In this document: positions 1 to 64,000 of the stretch, piece after piece | Layout: each line of letters starts with the position of its first letter | Position numbering within the stretch: the first letter of the stretch is position 1 | Assembly (NCBI GenBank): GCA_007693535.1 | Contig: REDK01000120.1 | Coordinates: 1 to 64,000 of the forward strand | Reading direction: 5' to 3' | Length of the DNA stretch: 64,000 bases | Source: Chromatiaceae bacterium | GTDB lineage: Bacteria; Pseudomonadota; Gammaproteobacteria; Chromatiales; Chromatiaceae | Program-made: the position numbers and the translations under genes | Notes under the pieces: generated by a model | Seen by the model: the letters and a program-made list of their open reading frames with translations, nothing else | The model's database searches: none | Told to the model about the DNA's origin: nothing

Positions 1-66
1 AGCCGTCCAGTCGCCCTACGGGCTCCTTCCCGGCTGACCCCGGCGGGCGCGAGGCACCTGGGGTTA

Positions 67-98
67 CGCATCTTATGTGGCGCGCCACATAAGATGCG
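67..98. repeat. 32-bp perfect palindrome CGCATCTTATGTGGCG|CGCCACATAAGATGCG
   Basis: Read directly: the two 16-nt arms are exact reverse complements with no spacer; lies downstream of the transposase-like gene. Confidence 0.95.
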
Positions 99-1845
99 GT
101 AGTCCCGCACGTCCGGATCTGTGGGAGCCGCGGGTGGGTAACCACCCGCGGCCACCCGGTACCACCGCCCTCAGGCCGCGACCGGCATCAGATAGGCGCG
201 TTTCGGCGGGCGCGGTCGGCGGCGTCGCGGTCGCGGCGGCAGAGGCACACGCACGAGGAGCTGCTCGAACAGCGCGCCGTGTCCGCCCGAAGCAGCGCTC
301 GGCGGCGGTGGTGCCGTCGGCGCGGCGGATGTGGAAATTGTGCACGGCCGTGAGCGCGGCGAGTTTGCGGTCGCTCAAGCGATGACGCCCGTGATGAGGC
401 AGCGACCGTTGGCCGTTGCGTCCTTCCACGCAGGAGCTGCTGCGTTGGAACAGATCGGCGCCGGCGCCGGCGACCTGTTCGACCCGAATGCGGTGATCGG
501 GCGCGAGGCGCTGCAGCGGATGATCGGGTCGCTGCAACGCGTCGCGCAACGCGGTACTCACCGCCTGCACGCGGTGTCGGGTCTCGGCTGCGGTGCTGCG
601 GGCGGCCACACGTTCGAGGTAGAGGGCGGGGACGAGCTGCTCGAGGACCGCCGCTTCCAACTCCGGGGAGCGTTCGAGGGCCTCGACCCTGGCGGTCACG
701 GTGGCGAAGAAAACTGCGAGCGTGGCGAGCCACTGCACGGTCAGACGCTCGGCCTTGATGATGCGTTCGCGAGCGCGCTCGGGCCGCTCGGCGGCCTCGG
801 CCAATCCCTTCAGGCGCGTCCAGACGTCAGTGAAGCGCGCCGCCACGCGCGCCTCCGGCTGCGTCTGTCCATCCACCGGGTCATACGGGTGATACAGCAC
901 ACCGAGTTCGCGGATCAGCTCACGCGCCTCGCTCCGTCGCGCCTGTGCGCGGTCGCGTTCGGCTTCGGCGGCGACCAGCGCGTTCAGGGCGGCGCCAATG
1001 CGGGTCTCGAAGGCCGGCGGGCGTCCGCGCGGGCGCGGCACGTGCGCCGCGAAGGACTGCTGCGCCGCGCGCTCGGCCTCCCAGTGTCTCTGCGCGGCGG
1101 CGACGCCGGCTTCAGCCTGGCGCACCTCGCGCGCCAACGCCAAGGACGTGGCTTTGGCGATCTCGTGTTGGCCGTGAAAGCGGTCCGGGGAATGCTGTGC
1201 ACCGAGATCCGTCTCGGCATGGCGACGCAGCGCCTTGGCCTCATCAGCGGCACTCTGGATCACCTCCACGGCGAGTCCCGTGCAGGCCTGCTGCAGCGCG
1301 GCCGTCCAGGTCGCCGCGGTGCGAGCGGCGGCGTAGTGCTCCAGCAAGATGAAGTTCGACACCGGCTCGATGGCCACCAGGCAGATTCCCGGATGAAAGG
1401 TCTCGTCCTCGCACACCGTCATTTGACGCGGCGCCATACCCTCGGCGAGCGCGGTGCGCTGCGCCTCGGCCACCGCAACCACCGCCGTTTCCAAGGCGAC
1501 GTTGAGCGCATACTGCGCGCCGTCGCTGATCCCGACGAAGGCCGACAGTCCGCTCAGCTCCAAGAATTCACTCACCAGCCGGGTGCCACCCGCCGCCCGC
1601 AACGTGATGCTGAACTGCGCCGCCAACACCAGTCGATGCAACCAAGCGACCCCGTCCGGGGTGCGTGCGAAGGCCGTCAAGCCCGCCGGCGGATCCCCGC
1701 CCGGGACGTCCCGGCACCACCCCTGCAAGGTGCTGCGCGCGACACCCATCTCGATGGCCACGCCGCGTTGCGTCTCCCCCGTCGCCAGCCGTGTCTCGGC
1801 CGCCGCGAGGTGCTCGGCTTGCTCCAAGCGTGTGCGCCGCGTCAC
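73..1845 (-). CDS. Transposase-like protein (resembles the DUF6399-type family), apparent frameshift near the C-terminus
   Basis: N-terminal HTH-like segment (QRGVAIEMGVARSTLQGWCRD), acidic motifs (CEDETFHPG, SAADEAKALRRH..DRFHGQHEIAKAT) and LSDRKLAALTAVHNFHIRRADGTTAAER. A different frame gives a more natural C-terminus LFEQLLVRVPLPPRPRRRRPRPPKRAYLMPVAA* ending at 171. Confidence 0.6.
   Translation of the reverse strand: MTRRTRLEQAEHLAAAETRLATGETQRGVAIEMGVARSTLQGWCRDVPGGDPPAGLTAFARTPDGVAWLHRLVLAAQFSITLRAAGGTRLVSEFLELSGLSAFVGISDGAQYALNVALETAVVAVAEAQRTALAEGMAPRQMTVCEDETFHPGICLVAIEPVSNFILLEHYAAARTAATWTAALQQACTGLAVEVIQSAADEAKALRRHAETDLGAQHSPDRFHGQHEIAKATSLALAREVRQAEAGVAAAQRHWEAERAAQQSFAAHVPRPRGRPPAFETRIGAALNALVAAEAERDRAQARRSEARELIRELGVLYHPYDPVDGQTQPEARVAARFTDVWTRLKGLAEAAERPERARERIIKAERLTVQWLATLAVFFATVTARVEALERSPELEAAVLEQLVPALYLERVAARSTAAETRHRVQAVSTALRDALQRPDHPLQRLAPDHRIRVEQVAGAGADLFQRSSSCVEGRNGQRSLPHHGRHRLSDRKLAALTAVHNFHIRRADGTTAAERCFGRTRRAVRAAPRACASAAATATPPTAPAETRLSDAGRGLRAVVPGGRGWLPTRGSHRSGRAGLPHLMWRAT
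127..152 (-). terminator. Strong hairpin just downstream of the transposase-like gene (possible terminator or element-end structure)
   Basis: GCCGCGGGTGG-GTAA-CCACCCGCGGC, 11-bp perfect stem with 4-nt loop, about 19 nt past the restored-frame stop at 171; no clear U-tract. Confidence 0.45.
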
Positions 1846-2518
1846 GCCCCGATCCCCCGCCCGGATCTCGAACGTCCGGGTCGCGCAGCGCTCGCGCTTG
1901 GTCTAAAGTCAATCTCGGCAGAATCTTCGAACAGCTTTCCCAACCCTCGGTGAGTTTGCACTTCCAAGGGTAGAAAATTTCGGAGGTTCTGCCACTCCAC
2001 CTCACAGCATTCTCTCAGCGCGTCACTAGGTCTTGGTCGAGGTTATGATCAAGTCCGCCGGAGGCCTTAAAGGACATAAGGCGGCAGCGCGGCACAGTAA
2101 GATGTCTCTGGATTTCGGCTTGCCACAGCGCCAATTGACGAGCCTGGATGCGCGGAAACTTGCTGATGCTCAAGAGATCGTCTCTAGCGATGCAGTCCGT
2201 GTCGACGGCGGGCCGTTCCGGCGAATCCGCCTGCGCCGACGTGCGCCGCGCCTTCGCCAGGGAGATCGGGCGCGGAGGTTTGGGTATCATTAGCATCCGT
2301 CACGCGGAACACTGCAGATTGACACGATTGCGCTCAGGAAGTACCCCGCGTAGCTCTTGCTGAGGGACTCGCTGCCAACCCCAACAACGCCAAGATTCGC
2401 GGTCACCCCGTTGTGGACAAGTCAGCGGGTGGACGGACCGATGATCCAGGCCCAGCGTTGCGTCATCGTGATGGGCCACGGCCAGCAAGCATTGCGCGCA
2501 GCACGATGGACGACACAT

Positions 2519-4048
2519 TCAGGCGGTGTCGCCGGTGCCGGCAAAGAGCCGGTAGGCGGGATTGTCGCTCTCTTCCCAGTACGGGTAGCCCAGGGCCGCG
2601 AGCTGGTCGGTCAGGGTGCCGTGTTCGGCATCGGGCACCTGAATCCCCATCAGCACGCGCCCGTAGGCGGCGCCGTGGTTGCGGTAATGGAACAGGCTGA
2701 TGTTCCAGGACCGTTGCAGGCTGGAGAGGAAGCGCAGCAGGGCGCCGGGGCGCTCGGGGAACTCGAAGCGGATCAGGCGCTCGTCGCGGATGCCGGAGGC
2801 ATGGCCGCCAACCATGTAGCGGATGTGCAGCTTGGCGGTCTCGTTGTCGGTGAGATCGAGAACCCCGAAGCCCTTGCCTTGCAACCGGGCGATCAGTTCC
2901 TCGCGCTCCTGCCGACCGCCGCCCAGTTCCACCCCGACGAAGACCTGGGCCTCGCGGGCATCGGCATAGCGGTAGTTGAATTCGGTGATCTGGCGTTTGC
3001 CCAACGCGCGGCAGAAGGCGAGAAAGCTGCCCGGGCGCTCCGGGATCGCGACCGCGAACAGCGCCTCGCGGCGCTCCCCGAGTTCGGCTCGTTCGGCCAC
3101 ATGACGCAGGCGGTCAAAGTTGATATTGGCGCCGCTCTCGATGGCGATCAGATCGGCACCGCGCAGGCCGGTCGCCTCGACATAACGCTTGAGTCCGGCC
3201 ACCGCTAGCGCCCCGGCCGGCTCGGCGATGCCGCGGGTGTCGTCGTAGATGTCCTTGATGGCAGCGCAGATCTCGTCGGTACTGACCAGGATGACCTCAT
3301 CCACGGTGTCGCGGGCGATCCGGAAGGTCTCGGCGCCGATCTGGCGCACGGCGACCCCGTCGGCGAACAGGCCGACCTCGTCGAGCAACACCCGCTCGTC
3401 GGCAGCCAGCGCCGCGTGCAGGGTCGGGGCGTCCGCCGGCTCCACGCCGATGATGCGCACCTCCGGGCGCAGGGTCTTGAACCAGGCAGCGATGCCGGCG
3501 ATCAGACCGCCGCCGCCCACCGGGACGAAGATCGCATGCGGTGGCTCCGGATGCTGGCGCATCAGCTCCATGCCGATGGTGCCCTGGCCGGCGATGACCG
3601 CGGGATCATCGAACGGATGCAGGAAGGTCAGCCCGCGCGCCTCGATCAGGGTCAGGGCATGGGCATAGGCCTCGTCGAAGCTGTCGCCATGCAGGACGGC
3701 CCGGGCGCCCCAGCCGCGCACTGCCTCGACCTTGATCGCCGGGGTGGTGCGCGGCATCACGATGGTGGCATCGATGCCCAGCCGGTGTGCACCCAGCGAG
3801 ACGCCTTGGGCATGATTGCCAGCCGAGGCAGCGATGACCCCGCGCGCGCGCGCCGACTCCGGCAGTTGATGCAGCAGGTTGTAGGCCCCGCGCAGCTTGA
3901 ACGAGAACACCGGCTGCAGGTCTTCGCGCTTGAGCAAGACCTGATTGGCGAGCCGGCGCGATAGGCCCTTGGCCAGCGTCAGCGGGGATTCGATGGCCAC
4001 ATCATAGACACGGGCCTTGAGGATGCGCTCGATATAAGACTGCGGCAT
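2519..4048 (-). CDS. ilvA: Threonine ammonia-lyase, biosynthetic
   Basis: SFKLRGAYN PLP-lysine motif, ASAGNHAQGVS, VPVGGGGLIAG, and two C-terminal ACT-like domains; start MPQSYIERIL. Confidence 0.95.
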   Translation of the reverse strand: MPQSYIERILKARVYDVAIESPLTLAKGLSRRLANQVLLKREDLQPVFSFKLRGAYNLLHQLPESARARGVIAASAGNHAQGVSLGAHRLGIDATIVMPRTTPAIKVEAVRGWGARAVLHGDSFDEAYAHALTLIEARGLTFLHPFDDPAVIAGQGTIGMELMRQHPEPPHAIFVPVGGGGLIAGIAAWFKTLRPEVRIIGVEPADAPTLHAALAADERVLLDEVGLFADGVAVRQIGAETFRIARDTVDEVILVSTDEICAAIKDIYDDTRGIAEPAGALAVAGLKRYVEATGLRGADLIAIESGANINFDRLRHVAERAELGERREALFAVAIPERPGSFLAFCRALGKRQITEFNYRYADAREAQVFVGVELGGGRQEREELIARLQGKGFGVLDLTDNETAKLHIRYMVGGHASGIRDERLIRFEFPERPGALLRFLSSLQRSWNISLFHYRNHGAAYGRVLMGIQVPDAEHGTLTDQLAALGYPYWEESDNPAYRLFAGTGDTA

Positions 4049-4223
4049 GGCGGGACGGGACACTGCGGGGCGGAGCCGACAGCATACCTGAGGGCGCCAC
4101 CTGCCAGCCGCACCGTCGCCATGGGTGCCAGCGCGTCCGACCAGCGCGTCTGACGATTGCGGTCCAGCGGCCTTTTCCGGATCATGGCGGGCTGGCTTAA
4201 CCAACGATGCGAGGATCCTGCTT

Positions 4224-4889
4224 ATGGCCGCTTCCGGTCAGGACGCGTTGAAGAGACAGGCCGCCGAGGCGGCCCTGGCCCAGGTGGAAGGCGGCGTGAT
4301 CGGCGTTGGCACCGGCTCCACCGTCAATCATTTCATCGACTGCCTGGCGGGGATCAAGGGCCGGATCGATGGGGCGGTCTCCAGCTCCGAGGTTTCCAGC
4401 GAGCGTCTGCGCGCCCACGGCATCCCGGTGTTGGATCTCAACGCGGTGGGTGGTCTGGCCCTCTACGTGGACGGGGCCGATGAGTCCAATCATCGGCTAC
4501 AGTTGGTCAAGGGCGGGGGTGGGGCGCTGACCCGGGAGAAGATCGTTGCGGCGGCCAGCGAGCGCTTCATCTGTATCGCCGACGAGGGCAAGCTGGTCGA
4601 GGTGCTTGGTGCCTTCCCGCTGCCGGTGGAGGTGATCCCGATGGCGCGCAGCCTGGTCGCCCGCGCGCTGGTGCGGATGGGCGGCACGCCGGTCTGGCGC
4701 GAGGGCTTCGTGACCGACAACGGCAACCTGATCCTAGATGTGCACGGGCTGCAGATCACCGATCCGTGCGCCGTGGAGCAGGCGATCAACAACCTGGCCG
4801 GTGTGGTCACCGTGGGCATCTTTGCGCTGCGCCCGGCCGACCTGCTGATCCTGGGGACGCCCGGCGGGCCGCGCACCTTGCCCGGCTGA
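4224..4889 (+). CDS. rpiA: Ribose-5-phosphate isomerase A
   Basis: [36 protein letters not shown] motifs. Confidence 0.95.
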
Positions 4890-4984
4890 GCGAGCGGCGG
4901 CGGCCATGGGGCACCCCCACTGGGCCAGTGGCCGGCCGATATCGGTCCAATACTGGCCAATGCTGGCCCGTGATCAGGGTGCGA

Positions 4985-5230
4985 TCAGGCCAGCTCGGCC
5001 AGCACTCGCCATTCCCGACTCAGCCGCCGATAGACGCAACGCTCCTCGGGGCTGGCGTGGAAGCCGGGATGGCAGCATAGGCCGTCGATATGGCGCACTA
5101 CCACTCGAGCGATGATGCGCGAGCGGGTGTGCAGATAGGCCCGGATCAGCGTGCCGAGGCGCTGCTGAATGGTCTGCGGATCCAAGCGGGACAGGATCGG
5201 GTCGGAATCGAAGATGGAATCGTCACGCAT
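4985..5230 (-). CDS. Small uncharacterised protein (81 aa)
   Basis: ORF from MRDDSIFDSDPILSRLD to REWRVLAELA; same strand and downstream of 5349-5588. Confidence 0.5.
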   Translation of the reverse strand: MRDDSIFDSDPILSRLDPQTIQQRLGTLIRAYLHTRSRIIARVVVRHIDGLCCHPGFHASPEERCVYRRLSREWRVLAELA

Positions 5231-5348
5231 GCCAATGGCTCCGAGGTAGGTGCGAAGCGGGCTACCGGCTTGGTGTAGAACCGGCCGGTGTCCGCGGTGG
5301 CTCTCCGCCCGCGGCGGTTGGCTGAGTGAAAGACCGACACAAATTGTC

Positions 5349-5588
5349 TTAAATCCGATGGGGCTGAGTATGGCCGCCAGGCCGCCGGTGCCGCTTGGGT
5401 TCCGCCGCTGATGGCTCACCGGTGCGGGCCGAATCGGCGCCCTGGTCCGGTTGCGGTGCCGCCATCGCCTGGTCTGCTGCCAACTGCGCCAGTAAGCCCC
5501 AACGTCGCCGACGGGGTGATTCTGGCAGCAGGTTGGCGAAAGCGGCGAGGCGGGCACGCCAACTCCTGGCTCGATGATCGGCAGACAT
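5349..5588 (-). CDS. Small uncharacterised protein (MSADHRARSWRARLAAF...)
   Basis: ATG at 5588 preceded by a GGAG-type RBS; first gene after the Fur-like site. Confidence 0.5.
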   Translation of the reverse strand: MSADHRARSWRARLAAFANLLPESPRRRRWGLLAQLAADQAMAAPQPDQGADSARTGEPSAAEPKRHRRPGGHTQPHRI

Positions 5589-5667
5589 CGGTGGGGCTCC
5601 GGGCAGTGTCAGAGGGTGGTCAGGGATTGAGCCGGCCGGCACTCGACCGGCCGCTCTGTTCGATCCA

Positions 5668-5686
5668 GATAATAGGAACGATTCTC
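5668..5686 (-). promoter_or_regulatory. Candidate Fur-box-like site
   Basis: GATAATAGGAACGATTCTC matches 13/19 positions of the classical GATAATGATAATCATTATC; about 80 nt upstream of the 5588 start. Confidence 0.5.
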
Positions 5687-5759
5687 AATTGCGTCAAGTT
5701 ACCAGCGTGGGACAGTAACCGACGCCCAACATCCAACTCCCACCCTCAGCGGGGAATCG

Positions 5760-6068
5760 TCACTTGAACAGATCCTCCGCGGCCGCGCGCAGATCTGCGG
5801 TCTGGGTGCCGGTGCCTGCGGCAGGTGTGCCGGGGTCCGGGATGGGATCGAAATGCTCGCAAAAGTTGGCGCGGGCCTTGTCCGCAACCGGTTCGGCAAG
5901 GGGTTCCACGCAATCGTTCGGGCGGCCGCGGGCATAGTGCCGACAGTTGCGACAGCAGCGGGTGGGACGGCCGCAGGCCAGGCAGCTGGTCTCTCGGCCA
6001 TAATCGGCGCTGCCGAGGGCAGCCCCGCAGTGCCAGCAATGGCCAATGGTTTCAGAGATGGTCGGCAT
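5760..6068 (-). CDS. Small cysteine-rich zinc-ribbon-like protein
   Basis: CWHC...CLACGRPTRCCRNCRHY...C...C pattern in 102 aa. Confidence 0.65.
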   Translation of the reverse strand: MPTISETIGHCWHCGAALGSADYGRETSCLACGRPTRCCRNCRHYARGRPNDCVEPLAEPVADKARANFCEHFDPIPDPGTPAAGTGTQTADLRAAAEDLFK

Positions 6069-6251
6069 CGCGTGCAGGCAGGTAGCAGAGGATTAGGGCC
6101 CAGGGACAACGATCCTGGGCCGAGAGCGGTCCCCGGGAACGATTTAGGGAAACGCTGCCCGGGCATGGTCAAGCGCTGATCAGTCTGCCAGCGTACTCCC
6201 ATTTCCGTTCTGTTCCCTGATTGTCCCTGACGTTTCCTGAGGAAGACTCCG

Positions 6252-7031
6252 ATGTCTGCACCTGCCGCGGCCCGAGTCTTCGGGCTCATCGTGATCGGCG
6301 ACGAGGTCCTCAACGGCGCCCGCACCGATGCGCATCTGGCGGCCTTCAAGGCGATGCTGGCGGCGCGCGGACATGGGCTGGCTTGGTATTGGTTGTTGCC
6401 GGATGAGCCAGCGGTACTCACCCGGCACCTGGCCCTGGCAATGGCAGATCAGGTGCCAGCGTTCTGCTGCGGCGGCATCGGCGCCACCCCGGACGACCAT
6501 ACCCGCGCCTGTGCGGCGGCGGCGGCGGGAGTCGGGCTGGTGCGCCATCCTCAGGCACAGGCCCTGATCGAGGGTCGCTTCGGTTCTGCAGCCTATCCGC
6601 ATCGCATCCTGATGGCCGATCTGCCTGCCGGCTGCCTCCTGATCCCCAATCCACACAATCAGATCCCGGGCTTCGGGCTACAGGGCCTGTGGTTCCTACC
6701 TGGTTTTCCGCAATTGGCATGGCCCATGGCCGAAGGGGTACTGGACCGGCAGTATCCGCCCGGTCAACCTCTACAGGAGGCGGCGGTGGAGGTCCATGGG
6801 GTGCCCGAGAGCCGGTTGATTCCATTGATGCAAGAGGTCGGAGGCGCCTTTCCAGCCTGTAAGGTCTTCAGCCTCCCGCACCTGGACAGTGCCGATGGCG
6901 GGGCTAGCTATGTCTTGCTCGGGGTGCGCGGACGCGGCGATCTGAATGCGGCGATGCAAGCCCTGCGCCACGGGTTGACGGCAGCGGCGATGGAGTTCCG
7001 CGAATCCGGGTTGGTTCCCGGTGACGCTTGA
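6252..7031 (+). CDS. Competence/damage-inducible protein A (CinA)-like, MoaB/Mog domain
   Basis: IVIGDEVLNGARTDAH and GGIGATPDDHT motifs. Confidence 0.8.
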   Translation: MSAPAAARVFGLIVIGDEVLNGARTDAHLAAFKAMLAARGHGLAWYWLLPDEPAVLTRHLALAMADQVPAFCCGGIGATPDDHTRACAAAAAGVGLVRHPQAQALIEGRFGSAAYPHRILMADLPAGCLLIPNPHNQIPGFGLQGLWFLPGFPQLAWPMAEGVLDRQYPPGQPLQEAAVEVHGVPESRLIPLMQEVGGAFPACKVFSLPHLDSADGGASYVLLGVRGRGDLNAAMQALRHGLTAAAMEFRESGLVPGDA

Positions 7032-7353
7032 CCGCCCAGCGTTCCCGTCCGCGCTTGTCCCACGTCAATGGAGCGCGACGATTAACCCGAAGAGTCGGGT
7101 GCAGGGCGGCACCGATGGGGGCCGCAACCGGGCGCGGGTAGGTGGCTGCACCGACTGGCAGCAGCCACAAGCTAAGGGGGGCACACGGATCGGGATCGGG
7201 CACGCGCCGGTGATGCAAGGGGGCACCAACGAGGTCGGCGGACAGATGTGCCGGTTAAGCCGTGGGACGTACTGTGCGAAAGACGCTGCCACGCCGCTGC
7301 CGAGATCGACGGAGCGTCGCGGTGGGTGAGGAAGGGATTGGCAGATGGTTGAG

Positions 7354-7428
7354 TGGCGCTCCCTAGGGGATTCGAACCCCTGTTACCGGCGTGAGAGGCC
7401 AGCGTCCTGACCGCTAGACGAAGGGAGC
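7354..7428 (-). tRNA. tRNA-Glu(CUC)
   Basis: Reverse complement GCTCCCTTCGTCTAG...CTGGC-CTCTCAC-GCCGG...GGTTCGAATCCCCTAGGGAGCGCCA; anticodon CTC, 7-bp acceptor stem, encoded CCA. Confidence 0.95.
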
Positions 7429-7616
7429 GGTGACGAACTCAGGAATCGCGTATTATACGTTGATTCAGCGGCCGCTCAAGCCCAGATCAACGGGCACTGG
7501 CGCAGGCATGATCTGGCCCCGACTCCGGTCCCAACTCCGGGGCCCGGCCTTGGCCGGCCATCCCGAGCCATGCGCCGCTGCCGCATCTGCCCATCGCAAC
7601 AGGAAGCCCAGGCCGT

Positions 7617-8972
7617 TTGCATCCGACAACCCCGCCCCAGCCCCTGATCGTCCCGCGACCCGAACACCGCATCTCGCGGGCCAACATCAGCCCCAACGCG
7701 CTCAAGGTGCTGTATCGACTGAGCCAGGCCGGCCACCAGGCCTACCTGGTCGGCGGCGGCGTGCGCGACCTCCTGCTCGGGCACGAGCCCAAGGACTTCG
7801 ATGTCGCTACCGATGCAACACCGGAGCAGGTGCGGGCGGTGTTTCGCAACTGCCGGCTCATCGGGCGCCGCTTTCGCCTGGCCCACGTCTTCTTTGGGTC
7901 GGAGATCGTTGAGGTCGCCACCTTTCGCGGCACCAACCCCGATGCCGACCTGGATCAGCGGCTGGTGGAAAACGGGCGCATCCTGCGCGATAACGTCTAC
8001 GGCACCATCGCCGAGGATGCCTTGCGGCGCGACTTCAGCGTCAACGCCCTCTATTACAATATTCAAGACTTCTCGCTAGTGGACTATGCTGGCGGCCTGG
8101 CGGACATTGCCGCCGGCCGGCTACGCCTGATCGGCGCCGATCCGGTCGCCCGTTATCGCGAGGACCCGGTGCGCATGCTGCGTGCGGTGCGCTTCGCCTG
8201 CAAGCTGGGTTTCATCATCGATGCCGCCTGCGAGACGCCGCTCATCAGCCTGGCGCCACTGCTGCAGGAGATCGCCCCGGCGCGCCTGTTCGAGGAGACG
8301 CTCAAGCTCTTCCACAGCGGCTACGCCCTGCCGGCGTTCGAGAAGTTGCGTCACTACGGCCTGTTCGCGGAGCTGTTTCCGCAGACTGAGGCCTGTCTGG
8401 CGCGCGAGGATCATGACTTCCCGATCACCTTCGTCAGCCGGGGGCTGGACAATACCGACCGGCGGGTTGCCGATGGTCAGTCCGTCTCGCCAGCCTTCCT
8501 GTTCGCCATCCTGCTGTGGGAGCCGGTCCGCCTGCGCTACGAGGCCCTGCTGGCGCAGGACCGCCCGCCGGTAGAGGCGATGATCCTGGCTGCCCACGAG
8601 GTGGCCTCGCAACAGCAGCGCCAGATCGCGATCCCAAAACGCTACGGCCTGCCGATGCGCGAGATCTGGACGATGCAGCCGCGCCTAGAGCGTCGCCAGG
8701 GCAAACGCCCGCTCCAGCTCTGCGGCCATCCGCGCTTCCGTGCCGCCTATGATTTCTTGCTGTTGCGCGCGCAGGTCGGCGAGGTAGACCCGGCCCTGGC
8801 GGACTGGTGGACTCGGCTGCAGGCCGGCGAGGCCGGCGAGCGTGGTTCGGCCGCGGGCGAAACCAAGCGCAAACGCCGCCGCCGGCGCAAGCCCAAAACC
8901 GGCGAGACCACGGCCGTTTCTCCCGCGGCTGGTAGCGGGATCGCCGCGGATGCCGCCGCTGCGGATGACTGA
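7617..8972 (+). CDS. pcnB: Poly(A) polymerase I
   Basis: LVGGGVRDLLLGHEPKDFDVATDATPEQV, RRDFSVNALYY, basic C-terminus. Confidence 0.93.
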   Translation: MHPTTPPQPLIVPRPEHRISRANISPNALKVLYRLSQAGHQAYLVGGGVRDLLLGHEPKDFDVATDATPEQVRAVFRNCRLIGRRFRLAHVFFGSEIVEVATFRGTNPDADLDQRLVENGRILRDNVYGTIAEDALRRDFSVNALYYNIQDFSLVDYAGGLADIAAGRLRLIGADPVARYREDPVRMLRAVRFACKLGFIIDAACETPLISLAPLLQEIAPARLFEETLKLFHSGYALPAFEKLRHYGLFAELFPQTEACLAREDHDFPITFVSRGLDNTDRRVADGQSVSPAFLFAILLWEPVRLRYEALLAQDRPPVEAMILAAHEVASQQQRQIAIPKRYGLPMREIWTMQPRLERRQGKRPLQLCGHPRFRAAYDFLLLRAQVGEVDPALADWWTRLQAGEAGERGSAAGETKRKRRRRRKPKTGETTAVSPAAGSGIAADAAAADD

Positions 8973-9456
8973 TGCGCTCGCCTATATTGGAATCGGCGCC
9001 AACCTGAGCGCGCCGGAGCAGCAGGTCGAGGCCGCCCTGCAGGCGCTAGCCGTCCTCGCCACCAGCCGACTGGTTGCGGTCTCGCCGCGCTATCGCACGG
9101 TACCAGTCGGCCCGGTGGCGCAGCCAGACTTCATCAATGCCGTCGCCTGCCTGGAGACCCGACTGGACCCGGGGGCCCTGCTGCAGGCGCTGCAGCAGAT
9201 CGAACTGGCCCAGGGTCGGGTGCGCGACGGTCCCTGCTGGGGGCCGCGTACGCTGGATCTGGACCTGCTGCTATACAACGATCTCTGCCTGCAGGCACCC
9301 GGGTTGCAACTGCCGCATCCGCACCTGCACCAGCGCGCCTTCGTCCTGATCCCGCTTGCGGCGATCGCCGCGCCCGACCTGCACATCCCTGGTCGGGGGC
9401 GTTTGGGTGACCTGCTCGCGGCAGTGGGCACGGATGGCGTGACCCGGATCGACTAG
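8965..9456 (+). CDS. folK: 2-amino-4-hydroxy-6-hydroxymethyldihydropteridine diphosphokinase
   Basis: YIGIGANLS, WGPRTLDLDLLLY, PHPHLHQRAFVLIPLAAIA; overlaps the pcnB stop. Confidence 0.93.
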   Translation: MTDALAYIGIGANLSAPEQQVEAALQALAVLATSRLVAVSPRYRTVPVGPVAQPDFINAVACLETRLDPGALLQALQQIELAQGRVRDGPCWGPRTLDLDLLLYNDLCLQAPGLQLPHPHLHQRAFVLIPLAAIAAPDLHIPGRGRLGDLLAAVGTDGVTRID

Positions 9457-9583
9457 GGAAACGCGGAAGCATTCAGCGTTTCTGGCCGGGCGAATGCCCC
9501 GGCTGGCCCTGGATAGTCTGGCCCTGGATGGTCAAGCGTCGCCACCTCCCCTTATCCTGATGCCCCATCAACTAAGGACTGCT

Positions 9584-10393
9584 ATGCCCACGTCCACCGA
9601 TCGCATGACCAGCGCCGCCCTGATCGCGATGAAGCAGCGCGGCGAGCGCATCGTCTGCCTGACCTGCTACGACGCTGCCTTCTGCCGCGTCTTGGAGCGG
9701 GCCGGCGTCGATGTCTTGCTGGTGGGCGACTCCCTAGGGATGGTGGTGCAGGGACAGGCGACCACCGTGCCGGTGACCTTGGAGCACATGGTCTATCACA
9801 GCGCCTGCGTCAGCCGGGCGCGGGAGCGGGCGCTGCTGATCGCGGATCTGCCCTTTCTCAGCTATGCCAGCGGTGGCCGCGCCCTGGATGCCGCTGCGCG
9901 CCTGATGGGCGAGGGCGGCGCGGCCATGGTCAAGCTGGAGGGCGGCGCTGAACTGGCCGGGACGGTCCGCCGCCTGACCCGCTTCGGGGTGCCGGTCTGT
10001 GCCCACCTGGGGCTGCTGCCGCAGTCGGTGCACCGGCTCGGCGGCTACCGTTATCAGGGCCGTGATGCGGCCGGGGCGGCCCGTATCCGCGCCGATGCCC
10101 TGGCCCTGCAGGAGGCTGGCGCTGCGCTGCTGGTGCTGGAATGCGTGCCGGCCGAGTTGGCGGCGGCCCTGGCTGCCGAGTTGGCCATTCCGGTGATCGG
10201 TATCGGTGCTGGTAACCGCTGTGACGGCCAGGTGCTGGTGCTCTACGATATCCTTGGCCTTACCCCGGGCCGCCCGCCGCGCTTCAGCAAGGACTTCATG
10301 GCCGGGCGGGGTAACATCACGGAGGCCGTTGCTGCCTATGCCGCCGAGGTGCGGGCGGGGGTCTTTCCCGGGCCGGAACACACCCTGGCCTGA
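9584..10393 (+). CDS. panB: 3-methyl-2-oxobutanoate hydroxymethyltransferase
   Basis: LLVGDSLGMVVQGQATTVPVTLEHMVYH, HLGLLPQSVHRLGGYRYQGRD. Confidence 0.95.
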   Translation: MPTSTDRMTSAALIAMKQRGERIVCLTCYDAAFCRVLERAGVDVLLVGDSLGMVVQGQATTVPVTLEHMVYHSACVSRARERALLIADLPFLSYASGGRALDAAARLMGEGGAAMVKLEGGAELAGTVRRLTRFGVPVCAHLGLLPQSVHRLGGYRYQGRDAAGAARIRADALALQEAGAALLVLECVPAELAAALAAELAIPVIGIGAGNRCDGQVLVLYDILGLTPGRPPRFSKDFMAGRGNITEAVAAYAAEVRAGVFPGPEHTLA

Positions 10394-10558
10394 ACTGGCC
10401 TAACCGCATCAAACATTGATCCGGGCACGCGCTTTACGATCGCTGTCTCCAATCACCGGGCATTCAGCAACCAGGTGCCACGACACCGGGTTGTGCGTCG
10501 GGCACCGGCCGTCATGACTGCCTGCCCGGTACCCCCTGTCGACCCTGAGGCGCTCAGC

Positions 10559-11419
10559 ATGTCCGACCAGATGTCCGTCATCGATGCGATTGCCCCGTTG
10601 CGCGAACAGGTTCGAGAATGGCGTCGCGCCGACCTCAGCATCGCGCTGGTGCCCACCATGGGTAACCTGCATCGCGGGCACCTGGAACTGGTCCAGGTTG
10701 CCCGCGAGCACTGCGACCGGGTGGTGACCAGTCTCTTCGTCAATCCGCTGCAGTTCGGCCCGCGCGAGGACTACGCCCAGTATCCGCGCACCCCAGAAGA
10801 GGATGCCGACTTGCTGCGGGCGGGCGGCAATCACTGCCTGTTCGTGCCGAGCGAAGAAGTGGTCTATCCCCGCGGGCGCAAGGGGCAGACCCAGATCGAG
10901 GTGCCGGTCCTGTCGAATCTGCTGTGCGGGGCCAGCCGCCCCGGGCATTTCCGCGGGGTGGCCACGGTGGTGTTGAAGCTGTTCAACATGGTACAGCCGG
11001 ATCTTGCGACCTTTGGCGAGAAGGACTTCCAGCAACTGGTACTGATCCGGCGCATGACCACCGATCTCGATCTGCCGATCCGCATCGTCGGCGTCCCCAC
11101 GGTCCGCGATGACGACGGCCTGGCGATGAGTTCCCGCAATGCCTACCTGACCCCCGGCGAGCGGGCAGTGGCGCCGCTGCTATACCACACCCTGACCCGC
11201 GCCGTGGCTGCACTGAAGGACGGGGCCTCGCCCACCGACGTCGAGTGGGACGCGGCGCGGGCGTTGGCCGCGGGCGGCATGCGTACCGATTACATTAGCG
11301 TCCGGCGTCGGTCCGACTTGGCTCCGGTGGCCCCCGGCGATCGCGCCCTGGTGATCCTGGCAGCGGCGTACCTTGGGCGTACCCGCCTGATCGATAATCT
11401 CAGCCTGGACCTGGCCTGA
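10559..11419 (+). CDS. panC: Pantoate--beta-alanine ligase
   Basis: VPTMGNLHRGHLELV, FVNPLQFGPREDYAQYPRT, FGEKDFQQL, MSSRNAYL. Confidence 0.95.
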   Translation: MSDQMSVIDAIAPLREQVREWRRADLSIALVPTMGNLHRGHLELVQVAREHCDRVVTSLFVNPLQFGPREDYAQYPRTPEEDADLLRAGGNHCLFVPSEEVVYPRGRKGQTQIEVPVLSNLLCGASRPGHFRGVATVVLKLFNMVQPDLATFGEKDFQQLVLIRRMTTDLDLPIRIVGVPTVRDDDGLAMSSRNAYLTPGERAVAPLLYHTLTRAVAALKDGASPTDVEWDAARALAAGGMRTDYISVRRRSDLAPVAPGDRALVILAAAYLGRTRLIDNLSLDLA

Positions 11420-11789
11420 GTGTCGCTCCCCAGCCGCCCCCGTCACGGGGTTGCCCGGTGATTTGGTTGCCCCGGTGCCGGCTGCTGACCGCAACCGCCT
11501 GGGGACGCGCTGGGACCGGTGGCGCGATTCAATGGGGTAGGTGTCAATTGCGGTAGGTCGCCGGACCATCGGGGCCGCTCGCCGGGGGAGAGCGGTGACA
11601 GGTCGCCGACCTGGCCTGCCCGGCCTGATCTGCTGACCTGACCTGCAATTGTGCTTGCAGATCCGACCGGGGCACTGAGAAAATACCAATATATTGCAGC
11701 GCAGCATTCTGCCGTCACGGTCGGGTCATTGACCCGATATCACCGGTGCAGTCGCTGGTATCGCGGCCGGCCAATCCAACGGTGTGCGC

Positions 11790-11808
11790 CCCGGGAATGC
11801 TTCCCGGG
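11790..11808. repeat. Inverted repeat CCCGGGAA-TGC-TTCCCGGG in panC-panD spacer
   Basis: 8-bp perfect arms with 3-nt spacer read directly, about 83 nt before panD. Confidence 0.6.
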
Positions 11809-11890
11809 ACGATTCCCAGACCGCTTCCCGGCACCCCACCCATTTCTCATTCGGCGCGGCCCCTGCCCGCCCTGCAAGAGGCGATTGGAT

Positions 11891-12271
11891 ATGCAACTCA
11901 CCCTGCTCAAGTGCAAGCTGCACCGCGCCTGCGTCACCCACGCGGAGCTGGAATACGAGGGCTCCTGTGCAATCGACGAGGATCTGATGCGGGAAGCCGG
12001 CATCCGCGAGTACGAGCAACTGCACATCTATAACATCGCCAATGGCGAGCGCTTTACCACTTATGCCATCCGCGCTGAGGCTGGTTCGCGGATCATCTCC
12101 ATCAACGGTGCCGCCGCGCACAAGGCGCAACCGGGACAGCGTATCATTATCTGCTGTTATGCGCAGATGAGCGAGGAACAGGCGGCTCGCTTTCAGCCCA
12201 CCCTGGTCTATCTTGACGAACACAACTTCATCAGCGGTACCAGCCATCGCATCCCGGCGCAGGCGGCTTAA
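11891..12271 (+). CDS. panD: Aspartate 1-decarboxylase
   Basis: Gly-Ser self-cleavage region [35 protein letters not shown]. Confidence 0.95.
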
Positions 12272-12475
12272 CGAGACACGACCGGAGGCAACGCTGAAGC
12301 ACTTGGCGTTGCCCGCCGGACAGGATGCATATTCAATCAGCTACTCCCGGTGCCGAGGCGATCCCCACCGCGATCGCGGCAAGCGCCGGGTCACAGTCGC
12401 CGCGGCGATCTCTGCGGGAGAGGGCTCGCCCCCAGAGAGATCCCGCCCAGAGCGATCCCGCTCAGAGAAATCTCT

Positions 12476-14008
12476 TCAGGCCGAGGCAGCCGCCCCCTGT
12501 TGATGGCGGGCGCCCAACGCCTCGGCGTAGCATGCTTCGTAGCGACGGGCGCTGGCCTGCCAGCTCAGATTCTGGTTCATGCCGGTGAGCATGATCCGCC
12601 GCCATTGGTCGGGCGCCTCGCGGGCGAGTCGCAGGGCCGCCTCCAGCGCGTACCACAGACCATCGGGATTGGGGTCATTGAACAGAAACCCGGTCGCGGT
12701 CCCGTTCGCCATGCTCTCGGGACTGCTGTCCACCACCGTATCCGCGAGCCCGCCAGTACGGTGGACGATGGGCACCGTACCGTAGCGCAGGCTGTACATC
12801 TGATTCAGCCCACAAGGCTCGAAGCGCGATGGCATCAGAAAGGCGTCGCTGCCGGCCTCGATCAGATGCGCATGCCCCTCGTCGTAGCCGATCTGAACGC
12901 TGACCCGGCCGCGATACTCCGCCATCGCTGCGACCAGCGACTGTTCGATGGCGCGGTCGCCAGCGCCTTGCATGATCAGCTGTACATCCGGATACGCGGC
13001 CAGCCGCGGCAGGATGCTTAGGATCATATCCACCCCCTTCTGCTCGACCAGCCGGCCGACATAGCCGAGCACGAAGGCCCCTTCGTTACGGGGGAGGTCG
13101 AAGCGCGACTGCAGCAGCAGTTTGTTGCCGGCCTTCAGATGGATGCTGTCGTGATCATAGGTCTGCGGTAGCACGGGGTCGGTGGCCGGATTCCAGATGC
13201 GATAGTCGATGCCGTTGAGGATGCCGCAGAAGCGTCCGCCGAGCTGGCGCAGCAGACCGTCGAGACCGCAGCCGAAGCGGGCCGTCTTCACCTCCTCGGC
13301 GTAAGTCGGGCTGACGGTGTTGACGCGGTCGGCAAAGATGATCCCGCCCTTGATGAAGGAGAGGCGCTGATGGAACTCCACCCCGGCCATGGACCAGAGC
13401 ACCGCCGGCAGCCGCAGGCGGTCGAAGGTGGCCCGGTCGAACAGCCCCTGATAGGCGAGGTTGTGGATGGTGAAGACCACCGCCGGGCGTTCGTCGTGGT
13501 CGTGCAAGAAGGCCGGCGCCAGGCCGGTCTGCCAATCGTTACAGTGCAGGACATCCGGGCGCCAGTCGAGCGGCGGCAGACCCAGGGCCACATAGGCGAC
13601 AACCCGGGAAAACAGCAGGAAGCGCTCCGGGTTGTCGCCCCAGTCGCGCCCACTGACATCGGTGTAGGGGTTACCCTCGCGGCTGAAATAGTCTGGGGCC
13701 TCCACCAGGTACACTGGCAGATCGTGATCGGGCAGGCGGCCGCCCAGCAGGTGTACCTGACAGACCGTGTTGGGCACGCGCAACTCGGCCAGCCGGCGCA
13801 GTTCGCGCACCTGGCGCAGGGCCTGTGGATAGGCGGGAATGATCAGTCGCGCATCGTGGCCGAGATCGCGCAGGGCCGCCGGCAGGCTGGCAACCACATC
13901 GGCCAGGCCGCCGGTCTTGATCAGCGGGTGGGCCTCGCTGCTGGCGACGAGCACATCAAGGCGGGCATGGAGGCTGGTCGCGGGCGAGACATCGCTTTCC
14001 ATTGGCAT
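12476..14008 (-). CDS. glgA: Glycogen synthase
   Basis: EAHPLIKTGGLADVV, HCNDWQTGL, PSRFEPCGLNQMYSLRYGTVPIVHRTGGLADTV. Confidence 0.95.
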   Translation of the reverse strand: MPMESDVSPATSLHARLDVLVASSEAHPLIKTGGLADVVASLPAALRDLGHDARLIIPAYPQALRQVRELRRLAELRVPNTVCQVHLLGGRLPDHDLPVYLVEAPDYFSREGNPYTDVSGRDWGDNPERFLLFSRVVAYVALGLPPLDWRPDVLHCNDWQTGLAPAFLHDHDERPAVVFTIHNLAYQGLFDRATFDRLRLPAVLWSMAGVEFHQRLSFIKGGIIFADRVNTVSPTYAEEVKTARFGCGLDGLLRQLGGRFCGILNGIDYRIWNPATDPVLPQTYDHDSIHLKAGNKLLLQSRFDLPRNEGAFVLGYVGRLVEQKGVDMILSILPRLAAYPDVQLIMQGAGDRAIEQSLVAAMAEYRGRVSVQIGYDEGHAHLIEAGSDAFLMPSRFEPCGLNQMYSLRYGTVPIVHRTGGLADTVVDSSPESMANGTATGFLFNDPNPDGLWYALEAALRLAREAPDQWRRIMLTGMNQNLSWQASARRYEACYAEALGARHQQGAAASA

Positions 14009-14205
14009 CGGCTGGTCGTGCGTTGGCGGTTTAGTGGTGGAAATCTGACTAGCAGGTCTCAGTTTAGGGCCGAAGCCCGGACCGCGCACGTCACCCGTTC
14101 ACATTTTTCAGGCGCTCAACGCCCGGTGCTACTCCCGGCGCCCCCATGCGACCAGGGAGCGGCGAGCAGGCGGCAGCGGCACCTGGTGTCCAACCCCCGA
14201 GGTCA

Positions 14206-15678
14206 ATGATGCGAGACCCCTGTACCCTGGTCATCTTCGGTTCTACCGGCAACCTGGCGCGGATCAAGCTGTTGCCGGCCCTCTATCACCTGGACCTGGC
14301 CGGGCACCTGCCGGCAGGACTGCGCGTACTGGGATTTGGCCGGCGGGACTGGTCGGATGTACGCTGGCGTGAGGAGGTACGCGGCATCCTCGCCGAGCGT
14401 CTGGGTGAGCGGCTGGATGCGGAAGTGCTGGATCGCCTGCTGGGACGGCTGCACTTCGTTGGTGGCGACATCGAGGATGCCGACAGCTTTTCGCGGCTGG
14501 CCGAGCGCCTGCGGGGAGACGAGGCGTTTCCGGGCAATCGCATCTATTACCTGGCAATCGCCCCGGGCTTCTACGGCGAGACCGCCGACCGCCTCGCCGC
14601 CGCGGGGCTGCATACCGAGGATCAGGGGTGGAGCCGCCTCGTGGTGGAGAAGCCCTTCGGCTACGACCTGGAGAGTGCCGAGATCCTCGACGAGCATCTA
14701 CACCGGCATTTTCACGAGGAGCAGATCTATCGGATCGACCATTACCTCGGCAAGAGTACGGTCCAGAACGTCCTGGTGTTCCGATTTGCTAACCTGCTGC
14801 TCGAGCCCCTCTGGAACCGCAACTACATCGATCATGTGCAGATCACCCATGCCGAGGCCAGGGGGATCGGCACCCGGGCCGGGTTCTACGACGGCGTTGG
14901 CGCCCTGCGCGACATGATCCAAAGCCATCTATTGCAGATGCTCACTCTGGTGGCGATGGAGCCGCCGCCGAGCCTGGATGCCGAGGCCCTGCGCGACGAG
15001 AAGGTCAAGGTGCTGCGGTCGATCCGGGCGATTCCGCGCCAGGCCGTGCACGCCCACGCCTTCCGCGCCCAGTATCGGAGCGGCCAGAGTGAGGCCGGCA
15101 AGCTGCCCGGATATCTCGACGAGCCCGGCGTCGACCCGCACAGCGCCACCGAGACCTATGCCGCTCTGAAGCTCTACGTCGACAACTGGCGCTGGCGCGG
15201 GGTGCCCTTCTACCTGCGCACCGGCAAACGGCTGGCGGCCACCCAGTCGCTGATCGCCATCCGCTTCCGCCATCCGCCCCAGCAGTTGTTCCACGACACC
15301 CCGATCGAGCAGCTCAAGCCCAACTGGCTGCTGATCAACATCCAGCCCAACGAGTGCATTCGGATCGAGTTGCAGGTCAAGCAGCCGGGCCTGGAGATGC
15401 GCACCCGCACCGAGCGCCTGGATGCCAGTACCTGCATGGTCGGCAGCGAGGACATCGACGCCTACGAGGCCCTGATCCTCGATGTGATCGAGGGCGATCA
15501 TTCGCTGTTCCTGCGCTACGACGAGGTGAACTGGGCTTGGCGCATCGTCGATCCCATCCTGCGCCTGTGGGCCACCGAGCGTGACTATATCCACACCTAC
15601 CCGGCCGGCACCTGGGGGCCAACCGAGGCCACCCGCCTGTTCGACAAAGAAGAGCAGGACTGGCGCGACGGGTTGTAA
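14206..15678 (+). CDS. zwf: Glucose-6-phosphate 1-dehydrogenase
   Basis: [29 protein letters not shown]. Confidence 0.95.
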
Positions 15679-15707
15679 CTTGAGGCCAGCCACAGCAGCG
15701 CCCGCCG

Positions 15708-16775
15708 ATGTCCAGCCGCCACCTGGCACTCGTCCGCCTGCTCGCCGATGGTCGCCAGCATACCGGGCCAGACATTGCCGCGCGCTTCGGGATCAGCCGG
15801 GCCGCGGTCGCCAAGACGGTACAGGCGCTCGCGCAGCGCTGGGACCTGGAGATCACGGCCACGCGCGGCCAGGGCTACCGACTCTGCCAGCCGCTAGAAC
15901 TGCTGGATGCAGCCCGGATTCAGTCCACGCTGGCTGCCGCGGTCCGGGCGCGCCTGGCCGCGATCGAGGTGTGGGCCGAGATCGATTCGACCAACGCCGA
16001 ACTGCTGCGACGCGGCCACGATGGCGCCCCGAGCGGACTGGTTTGTCTGGCCGAGCGCCAGCTTGCCGGGCGCGGCCGTCACGGTCGTCTCTGGGTATCC
16101 CCGTTTGGCCGCAATTGCTATCTCTCCATCCTCTGGCGTACCGCATTGCCACCGGCCGCACTAGGCGGATTGAGCTTGGCCGGCGGGGTCGCAGTGGTGG
16201 CGGCAATCCAGGCAGCGGCTGGGCCGATCGCTCCGGGGCGCGTCGCGATCGGCCTGCAGGAGATCGGCCTGAAATGGCCCAACGACCTGCACTGGCGGCG
16301 ACGCAAGCTAGCCGGTCTGCTGGTAGAGGTGAGTGGTGAGGCGCAGGGACCGAGTCAGGTGGTCCTTGGCGTCGGGATCAATCTTGGCCTGGGGCCAGTG
16401 CAGGGGACGGCGATCGACCAGCCCTGGGTGGACCTAGAGGAGATCGTTGGACCGGGGACTATTGGCCGCAATGCCCTGGCCGCGGCCCTGATCGGGCAGT
16501 TGGTCGGCATGTTCGAGGGCTTCGAACGCGACGGTCTCGCCGCCTTCATCGATGACTGGCGCCGGCTCGATCGCTACTGCGGCGAGGTGGCCGAATTGCA
16601 GCTCGGCAGCCGTTGCATCCAGGGCACTCTGGCCGGGATCGACGCCGACGGCCTGCTGCTGCTCGATACCGGCGATGGCTGCCGCCGCCTGCATGGCGGC
16701 GAGATCCGGCTGCGGGCGTGCTCGGCGTCAGCAATCCCCGAGGCGGGCGCGGAACAGGCTGATTCTGGCAGCTGA
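15708..16775 (+). CDS. birA: Bifunctional biotin-[acetyl-CoA-carboxylase] ligase / biotin operon repressor
   Basis: N-terminal HTH, AERQLAGRGRHGRLWVSPFG, LKWPNDLHWRRRKLAGLLVE. Confidence 0.93.
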   Translation: MSSRHLALVRLLADGRQHTGPDIAARFGISRAAVAKTVQALAQRWDLEITATRGQGYRLCQPLELLDAARIQSTLAAAVRARLAAIEVWAEIDSTNAELLRRGHDGAPSGLVCLAERQLAGRGRHGRLWVSPFGRNCYLSILWRTALPPAALGGLSLAGGVAVVAAIQAAAGPIAPGRVAIGLQEIGLKWPNDLHWRRRKLAGLLVEVSGEAQGPSQVVLGVGINLGLGPVQGTAIDQPWVDLEEIVGPGTIGRNALAAALIGQLVGMFEGFERDGLAAFIDDWRRLDRYCGEVAELQLGSRCIQGTLAGIDADGLLLLDTGDGCRRLHGGEIRLRACSASAIPEAGAEQADSGS

Positions 16776-16823
16776 TGCCGACGGCTCCGGGGAGCGGTCC
16801 AACCAGCGGGGACCGCCCGCCGG

Positions 16824-17705
16824 CTAATCCCGTAGCGAATGGCCGGTCAGTTTCAGGAAGACGTCCTCCAGGTTGGGCGTGTCGACGCGGATTGCCTTGA
16901 GGTCCACGTCCTGCGCGGCTAGGTCCTGGAGCAGGACCGGAACCTCCGTGGCGGTAAATTCAAGAGTGGCCCCGCGGACCAGGCAACCAGCGGGCAGGGT
17001 GGCGCCGGCTGGCCAGGCGCTGGCCGGCAGGCGCACGATCGCGGCTGGAAAATGCTGCTGCACCAAGGCTGCCGGTGCGGCCTGCGCGATGATGCGGCCA
17101 TGGTCGATGATTGCCACCTCGTCGCACAAGCGCTGCGCCTCTTCCATGTAGTGCGTGGTCAGGACCACCGTCTTGCCCTGGCCACGGATGGTTTCCACCA
17201 GGTCCCACACCTTGCGGCGTGCTTGCGGGTCGAGGCCGGTGGTGGGCTCATCCAGGAACAGTAACTCGGGATCGTTCACCAGGGCGATGGCTAGCAGCAC
17301 CCGCTGGCGCTGGCCACCCGACAAAACCCGGGTATCCCGATCCAGGATCTCCTCCAGATTGCACATCCGGATCAGGTCCGCACGCTCGGTCCGGTGGCGA
17401 TACAGGCTGGCAAACATCGTCAGGCATTCGCCAACGGTCTGGAAGTCCTGCAGGGCAGTGGACTGAAACTGCACGCCGATGACCTGGCGGTAGGCTTGGT
17501 CCAATGGACGGCCGCGAAACAGCACTCGGCCGGCGCTGGGTCGGTCGAGGCCGTTGAGGATGCCGAGCGTCGTGCTCTTGCCGGCCCCATTGGGTCCGAG
17601 CAGGCCAAAGCACTGGCCGGCGTGTACCGCAAAGCTGACATCGTCCACCGCCCGCACACCGGGAAAGTCGCGCACGATGTGCTGAATGCTGAGGATGACG
17701 CTCAT
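16824..17705 (-). CDS. ABC transporter ATP-binding protein (multidrug/NodI-type)
   Basis: Walker A GPNGAGKST, signature LSGGQRQR, Walker B LLFLDEPTTGLDP. Confidence 0.9.
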   Translation of the reverse strand: MSVILSIQHIVRDFPGVRAVDDVSFAVHAGQCFGLLGPNGAGKSTTLGILNGLDRPSAGRVLFRGRPLDQAYRQVIGVQFQSTALQDFQTVGECLTMFASLYRHRTERADLIRMCNLEEILDRDTRVLSGGQRQRVLLAIALVNDPELLFLDEPTTGLDPQARRKVWDLVETIRGQGKTVVLTTHYMEEAQRLCDEVAIIDHGRIIAQAAPAALVQQHFPAAIVRLPASAWPAGATLPAGCLVRGATLEFTATEVPVLLQDLAAQDVDLKAIRVDTPNLEDVFLKLTGHSLRD

Positions 17706-17728
17706 GCCGCACGCCGCTCAAAGCGCGA

Positions 17729-18310
17729 TCAAGGCAGTGGCTCGGGGGTCGGTGCCGGCTCAGTGGCCAGCGGGGGCTCCGGGGCCTCGGGTGGGACGGT
17801 TGGAGCGGGTACCGGTGTCGCCACGGTTGCTGCGACCGGCGCCGACGGCTCGGTAACCTCGCACGGGCCGAGCTGGCAGGTCTGCAGTTGATCGAGGACA
17901 CAACCGGTCGCCGGTACATTGGCGTCGGCGGCCGGATGCAGCGCGAGGATCTGGTTCAGGTATTCATCGCCGGAGAGGTCACCCTGGAACAGCCGAGCGG
18001 TGAGATCCTGGAACAACTGATCGTTGGCCAGCAGATCGCCGAGGCGGTGTTCGCCAACACTGAAGTCGCTGCAATGGGCCTGCACCAGGGCCAAAAAGCC
18101 CGCCTCGGTGGGGCGCCCGGCCAGCGGCCGCGTCCAATCCGCGGTCATCCCGCAGCCGGTAGTCAGCAGGACAGTAACCAGGGACAGGCCCAAGGACCCG
18201 GTCAGCGCAGCGGCGGCGCGGCCGGTGCGCGGCCCGACGCGGGGCGTGCTGGCCGTCAGGGCGAGGCACGATCGGAACCTCAGGACGCGAACGGGGCAGG
18301 GGGCAGGCAT
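17729..18310 (-). CDS. Putative lipoprotein, Pro/Ala-rich C-terminus
   Basis: Hydrophobic N-terminus with lipobox-like LLTTGC. Confidence 0.6.
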   Translation of the reverse strand: MPAPCPVRVLRFRSCLALTASTPRVGPRTGRAAAALTGSLGLSLVTVLLTTGCGMTADWTRPLAGRPTEAGFLALVQAHCSDFSVGEHRLGDLLANDQLFQDLTARLFQGDLSGDEYLNQILALHPAADANVPATGCVLDQLQTCQLGPCEVTEPSAPVAATVATPVPAPTVPPEAPEPPLATEPAPTPEPLP

Positions 18311-18580
18311 CAGGGCTCCTCGTGACAGCGGGATGGGATCGGATCGCCCAAGGGTAGGCGTGTCGCATTGTAGCTGCTCGGTTGCTGCTTGCGCTGTCCC
18401 CGGCCACGGCCAGTCCTACTCCGGTGATGTCGTTGTCAGCCAGCGAGGGTGGTGCTGTGTCGCCCATCCTCACCAACCACCACTGCCACGGTCGCCTGTC
18501 TGTGCTCAGCCTGAGTGGGCATGTCGGATGATTCAGTTGAGGGTGACAATGGGGGGCGACACCCCTATACTGAAGAGCTT

Positions 18581-18654
18581 GGCTGAGTGGCAGAGTGGTC
18601 ATGCAGCGGCCTGCAAAGCCGTCTACGCCGGTTCGATTCCGACCTCAGCCTCCA
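18581..18654 (+). tRNA. tRNA-Cys(GCA)
   Basis: GGCTGAGTGGCAGAGTGG...GCGGC-CTGCAAA-GCCGT...GGTTCGATTCCGACCTCAGCCTCCA. Confidence 0.95.
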
Positions 18655-18858
18655 TCTCTCCACCATTCCCTCCCCCGTCACTTCGTCCTGCATCACGTCA
18701 GTCATCGGCATGTCGTCGGGACCGGTGGGGTCACGTACTGGCTGCGGTACTTGGCGGGCCGTCGTCCACCGCCGCAACGCTGCCGCGCCACCGCCAGCAC
18801 TGACCGGCCCGCACGCGCACCCCTCGCCGCGGCGACCAACTGCGCCTTCTGCACCCCC

Positions 18859-18943
18859 GCCCGGGTGGTGAAATTGGTAGACACAAGGGACTTAAAATCC
18901 CTCGGCTTCGGCCATGCGGGTTCGAGTCCCGCCCCGGGCACCA
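18859..18943 (+). tRNA. tRNA-Leu(UAA)
   Basis: GCCCGGGTGGTGAAATTGGTAGACACAAGGGACTTAAAATCCC...GGTTCGAGTCCCGCCCCGGGCACCA, class II with variable arm. Confidence 0.95.
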
Positions 18944-18949
18944 TTTGGA

Positions 18950-19083
18950 ATATCGTGGGATGGGATGCCGGAGGGCAACGCCAGAAACTGCCAAAGCCAC
19001 TGCTCCTGCGAGCGGCCGAACTTCTCTACGTCCTGCCAGCCGTCGGCGCCGGCGAGCACCGCCGCGATCGCCCGCACGCTCAT
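18950..19083 (-). pseudogene. ISAs1-family-like transposase N-terminal remnant
   Basis: MSVRAIAAVLAGADGWQDVEKFGRSQEQWLWQFLALPSGIPSHD resembles the ISAs1/H-repeat transposase N-terminus and ends abruptly at the tRNA-Leu 3' end. Confidence 0.6.
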
Positions 19084-19511
19084 GTCGCTGAGGCGATGGC
19101 GCCGGATCGCAGCGGCCCTGCCTCGCCCTGCGGCAGATGCCAGGTTTCGGCGATTGGCTGCTGTGCGGGATCAGGACCCAGTTGCGACAGGAGGCCCCGG
19201 GTTTCGATGACAGCATCGGGCCGGACGACGCGAATTCCGGTTCCAGCCGGCCGAGCTGCCTGCGCAGAAGGCCAAGGCGGACAAGATCGCCGTAGCCGAT
19301 GAGCAAGAGACGGACCCGGCTTGATCCAACCGGTGCCGAGCTTCGCCGCGACGACTTGGCGGGCACTGAACTCGCTCTCCTCTGATTCCAGCACTGCAAT
19401 TCGGCAGCGCTGGTTGCATCGGCGCACCAGGATGCGGTAGGTTTTTGCAACGCATGTTGCTGGCCAACAACAGGCCGGTAACCGGTTGCCACTGCCTTCG
19501 GGATCGAACCG

Positions 19512-21050
19512 ATGCCCCACGCGAGAAAAACCACCCGGTCGCTCCCAGTCGCTTGCCGCGCTCCCGGGGCGCTGCGTCGTGCCACGACTGCTGCAACACG
19601 GACCAGTTCGCTGGCCCTGCTGATGCTGAGCGGCCTGTTGCCGCTGACGGCGTCCGGCACCAGCCTGAGCGCGCTGGAGCGACGGGTCATGGCGTTGGAG
19701 CAGGAACTGGCCGAGGCGCGGGCAGACCTTGCGGCCGCGCAACGGGGAGCGGCAGACCGCCCGGCGCTTGGCCTATCAGCTGACCTGGATGCCGAACCCG
19801 ACCGCGGTGCCGGGCCGCTGACGGCCCCGCTCGCCGAGCCCGCGGCTGGCCCGATCGCGGCTGCTCCGGCAGCGGTCGCCCCACCGCCGCCAGCAGACAA
19901 GATCCGCATTGGTCCGCTAACGATCGGTGGTGCCATGCGGGTGAACTATGTCCTTGGCGCGTATCCCGGCGGTGGCGACGGGCCGTCTCGGGGCGGCCAT
20001 GGCGGCAACTTTGAACTCGATACCTTCCGAATCAATGCCGATCTGCAGGTCGAGCAGTTGGTCGGCGCCCTCGAATACCGCTGGTACGACGGCTACAACT
20101 TCATCCACACTGGCTGGCTGGGCTGGGATTTCGTCGATGGCAGTCAGGTCCAGGTGGGCGTCAATCGGGTCCCCTTCGGTCCCGGACCCTATGGGGTCTC
20201 CCAGAGCTGGTTCTTCGACCAGCACTATTATCTCGGCCTTGCCGACGACCTGCAGCTCGGGGTCAAGTACAGCACCGGATTCGGCGATCTCGCGCTGGAC
20301 CTGGCGTACTACAACCGCAGTGTCTGGGATGGCCGCGGCCGCAGCCGCGACAGCGCCCGCTACAGCTATGCCCCGGTGATCTGGACCAGCGGCTTGGATG
20401 TCGATGGCAATGTCGTCGCGGCGGCCCCCAACGGCTACCAACGACGCCACCAGTTCAATCTGCGCGCGATCCAGTCGTTCCCGGACTGGCCGGTGGTGAC
20501 CGCGCTCGGTGCCTCGGTGCAGTATGGGCAGTTGCAGGGGCGCCGCGCCCGCGACGGCGATCACTGGGCCGCGTCGCTGCATATGACGAATACCTGGAAC
20601 AACTGGCTGCTGGCCACCCAGGTGACCCGCTTCGCGCATCGCATACACGCCGATAACGCCCTCGGTACCGCGACCCTGCTGCCGATGGGTGCCTATGATT
20701 TCGCCTGGCCAGTCGCCGCCAAGGGCTGGTTGCCGGCGGTCTCGCTGAGCTATCTCTGGGAGACCGATGCGATCCCCTGGCTGGATTCGGTGCGGCCCTA
20801 CTTGGAATACAGCACGATCCTCAAGGATGAGGGCGACTTCAAGAACAGCGCGCTGTTGATCGCCGGTGCCGCCTGGGCGCGCGGCAACTGGTTCATCTAC
20901 AGCGATCTGGCCTGGTCCGACGGCAACTATTTCGTCGGCAACCGCGGCGACGATTACAGCAACATCTTCTCGGGCGTTGGCGATTTCGGTGTCAACGGCA
21001 ACGATCGCTGGAACTACCGCTTCAACATCAACTTCGGCTATTACTTCTGA
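19512..21050 (+). CDS. Outer-membrane beta-barrel porin with N-terminal coiled coil
   Basis: Signal-like N-terminus, LSALERRVMALEQELAEARADLAAAQ coiled coil, aromatic-rich beta-strand pattern ending YRFNINFGYYF (terminal F). Confidence 0.8.
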   Translation: MPHARKTTRSLPVACRAPGALRRATTAATRTSSLALLMLSGLLPLTASGTSLSALERRVMALEQELAEARADLAAAQRGAADRPALGLSADLDAEPDRGAGPLTAPLAEPAAGPIAAAPAAVAPPPPADKIRIGPLTIGGAMRVNYVLGAYPGGGDGPSRGGHGGNFELDTFRINADLQVEQLVGALEYRWYDGYNFIHTGWLGWDFVDGSQVQVGVNRVPFGPGPYGVSQSWFFDQHYYLGLADDLQLGVKYSTGFGDLALDLAYYNRSVWDGRGRSRDSARYSYAPVIWTSGLDVDGNVVAAAPNGYQRRHQFNLRAIQSFPDWPVVTALGASVQYGQLQGRRARDGDHWAASLHMTNTWNNWLLATQVTRFAHRIHADNALGTATLLPMGAYDFAWPVAAKGWLPAVSLSYLWETDAIPWLDSVRPYLEYSTILKDEGDFKNSALLIAGAAWARGNWFIYSDLAWSDGNYFVGNRGDDYSNIFSGVGDFGVNGNDRWNYRFNINFGYYF

Positions 21051-21091
21051 GGCGCCCAGCCTGATCACCGCCGTCCTGCGAGCACCAACGC

Positions 21092-22282
21092 ATGCCAGAG
21101 AAGGTCGTGGTCGAACACCTGTACAAGGTGTTCGGCGAGCACCCCCAGGTCGCCCTGCGTCTGCTGCTAGAGGGGCTGGACAAGGACGCGATCTTCGCCC
21201 GCTCCGGGCAGACCGTCGGGGTCTGCGATGCCAGCTTCACGGTTGCGGCCGGCGAGGTCTTCGTCATCATGGGGCTATCGGGTTCCGGCAAGTCTACGCT
21301 GGTGCGCCTGCTCAACCGGCTGATCGAGCCGACGGCGGGGCGGGTGCTGGTCGATGGCCGCGACATCGCTGCCTTGGGTCAGGCCGAACTGCTGGCCCTG
21401 CGGCGGCGCGATATGAGCATGGTGTTTCAGTCCTTCGCCCTGATGCCCCACCTGAGTGTCGGCGCCAATGCCGCCTTGGGTCTGGAACTGGCCGGGGTCG
21501 GGCGTGCCGAGCGCGAGCAACGGGCGCTGGCGGCGCTCGATCAGGTCGGGCTGCGGACCTGGGCCGACAGCTATCCGGGGCAGCTCTCCGGCGGGATGCA
21601 GCAGCGCGTCGGCCTGGCCCGGGCCTTGGCCAGCAATCCTTCGGTGATGCTGATGGACGAGGCCTTCTCGGCGCTTGACCCGCTGATTCGCAGCGAGATG
21701 CAGGACGAATTGCTGCGCCTGCAGGCCGACAGTAGTCGCACCGTGATCTTCATCTCCCATGACCTCGACGAGGCCATGCGCATCGGCGATCGCATCGCCA
21801 TCATGGAGGGCGGCCGGGTAGTGCAGGTCGGCACTCCGGACGAGATCCTGCGCCGCCCGGCCGACGACTACGTGCGCTCCTTCTTTCGCGGGGTCGATGT
21901 GGCCACGGTGTTCAAGGCCGCCGATATCGCCCGCAAGACGCAGGTGACGGTGATCGAGCGTCACGACGATGGCGTCCGCGCCGCGGTGGCGCGCCTGCGC
22001 GAGCATGACCGCAGCTTCGGCTATGTCGTCGATCGCGATCAACACCTGCACGGTGTCGTCTCGTTGGAGTCGCTGCAGAAGGCACTGCAGAGCGATCCAC
22101 CTCGGCTCAGTCAGGCCTTTCTCGACGGTATTCCGCGCCTGGATGCTGCCACTCCGGTGGCCGCACTGCTCGGGGTCGTGGCCGCCGCCCCCTGTGGCGT
22201 GCCGGTGGTGGATGCGGCCGGGCGCTATCTCGGCGTCATTACCAAGGCCAGTCTGTTGCAGACTCTGGATCGGGAGACCTGA
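21092..22282 (+). CDS. proV: Glycine betaine/proline ABC transporter ATP-binding protein
   Basis: YKVFGEHP N-terminus, [25 protein letters not shown]-terminal CBS-like region. Confidence 0.93.
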
Positions 22283-22283
22283 G

Positions 22284-23363
22284 ATGGCCAGCAGCGGCGA
22301 CCCGAGGTCGGGCACGGTCAATCCCTGGGGGACGGGCAACGCCAGTGCGCCGGCGCCCACCAGCGCCGATTGGTTGAGCGACAGCGGCGCGGAGACCGCC
22401 GCGCGGCTGCCGTTCGACCTTTGGTACCCGTTCCAGGAGGCGGTGATCCCGTTGGGGGCCTGGGTCGAGCAGGGTCTGGACTGGCTGGTCGCCAACTTCC
22501 GGCCACTGTTTCAGGCCATCCGCTGGCCGATCGATGCCACCCTCGGCGCCGTCGAGGCGGCCTTGCTGGCAACGCCGCACCCGCTGATGCTGACCCTCTT
22601 CGGGCTGCTCGGCTGGCAGGCGGGGGGCTGGCGGCTGGGCCTGGGGGCGGTCCTGGCACTGACCACGGTCGGCCTGATCGGCGCCTGGGACGCGGCCATG
22701 GTGACCTTGGCCCTGGTCCTGACCGCGGTCCTGTTCTGCCTGCTGATCGGCCTGCCCGGCGGCATCGCGCTGGCGCGCAGCGAGCGTGCCAGCGCCCTCG
22801 TGCGACCCCTGCTCGACGCGATGCAGACCACGCCGGCCTTTGTTTATCTGGTGCCGGTGGTCATGTTGTTCGGTATCGGCAATGTGCCCGGGGTGGTGGT
22901 GACCATCATCTTCGCCCTGCCACCACTGGTTCGCCTGACCAGTCTCGGCATCCGACAGGTCCCGGCCGACCTGGTCGAGGCGGCCCGCGCCTTCGGGGCA
23001 TCGCCCCGGCAGTTGCTGTTGAAGGTGCAATTACCGCTGGCGCTACCCACGATCATGGCCGGCGTCAACCAGACGCTGATGCTGGCCCTATCCATGGTGG
23101 TCATTGCTTCGATGATCGCGGTCGGCGGCCTGGGACAGATGGTGTTGCGCGGCATCGGCCGGCTCGACATGGGGCTGGCCACCATCGGCGGGGTTGGCAT
23201 CGTCTTGCTCGCTATCCTGCTCGACCGGATCACCCAGTCGGTTGGCCGCTCGACCCGCGTGCGGGGACAGCCGCAGCGCTGGTTCGAGCGCGGCCCGGCC
23301 GGGCTCGTGGTCAGACCGATGCGCTGGCTGGTGCGCCGCTCCCGGCGGTCGGGCACCGCATAG
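22284..23363 (+). CDS. proW: Glycine betaine/proline ABC transporter permease
   Basis: Multiple TM segments, [48 protein letters not shown]-like EAA loop. Confidence 0.93.
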
Positions 23364-23478
23364 GTGCGGCTTCAGCCGCCGACCTGGGTCGCATGTCACG
23401 CGGCTGCAGCCGCCCACTATCCATCCCGGGCGCCCAGCCCCGGGCGCCCGGTTTCCGGCAGACCAGAGGAGACAACGC

Positions 23479-24618
23479 ATGCTCAAGCGACCACCCTATC
23501 ACGCTGGTTTGGCTCGCCGTGACGATGACCATCGGCCAGTTCCGCGCCCGTGCGCTGGCGCCTGCCAATGGTTCCCGGCCCTGCTCAGCCGTCTGCTGTG
23601 CACCGCGACGCTGCTGCCAGCGCTCGTCCTGGCCGTGCCCCTGACCGATACCGAACCCGCCGGCAACGAGTCCGTGGCCACCCAGCCGGGTGCCGGGGTG
23701 CGGGTCGAGCCGCTACAGAGTTCGATCGCCGAAGAGACCTTTCAGACCCTGCTGGTGGTCAAGGCCCTGGAGGCCCTGGGTTACGACGTCCAGCCGATCC
23801 GCGAGATCGAATACCCCGCCGCCCACATCGCCGTGGCCAATGGCGATGCCACCTTCATCGCCAACCATTGGGACCCGCTACATGTGGATTTCTACACCGC
23901 TGCCGGCGGCGACGCGCGGCTCTATCGCGAAGGGGTCTATTCGGGCGATGCCCTGCAAGGCTACCTGATCGACAAGGAGACCGCTGAGGCCTACGAGATC
24001 GACAACATCGCCCAACTGACCGACCCGGCGCTGGCCGCGCTCTTCGACAGCAGTCGCGATGGCAAGGCCGACCTGGCCGGCTGCACCCCCGGCTGGGGCT
24101 GCGAGCAGGTCATCGAGCATCATCTGGATGCCTATGGCCTGCGCGAGAGCGTGACTCATAACCAGGGCAGCTATGCCGCGATCATGGCCGATACCGTGGC
24201 CCGCTATAGTCAGGGTGAGCCGATCCTCTACTACACATGGACCCCGCACTGGGTCAGTGGGGTGTTGGTTCCGGGCGAAGACGTGGTCTGGCTGCAAGTG
24301 CCCTTCAGCGCCTTGCCCGGCGAGCGCGCGCAACTCGACACCACCCTGCCGGACGGGTCCAACTACGGCTTCCAGGCCAATACCCAGCGCATCGTCGCCA
24401 ACCGCGACTGGGCCGAGGCCAATCCCGCCGCCGCGCGCCTGTTCGCGGTGATGGAGGTCAGCAACAACGACATCAGCGCCCAGAATTTGCGCATGCGCGA
24501 TGGCGAGAACAGCCCGCGGGATATCGAGCGACATGCCGAGGCCTGGATTCGGGCCAACCGCGAGACCTTCGACGGCTGGCTGGAGGAGGCCCGCGCCGCG
24601 GCGGTTGATGCCGGTTGA
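23479..24618 (+). CDS. proX: Glycine betaine substrate-binding protein
   Basis: [61 protein letters not shown]. Confidence 0.93.
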
Positions 24619-24675
24619 ACCCCTGTCAGTTGCACACCGCAGCGGCTGGCGCCCGGCGGCCGCGGGTCGCCATCG

Positions 24676-25167
24676 CTATCGCAGGCGCCGATAGACCCAG
24701 GCCCGTGTCCCATCGGCAAGGGGCAGCAGGCAGCGCCGATAGCGGCGGCCGACCCGCTCATAGCGGTCGAGCCGGCGCAACTCGGCGCCGCTGACCTCCA
24801 GCAGCAGGCCCGGGGTGGCGGTGCCCGGCTGCGGGTGGACATCGAGACCGACGCGGCGATGATCCGGCAACAGTGCCGGTTGGGTCTCGCCGCGGCGACC
24901 GAGCACGAACTGGCGCACCCAGGGTCGGCGCAGGGTGCCGTAGACAAACACGCGCTGCGGTTCCGCCACGTCGACGCCGGGCGGCCCGTCCGGGGGCTGC
25001 GGACCGAAGGGCGAGAGCAGAACCCACCAAAGGCTACCGGCGATGGCCAGCGACAGCAGGGCGCTGGCGAGCAGCGCGCGCCAGAACCAGCGGGTGGTGT
25101 CTTGCGTTGATCCGCGGACTGCACCTGGCTGTGGCTGGCCCGTTCGGTGTGGCGGGGGGCTGGGCAT
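24676..25167 (-). CDS. Membrane-anchored gamma-glutamylcyclotransferase-like (AIG2-like) protein
   Basis: VFVYGTLRRPWVRQFVLGR and LDRYERVGRRYRR motifs after an N-terminal TM. Confidence 0.75.
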   Translation of the reverse strand: MPSPPPHRTGQPQPGAVRGSTQDTTRWFWRALLASALLSLAIAGSLWWVLLSPFGPQPPDGPPGVDVAEPQRVFVYGTLRRPWVRQFVLGRRGETQPALLPDHRRVGLDVHPQPGTATPGLLLEVSGAELRRLDRYERVGRRYRRCLLPLADGTRAWVYRRLR

Positions 25168-25252
25168 CGGTCGGCTCGGTCGTTCGGCATGCGGTTGCAG
25201 GCGGTCGCTGGCGGTGCCCAGGTGCGCGGGCGCCGTCCACCCTGCGCGGACC

Positions 25253-26674
25253 TCAGCCGCCCGGCGCCGCCAGCGGCAGGCCTTTGCCCGGGTTCAGAAT
25301 CCCGGCCGGATCAAATTGCGCCTTGATCGCCCGCATCAGGGCCAGCGCGGCGGGGTCGAGTTCGCGCTCGATGAAGTCGCGTTTCTCCAACCCGACGCCG
25401 TGTTCGCCGGAGAGGGTGCCGCCGAGGGCGACCACCTGGTCGAACACTGCGCTCAGGCAGACCTCGGCGCGGGCCATCTCGTCGGCGTCGTCGGGGTCGA
25501 CCAGCAGATTGACATGGATGTTGCCGTTGCCGGCATGGCCAAAATTGACGATCCGGATCGCATGCTCGCCGGCGAGCCGCTCCAGGGCATCGATGAAGGT
25601 GCCGATGCGCGAAACCGGCACCACCACGTCCTCGTTGATCTTCTTAGGGGCGACATGACGCAGGGCCGGGGAGAGGGCCTTGCGGGTGCGCCAGAGGGCG
25701 GCCACCTCGTCGCGGTCGGCAGCGATGCTGATCTCCAGCAGCCCATCGTTGCGGGCTGCTGCGCTGACCGCGGCGGCAGCGGCATCGACGCAGGCGGCCG
25801 GGCCGTCCACTTCGATCATCAGCAGGGCGCCGGTCGCGTCACTCAGGCCGAGGTCGGAGAAGCGGCGCACCATCGCGATGGCGGCGCCGTCCATGAACTC
25901 CAGCGCACAGGGGGTCACCGGTTGCGCCATGATCGCGGCCACCGCGGCGGCGGCGCTGTGATGGTCGCGATAGGTGGCCCGCAGGGTGCGGCGTGCCTCG
26001 GCCAACGGGGTGAGCTTGAGGGTGGCGCTAGTGATCAGGGCCAGGGTGCCCTCGGAGCCGATGATGAGCCGGGTGAGGTCGTAGCCGACCACACCCTTGG
26101 TGGTCATCACGCCGGTGCGCAGCGGCGTGCCGGTGCCGGTGACCGCGGTCAGACCCAAGGTGTTCTCGCGCGGGGTGCCGTATTTCACCGCCCGTGGCCC
26201 AGCGGCGTTGTAGGCGAGGTTGCCGCCGATGGTGCAGACCGCGGCACTGGTCGGGTCCGGTGGCCAGAAGAAACCATGGGCGGCGACTGCCCGCTGCAGG
26301 TCGTCGTTGACCACGCCAGGCTCGACGACGGCGAGCCGGTTGGCCGGATCGATCTCTAGGATGCGATTCATGCGCTCGAAGGCGAGCACGATGCCGCTGC
26401 GCTCGGGGACCGAGGCGCCGGTGGTGCCGGTGCCGAGACCGCGGGCGGCAATCGGCACCCCGGCCTCTCGACACCGGGTCACGATGGCTGCCACCTGCGC
26501 GGCCGCGGTGACGAAGGCGACCGCCACCGGCAGCGCGTGGCGGCGGCTGTTGTCATAGCCGTAGGCCCAGCAGTCGCCGGGATCGGTGAGCAGGGCATCG
26601 CTGCCGACGATGGCGGCCAGGCGCCGGGCGAGGCCGCGGTCGAGCCCGGCAGCGGCACGAGCGGGCGACCTCAT
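25253..26674 (-). CDS. FAD-binding (S)-2-hydroxy acid / D-lactate dehydrogenase-type oxidoreductase (GlcD-like)
   Basis: GTGTTGASVP, IGGNLAYNAAGPRAVKYG, GSEGTLALIT, HAGNGNIHVN, GEHGVGLEKR. Confidence 0.9.
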   Translation of the reverse strand: MRSPARAAAGLDRGLARRLAAIVGSDALLTDPGDCWAYGYDNSRRHALPVAVAFVTAAAQVAAIVTRCREAGVPIAARGLGTGTTGASVPERSGIVLAFERMNRILEIDPANRLAVVEPGVVNDDLQRAVAAHGFFWPPDPTSAAVCTIGGNLAYNAAGPRAVKYGTPRENTLGLTAVTGTGTPLRTGVMTTKGVVGYDLTRLIIGSEGTLALITSATLKLTPLAEARRTLRATYRDHHSAAAAVAAIMAQPVTPCALEFMDGAAIAMVRRFSDLGLSDATGALLMIEVDGPAACVDAAAAAVSAAARNDGLLEISIAADRDEVAALWRTRKALSPALRHVAPKKINEDVVVPVSRIGTFIDALERLAGEHAIRIVNFGHAGNGNIHVNLLVDPDDADEMARAEVCLSAVFDQVVALGGTLSGEHGVGLEKRDFIERELDPAALALMRAIKAQFDPAGILNPGKGLPLAAPGG

Positions 26675-27297
26675 GCGGCTCCCCGTGGCGGGGGGTCGAT
26701 GTATTCGAAGACCTTGACCACCCGGTTCACCCCCGGCAGCCGGCGCACCACGTCGGCGGTTAGGTCGCCTTCTTCGGGAGTAACCAGCCCCATCAGAAAC
26801 ACCACGCCGTTCTCGGTGATGATCTTGACCCGGGTCATATCGAAGCCCTCCAGCCCGCGGCCGCCACCGATCGCGACATTGGCTCGGGCCGAGATGCCGG
26901 CATCGGTCGCCTGCTGGGTGAGCCCGGCCCGCGGTCCGATCTCAACCTCGTTGTAGACCTCGCGCACCTTGGGCAAAGCGCTGATCAGCTCGGCAAAACG
27001 CCGGGCGACGGCGGGATCATCGGCCTGGCCGGTCAGCAGGACCCGATGGTTGAAGCTGCTGGCGCGGATGCGGCTGCGTCCGGCAATGTCCTGATGCTGG
27101 AAGAACAGGATCATGGCGCGGGTCTCGATGACCTCGTCGTCGAGCACGGTCTGGGCCGGGCGCCGGTCATGCACCACCCGCGCCCCCATCGCGGTGCCCA
27201 TCACGGCCATCGGGGCACAGCCACCCAGGGGCAGCATCGCCGGCAGCATCAGCATCAGCATCAGCAGCAGGACAGGGTCAGGTCTGATCGAAGGCAT
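26671..27297 (-). CDS. BON-domain outer-membrane lipoprotein (DolP/YraP-like)
   Basis: Lipobox LGGCAP, two BON-like repeats (SFNHRVLLTGQADD, ITENGVVFLMGLVTPEE). Confidence 0.85.
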   Translation of the reverse strand: MPSIRPDPVLLLMLMLMLPAMLPLGGCAPMAVMGTAMGARVVHDRRPAQTVLDDEVIETRAMILFFQHQDIAGRSRIRASSFNHRVLLTGQADDPAVARRFAELISALPKVREVYNEVEIGPRAGLTQQATDAGISARANVAIGGGRGLEGFDMTRVKIITENGVVFLMGLVTPEEGDLTADVVRRLPGVNRVVKVFEYIDPPPRGAA

Positions 27298-27778
27298 GGC
27301 GGATCCAGTGCATCTGGTCATCGGCGCCGATCGCGAGGACATCGAAGCGGCAGGGCAGGCGGGTCGGGTGGCGTTGTAGATAATGGGCCGCGGCGGCGGC
27401 GATGCGGACCTGTTTGCGGCGGTCGACACTGGCCGCGGCGCCGCCGAAGCTTTCCGAACGCCGGAACCGGACTTCGACGAAGACCAGGGTGTCGCCGTCG
27501 CGCATGACCAAGTCCACTTCGCCCCGGCGGCAGCGAACATTATGATCCAGATGGACCAGGCCCTGATGCTCCAGCCAGGCCCGCGCCAGCCGTTCCTTGG
27601 CCGGGCCAACGGCGGACCTGCCGTGACTGGGGTCCTGACCGGAACCAATAACCGGGCCAGCACCGGGGGACCCTCTGGTTGCCAACCGGGCCACCGCGGC
27701 GGGAAGGTTGCGGAGGAGCGACTTGAACAAGGCGGGATCGACGGGGCAGAGCGGCGGCGTGCCAGACCCCGCCCCCAT
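27278..27778 (-). CDS. yraN: YraN family protein (UPF0102)
   Basis: ERLARAWLEHQGLVHLDHNVRCRRGEVDLVMRDGDTLVFVEVRFR, KQVRIAAAAAHYLQR. Confidence 0.9.
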   Translation of the reverse strand: MGAGSGTPPLCPVDPALFKSLLRNLPAAVARLATRGSPGAGPVIGSGQDPSHGRSAVGPAKERLARAWLEHQGLVHLDHNVRCRRGEVDLVMRDGDTLVFVEVRFRRSESFGGAAASVDRRKQVRIAAAAAHYLQRHPTRLPCRFDVLAIGADDQMHWIRHAFDQT

Positions 27779-27818
27779 GGCCTGGGCGACTAGCGCGCTG
27801 CCAGCGGTTGCGGCGGGA

Positions 27819-29756
27819 TCAGTCGTCGCTGTCGCCAGCGTCGGCGGCCGCCGGCGCCGGTCTGACCTCGATGCGCTGCTGCACGCGCGGTCCGCCCGGC
27901 GTGAAGCGCGCCAGCACCAGTTGCCGGCGCACCTGACCCAGGCTGTCGATATTGAGCCCGCCGGTCTCGCCCGGGAAAAAGGTGCCAGGGCTGCGCCCCA
28001 TCTCGCTGATCCGCGGGGCTAGGCGATAGGCATCGATGCCCATCGCATAGAGCCGCGCCAGCGGCCCGCGTACGTTGGGCAAGCGGTCCGTCAGGGCGCG
28101 CCGCGACAGGCTGTCGCTGCGCGCCTGATCCAGCAGCCAGGGAATCTCCACGAAGTAGAGCCCGGCCAGGGCCTCATCGCGGCTGGGATCGATATCGCCG
28201 TCATAGACGTGGGAGGTCGCGATCGCCGGGATCCGCGGCAATCCCAGTTGCAGGGCCGACCACAGTGGGCGCACCTCGGCCGTGGTGGCGACCAGGAAGA
28301 CCAGATCCGGCGTGCCGCCGGCCAGCAGGGCATCCACGGCGCGGGCGTGGTTGCCGGCGGTCGGACTATAGGACTGTTCGGCCAGCATGCGGCCGCCCAG
28401 GGTGCGCCACTGGCCACGATAGGCCGTGGCCATGCGTTCGCCCCAGGGATCGGACGGATAGAGGAGGGCGGCGCTGCGCAGCCCGGCCGCCCAGGCCAGA
28501 TTGGCCGCGTTGATCGCCTCATCCTCGGGGGCCAGCGAGAACTGATACAGATTGGACGCGGTGCCACCGCCGCTGCGGTTCAGGGCCAGGGTCGGGACCC
28601 GCAGCGCGGGGCGTCCGGCGAGGCTGTCGACGCCCTCGCGATCCAGCGGCCCGATGACCAGTTGCGCCCCGCCGTCGACGCCGCGGTCGAACGGACCCGT
28701 GACTCGGCCGCTAGCATCGCGGAAGTCCAGGTTAGGCCGATTGCCGCTGCGGTCGGCCTCGCGCGCCGCCTGGATGCCATCGCGCACGGCATTACCGGCG
28801 GTACCGAAGCGCCCGCCCCGGGGCAGCAGGACTAGCACCTCGGTATTGGCTGGATAGCCGCCGGCGAGGGTACGGAAATAGGCGCTGACCAGGCTGCCCT
28901 CGGCCGGATGCATCCGGTTGCGCCCGCGCCACTGGGCATAGCGGCTGTCGAGTTCCGGGCTGGCGGCACCGAAGCCGCCGACCAGACGCGCCAGTTCCAC
29001 CCAGCCACGCATGCGGCCGCTCGTCTCGCGGGCGGCGCCGTCCAGTCCGCTCGGACCCAGGGTGGAGAGGGTGAACAGTAGCGAGACCTGATTGTCCAGC
29101 CGCGCGGCCGGGTCATCGCGCAATAACCGGTCACGCTGATCCAGCGCCTGGGCCGCGGCCAGCGGATCCTTGTTCAGGCGCTGGGCGGCGGCAAGGGTAC
29201 TAAAGTACTGGGCGCGGAGGTCCGCCGGCAGGGTCCGCTGGTTGACCCGCCCCAGGCGCGCAATGGCATCTTCGGCGCGCCCGCGCTGCAACGCGACATC
29301 GGCCTCCAGCAGCAGCACCAGTTCGCGTTGGACACTGGTCAGCGCGGTCTTGTCGATAGCGATCAGAACGCGGTTGGCCTCGTCGGTCTGGCCGGCCTGC
29401 AACAGTGCCCGGGCGGCGTCCAGCTCCAACTGCTGACGGGCGGGCGGAACGGCGGCCTCGGCCAGTTCCAGATACAGTTCGGCTGCCGCGGCGGGTTCGC
29501 CGCGGCGCGCCAGCTCGGCGGCGCGGGCCAGTGGTTCGCCCGGCACTGCCGCCAGGACCCGGTCGGCATCGCGAGTGGGGTCGATTGCACAACCACTCGC
29601 GGCCAGCAGGACAGCCAGCAAGGCGACCAACGGGGTCAGACTCGAGGTCCGGCGCTGGCACTTCTGGTTCGGCCGTGGGGCGAACACCGCCGCCGCCATG
29701 GCGACCTCGGGGGAATGATCCGCGGCCAGCGGCCGGACAGCATGGGACTGGGGCAT
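27819..29756 (-). CDS. lpoA: Penicillin-binding protein activator LpoA
   Basis: Lipobox, TPR-like N-terminal domain, periplasmic-binding-like C-terminal domain; syntenic with yraN/rsmI. Confidence 0.88.
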   Translation of the reverse strand: MPQSHAVRPLAADHSPEVAMAAAVFAPRPNQKCQRRTSSLTPLVALLAVLLAASGCAIDPTRDADRVLAAVPGEPLARAAELARRGEPAAAAELYLELAEAAVPPARQQLELDAARALLQAGQTDEANRVLIAIDKTALTSVQRELVLLLEADVALQRGRAEDAIARLGRVNQRTLPADLRAQYFSTLAAAQRLNKDPLAAAQALDQRDRLLRDDPAARLDNQVSLLFTLSTLGPSGLDGAARETSGRMRGWVELARLVGGFGAASPELDSRYAQWRGRNRMHPAEGSLVSAYFRTLAGGYPANTEVLVLLPRGGRFGTAGNAVRDGIQAAREADRSGNRPNLDFRDASGRVTGPFDRGVDGGAQLVIGPLDREGVDSLAGRPALRVPTLALNRSGGGTASNLYQFSLAPEDEAINAANLAWAAGLRSAALLYPSDPWGERMATAYRGQWRTLGGRMLAEQSYSPTAGNHARAVDALLAGGTPDLVFLVATTAEVRPLWSALQLGLPRIPAIATSHVYDGDIDPSRDEALAGLYFVEIPWLLDQARSDSLSRRALTDRLPNVRGPLARLYAMGIDAYRLAPRISEMGRSPGTFFPGETGGLNIDSLGQVRRQLVLARFTPGGPRVQQRIEVRPAPAAADAGDSDD

Positions 29757-29802
29757 GATCCTCTCCATCCAGCAGGTTCCGCACAGCGGGGCAGGGGGTA
29801 CA

Positions 29803-30651
29803 ATGGGCGCAGTACTATACGTGGTCGCAACCGCCATCGGCAATCTGGCCGATATCAGCAGTCGCGCCCGCCAGGTGCTGGCAGCGGTGGATCTGATTGC
29901 CTGCGAAGATACCCGCGATAGCGGCCGCCTGCTCGGTGCACTGGGGATCAAGTCAGAATTGATCGCCTATCATGATCACAACGAACAGGTGCGCGTGGAA
30001 CGCCTGCTTGCGGCCCTTCAGGCCGGGCGCTCGATCGCCCTAATCAGCGATGCCGGCACCCCACTGATCAATGATCCCGGCTATGTGCTGGTGCGAGCGG
30101 CGCGCGCCGCCGCGATCCCGGTGGTCCCGATTCCCGGTCCCTGCGCCCTGATCGCTGCCCTGTCCGCTGCGGGCCTGCCCAGCGACCGCTTCCTGTTCGT
30201 CGGCTTTCCACCGCGCGGCCACAGCGAGCGGCGGGCCTGGCTCACCGGGTTGGCCAGCGAACCCGGCACCCTCATCTGCTATGAGAGCGCGCGCCGCGCG
30301 GCTGCCACCCTGGCCGATGTGGCCGCAGTGCTCGGCCCGCGCCCGGCGGTGCTTGCCCGCGAACTGACCAAGCGCTTCGAGACCTTCCTCAGCGACGAGG
30401 CCGGCGCCCTGGCGGCGCGCATCGCCGCAGACCCCGAGCAACAACTCGGCGAGGTGGTCCTGTTGATCGGGGGCGATCGGCGCAGCGCGGGCGCGCGGGC
30501 TGCTGCCGAGGAGGACCGCATCCTCGCCCTGCTGGCTGCCGAACTGCCGCTCAAGCAGGCCGTTGCCCTCACCGCCCGCATCACCGGTGGCAACCGCAAC
30601 CGGCTGTATCAGACCGCGCTGGCGGCGCGCACGCCGACCGTGAACGATTGA
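29803..30651 (+). CDS. rsmI: 16S rRNA (cytidine1402-2'-O)-methyltransferase
   Basis: [65 protein letters not shown]. Confidence 0.95.
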
Positions 30652-30793
30652 ACGGGCAGTGGCCACCCGCTGCCCCGGCCCGCGGCCGTCACCGGTACAA
30701 TCAGACCCTACTGCACCGACCATCGAGGTTCGCCCCGGAACCATCGGTTCCAGCGCGAGCCATCGCCACGACCGCCGGAGGAGACCCCGCACT

Positions 30794-32434
30794 ATGGCCA
30801 CCCTGAGCAGCACGCCCGCCTGGCAGGCCCTCGATCAGCACCGCCAGCACTGGGCTGACCGCCACCTGCGCGACCTGTTCCGGCAGGACCCCGACCGCGC
30901 CGACCGCCTGTGTGCCGACGCCGCCGGCCTGCACCTGGACTACTCCAAGAACCTGATCACCGACGAGACCCTGGGACTGTTGTTCACGCTGGCGCGGTCA
31001 GTGGATCTGGAAGACTGGCGCGCGCGCATGTTTGCCGGCGAGCCTATCAACAATACCGAGGGGCGCGCGGTCCTGCACGTGGCCCTGCGCAACCGGGCCA
31101 ATACCCCGATCCTGGTCGATGGCCAGGATGTGATGCCGGAGGTCAACGCGGTGCTGGCGCGCGTCGGCGCCTTCAGCGAGCGGGTGCGCAGCGGCGACTG
31201 GCGCGGCTTCACCGGTCAGCCGATCAGCGATGTGGTCAACATCGGCATCGGTGGTTCCAATCTCGGGCCGAAGATGGTCTGCACCGCACTCGCGCCCTAT
31301 CAATCGGGACGGCCGCGACCGCACTTTGTCTCCAATGTCGACGGCAGCCATCTGGCTGCAACCTTACAGGGGCTGGACCCGGCCACTACCCTGTTCATTA
31401 TTGCCTCCAAGACCTTCACCACCCAGGAGACCATGACCAATGCCATGAGCGCCCGGCAATGGTTGGTGAACGCACTGGGCAGTGATGCGGCGGTGCGCAA
31501 TCATTTCGTCGCGGTCTCGACCAACGCTGATAAGGTCAGCGCATTTGGGATCGATACCGAACAGATGTTCGGGTTCTGGGACTGGGTCGGCGGGCGCTAC
31601 TCGCTGTGGTCAGCTATCGGCCTGCCAATCGCGATCGCGATCGGTCATGATCGTTTCATCGAGTTGCTGGAGGGTGCCCATGCGATGGATCAGCACTTTC
31701 TCACTGCACCCATGGAGCAGAACCTACCCGTGATCCTCGGTCTGCTGGGGGTCTGGTACATCGACTTCCTTGGTGCCCGCACCCATGCTATCCTGCCCTA
31801 TGATCAATACCTGGAGCATTTTCCAGCCTATTTCCAGCAGGGCGACATGGAGAGCAACGGCAAACACGTCACGCACACTGGCGAGCGCGTGGACTATGCG
31901 ACCGGACCAGTGGTCTGGGGGCAGCCCGGCACCGACGGCCAGCATGCCTTTTATCAATTGATCCACCAGGGTACCGAGCTGATCCCGGCCGACTTCATTG
32001 CACCGCTGCGCAGTCATCATCCGCTTGGCGATCATCATGCCAAGCTCATTGCCAACTGCCTGGCTCAGACCGAGGCCCTGATGCGGGGGCGCACTCACGA
32101 CGAGGCGCGTGCGGAGATGCTCGCCGCCGGGCTGCCACCCGCCGAGGCCGATCGCCTTGCCCCGCATCGGCAGTTCGATGGCAACCGCCCGACCAATACC
32201 ATCCTGATGAACCAGGTCACGCCGCGCAGCCTGGGTGCCCTGATCGCCCTCTATGAGCACAAGATCTTCACCCAGGGGGTCATCTGGGGGATCAACTCCT
32301 TCGACCAGTGGGGCGTGGAACTCGGCAAGCAGCTCGCCGGGGTGATCCTGCGCGAGATCGAGCGCGGGGAGGTCGGTCCCGACCACGACGCTTCAACCCG
32401 TGCCCTGCTCGCGCACTTCCTGTCCCACCGCTGA
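30794..32434 (+). CDS. pgi: Glucose-6-phosphate isomerase
   Basis: [46 protein letters not shown]. Confidence 0.95.
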
Positions 32435-32562
32435 ATCCCCGCGGCGCCGGGCGCCGCATCCCACCATCTCCGGCAGGCCTGGCCTTGCCAGCCACGGCCG
32501 GCCAGGGCAACAGTTGCCTGCCGAACGGCGGTAGTCCCCTGCCACCCGCAAAAGGATTCATC

Positions 32563-34773
32563 ATGAGTGTAACCAAGCAACCCAGGCGGCGCCGTCTCGG
32601 CATCGCCACCCAGGTCTTCATCGGCCTCGGGCTGGGCATCCTGGTCGGGGTCTTCTTCGGCGACAAGGCGGCATTTCTGAAGTATGGCGGGGACATCTTC
32701 ATTGCCCTGCTGCAAATGACCGTCATTCCCTATGTGGTGGTGGCCCTGATCACCTCGCTCGGGCGCCTGAGCCTGGCCGAGGCGGCCGCTCTGGGGCTGC
32801 GGGCCGGGGCGGTGCTATTGCTGCTGTGGGTGATCGGAATCGCGGTGGTCCTGCTGACCCCGCTCGCCTTTCCGGATTGGCCATCGGCGTCCTTCTTCAG
32901 TACCAGCCGCATCGAGGAGCCACCGCCGGTGGACTTCCTGCGTCTGTATGTGCCAGCCAACATCTTCTATGCGCTGGCCAACGCGGTGGTGCCGGCGATC
33001 GTAGTGTTCAGCATCATCTTCGGCGTCGCCCTGATTCGGATCAACCAGAAGCAGCGACTGGTGGACCTGCTCGGCACCGTTGGCGATACCCTGCTGGTGA
33101 TGACCGGTTTCGTTGCGCGGATCGCTCCCTGGGGCGTATTCGCCATCACTGCGGGCGCGGCCGCGACCATCGAGATTGCCGATCTGGCGCGGCTGCAGGT
33201 CTATCTGGTGGTGTATGTGGCCATGGCGCTGCTGCTCAGCCTGTGGGTCATCCCGGGGCTGATCGCGGTCCTCACGCCGCTGTCCTTTGGCAGCGTCTTG
33301 CGGGCCTTTCGCGGGCCACTGGTGACCGCCTTTGCCACCGCCAACGTGCTGATCGTCCTGCCGGTCCTGGCCGCAGACGGCAAGGAATTGATCGCCCGCG
33401 CCGACGCCGCCGCGCCCGGTCAGGGCAGCCCCGAGGATCTGGAGGCAGAAGACAATGCCATCGAGATCCTGATCCCGGCCGCCTTTCCGTTTCCCAATCT
33501 CGGCCTGGTGCTCTCGCTGATGTTCGTGCTGTTCGGGGGCTGGTTTGTCGGCAGTGCGGTCGCCATTGCCGACTATCCCACCATCGCCGGGGCGGGGCTT
33601 GCCGCCCTGTTTGGCAGTACTATCCTGGCTCTGCCGTTCCTGTTCGATCTGCTGCAACTGCCGGCCGATCTGTTCCAGGTCTTCATCACCGTGGATGTGA
33701 TCGGCGCCCGTTTCGGCACCCTGCTGGCGGGCATGCACCTGATTGCCATCGCCCTGATCGGTGCCTATGCCCTGCGGGGGCGTCTGTACATCCGGCCGCT
33801 GGCGTTGCTGCGGTTTGCCGCGATTTCGGTGGCGCTGCTGTTTGCGCTGCTGCTCGGCATCCGCGCCTTCTATACGTATATCTTCGTCGCCCCGTTCACC
33901 CTCGATCAAGAGCTGGCCGGCATGACCTTGCTGGAGACGCCGCAACCGCACCAGGTCTATCAGGAGGCGATGCCAGCGGCGCGGGCGCCGGCCCCCAATG
34001 CGCTGGCCCGCATCCAGGCGAGCGGGCGCCTGCACGCCTGTTTCCGTCGCAGCGATTACCCCTCCGCCTTCCTCAATCGCGATGACGAGCTGGTGGGTTT
34101 CGATATCGAGATGACCCATCGCTTGGCGCGCGAACTGGATGCCGAGGTGGCCTTCGTCGGCGTTGCCGGCAGCACCGCGGCCGAGCAGTTGATGGCCACC
34201 GGTGATTGCGACCTGTTCATGTCCCTGATGCCGATCTTGCCCGACCTGACCGAGCGTTTCGCGATGACCCGTCCGGTCTTCGACGGGGCGGTTGGGCTGG
34301 TGGTTACCGATCACCGCAGGCGTGAGTTCGAGACCTGGGCGCAGGTCGGCGCGCGGCCCGATCTGCGCATTGCCATCACCGATTCGCGCTCGGCACGGCG
34401 GGCGCTGGAGCGCTTGCTGCCGGCGGCGCAACCGCTGTTCCTGGCCGATAACGAGGCCATCGACGGGCTCCTCGGCGCCGACCCGCCAGCATTCGACGTG
34501 CTGCTGATGCAGGCGGAGGAGGGGGCGGCCTGGACCATCCGCTATCCCCGCTTCAGCCTGGTGGTGCCGCGACCGGTGCGCATGCAACCGCTCGGCTATG
34601 CCCTGCCGCTAGGCGAGCCAGAGCTGCTGGCGTTCGTGGAAGCCTGGCTGCTGATGGCCCTCAGTACCGGCGGTATCGACCAGCTCTATCACTTCTGGAT
34701 GCTCGGCGAGACCGATGTGGTAGCGCCCCCACGTTGGTCGGTGGCACGGGATGTGCTTGGATGGTTCGATTAA
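32563..34773 (+). CDS. SDF-type cation:dicarboxylate symporter-like domain fused to a C-terminal SBP_bac_3 solute-binding domain
   Basis: One 736-aa ORF: SDF-like TM region (GLGLGILVG..QMTVIPYVVVALITSLGRLS...PWGVFAITA), extra TM (LLRFAAISVALLFALLLGIRAFYTYIF), then GRLHACFRRSDYPSAFLNRDDELVGFDIEMTHRLARELD... typical of SBP family 3. Confidence 0.88.
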   Translation: MSVTKQPRRRRLGIATQVFIGLGLGILVGVFFGDKAAFLKYGGDIFIALLQMTVIPYVVVALITSLGRLSLAEAAALGLRAGAVLLLLWVIGIAVVLLTPLAFPDWPSASFFSTSRIEEPPPVDFLRLYVPANIFYALANAVVPAIVVFSIIFGVALIRINQKQRLVDLLGTVGDTLLVMTGFVARIAPWGVFAITAGAAATIEIADLARLQVYLVVYVAMALLLSLWVIPGLIAVLTPLSFGSVLRAFRGPLVTAFATANVLIVLPVLAADGKELIARADAAAPGQGSPEDLEAEDNAIEILIPAAFPFPNLGLVLSLMFVLFGGWFVGSAVAIADYPTIAGAGLAALFGSTILALPFLFDLLQLPADLFQVFITVDVIGARFGTLLAGMHLIAIALIGAYALRGRLYIRPLALLRFAAISVALLFALLLGIRAFYTYIFVAPFTLDQELAGMTLLETPQPHQVYQEAMPAARAPAPNALARIQASGRLHACFRRSDYPSAFLNRDDELVGFDIEMTHRLARELDAEVAFVGVAGSTAAEQLMATGDCDLFMSLMPILPDLTERFAMTRPVFDGAVGLVVTDHRRREFETWAQVGARPDLRIAITDSRSARRALERLLPAAQPLFLADNEAIDGLLGADPPAFDVLLMQAEEGAAWTIRYPRFSLVVPRPVRMQPLGYALPLGEPELLAFVEAWLLMALSTGGIDQLYHFWMLGETDVVAPPRWSVARDVLGWFD

Positions 34774-34942
34774 AGATCTTGCTCAAGGCACGCCCGGGGA
34801 CGATGCCAGTGAGCACTCGGTCCTCGGCCAGGTCGAAAAGCGCTCGCGCAGGCGATGCACCATGAACCACCCGAACATGCCTCCCTCTGACGCATCCTCG
34901 CGGGCATTGCAAGGAATCGGTTGCCGCGCTCGCCCGGGTTCC

Positions 34943-35800
34943 TCAGCGCGTGGTCAGCCGTAGCTGGTTGTGCTCGTCGTCGATCGTCAGGCGGTAGCGG
35001 CCAAGCACGCTCATGCCGAGCAGGCCGGCATTGCCGAGGCGGTCGTCGGGGAGAAAGGCGGCCTGTACCCCGACGATCCGGCGTTCACCCAGCCAGACCG
35101 CCGGCAGGGTGCCGATGCGGGCCTGGGCGATGCCGTTGGCCGTCTGCACGTCGCGGGTGCCGAGGCTGTCATCGTCGATCCCGAGGGCAGCGATCAGCGA
35201 TGCCGGCAGGACCACGGAATCGGCGCCGGTGTCCACCAGCAACAGCCGTTCCACGCGGCGCCCGTCCCCCCCCTCCAGATGGACCAGGACCGAATGCTGG
35301 TTGCCGCTCCGGATGGTCTCCAGCTCGATGTCGTCGGTCTCGTCGGCGTCGGGACTGGCCGCCGAGGTGTCGTGCAACACCACCGAGGGCGGGGTCACCA
35401 GGCTGGTACGCCCGAGGATGATCACCCGCTCGACACTGCCTCCCGGGCCTTGCAGGATGATGTGGTCGAAGCGCTCCAGCAGCAGCCGCAAGCGGTGCCA
35501 GAGGTCGTCGCCCTCGGCATGCCCCACCGCTCCTGCTACCAGTTCGGCACCGGTCAGCTCGAATGTGTGCTCGGCCTGCAGTCGCGCCAGTTCGTCATCG
35601 ATCTGCACCTGCACCGCGGCAGCCGGGACTGGTGCCAGCAACAGCCCCACAATCAGGACCGGAAGCAGCCTTGCCACCTGCCCCAAAACCTGCACCAAAA
35701 CCTGCCTCAGCACCCTGACCGAGGCCCGGCCGGCAGCGGCAGGTCTGCTGGTGGCGAAACGGCCTCGGCGCCATTGTACGGCGCACCGGCTTGTAGTCAT
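34943..35800 (-). CDS. Secreted/membrane-anchored retropepsin-like aspartic protease
   Basis: Catalytic LLVDTGADSVVLP and GLLGMSVLGRYRLTIDDEHNQLRL motifs after a signal/TM segment. Confidence 0.85.
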   Translation of the reverse strand: MTTSRCAVQWRRGRFATSRPAAAGRASVRVLRQVLVQVLGQVARLLPVLIVGLLLAPVPAAAVQVQIDDELARLQAEHTFELTGAELVAGAVGHAEGDDLWHRLRLLLERFDHIILQGPGGSVERVIILGRTSLVTPPSVVLHDTSAASPDADETDDIELETIRSGNQHSVLVHLEGGDGRRVERLLLVDTGADSVVLPASLIAALGIDDDSLGTRDVQTANGIAQARIGTLPAVWLGERRIVGVQAAFLPDDRLGNAGLLGMSVLGRYRLTIDDEHNQLRLTTR

Positions 35801-36019
35801 GCCAAGTCTCCGTTACCAATCAGCTCAGTCAGGGTGCAGAGCGTAGCAGCCAGGCGCCGGCCCGGCTATCGATCCGGCCGGTGCGGTGTCAAGGAGCACC
35901 GGAGGGATCGTGGGCACGCGAGGACCGCGCCGCTCGGTCCCGAGCCGGTCCCGTGCCGGTGTCGTGACCAGGGTGGTCGATCAAGCGAGCTTCTTCCATC
36001 ATAAGGTTCAGCGCAGCCT

Positions 36020-36047
36020 TTGGCTTCGCGCCATTGTTTGTTATGCT
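36020..36047 (+). promoter_or_regulatory. Candidate sigma70 promoter upstream of argD
   Basis: TTGGCT (36020-36025), 16-nt spacer, TATGCT (36042-36047). Confidence 0.4.
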
Positions 36048-36065
36048 GCTGGACTTGGCGCACAC

Positions 36066-36111
36066 ACGAGGCGGCTTCCTCTTGCTATGGGGCCGCCTCG
36101 TTCTGTTTTCT
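36066..36111 (+). terminator. Rho-independent terminator-like hairpin between candidate promoter and argD
   Basis: ACGAGGCGGC (36066-36075), 16-nt loop, GCCGCCTCGT (36092-36101), T-rich tail TCTGTTTTCT. Confidence 0.65.
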
Positions 36112-36166
36112 GCGCGGGCGTTTAGCGGTGCGATCTGAACCAGTCGGTTCCAGGGGCAGGACTTCG

Positions 36167-37402
36167 ATGACGCAAGTAGTAACTGCAGGGGCCGCATTGA
36201 TGGCGACCTATACCCGGCTGCCGGTCGCCTTCGTGCGCGGCGAGGGGGCGTGGCTGTGGGATGAATCCGGCCGCCGTTACCTCGACGGTCTGGCCGGCAT
36301 TGCCGTCTGTGGTCTGGGACATGCTCATCCGGTACTGCAGCAGGCGCTGTGCGAGCAGGCCGGGGCGCTGATCCATACCAGCAATCTCTACCGGGTGCCA
36401 TTGCAAGAGGAACTCGGTGCGCGCCTCTGTGCCGCAGCCGGCATGGACCGGGTGTTCTTCGCCAATTCCGGTGCCGAAGCCAACGAGGCCGCGCTCAAAC
36501 TCGCGCGCCTGCATGCCCATCGCCAAGGCATCGCCGATCCGGCCGTCGTGGTAATGGACAATGCCTTCCACGGCCGGACTCTCGCCACTCTATCGGCGAC
36601 CGGTAACCGCAAGGCCCAGGCCGGCTTCGAGCCCCTGGTACAGGGCTTCGTGCGGGTGCCCTATGGCGATATCGATGCCCTCACGATCGCTGCGACCAAC
36701 CGCCAGAATATCGTCGCCGTGCTGGTGGAGCCGATCCAGGGCGAGGGTGGTATCGTCATCCCGCCGCCGGATTACCTCGCGCGCCTGCAGGCCTGCTGCG
36801 ATCAGCACGGCTGGCTGTTGATGCTTGATGAGATCCAGACTGGCATGGGCCGTACCGGAGAACTCTTCGCCCATCGCCACGCCGGTATTCAGCCGGATGT
36901 GATGACCTTGGCCAAGGGCCTGGCCAATGGTGTGCCGATCGGCGCCTGCCTGGCACGCGGGGCGGCGGCTGAGGTGCTTGGCCCGGGCAGCCATGGCTCG
37001 ACCTTTGGCGGCAATGCACTTGCCTGTCGCGCGGCCTTGAGCGTGCTGGAGACGCTGATCACGGCGCAATTGCCGGCCCGTGCCGGACAGTTGGGGGCTT
37101 CCATGGTCGCTGGGCTGCGCCAGGCCCTGGCCGGGTTAGCTGGCGTGGTCGAGGTGCGCGGCGCTGGGCTGATGCTCGGCATCGAGCTGGATCGGCCCTG
37201 TGCCGAGATCGTGACCATGGCCCTCGACGAAGGCCTGCTGATCAATGTCACTGCCCAGCGAGTGGTGCGGCTGCTGCCGCCCTTGATCATTGATGACGAC
37301 CAGGCAACGCAACTAGTCGACGGCGTCGCGACGGTGATCCGCCGCTTCCTCGGTGCAGATCGGGCCGCTGACCGGGCCCACCGCAATGGAGGGCATGGCT
37401 GA
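36167..37402 (+). CDS. argD: Acetylornithine aminotransferase
   Basis: [53 protein letters not shown]. Confidence 0.93.
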
Positions 37403-38337
37403 TGGTCCGGCATTTTCTGACCCTACTCGACCTCCGCCCCGGCGAGCCGGAACGGCTGCTGGAGCGGGCCGCCGAACTCAAACGCATGCACCGCGCCGGG
37501 ACGCCGCACGCCCCGCTGCGCCAACGTACCCTGGCGATGTTGTTCGAGAAGTCCTCCACCCGCACCCGGGTCTCGTTCGAGGCCGGCATGACGCAATTGG
37601 GGGGCCATGCCCTGTTCCTGTCGCCGCGGGATACCCAGCTCGGGCGCGGGGAACCAGTTGAAGACAGCGCCCGAGTCCTCTCACGCATGGTCGATGCGAT
37701 TATGATCCGCACCTTCGCCCATGCGACCGTCGAGCGCTTCGCTGCCTATTCGCAAGTGCCAGTGATCAATGGCCTCACCGACCGTTTCCATCCCTGCCAG
37801 TTGCTTGCCGATATGCAGACCTATCGGGAATGTCGGGGCAGCATCCGCGGTTGCCGGGTTGCCTTCATTGGCGACGGTAATAATATGTGCAACTCCTACA
37901 TCAATGCTGCCCGGGTCTTCGATTTCAGTCTGGCGATTGCTTGCCCGGAGGGCTTCGAGCCAGACGCCGCGACCATCACCGCGGCCAGTGACCGTTGCAC
38001 CGTTGTGCGGGACCCGCAGATGGCCGCGGCCGATGCCGACCTGGTGGTCACCGATGTCTGGGCCAGTATGGGCCAGGAGAGCGAGCAGGCCGCGCGCCGT
38101 GCCGTGTTTGGCGGCTTTAAGGTTGATGCCGCGGTGATGGCGCGGGCGCGCCCGAAAGCCCTGTTCATGCACTGCCTGCCGGCCCATCGTGGCGAGGAGG
38201 TCAGCGCCGAGGTCATCGATGGGCCGCAATCGGTGGTCTGGGAAGAGGCCGAGAACCGATTGCACGCGCAAAAGGCCCTGCTCGAACTGCTACTGCTGGG
38301 TGCTCTCGACGATCGCACCGGCAGCGCGCCAGAATGA
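37402..38337 (+). CDS. argF: Ornithine carbamoyltransferase
   Basis: [48 protein letters not shown]. Confidence 0.95.
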
Positions 38338-38488
38338 ACCGCCGCCGGCCCCAGCCGGCTGCTGGCTGGCCGGTCGGCAACCCTTGCTAGCCGCCGGCCG
38401 CAGCGGCGTTCACCTGGCTAACCACCGCGTGCGAGTCAAATGTGCCGGCGCCTGAGAGTGCCGCCGTTAGCATCTTGCGCACCGGCCT

Positions 38489-39211
38489 GTGTCATCTCCA
38501 ATCATTGTCCCACTGTGCTGGATCAGGATGCCGATCGTGCCCCGTTCGCTGCCGCCGTTGCTGTTGCTCATGGCGCTCTGTACGCCGCTGGCCGCAACCG
38601 AGACCCGTTACGTCACCGATCAACACGAGTTTCATCTGCGTGCGGGCGAGAGTACCCGCTATCGCATCCTGCGGACCCTGCCGAGTGGCACGCCGCTGGC
38701 CGTGCTCGATATCAATCAACGGACCGGCTATGCCCATGTGCGCACCGAAGACGGGGTGACCGGCTACATTATGACCCGTTATTTGCAGGAAGATCCGGCG
38801 GCCCGGGAGGCGCTGGAGACCATGCGCGAGCGCCTCGAAGAGATCAAGCAGGCACCGGACCAGCTTGCCGCCCGACTCGGGGAATTGCAGAGCGAATACG
38901 AGCAACTCAGCAATGCGCAGCGGGCGCTGCAGCGGGAGAAGGACCTGCTGGAACAGGAACTGGCTGAGATCCGCCATGCGTCGGCAGATGTGATGCGCAT
39001 CGATCGCGAGCGCCAGGACTATCAGGACAAGGTGGCGCAGTTGCGGGTCGAGACCGATACATTGCGCCAGGCCAACCTAGCCCTGTCCAATCGTGATCAT
39101 CAGCAGTGGTTCCTGATCGGTGCCGGAACCCTGGTTGGCGGCGTCCTGCTCGGTCTGATCCTGCCCAATCTGCGCTTGCGCCGTCGGCGCAGTTCCTGGG
39201 GTTCGCTCTGA
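38489..39211 (+). CDS. SH3 domain-containing protein (TIGR04211-like), signal peptide, coiled coil, C-terminal TM
   Basis: RYVTDQHEFHLRAGESTRYRILRTLPSGTPLAVL SH3-like, coiled coil, C-terminal TM. Confidence 0.85.
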   Translation: MSSPIIVPLCWIRMPIVPRSLPPLLLLMALCTPLAATETRYVTDQHEFHLRAGESTRYRILRTLPSGTPLAVLDINQRTGYAHVRTEDGVTGYIMTRYLQEDPAAREALETMRERLEEIKQAPDQLAARLGELQSEYEQLSNAQRALQREKDLLEQELAEIRHASADVMRIDRERQDYQDKVAQLRVETDTLRQANLALSNRDHQQWFLIGAGTLVGGVLLGLILPNLRLRRRRSSWGSL

Positions 39212-39231
39212 GCCCTGTCCTGGACGGCGGG

Positions 39232-39510
39232 CTAGCTCGCCACCTCCTCCCGGGCGCGCTCGAACCAGGCGACGATCTGCTTCAGGTGGGCCTCGCCATA
39301 GGAGGCGACAAAGCGGCGGGTCTCTTCCAATCCTGGGTCCGATAGGATGCGCAGGCGGTGGTCGATGTAGTCACGGGTCAGTGGAATCGCACATTTGTGC
39401 TCGATGCAGTCACGCCAGCCGTCATAGTCCCGTGGCAGGACGGTATCGAGCCGGTCGGCGTGGTCCGGGACATGGTCTGGAGTGCGGTCATTCGGTGTAT
39501 GGCGGGGCAT
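39232..39510 (-). CDS. Small conserved protein at the end of the CobW/DUF1826 operon
   Basis: YDGWRDCIEHKCAIPLTRDYIDHRLRILSDPGLEETRRFVASYGEAHLKQIVAWFERA; same-strand neighbour of CobW. Confidence 0.65.
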   Translation of the reverse strand: MPRHTPNDRTPDHVPDHADRLDTVLPRDYDGWRDCIEHKCAIPLTRDYIDHRLRILSDPGLEETRRFVASYGEAHLKQIVAWFERAREEVAS

Positions 39511-39589
39511 ACCGTGTTACCTGCGGTGGCTGCTGGCGGCTCGCGGGGCAGCGTTGCACTGCCCTCCCTGCTGTCGTCTCGCAGTGCGC

Positions 39590-40825
39590 TCAATCGTCCG
39601 CGCCGTGCTGCCAGTCCGGGAAGGGGTCGGGCAGGTGGCGCCAGTGTGACGGTCCGGCCGCAAACTCCTCCTCATCGAGCAGACAGGCGTCGAGCCGCGC
39701 GGTCATCGCGGCCGGGTCCAGGTGCTGGCCGATGAAAACGAATTCCTGGCGGCGATCGCCGTACGGACCGTCGAACTCGGCCTCAATGCGCGCCCGCTGG
39801 TCGGCATCTGCGGGCCAGTGCGCGGCTGGCACTGCTGCCCACCAGTAACCAGCCGCACCATGGCGTACCAGTCCCCCAGCCTGTGACCATTCACCGGCCA
39901 GATTCGGGCGTGTCGCCAGCCAGAAGAAGCCCTTGGAGCGCAGCAGATTGCCGGGCCAGTCCTGCTGCATCGCGGCATGCAGACGCGCCGGATGAAAGGG
40001 GCGCCGGGCACGGTAGACGAAGCTGGAGACGCCGTATTCCTCGGTCTCCGGGGTGTGCGTGCCGCGCAGTTCTGCCAACCAGCCCGGCGCCTGGGCAGCC
40101 CGGGAGAAATCGAAGTGCCCGGTGTCGAGCACGGCCTCCAGCGGCACCTCACAGAAGCTGGTGGCGAAGATGTGAGCCTGCCGATTGAGTTGGCGCAGCG
40201 CATGTTCCAGCTGTTGCCGGTCAGCGCTGCTGACCAGGTCGGCCTTGTTCAACAGGATCACATCGGCAAATTCCACCTGATCGACTAGCAGCTCCGAGAG
40301 GGTGCGCCGATCATCCGCACCCAGGGATTCGCCGCGCGCGGCGAGGTCTTCGCCAGCATCGAGGTCGCGCGGGAAGTTCACCGCATCCACCACCGTGACC
40401 ATGGTGTCCAGACGCGCCAGGTCGCCCAGGCTGCTGCCCTCGGCATCACGAAAGGTGAAGGTCTCGGCTACCGGCAGGGGCTCGGAGATGCCGGTAGATT
40501 CGATCACCAGTTGATCAAAGCGCCCGGAGCGGGCCAGCGCCGCGACCTCGATCAGTAGATCTTCGCGCAAGGTGCAGCAGATACAGCCGTTGCTCATCTC
40601 CACCAACCGCTCTTCAGCATGATTCAGAGTCACCTCGTTGCGTACCAGGGCGGCATCGATGTTGACCTCGGACATGTCGTTGACGATGACGGCAATGCGC
40701 CGGCCGGCGCGGTTGTTGAGGATGCGGTTGAGCAACGTGGTCTTGCCGGTACCGAGGAAGCCGGACAGCACCGTGACCGGCAGCCGGTGGTCGGCCCCGA
40801 CAGGGGCTTGGGTCGAATCAGCCAT
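39590..40825 (-). CDS. CobW/COG0523 family GTPase (putative zinc metallochaperone)
   Basis: [19 protein letters not shown] motif ([11 protein letters not shown]), NKADL, CobW C-terminal domain. Confidence 0.93.
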
Positions 40826-40883
40826 GGGAATCTCCTGCAGGCTTGGAAACGGCAATGTTGGGAAGGGGGCGCCTGGGATCTGG

Positions 40884-41591
40884 TCAGTCTCGCCACAGGG
40901 CATCGAGGGCGACCAGGACGCGGGGACCGGTCCCGGCGGCGGGCATCGGCGACCGATGGATGACGCCGCGCCCCTGGTTGCCCTGCCAGGCACTGCCCTT
41001 GAGCAGACAGATGTCGCCGGTGCCAGCCGCGCCGCTGGGGGAGCGGCCGGTAGTGGCGGCACCCAGCCGGTCGCGGTCGATACCGCGGTCGTCGAGCCAT
41101 TCGGTCCCAGGACCGCGATAGCTGCACAGCAGGCGGATGCCGGTGTGATCGACATGCCAGCCGGGGCACATGGCGCGATCGAGGACCTCCAGGCGCAGAC
41201 CGATGGCCGGGCAGCCAAGCAGGTCGCCATAGAGTTCCATCAGCCACGCAAGATCGGCTGCCAAGGCTGGCCGGGCAGGCAGTCGCGCCTGCAGATGGGG
41301 GCCGGGCGTGGTCGCATCGCGGCCGACCAGCACCAGTCGCAACCGAGGGAGAGGCGGGCGCTGCGTGGTGTGAGCTGGTGCCGTGGCCGTGGCCGGCTCC
41401 AGTTCGCGTACCAGGGTCGGCGGCAGCCGGCGTGGATGGCTGCAAAACTGCACCGTGGGCGTGAAGATGGCGACCAGATCGACCAGGCGTTGCGCCTTGA
41501 TCGCGCTGGGGGAGGAACCCTCCGGGATCGTCGCCGGCAGCGCCAACACTGCCGCGCGCCGCCCGGCCTGTGCTGGAGCGGGCTCAGACAT
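40884..41591 (-). CDS. DUF1826-family protein, copy 2
   Basis: [35 protein letters not shown]...[22 protein letters not shown]. Confidence 0.8.
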
Positions 41592-42318
41592 CGAGGCAGA
41601 ACAGCAGGCGTGCCATCCCCGCCGCTGGTGGCGAACGGTGGACCTGCCCGCACCCCTGATTGCCGGGATAGCGTTCGCCCTTGAGCAGACCGACCCAACA
41701 GGTGTCCAGCCGCTCAGGGTTGCCTGTGCGCAGGATACGATCGTTCGGTTGGTGATCATACAGGGCGCGGCGATCAACCTGTGCGTGCCCAAGCCACTCG
41801 GTGCCCGGCCCGCGATAGGTGCAAAGCAGCCGCAGTTGAGACTGGTCGACATGAAAACGCGGGCAGCTGGTGCCGGTGATGACCTCCAGTCGCAGCCCGA
41901 TCGGCGCCGGCTCGGGCAGGTCCCGGGCCAGGCTGCAGAAGGTCCAGGCGAGGGCGGCCATATCCGCCACCAACGGGGCGATGCGGTCCAGGTTCGCCGA
42001 CGCAAGGCCATGGGCAACCAGCAGATCGGCGATGACAGTGCGGGGATCGGCGGTGGCCAAAGGCGCGCGCAGGCTGGTGCCCTCGGGGTCTGCCGATCGT
42101 GTTGCCAGCGCCGTGCAGAGCTGATCGGCAGCCGCGCCCAAGGCAGGTGACGGCGGCCGGTACCAGATCGCAATGCCGGTGCCCGGCTGATGGATGCTGG
42201 TGAGTATCCCGGCATCGGCGGCGCCCCAGGCGGTTGCGCTGCTCCCGGTCAGCGGGTGATGTCGGGTATGGTGACCCGGGTAACGGGGGCTGGCCATTGG
42301 CCTGAAACCTGTGTCCAT
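41584..42318 (-). CDS. DUF1826-family protein, copy 1
   Basis: [35 protein letters not shown]...VGLLKGERYPGNQGCGQVHRSPPA. Confidence 0.85.
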   Translation of the reverse strand: MDTGFRPMASPRYPGHHTRHHPLTGSSATAWGAADAGILTSIHQPGTGIAIWYRPPSPALGAAADQLCTALATRSADPEGTSLRAPLATADPRTVIADLLVAHGLASANLDRIAPLVADMAALAWTFCSLARDLPEPAPIGLRLEVITGTSCPRFHVDQSQLRLLCTYRGPGTEWLGHAQVDRRALYDHQPNDRILRTGNPERLDTCWVGLLKGERYPGNQGCGQVHRSPPAAGMARLLFCLDV

Positions 42319-42365
42319 CGTACTGCGAAACGGGCATCGTGTGGGCGAGCTGCGAAGGCTGACTA

Positions 42366-42380
42366 CGTTATGTTATATCG
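42366..42380. promoter_or_regulatory. Candidate Zur-like operator in divergent intergenic region
   Basis: CGTTATGTTATATCG, imperfect AT-rich palindrome between DUF1826 (minus) and dksA2-like (plus). Confidence 0.45.
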
Positions 42381-42501
42381 TTTGGAAGAAATGCAATATC
42401 CAGGTTGCCGCGGCCTGGTAGGTCTCTGCTAATCTCGCCGGCTCGCCGTCATCCGGGGCGCCGCCGGCCGCGCGCTCCACGTTCATCCGAGGTTGCTTGT
42501 C

Positions 42502-42930
42502 ATGTCCGATCAAGATCCCCTCCCTCCAGACTATCGGCCGGCTGCCGACGAGGAGTACATGAGCCCGCGCCAACTTGCCTACTTTCAGCGCAAGCTGCTG
42601 GATTGGCGCGATGCGCTGTTGGAGGAGTCCGAACAGACCCTGCTGGAGTTGCGCGACGAGAGCCATCACGAGGTCGGCGATGAGGCTGACCGCGCCAGTC
42701 GCGAGGCCAACCAGACCCTGGATCTGCGGACCCGCGATCGCTACCGAAAGCTGCTACGCAAGATTGACGCGGCACTGACGCGGATCGCCGATGGCAGCTA
42801 CGGCTTCTGTGAGGAGACCGGCGAGCCGATCGGTCTGGCCCGGCTGGAGGCGCGCCCGATCGCAACCCTGTGCCTGGATGCCCAGCAACGCCGCGAGGTG
42901 CGCGAGCGCCAGATTGGTGGCTGGCATTAG
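42502..42930 (+). CDS. dksA2: DksA2-like transcription factor with degenerate (two-Cys) zinc-finger
   Basis: DksA fold sequence; finger reads YGFCEETGEPIGLARLEARPIATLCLDAQQRREVRERQ, i.e. CxxT/CxxA instead of CxxC/CxxC. Confidence 0.85.
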   Translation: MSDQDPLPPDYRPAADEEYMSPRQLAYFQRKLLDWRDALLEESEQTLLELRDESHHEVGDEADRASREANQTLDLRTRDRYRKLLRKIDAALTRIADGSYGFCEETGEPIGLARLEARPIATLCLDAQQRREVRERQIGGWH

Positions 42931-43027
42931 GGCGCGCCGCGCCCGTTCGCAGCCCGGGTTGTCAAGGTCTGCGGGAGGCCAGGCCGGCAGGTCCTCTTGG
43001 TGGGGGTTCCTTTGGCAGACTCGGGAA

Positions 43028-43525
43028 TCAGTCCGGATCAGTCCGCGCTGGTTCCCACTGTGCCGCGGCTTCGGCGTCGCTGTCGCGGGCTGTCACCCAG
43101 CGGGCGCCGGTCGCGGTCTCTTCCCGTTTCCAGAACGGGGCGCGGGTCTTCAAGTAATCGATCAGGAACTCGCAGGCGCGAAAGGCCTCGCCGCGGTGGT
43201 GGCTGGTCACGGCTACCAGCACGATCGGTTCCCCCGGCAGCAGACGGCCCACCCGATGCACGATGCGGATGCCGTCGAGTACCCAGCGCGCCGCGGCCGC
43301 GCGGGCAATTGCGGCCAGGGCGCGCTCGGTCATACCCGGATAGTGCTCCAGGGTCATCGCATGCACCGGGCCGTCCTCGGCAAAGTCCCGCATCTGGCCG
43401 ACGAAGGCGACCATGGCACCGATCCGGGTGCTGTCGCGGCGCAACGCGTCCTGCTCGGCGGCGGGGTCGAAAGGCGTAGCCTGCACGCGGATATCAAAGT
43501 GGCGGGTTGGGGTAGCGTTGGACAT
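43028..43525 (-). CDS. moaE: Molybdopterin synthase catalytic subunit
   Basis: AMVAFVGQMRDF, LEHYPGMTERAL, RIVHRVGRLLPGEPIVLVAVTSHHRGEAFRACEFLIDYLKTRAPFWKRE. Confidence 0.93.
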   Translation of the reverse strand: MSNATPTRHFDIRVQATPFDPAAEQDALRRDSTRIGAMVAFVGQMRDFAEDGPVHAMTLEHYPGMTERALAAIARAAAARWVLDGIRIVHRVGRLLPGEPIVLVAVTSHHRGEAFRACEFLIDYLKTRAPFWKREETATGARWVTARDSDAEAAAQWEPARTDPD

Positions 43526-43671
43526 CTGGTCTGACCTCGAGACGGCGGTAGGACTTGGGTGCGCTCCTGGTAACGGCAGCAGTGCCGCGGTCGCCACCGA
43601 CAGCCCGGGCGGTCTGACGCCTTTGGCAGCGCCCATCCTGTCCTCGGTCTCAACCCGCGGAGCGATCGGCG

Positions 43672-43923
43672 ATGGTTTCAACGCGAACGCGGCTCTGCCG
43701 GTGGCCACGCCAGGCACTGAACTGGCTGTGCGGCGGGCGGGCGGACTATCGCGCCTTTCAGGCACGTCGGGCCAGCCGAGCCTATCGTGCCAACCGGAGC
43801 CTGTGCCTGCTAGTCTGGGGCGCAGCCGCAGCCCTGCTGCTGCTATGCGGGGGTGCCGGCTGTCTGCTGCTGCTCTTGCTGACCGCGACCCTGCTCTGCT
43901 TCGCCCTGCTCGACCCGGACTGA
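43672..43923 (+). CDS. Small hydrophobic protein of unknown function
   Basis: 83-aa ORF with hydrophobic C-terminal half. Confidence 0.3.
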   Translation: MVSTRTRLCRWPRQALNWLCGGRADYRAFQARRASRAYRANRSLCLLVWGAAAALLLLCGGAGCLLLLLLTATLLCFALLDPD

Positions 43924-44016
43924 GCAGCGCGCGGCCCCTCACGCCACTGACGGCGGCGATCCGCGCTGCTGCCCGCGTTGCCAGGTGCCGGTTCAACGTG
44001 TCTGCAACCGGAATCG

Positions 44017-45363
44017 ATGCCGCCTGATCCAGCCCTCAAATCCGCGGCTGTCAGCGCCGCTGGTGGTGGGCCACGGCCATTCCTAGACCTGCGTGCCGCC
44101 ACCTTGCTGGTAATCGCCAACATGATCGGCACCGGCGTCTTCACCACCCTGGGCCTGCAAGCGGCAGCGGTGCCGGATGCCCCAGCGCTCCTGTTGCTAT
44201 GGCTGCTTGGCGGCATCGTCGCCCTGTGCGGCGCCCTATCTTATGCCGAACTGGCGGCGGCCTTGCCCGATTCCGGCGGCGAATACCATTTCATCTCGCG
44301 CATCTACGGGCCACGGCTCGGCACCATCGCCGGCTGGCTCTCGCTTATCGTTGGCTTCGGTGCCCCCGTCGCGCTAGCTGCCATGGCCTGCGGGCGCTAC
44401 TTGGCGGTCGCGTTGCCGCTGCCCCCGCTGTGGCTGGCACTTGGCGCGGTCACGCTAGTTGCCGCGATACATGCCCTCGATCTTGACCTGGGGCGGCGTT
44501 TCCAGGTCATCGCGACCCTCCTCAAGCTGGCCCTGATCCTACTGCTCATCCTTGCCGGGATGCTGATGCCGCCGGTGCCGGGCGCGCTGCCCCTGCAGCC
44601 GTCGCGCGCAACCCTGAGTGCGATCGCCTCCGCCCCCTTCGCCCTCGCTGTGATCTACGTCTCCTACGCCTATTCCGGCTGGAATGCGGCCACTTATGTC
44701 AGCGCCGAGGTCCGCCGACCACGACAGACCGTGCCGCGCGCCCTGGCGCTGGGCACAGCACTGGTCACACTCCTGTATATGCTCCTCAATCTGTCCTTTC
44801 TGCGCCAGATTCCGGCGGGAGAACTGCCGGGAACCGTCGAGGTGGGGGCAGCGGCGGCGGTGCGCTTGTTCGGGGTTGCCGGTAGCCAACTGGTGAGCGT
44901 GGCCCTGGGCATGCTGCTGATCTCCAGCCTGAGCGCGATGCTGCTAGCAGGGCCGCGGGTGCTCGATCGCATGGCCGAGGACTGGCCGGGGCTGCGCCCT
45001 TTCAGTGCGCGTAATCGTCGCGGCGCACCATTCCGGGCTGTCCTGTCGTTGTGGCTGTTGGCGAGCGCGATGATCCTGACCGATTCCTTTGCCGCAGTGC
45101 TGGGTGCGGCTGGCTTCACGTTGGGGCTGTCGGCCTTGCTCACCGTGGTCGGGGTCATGCGTCTGCGCCGCCAGGAGCCCGCCCTGCCGCGCCCCTATCG
45201 GATCCCCTGGTATCCACTCCCGCCGCTGCTGTTTGCGCTGGTCTCGGTGCTGAGCCTAGGGGTGGTAGCAACCGCGCAGCCGCTGCCGGTCGGCGCCGGG
45301 CTCGCGTTGCTCTTTTTCCTATGGCTGGGGTTGGCTATTTTCGACAGGCGGGCAGCGCGCTAG
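44017..45363 (+). CDS. APC-family amino acid permease
   Basis: LLVIANMIGTGVFTTLG, SYAELAAALPDSGGEYHFI, ~12 TM segments. Confidence 0.9.
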   Translation: MPPDPALKSAAVSAAGGGPRPFLDLRAATLLVIANMIGTGVFTTLGLQAAAVPDAPALLLLWLLGGIVALCGALSYAELAAALPDSGGEYHFISRIYGPRLGTIAGWLSLIVGFGAPVALAAMACGRYLAVALPLPPLWLALGAVTLVAAIHALDLDLGRRFQVIATLLKLALILLLILAGMLMPPVPGALPLQPSRATLSAIASAPFALAVIYVSYAYSGWNAATYVSAEVRRPRQTVPRALALGTALVTLLYMLLNLSFLRQIPAGELPGTVEVGAAAAVRLFGVAGSQLVSVALGMLLISSLSAMLLAGPRVLDRMAEDWPGLRPFSARNRRGAPFRAVLSLWLLASAMILTDSFAAVLGAAGFTLGLSALLTVVGVMRLRRQEPALPRPYRIPWYPLPPLLFALVSVLSLGVVATAQPLPVGAGLALLFFLWLGLAIFDRRAAR

Positions 45364-45795
45364 ACTTGGGCCAACCGCCCCCACCGGCAATCGTACTGCA
45401 TGTCCAGTCGGCGGGGCCCGGTGGGTTCGGATTGCCAGGCCAACCGCTGGGCCGGTCACGCATGCTGACAGACCACTCGGCAGATCGTCCGGCCGGCAGG
45501 GCCGCAATTGCGGCCAGATCGGGACGTCTCGGCAGGGCTGCCGAGAAGGAACCCGGCGCGAGGTGCTTGTTCTAATCACCCGGGGTCCTGCCATCTTGGC
45601 TGCCCGGCTGCGCCCGGCGCGCCGTCTTCGTCATCAGCAAAGCAACAATGTCTCGGGCCGCGGCGGGTACCGATGACGCGACCAGCGGCGGGGCCGTAGG
45701 TGCAACCCGCGTGCCGTCGGTCACGATCCGCATAACAATGGTGCAAGTTCAGGCGGCTAGCACCAGCATATGGCAAGCCTCGGTTTTTCCCGGCC

Positions 45796-45817
45796 ATGGC
45801 CGGTCACGACCGGCCAT
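45796..45817. promoter_or_regulatory. Inverted repeat ATGGCCGGTC-AC-GACCGGCCAT adjacent to sigma54-type promoter
   Basis: 10-bp perfect arms with 2-nt spacer, 3 nt upstream of the -24 element. Confidence 0.6.
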
Positions 45818-45820
45818 CCA

Positions 45821-45836
45821 TGGCGCGGAGCTTGCT
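45821..45836 (+). promoter_or_regulatory. Candidate sigma54 promoter for the prkA operon
   Basis: TGGCGCGGAGCTTGCT fits TGGCRCG-N4-TTGCW with correct spacing, about 145 nt upstream of the prkA ATG. Confidence 0.65.
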
Positions 45837-45980
45837 AGAGGGGACCGTACACCACTTGCATAATCGGGTCGGTGCGGTCATCTGATTCTAAAGCGGGAGC
45901 GGGCCCCTGCTGGGGCGTTACGGCACCTGGCGCCCCGGTCCGCGGTCACCCGAATGCGTCCATCGAGAGAGGTATCCTGC

Positions 45981-47903
45981 ATGTCGATCTTCGAGCGCTA
46001 CCAGGCCAGGTACGAGTCCGCCCGCGAGGAGGACATGAGCCTGCACGAGTATCTCGATCTGTGCAAACGCGACCCCATGGCCTACGCTGGGGCCTCGCAG
46101 CGGCTGCTTGCCGCCATCGGCGAGCCGGAACTGATCGATACCCACGACGATCCGCGCCTCAGCCGCATCTTCCAGAACAAAGTCATCAAACGGTATCCCG
46201 CCTTCTCTGATTTCTTTGGCATGGAGGAGGCAATCGAGCATCTGGTCGCCTACCTGAAGCACGCCGCCCAGGGACTGGAAGAGAAGAAACAGATCCTATA
46301 TTTGCTCGGTCCGGTTGGCGGCGGCAAGTCGTCGCTGGCGGAAAAGCTCAAGGAACTGATGCAGCGTGTGCCATTCTATGCGATCAAAGGCTCGCCGGTC
46401 TTTGAATCTCCGCTCGGTCTGTTCTCCCCCGAGGAAGACGGCCCGATTCTAGAGGAAGACTACGGCATTCCTACGCGCTATCTGCGCAGCATCATGTCCC
46501 CCTGGGCAGTCAAGCGTCTGCAGGAATATAACGGCGATATTACTCAGTTCCGTGTGGTCAAGCTGTATCCGTCGATCTTGGAGCAGGTTGCGGTAGCGAA
46601 GACCGAGCCCGGTGACGAAAACAATCAGGACATCTCCTCACTGGTGGGCAAGGTCGACATTCGCCAACTGGAGCACTATGCCCAGAACGACGCCGACGCC
46701 TACAGCTATTCCGGCGCCCTCTGCCGCGCCAATCAGGGGTTGATGGAATTCGTCGAGATGTTCAAGGCACCGATCAAGGTGCTGCATCCATTGCTGACCG
46801 CGACCCAGGAAGGCAATTACAACGCGACCGAGGGACTGTCGGCGATCCCCTTCCAGGGTATTATTCTTGCCCACAGCAACGAGTCGGAATGGCAATCGTT
46901 CCGCAACAACAAAAATAACGAGGCCTTTCTCGATCGCGTTTTTATCGTTAAAGTGCCTTACTGCCTGCGTGTCAGCGAAGAGAAGCACATCTATGGCAAG
47001 CTGCTGCGCAATAGTTCGCTGAATCAGGCACCGTGCGCCCCTGGTACCCTTGAGATGATGTCCCAGTTCTCGGTGCTGACGCGTCTCAAAGATCCCGAAA
47101 ATTCCAGCATTTTCTCCAAAATGCGGGTCTACGATGGCGAGAACCTCAAGGATACCGACCCCAAGGCCAAGTCGGTGCAGGAGTATCGCGACTATGCTGG
47201 CGTCGACGAGGGCATGACCGGGATCTCGACCCGCTTCGCATTCAAGATCCTGTCGCAGGTCTTCAACTTCGATCATACCGAGGTCGCGGCCAACCCGGTG
47301 CATCTGCTCTATGTGCTGGAGAAGCAGATTGTGCGCGAGCATCTGCCGCCGGAGGTGCAGGACCGCTACCTTGGCTTCATCAAGCAGTACCTGGCGCCGC
47401 GCTATGCCGAGTTTATCGGCAAGGAACTGCAGACCGCCTATCTCGAATCCTACTCCGAGTACGGCCAGAACATCTTTGACCGCTACGTGATCTATGCCGA
47501 CTTCTGGATTCAGGATCAGGAGTATCGCGATCCCGATACCGGCGAGATGATGAACCGCGGAGCCCTAAACGAAGAACTGGAGAAGATCGAGAAGCCCGCC
47601 GGCATCTCCAATCCCAAGGATTTCCGCAACGAGATTGTGAACTTCGTGCTTCGCGCGCGTGCCAACAACAACGGGGCCAATCCGCGCTGGACCAGTTACG
47701 AAAAGCTGCGGGTGGTCATCGAGAAGAAGATGTTCTCCAACACCGAGGAACTACTGCCGGTGATCTCCTTCAATGCCAAGGCCTCCGCCGACGAGAAGAA
47801 GAAGCACGAGCAGTTTGTCGACCGGATGGTGGAGAAGGGCTACACGCCGAAGCAAGTCCGATTGCTGTCGGAATGGTATCTGCGGGTACGCAAATCGCAA
47901 TGA
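45981..47903 (+). CDS. yeaG: PrkA/YeaG serine protein kinase
   Basis: YLLGPVGGGKSSLAEKLK, SPWAVKRLQEY, GISTRFAFKILSQVFNFD. Confidence 0.95.
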   Translation: MSIFERYQARYESAREEDMSLHEYLDLCKRDPMAYAGASQRLLAAIGEPELIDTHDDPRLSRIFQNKVIKRYPAFSDFFGMEEAIEHLVAYLKHAAQGLEEKKQILYLLGPVGGGKSSLAEKLKELMQRVPFYAIKGSPVFESPLGLFSPEEDGPILEEDYGIPTRYLRSIMSPWAVKRLQEYNGDITQFRVVKLYPSILEQVAVAKTEPGDENNQDISSLVGKVDIRQLEHYAQNDADAYSYSGALCRANQGLMEFVEMFKAPIKVLHPLLTATQEGNYNATEGLSAIPFQGIILAHSNESEWQSFRNNKNNEAFLDRVFIVKVPYCLRVSEEKHIYGKLLRNSSLNQAPCAPGTLEMMSQFSVLTRLKDPENSSIFSKMRVYDGENLKDTDPKAKSVQEYRDYAGVDEGMTGISTRFAFKILSQVFNFDHTEVAANPVHLLYVLEKQIVREHLPPEVQDRYLGFIKQYLAPRYAEFIGKELQTAYLESYSEYGQNIFDRYVIYADFWIQDQEYRDPDTGEMMNRGALNEELEKIEKPAGISNPKDFRNEIVNFVLRARANNNGANPRWTSYEKLRVVIEKKMFSNTEELLPVISFNAKASADEKKKHEQFVDRMVEKGYTPKQVRLLSEWYLRVRKSQ

Positions 47904-48076
47904 CGCCGGGTGGGCGGTGCAGGGCCGGCGGCCACCTGGCGGCCGGCGGCAACCGCTGGCAGCCAGGCTGCCAGCGGAACGTCACCGCTGCGGTGTGCAC
48001 CATCGCGGGCTGGTTCCGACGGTAACGATCCGGTCCTCCTCCTCCCGTCACAGCCCAGCCGCAAGCGCCAAGATTT

Positions 48077-49348
48077 ATGTCTCACTTCATCGACCGTCGC
48101 GTCAACTCCAAAAATAAGAGCACCGTCAACCGTCAGCGTTTCTTGAAGCGCTACAAGTCGCAGTTAAAGCGGGCCGTCGCGGATGCGGTCAATCGCCGCA
48201 GTATCACTGATGTCGGTGCCGGCGAAAAGGTTGGTATTCCCTCCAAGGATATCTCCGAACCGGTCTTTCATCATGGCCGCGGCGGCACCCGCGAAGTGGT
48301 CCATCCGGGCAACAAGCAATTTCAGAAGGGCGATCGGGTGCAGCGCCCCGAGAGCGGTGAGGGTGGCGGTTCTGGCCAGGGCAAGGCCGGTCGCGGTGGT
48401 ATCGGAGAAGACGACTTCGTCTTCGAACTCTCCCGCGACGAGTTCATGGATTTGCTATTCGAGGATCTCGAACTGCCCAACCTGGTCCGCAATCAACTAC
48501 TCGGCACTACCGAGTTCAAAACGGTACGCGCCGGTTACAGCACCACGGGCGCCCCGAGCAACATTGATGTCGTGCGTTCGTTGAAGGGGGCCATCGCCCG
48601 CCGCACAGCCCTCGGCGCCCCCTACCGGTCTCGGGTGCGCGAGCTGGAGGCAGAACTGGCGGCATTGCTCGCCGACGGGGTGGCGGAAGACGCCGCCCCG
48701 GTGGTGGCCCTGCGCGAAGAGATCGACCGGATCAAGACGCGGATCGCGGCACTACCTTTCATCGACACCTTCGATCTGCGCTATCAGTCGTTCACTAAGC
48801 AGCCGGAGCCAACCAGCAAGGCGGTGATGCTATGCATCATGGATGTGTCAGGTTCCATGGACCAGGTGCGCAAGAATCTCGCCAAGCGATTCTTTATCCT
48901 GCTGTACCTGTTTCTGCAGCGCAACTACGATCGGATCGAGGTGGTGTTTATCCGCCACCACACCATTGCCCAGGAGGTCGACGAGCAGGAGTTCTTCTAC
49001 TCCCGCGAGACTGGTGGCACCGTGGTGTCGAGCGCACTTAATCTGGCCTACGACGTGATCTCCGAGCGTTACGGCTCGGATACCTGGAACATCTATGCGG
49101 CGCAGGCCTCCGATGGCGACAACTGGGATTCCGATTCCACCATCTGCCGTGAGATCCTGACGACCAAGCTGATGCCGCTGATGCGCTATTATGCCTACGT
49201 CGAGATCACGCCCCGTCAGCACCAGAGCCTGTGGTATGCGTATCAGGACGTGAAGGCGGTGCATCCCCATTTCGCGATGGAAGAGATCAGCGGCGCCGAG
49301 GACATCTTTCCGGTCTTCCGCGACCTGTTCCGTCGGCAGGAGGCTTGA
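48077..49348 (+). CDS. yeaH: YeaH/YhbH family protein (DUF444)
   Basis: SHFIDRRVNSKNKSTVNRQRFLKRYK, MCIMDVSGSMDQVRKNLAKRFF. Confidence 0.95.
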   Translation: MSHFIDRRVNSKNKSTVNRQRFLKRYKSQLKRAVADAVNRRSITDVGAGEKVGIPSKDISEPVFHHGRGGTREVVHPGNKQFQKGDRVQRPESGEGGGSGQGKAGRGGIGEDDFVFELSRDEFMDLLFEDLELPNLVRNQLLGTTEFKTVRAGYSTTGAPSNIDVVRSLKGAIARRTALGAPYRSRVRELEAELAALLADGVAEDAAPVVALREEIDRIKTRIAALPFIDTFDLRYQSFTKQPEPTSKAVMLCIMDVSGSMDQVRKNLAKRFFILLYLFLQRNYDRIEVVFIRHHTIAQEVDEQEFFYSRETGGTVVSSALNLAYDVISERYGSDTWNIYAAQASDGDNWDSDSTICREILTTKLMPLMRYYAYVEITPRQHQSLWYAYQDVKAVHPHFAMEEISGAEDIFPVFRDLFRRQEA

Positions 49349-49454
49349 ACCTGCCTGAAACGGAATCAGGCGGAGTTCTCCCGCCGCCAATGCCCGCCAT
49401 TGCAAGCCCGGTGGTCAGCGCCGGGTCGAGCCCCACTAGGGTCTGCAGACAGTC

Positions 49455-50948
49455 ATGTCAAACGATAAGATCATCTCCGAATCTTCCGAGTGGACCTTTC
49501 CGTTGCTGAAGCGCTTCGACCGCGAGATCGGGCGGATCGCGCACGACGAGTTCGGCCTCGACACCTACGCCAACCAGATCGAGGTCATCACCTCTGAGCA
49601 GATGATCGATGCCTACTCCTCGGTCGGGTTGCCAATCAACTACCATCATTGGTCTTTTGGCAAGCAGTTCGTTGCCACCGAGCAGACTTACCGCCGCGGC
49701 CAGATGGGGTTGGCCTACGAGATCGTGATCAACTCCGATCCCTGCATCGCGTATCTGATGGAGGAGAACACCTTGCCGATGCAGGCGCTGGTGATCGCTC
49801 ACGCTTCCTACGGCCACAACAGCTTCTTCAAGGGTAACTACCTGTTCCGCACCTGGACCAGTGCCGACGCTATCATCGACTACCTGGTGTTCGCCCGCGG
49901 ATACATTGCCGAGTGCGAGGAGCGCTACGGCTGCGAGGAGGTGGAGCTATTGCTCGACTCCTGCCATGCCCTGATGAACTACGGCGTCGACCGCTACAAG
50001 CGGCCAGCACCATTGTCGCTAGCCGAGGAGAAGAAGCGTCAGCACGAGCGCGAGGCATATCTGCAGTCCCAGGTGAATGATCTGTGGCGTACGCTCCCGG
50101 TCAGGGGAACTGCCGAGACCACCAGCGGCGAGCGGCGCTATCCCGAGGAGCCGCAGGAGAATCTGCTCTATTTTATCGAGAAGAACGCGCCCCTGCTGGA
50201 ACCCTGGCAGCGCGAACTGGTGCGGATCGTGCGCAAGATCGGCCAGTACTTCTATCCCCAGCGTCAGACGCAGGTGATGAACGAGGGCTGGGCCACCTTC
50301 TGGCATTACACCCTGCTAAACCGGTTGTATGAGCAGGGCTATGTCGGTGATGGCTTTATGATCGAACTGCTGCAGTCACACACCAACGTGGTGCTGCAGC
50401 CATCGTTCGATGCCCCCTACTACAGCGGCATCAATCCTTATGCCCTGGGCTTTGCCATGATGCGCGATATCCGGCGTATCTGCGAGGAACCCACCGACGA
50501 GGATCATTATTGGTTCCCGGACATCGCCGGCGAGGACTGGCTGAAGGTGTTGGACTTCGCTATGCGCAACTTCAAGGACGAGAGCTTCATCGCCCAGTTC
50601 TTGTCACCCAAGCTGATGCGCGAGTTCCACCTGTTTGCGGTCTGCGACGATGACCGCGAAGAGACCCTGGAGATCACCGCGATCCATGAAGAGTCGGGCT
50701 ACCGGCAACTGCGTCAGGCATTTGCCGACCAGTACAACCTAGGCAGCCGGGAGCCGAACATTCAGGTCTATGATGTGGACCTACGCGGCGACCGCTCGCT
50801 GACCCTGCGCCACTACCGCTACAACCGGCGTCCGCTGGCGGAGAGCGTCGATGAGATGCTGCTGCATATCCGTCGGCTATGGGGCTTCGATGTGCGCCTG
50901 GAATCGGTGGACGAACAGGGGCGGGTGCAGTTGATCGGCGAATGCTGA
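49455..50948 (+). CDS. SpoVR family protein (YcgB-like)
   Basis: YEIVINSDPCIAYLMEENTL, AHASYGHNSFFKGNYLF, NEGWATFWHYTLLN. Confidence 0.95.
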   Translation: MSNDKIISESSEWTFPLLKRFDREIGRIAHDEFGLDTYANQIEVITSEQMIDAYSSVGLPINYHHWSFGKQFVATEQTYRRGQMGLAYEIVINSDPCIAYLMEENTLPMQALVIAHASYGHNSFFKGNYLFRTWTSADAIIDYLVFARGYIAECEERYGCEEVELLLDSCHALMNYGVDRYKRPAPLSLAEEKKRQHEREAYLQSQVNDLWRTLPVRGTAETTSGERRYPEEPQENLLYFIEKNAPLLEPWQRELVRIVRKIGQYFYPQRQTQVMNEGWATFWHYTLLNRLYEQGYVGDGFMIELLQSHTNVVLQPSFDAPYYSGINPYALGFAMMRDIRRICEEPTDEDHYWFPDIAGEDWLKVLDFAMRNFKDESFIAQFLSPKLMREFHLFAVCDDDREETLEITAIHEESGYRQLRQAFADQYNLGSREPNIQVYDVDLRGDRSLTLRHYRYNRRPLAESVDEMLLHIRRLWGFDVRLESVDEQGRVQLIGEC

Positions 50949-51051
50949 AGCCGTTGTGGTTTGGCTGATGGCAGCACCTGCCGTCGCCAAAACCTGCCTA
51001 GTATCTCCACAGTGCCTGCCAACAGCTGCACCAAACCCTGCAGATGCAGCC

Positions 51052-64000: not shown

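Follow-up and report, generated by a model that had tools for sequence, protein, structure and literature searches.

Can a secondary carrier of the glutamate-transporter fold have acquired a binding protein of its own? The question is raised by a gene in a 64,000-nucleotide stretch of DNA from a Chromatiaceae bacterium (GenBank assembly GCA_007693535.1, contig REDK01000120.1; the whole stretch is hereafter the window), which couples a membrane region of the SDF/DAACS type to a family-3 binding protein (SBP) in one polypeptide. To our knowledge, known members of the SDF/DAACS family operate without an SBP. An initial annotation of the locus left open whether the product is an SBP-dependent secondary transporter or a transporter-derived sensor.

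Identification of an SDF-SBP fusion protein

The gene begins with an ATG at 32563 and closes with the stop codon 34771-34773 after 736 codons, exactly the extent that the initial annotation had given it (Table 1). We preferred this ATG over longer starts, namely a GTG at 32308 and a TTG, because a Shine-Dalgarno-like sequence precedes it; the N-termini of homologues also start close to it. The longer starts were dropped: both fall outside the region that homologues share, and the GTG moreover overlaps with pgi. The proposal of one frame with an SDF region, an extra transmembrane segment and a complete family-3 SBP was borne out in Pfam searches, with both domains exceeding their cut-offs: PF00375 (SDF) is matched at 146.5 bits (E 1.4e-42; cut-off 27.9), which disposes of the doubt whether an HMM search would recognize an SDF in the first domain, and PF00497 (SBP_bac_3) is matched over residues 492-713 at 46.1 bits (E 5.1e-12; cut-off 26.4). 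Both families were recovered in 18/18 members of alignment A1. These are the only Pfam domains in the fusion protein, with no output domain such as a kinase or cyclase, no ATPase or ABC permease, no DctM/TctA-type membrane subunit, no SBP of the DctP, TAXI or TctC types, and no GltS. Matches to NCBIfam models (GltP, DctA, amino-acid SBPs) are weak and partial, and stay far under the model cut-offs. The window's own genome contains two SDF matches, of which the fusion is the weaker (147 bits vs 422 bits), and eight SBP_bac_3 matches, the fusion being one of them.

Table 1. Features of the fusion gene and its product in the window
Feature	Residues	Position in window	Strand	Basis
SDF-SBP fusion gene, complete, 736 aa + stop		32563..34773	+	Open frame; co-linear full-length homologues
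Shine-Dalgarno-like AAGGA, 6 nt 5' of ATG		32552..32556	+	Direct reading of sequence
SDF (PF00375) membrane domain	15-399	32605..33759	+	Pfam E 1.4e-42, profile, hhalign
HP1 region, AFATAN at place of serine-rich HP1 motif	245-275	33295..33387	+	Alignment
TM7 motif, PAAFPFPNLG at NMDGT place	305-314	33475..33504	+	hhalign column match
HP2-TM8 region, shortened HP2 tip	342-400	33586..33762	+	hhalign and residue counts
Extra transmembrane helix TM9 (predicted)	413-440	33799..33882	+	Hydropathy; flanking loop charges
Variable linker, predicted periplasmic	441-478	33883..33996	+	19% mean pairwise identity in family
SBP family-3 domain	479-713	33997..34701	+	Pfam 5.1e-12, AlphaFold2, Foldseek
Conserved C-terminal tail, consensus PRWSVxRDVLGW, beyond SBP fold	717-736	34711..34770	+	50% mean identity

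Phyletic distribution and probable single origin of the fusion

A search for the taxonomic spread of this domain architecture recovered 40 distinct full-length fusions among the fetched frames, from two phyla, in Gammaproteobacteria and Verrucomicrobiota. Thiocapsa, Thiohalocapsa, Candidatus Litorirhabdus and one Verrucomicrobiia bacterium all encode it, and plasmids of Halioglobus and Pseudoalteromonas carry it as well. Counting the query genome in each case, it is present in 6/59 relatives, 10/387 gammaproteobacterial genomes and 14/246 genomes of the phylum of the Verrucomicrobiia bacterium. It is absent from seven further genomes of the genus to which the window belongs, and its distribution is therefore patchy. 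Searched viral contigs yielded no relatives of the fusion, and an anti-phage library gave no match to it.

The initial annotation had named an assembly error as the finding that would undo its reading. The occurrence of the identical junction in many independent assemblies from two phyla, together with purifying selection on both halves (dN/dS of 0.06-0.25 for the transmembrane part and 0.15-0.38 for the SBP), refutes such an error and makes the chance joining of two adjacent genes a negligible prospect. In phylogenetic trees each half is monophyletic with respect to 20 stand-alone SBPs and 28 canonical SDFs, respectively, with a clade support of 0.88 in the SBP tree and a modest 0.67 in the transmembrane tree. 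Moreover, the distance matrices of the two halves correlate (r = 0.70; the maximum in 1000 permutations was 0.23). The clades and the correlated distances form the pattern expected if one ancient fusion had been inherited as a unit.

Profile scores are bimodal: full fusions exceed 200 bits with the SBP profile and 400 bits with the transmembrane profile, as against at most 127 bits for stand-alone SBPs with the former and at most 114 bits for canonical SDFs with the latter. The transmembrane profile detected no unfused member at E <= 1e-45 in 291 gammaproteobacterial genomes, and the single frame with a transmembrane part alone (L065) ends at a contig end. With the SBP profile, matches of at least 254 bits in the 59 family genomes all lie in fusion frames and ordinary SBPs reach at most 98 bits, with one 120-bit remnant in the gap between them. 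Thus, within the sampled genomes the fusion is obligatory.

Some copies are of interest in their own right. The above remnant (G329:C1:1296759-1297025, L109), from the same family, spans the end of the SBP (profile positions 179-267) and has an in-frame stop; here the fusion gene is apparently undergoing decay. In one verrucomicrobial genome (G943:C156:10125-12276) the fusion is broken up into two matches that overlap and contain in-frame TAA codons, representing a frameshift, a pseudogene or a sequencing error. The copy of the Verrucomicrobiia bacterium is cut by the contig start (L006 1-1554), and full-length relatives exist in the same phylum. Another verrucomicrobial genome (G754) has four diverged full-length copies, the maximum seen, which suggests an expansion, perhaps with different ligands.

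Aberrant features of the SDF core

With a profile built on 26 relatives, GltPh chains come up at about 1e-25; the alignment is strong up to HP1 and is lost beyond it, and an hhalign comparison of the family with ten canonical SDFs (E 4.5e-40 over 410 columns) runs through to the end. TM1-TM6 and HP1 align readily with canonical SDFs. The initial annotation had remarked on the absence of the canonical NMDGTA and serine-rich HP1 motifs, and both absences hold across the family. HP1 displays the consensus AFAT(G/A)(N/S) where the serine run would be, and the NMDGT motif occurs in 0/40 fusions as against 10/10 of the canonical SDFs, a presence that is by construction as these were chosen for an NMDGT-like motif. 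In its place TM7 reads roughly FxFP(N/S)xGK, with P311 found in 40/40 and G314 in 37/40 aligned fusions. In the alignment, proline occupies the position of the sodium-binding asparagine of canonical SDFs in 40/40 fusions; the position of the aspartate is mostly hydrophobic. Further along, a gap of six alignment columns covers the AGIPG (GxPG) tip of HP2, and TM8 of the 40 fusions has neither the D..R..N..D pattern nor a conserved acid, the register of HP2 and TM8 being uncertain in this very diverged sequence. As the canonical cation- and substrate-binding side chains are missing, coupled transport cannot be assumed.

The core has a conservation pattern of its own: P305, P311, F321, F324 and W327 are invariant in 26/26 transmembrane rows, and the HP2-TM8 region conserves F350, P358, P367, D369 (39/40) and a basic residue at 383 (34/40). 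The invariant residues are located in TM7 and HP2, where the site of a carrier would be. Mean identity is 0.53 in TM7, 0.44 in HP2 and 0.50 in TM1-2, so that the core is about as conserved as the scaffold. By dN/dS, it is under stronger constraint than the SBP, and because its dN/dS is lower than that of the SBP it is not a decaying anchor. In sequence, the SDF core thus looks like a rebuilt site rather than a product of decay.

The extra helix and membrane topology

TM9 has a peak hydropathy of 2.55 and shows little conservation (23% identity), in keeping with what a plain anchor should display. Over 29 homologues, the flanking loops have a mean charge of +2.7 before the helix and -1.2 after it. 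The N-in/C-in topology of the SDF fold is established for GltPh. The positive-inside charges and hydropathy, in conjunction with this topology, fit a cytoplasmic loop followed by an outward-crossing helix, and support a periplasmic location for the SBP domain, where the initial annotation had placed it.

The SBP domain and the C-terminal tail

An AlphaFold2 model of the SBP domain from seven rows (pLDDT 74.7) has as its best Foldseek matches AncCDT-1 and the Trp-bound SBP 9e2b (E about 1e-19), with target-normalised TM-scores of 0.76-0.83 for these two; across the family-3 matches the probability is 1.0 and the TM-score about 0.7-0.8. The full-length model from seven sequences has a pLDDT of 42.7, and a fold search with it recovers the SBP only. 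Contacts with the alpha-amino-acid moiety are typical of the amino-acid-binding family-3 members, and the fold does not need them. In the alignment to AncCDT-1, with contact roles that we assume from SBPs of the LAO/HisJ type, the aspartate for the alpha-ammonium group is found in 0/40 fusions (Gln650 here) and the arginine for the carboxylate in 19/40 (Leu562 in the window protein). As these classical contacts are not retained, ligand binding is itself predicted from the fold, and a standard alpha-amino acid in the classical binding mode is an improbable ligand.

The mean identity of the SBP is 32-37% (about 0.33), and the 20-aa tail that follows it is more conserved (0.50), with R724 and W725 each present in 38/40 fusions. 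These values suggest that the tail touches the membrane half.

Genomic context

The fusion gene is flanked by pgi and by a convergent gene for a predicted retropepsin-like aspartyl protease (34943-35800 on the minus strand; PF13975/PF13650), with argD/argF-type genes farther along. A search for operons or partners found no neighbor common across genera, synteny being limited to two close Thiocapsa loci (L002 and L003). In light of this lack of a conserved partner gene, the fusion protein is probably self-sufficient and works alone. Elsewhere in the window, a frame at 23194-24618 on the plus strand contains a glycine-betaine-type SBP domain (OpuAC, PF04069, E 1e-47); its long N-terminal extension is probably non-coding.

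Functional implications and alternative explanations

We consider it rather probable, based on the architecture and the co-inheritance of the two halves, that the fusion protein functions as a secondary elevator-type carrier with an SBP in cis. The periplasmic SBP would capture a solute and close; in the closed state it would dock on the SDF transport domain from the periplasmic side and pass the solute over, and the transport domain would then move inward, driven by an ion gradient. The tether would stand in for an unattached SBP in the periplasm. Given the loss of the usual Na+/aspartate side chains, the SDF core probably leans on the SBP for selectivity, with other ion and substrate chemistry of its own. 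The invariant-proline motif of TM7 and the C-terminal tail are candidate handover and docking surfaces. More tentatively, and with conviction that falls somewhat short of the above, we propose that these proteins constitute a further class of SBP-dependent secondary transporters, distinct from the TRAP, TTT and TAXI-GltS systems. In this class the glutamate-transporter fold might have abandoned the substrate and Na+ chemistry native to it and turned into a conduit that the attached SBP feeds, with a new invariant proline motif in TM7.

Of the two readings offered by the initial annotation, the SBP-dependent transporter is favored, given the obligatory fusion, a core more conserved than the SBP, and the published precedents for the pairing of SBPs with elevator carriers. 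What the initial annotation said of the domain layout, of a periplasmic SBP and of the missing motifs holds, and transport is what we predict from it. A transporter-derived sensor or transceptor, in which the SBP detects a solute and a non-transporting SDF signals to a cytoplasmic partner, would account for the loss of the canonical binding residues from the SDF core, and family-3 SBPs do serve as sensor domains in histidine kinases, with EvgS among the solved-structure matches. However, we consider it unlikely, since Pfam detects no output domain, such as a kinase or cyclase, in the protein and no conserved neighbor offers itself as a partner; additionally, its C-terminus is predicted to be periplasmic and its core has invariant residues of its own. 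Slightly less likely still is a regulatory role for the SBP, with the SDF transporting alone and the tethered domain gating, stabilizing or sensing as an allosteric lid without any solute handover. SBP-like modules are regulatory in other proteins, and here the SBP evolves faster than the carrier; however, the motifs for stand-alone Na+/aspartate transport are gone from the SDF core (NMDGT in 0/40), and the transmembrane profile found no unfused member of the subfamily in the 291 genomes.

The affinity of the SBP domain to cyclohexadienyl dehydratases brings up one more explanation, under which the periplasmic domain is a related enzyme that feeds its product to the attached carrier. Reconstructed ancestors of these dehydratases are indeed its best profile and fold matches, and two adjacent glutamates (E652-E653) lie in lobe 2 of the window protein. 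Yet the top match, AncCDT-1, is described as an ancestral amino-acid-binding protein, the Trp-binding SBP matches equally well, and position 653 is Glu in 9/40 members only, which makes an enzymatic function highly improbable.

Relationship to known transport systems

The membrane half of the predicted SBP-dependent carrier has, by sequence profile, the same fold of about 400 residues as the SDF/DAACS proteins GltPh, GltTk, GltP, DctA and the EAATs, but it lacks NMDGT, the serine-rich HP1, the full HP2 tip and the D..R..N..D of TM8, and adds TM9 and the SBP. The latter is complete and two-lobed like the other family-3 SBPs (PF00497; AncCDT-1, ArgBP, LAO, 9e2b), from which it differs in being joined to a secondary carrier, in having the extra conserved tail, and in never retaining the alpha-ammonium Asp while keeping the carboxylate Arg in about half of the members.

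A parallel is offered by TAXI-GltS, which also combines a secondary carrier with an SBP, at times in one polypeptide, and for which SBP-dependent elevator transport has been proposed. This system, represented by BP0403/GltS of Bordetella pertussis, was put forward in 2025 as a new SBP-dependent secondary transporter; its rare N-terminal fusions, in Lachnospiraceae, number 14 among about 10,000 GltS entries (PMC12344293). However, its TAXI SBP is N-terminal and unrelated to that of the SDF-SBP proteins, its GltS carrier is likewise unrelated to SDF, and the domain order is opposite. The TRAP and TTT transporters resemble the predicted carrier in being ion-driven and SBP-dependent, and those of the TRAP family are elevator-type (PMC9352664), but they use other membrane proteins (DctQM, TctAB) and other SBPs (DctP, TAXI, TctC), usually encoded by separate genes. 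Covalently tethered SBPs are also known from ABC importers such as GlnPQ and OpuA, with those of the GlnPQ type belonging to family 3; unlike these, the fusion has no ATPase and its membrane part is an SDF rather than an ABC permease.

Prior to the report of TAXI-GltS in 2025, SBP-dependent secondary transport was known in TRAP and TTT only. The authors of that report suggested that an SBP can be used only by a carrier of the elevator type, and asked for more classes with which to test this (PMC12344293). The archetype of the elevators, and mechanistically the best understood of them, is the SDF carrier; the SDF-SBP fusion would therefore offer a direct natural test of this proposal. It would also provide a single-chain system for structural study of SBP handover, and an instance of the glutamate-transporter fold rebuilt without its cation motif. 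The architecture was not found described in the open-access literature, the only literature covered, and its features point to an overlooked type of binding-protein-dependent transporter; the Pseudoalteromonas member bears the RefSeq name 'cation:dicarboxylase symporter family transporter'.
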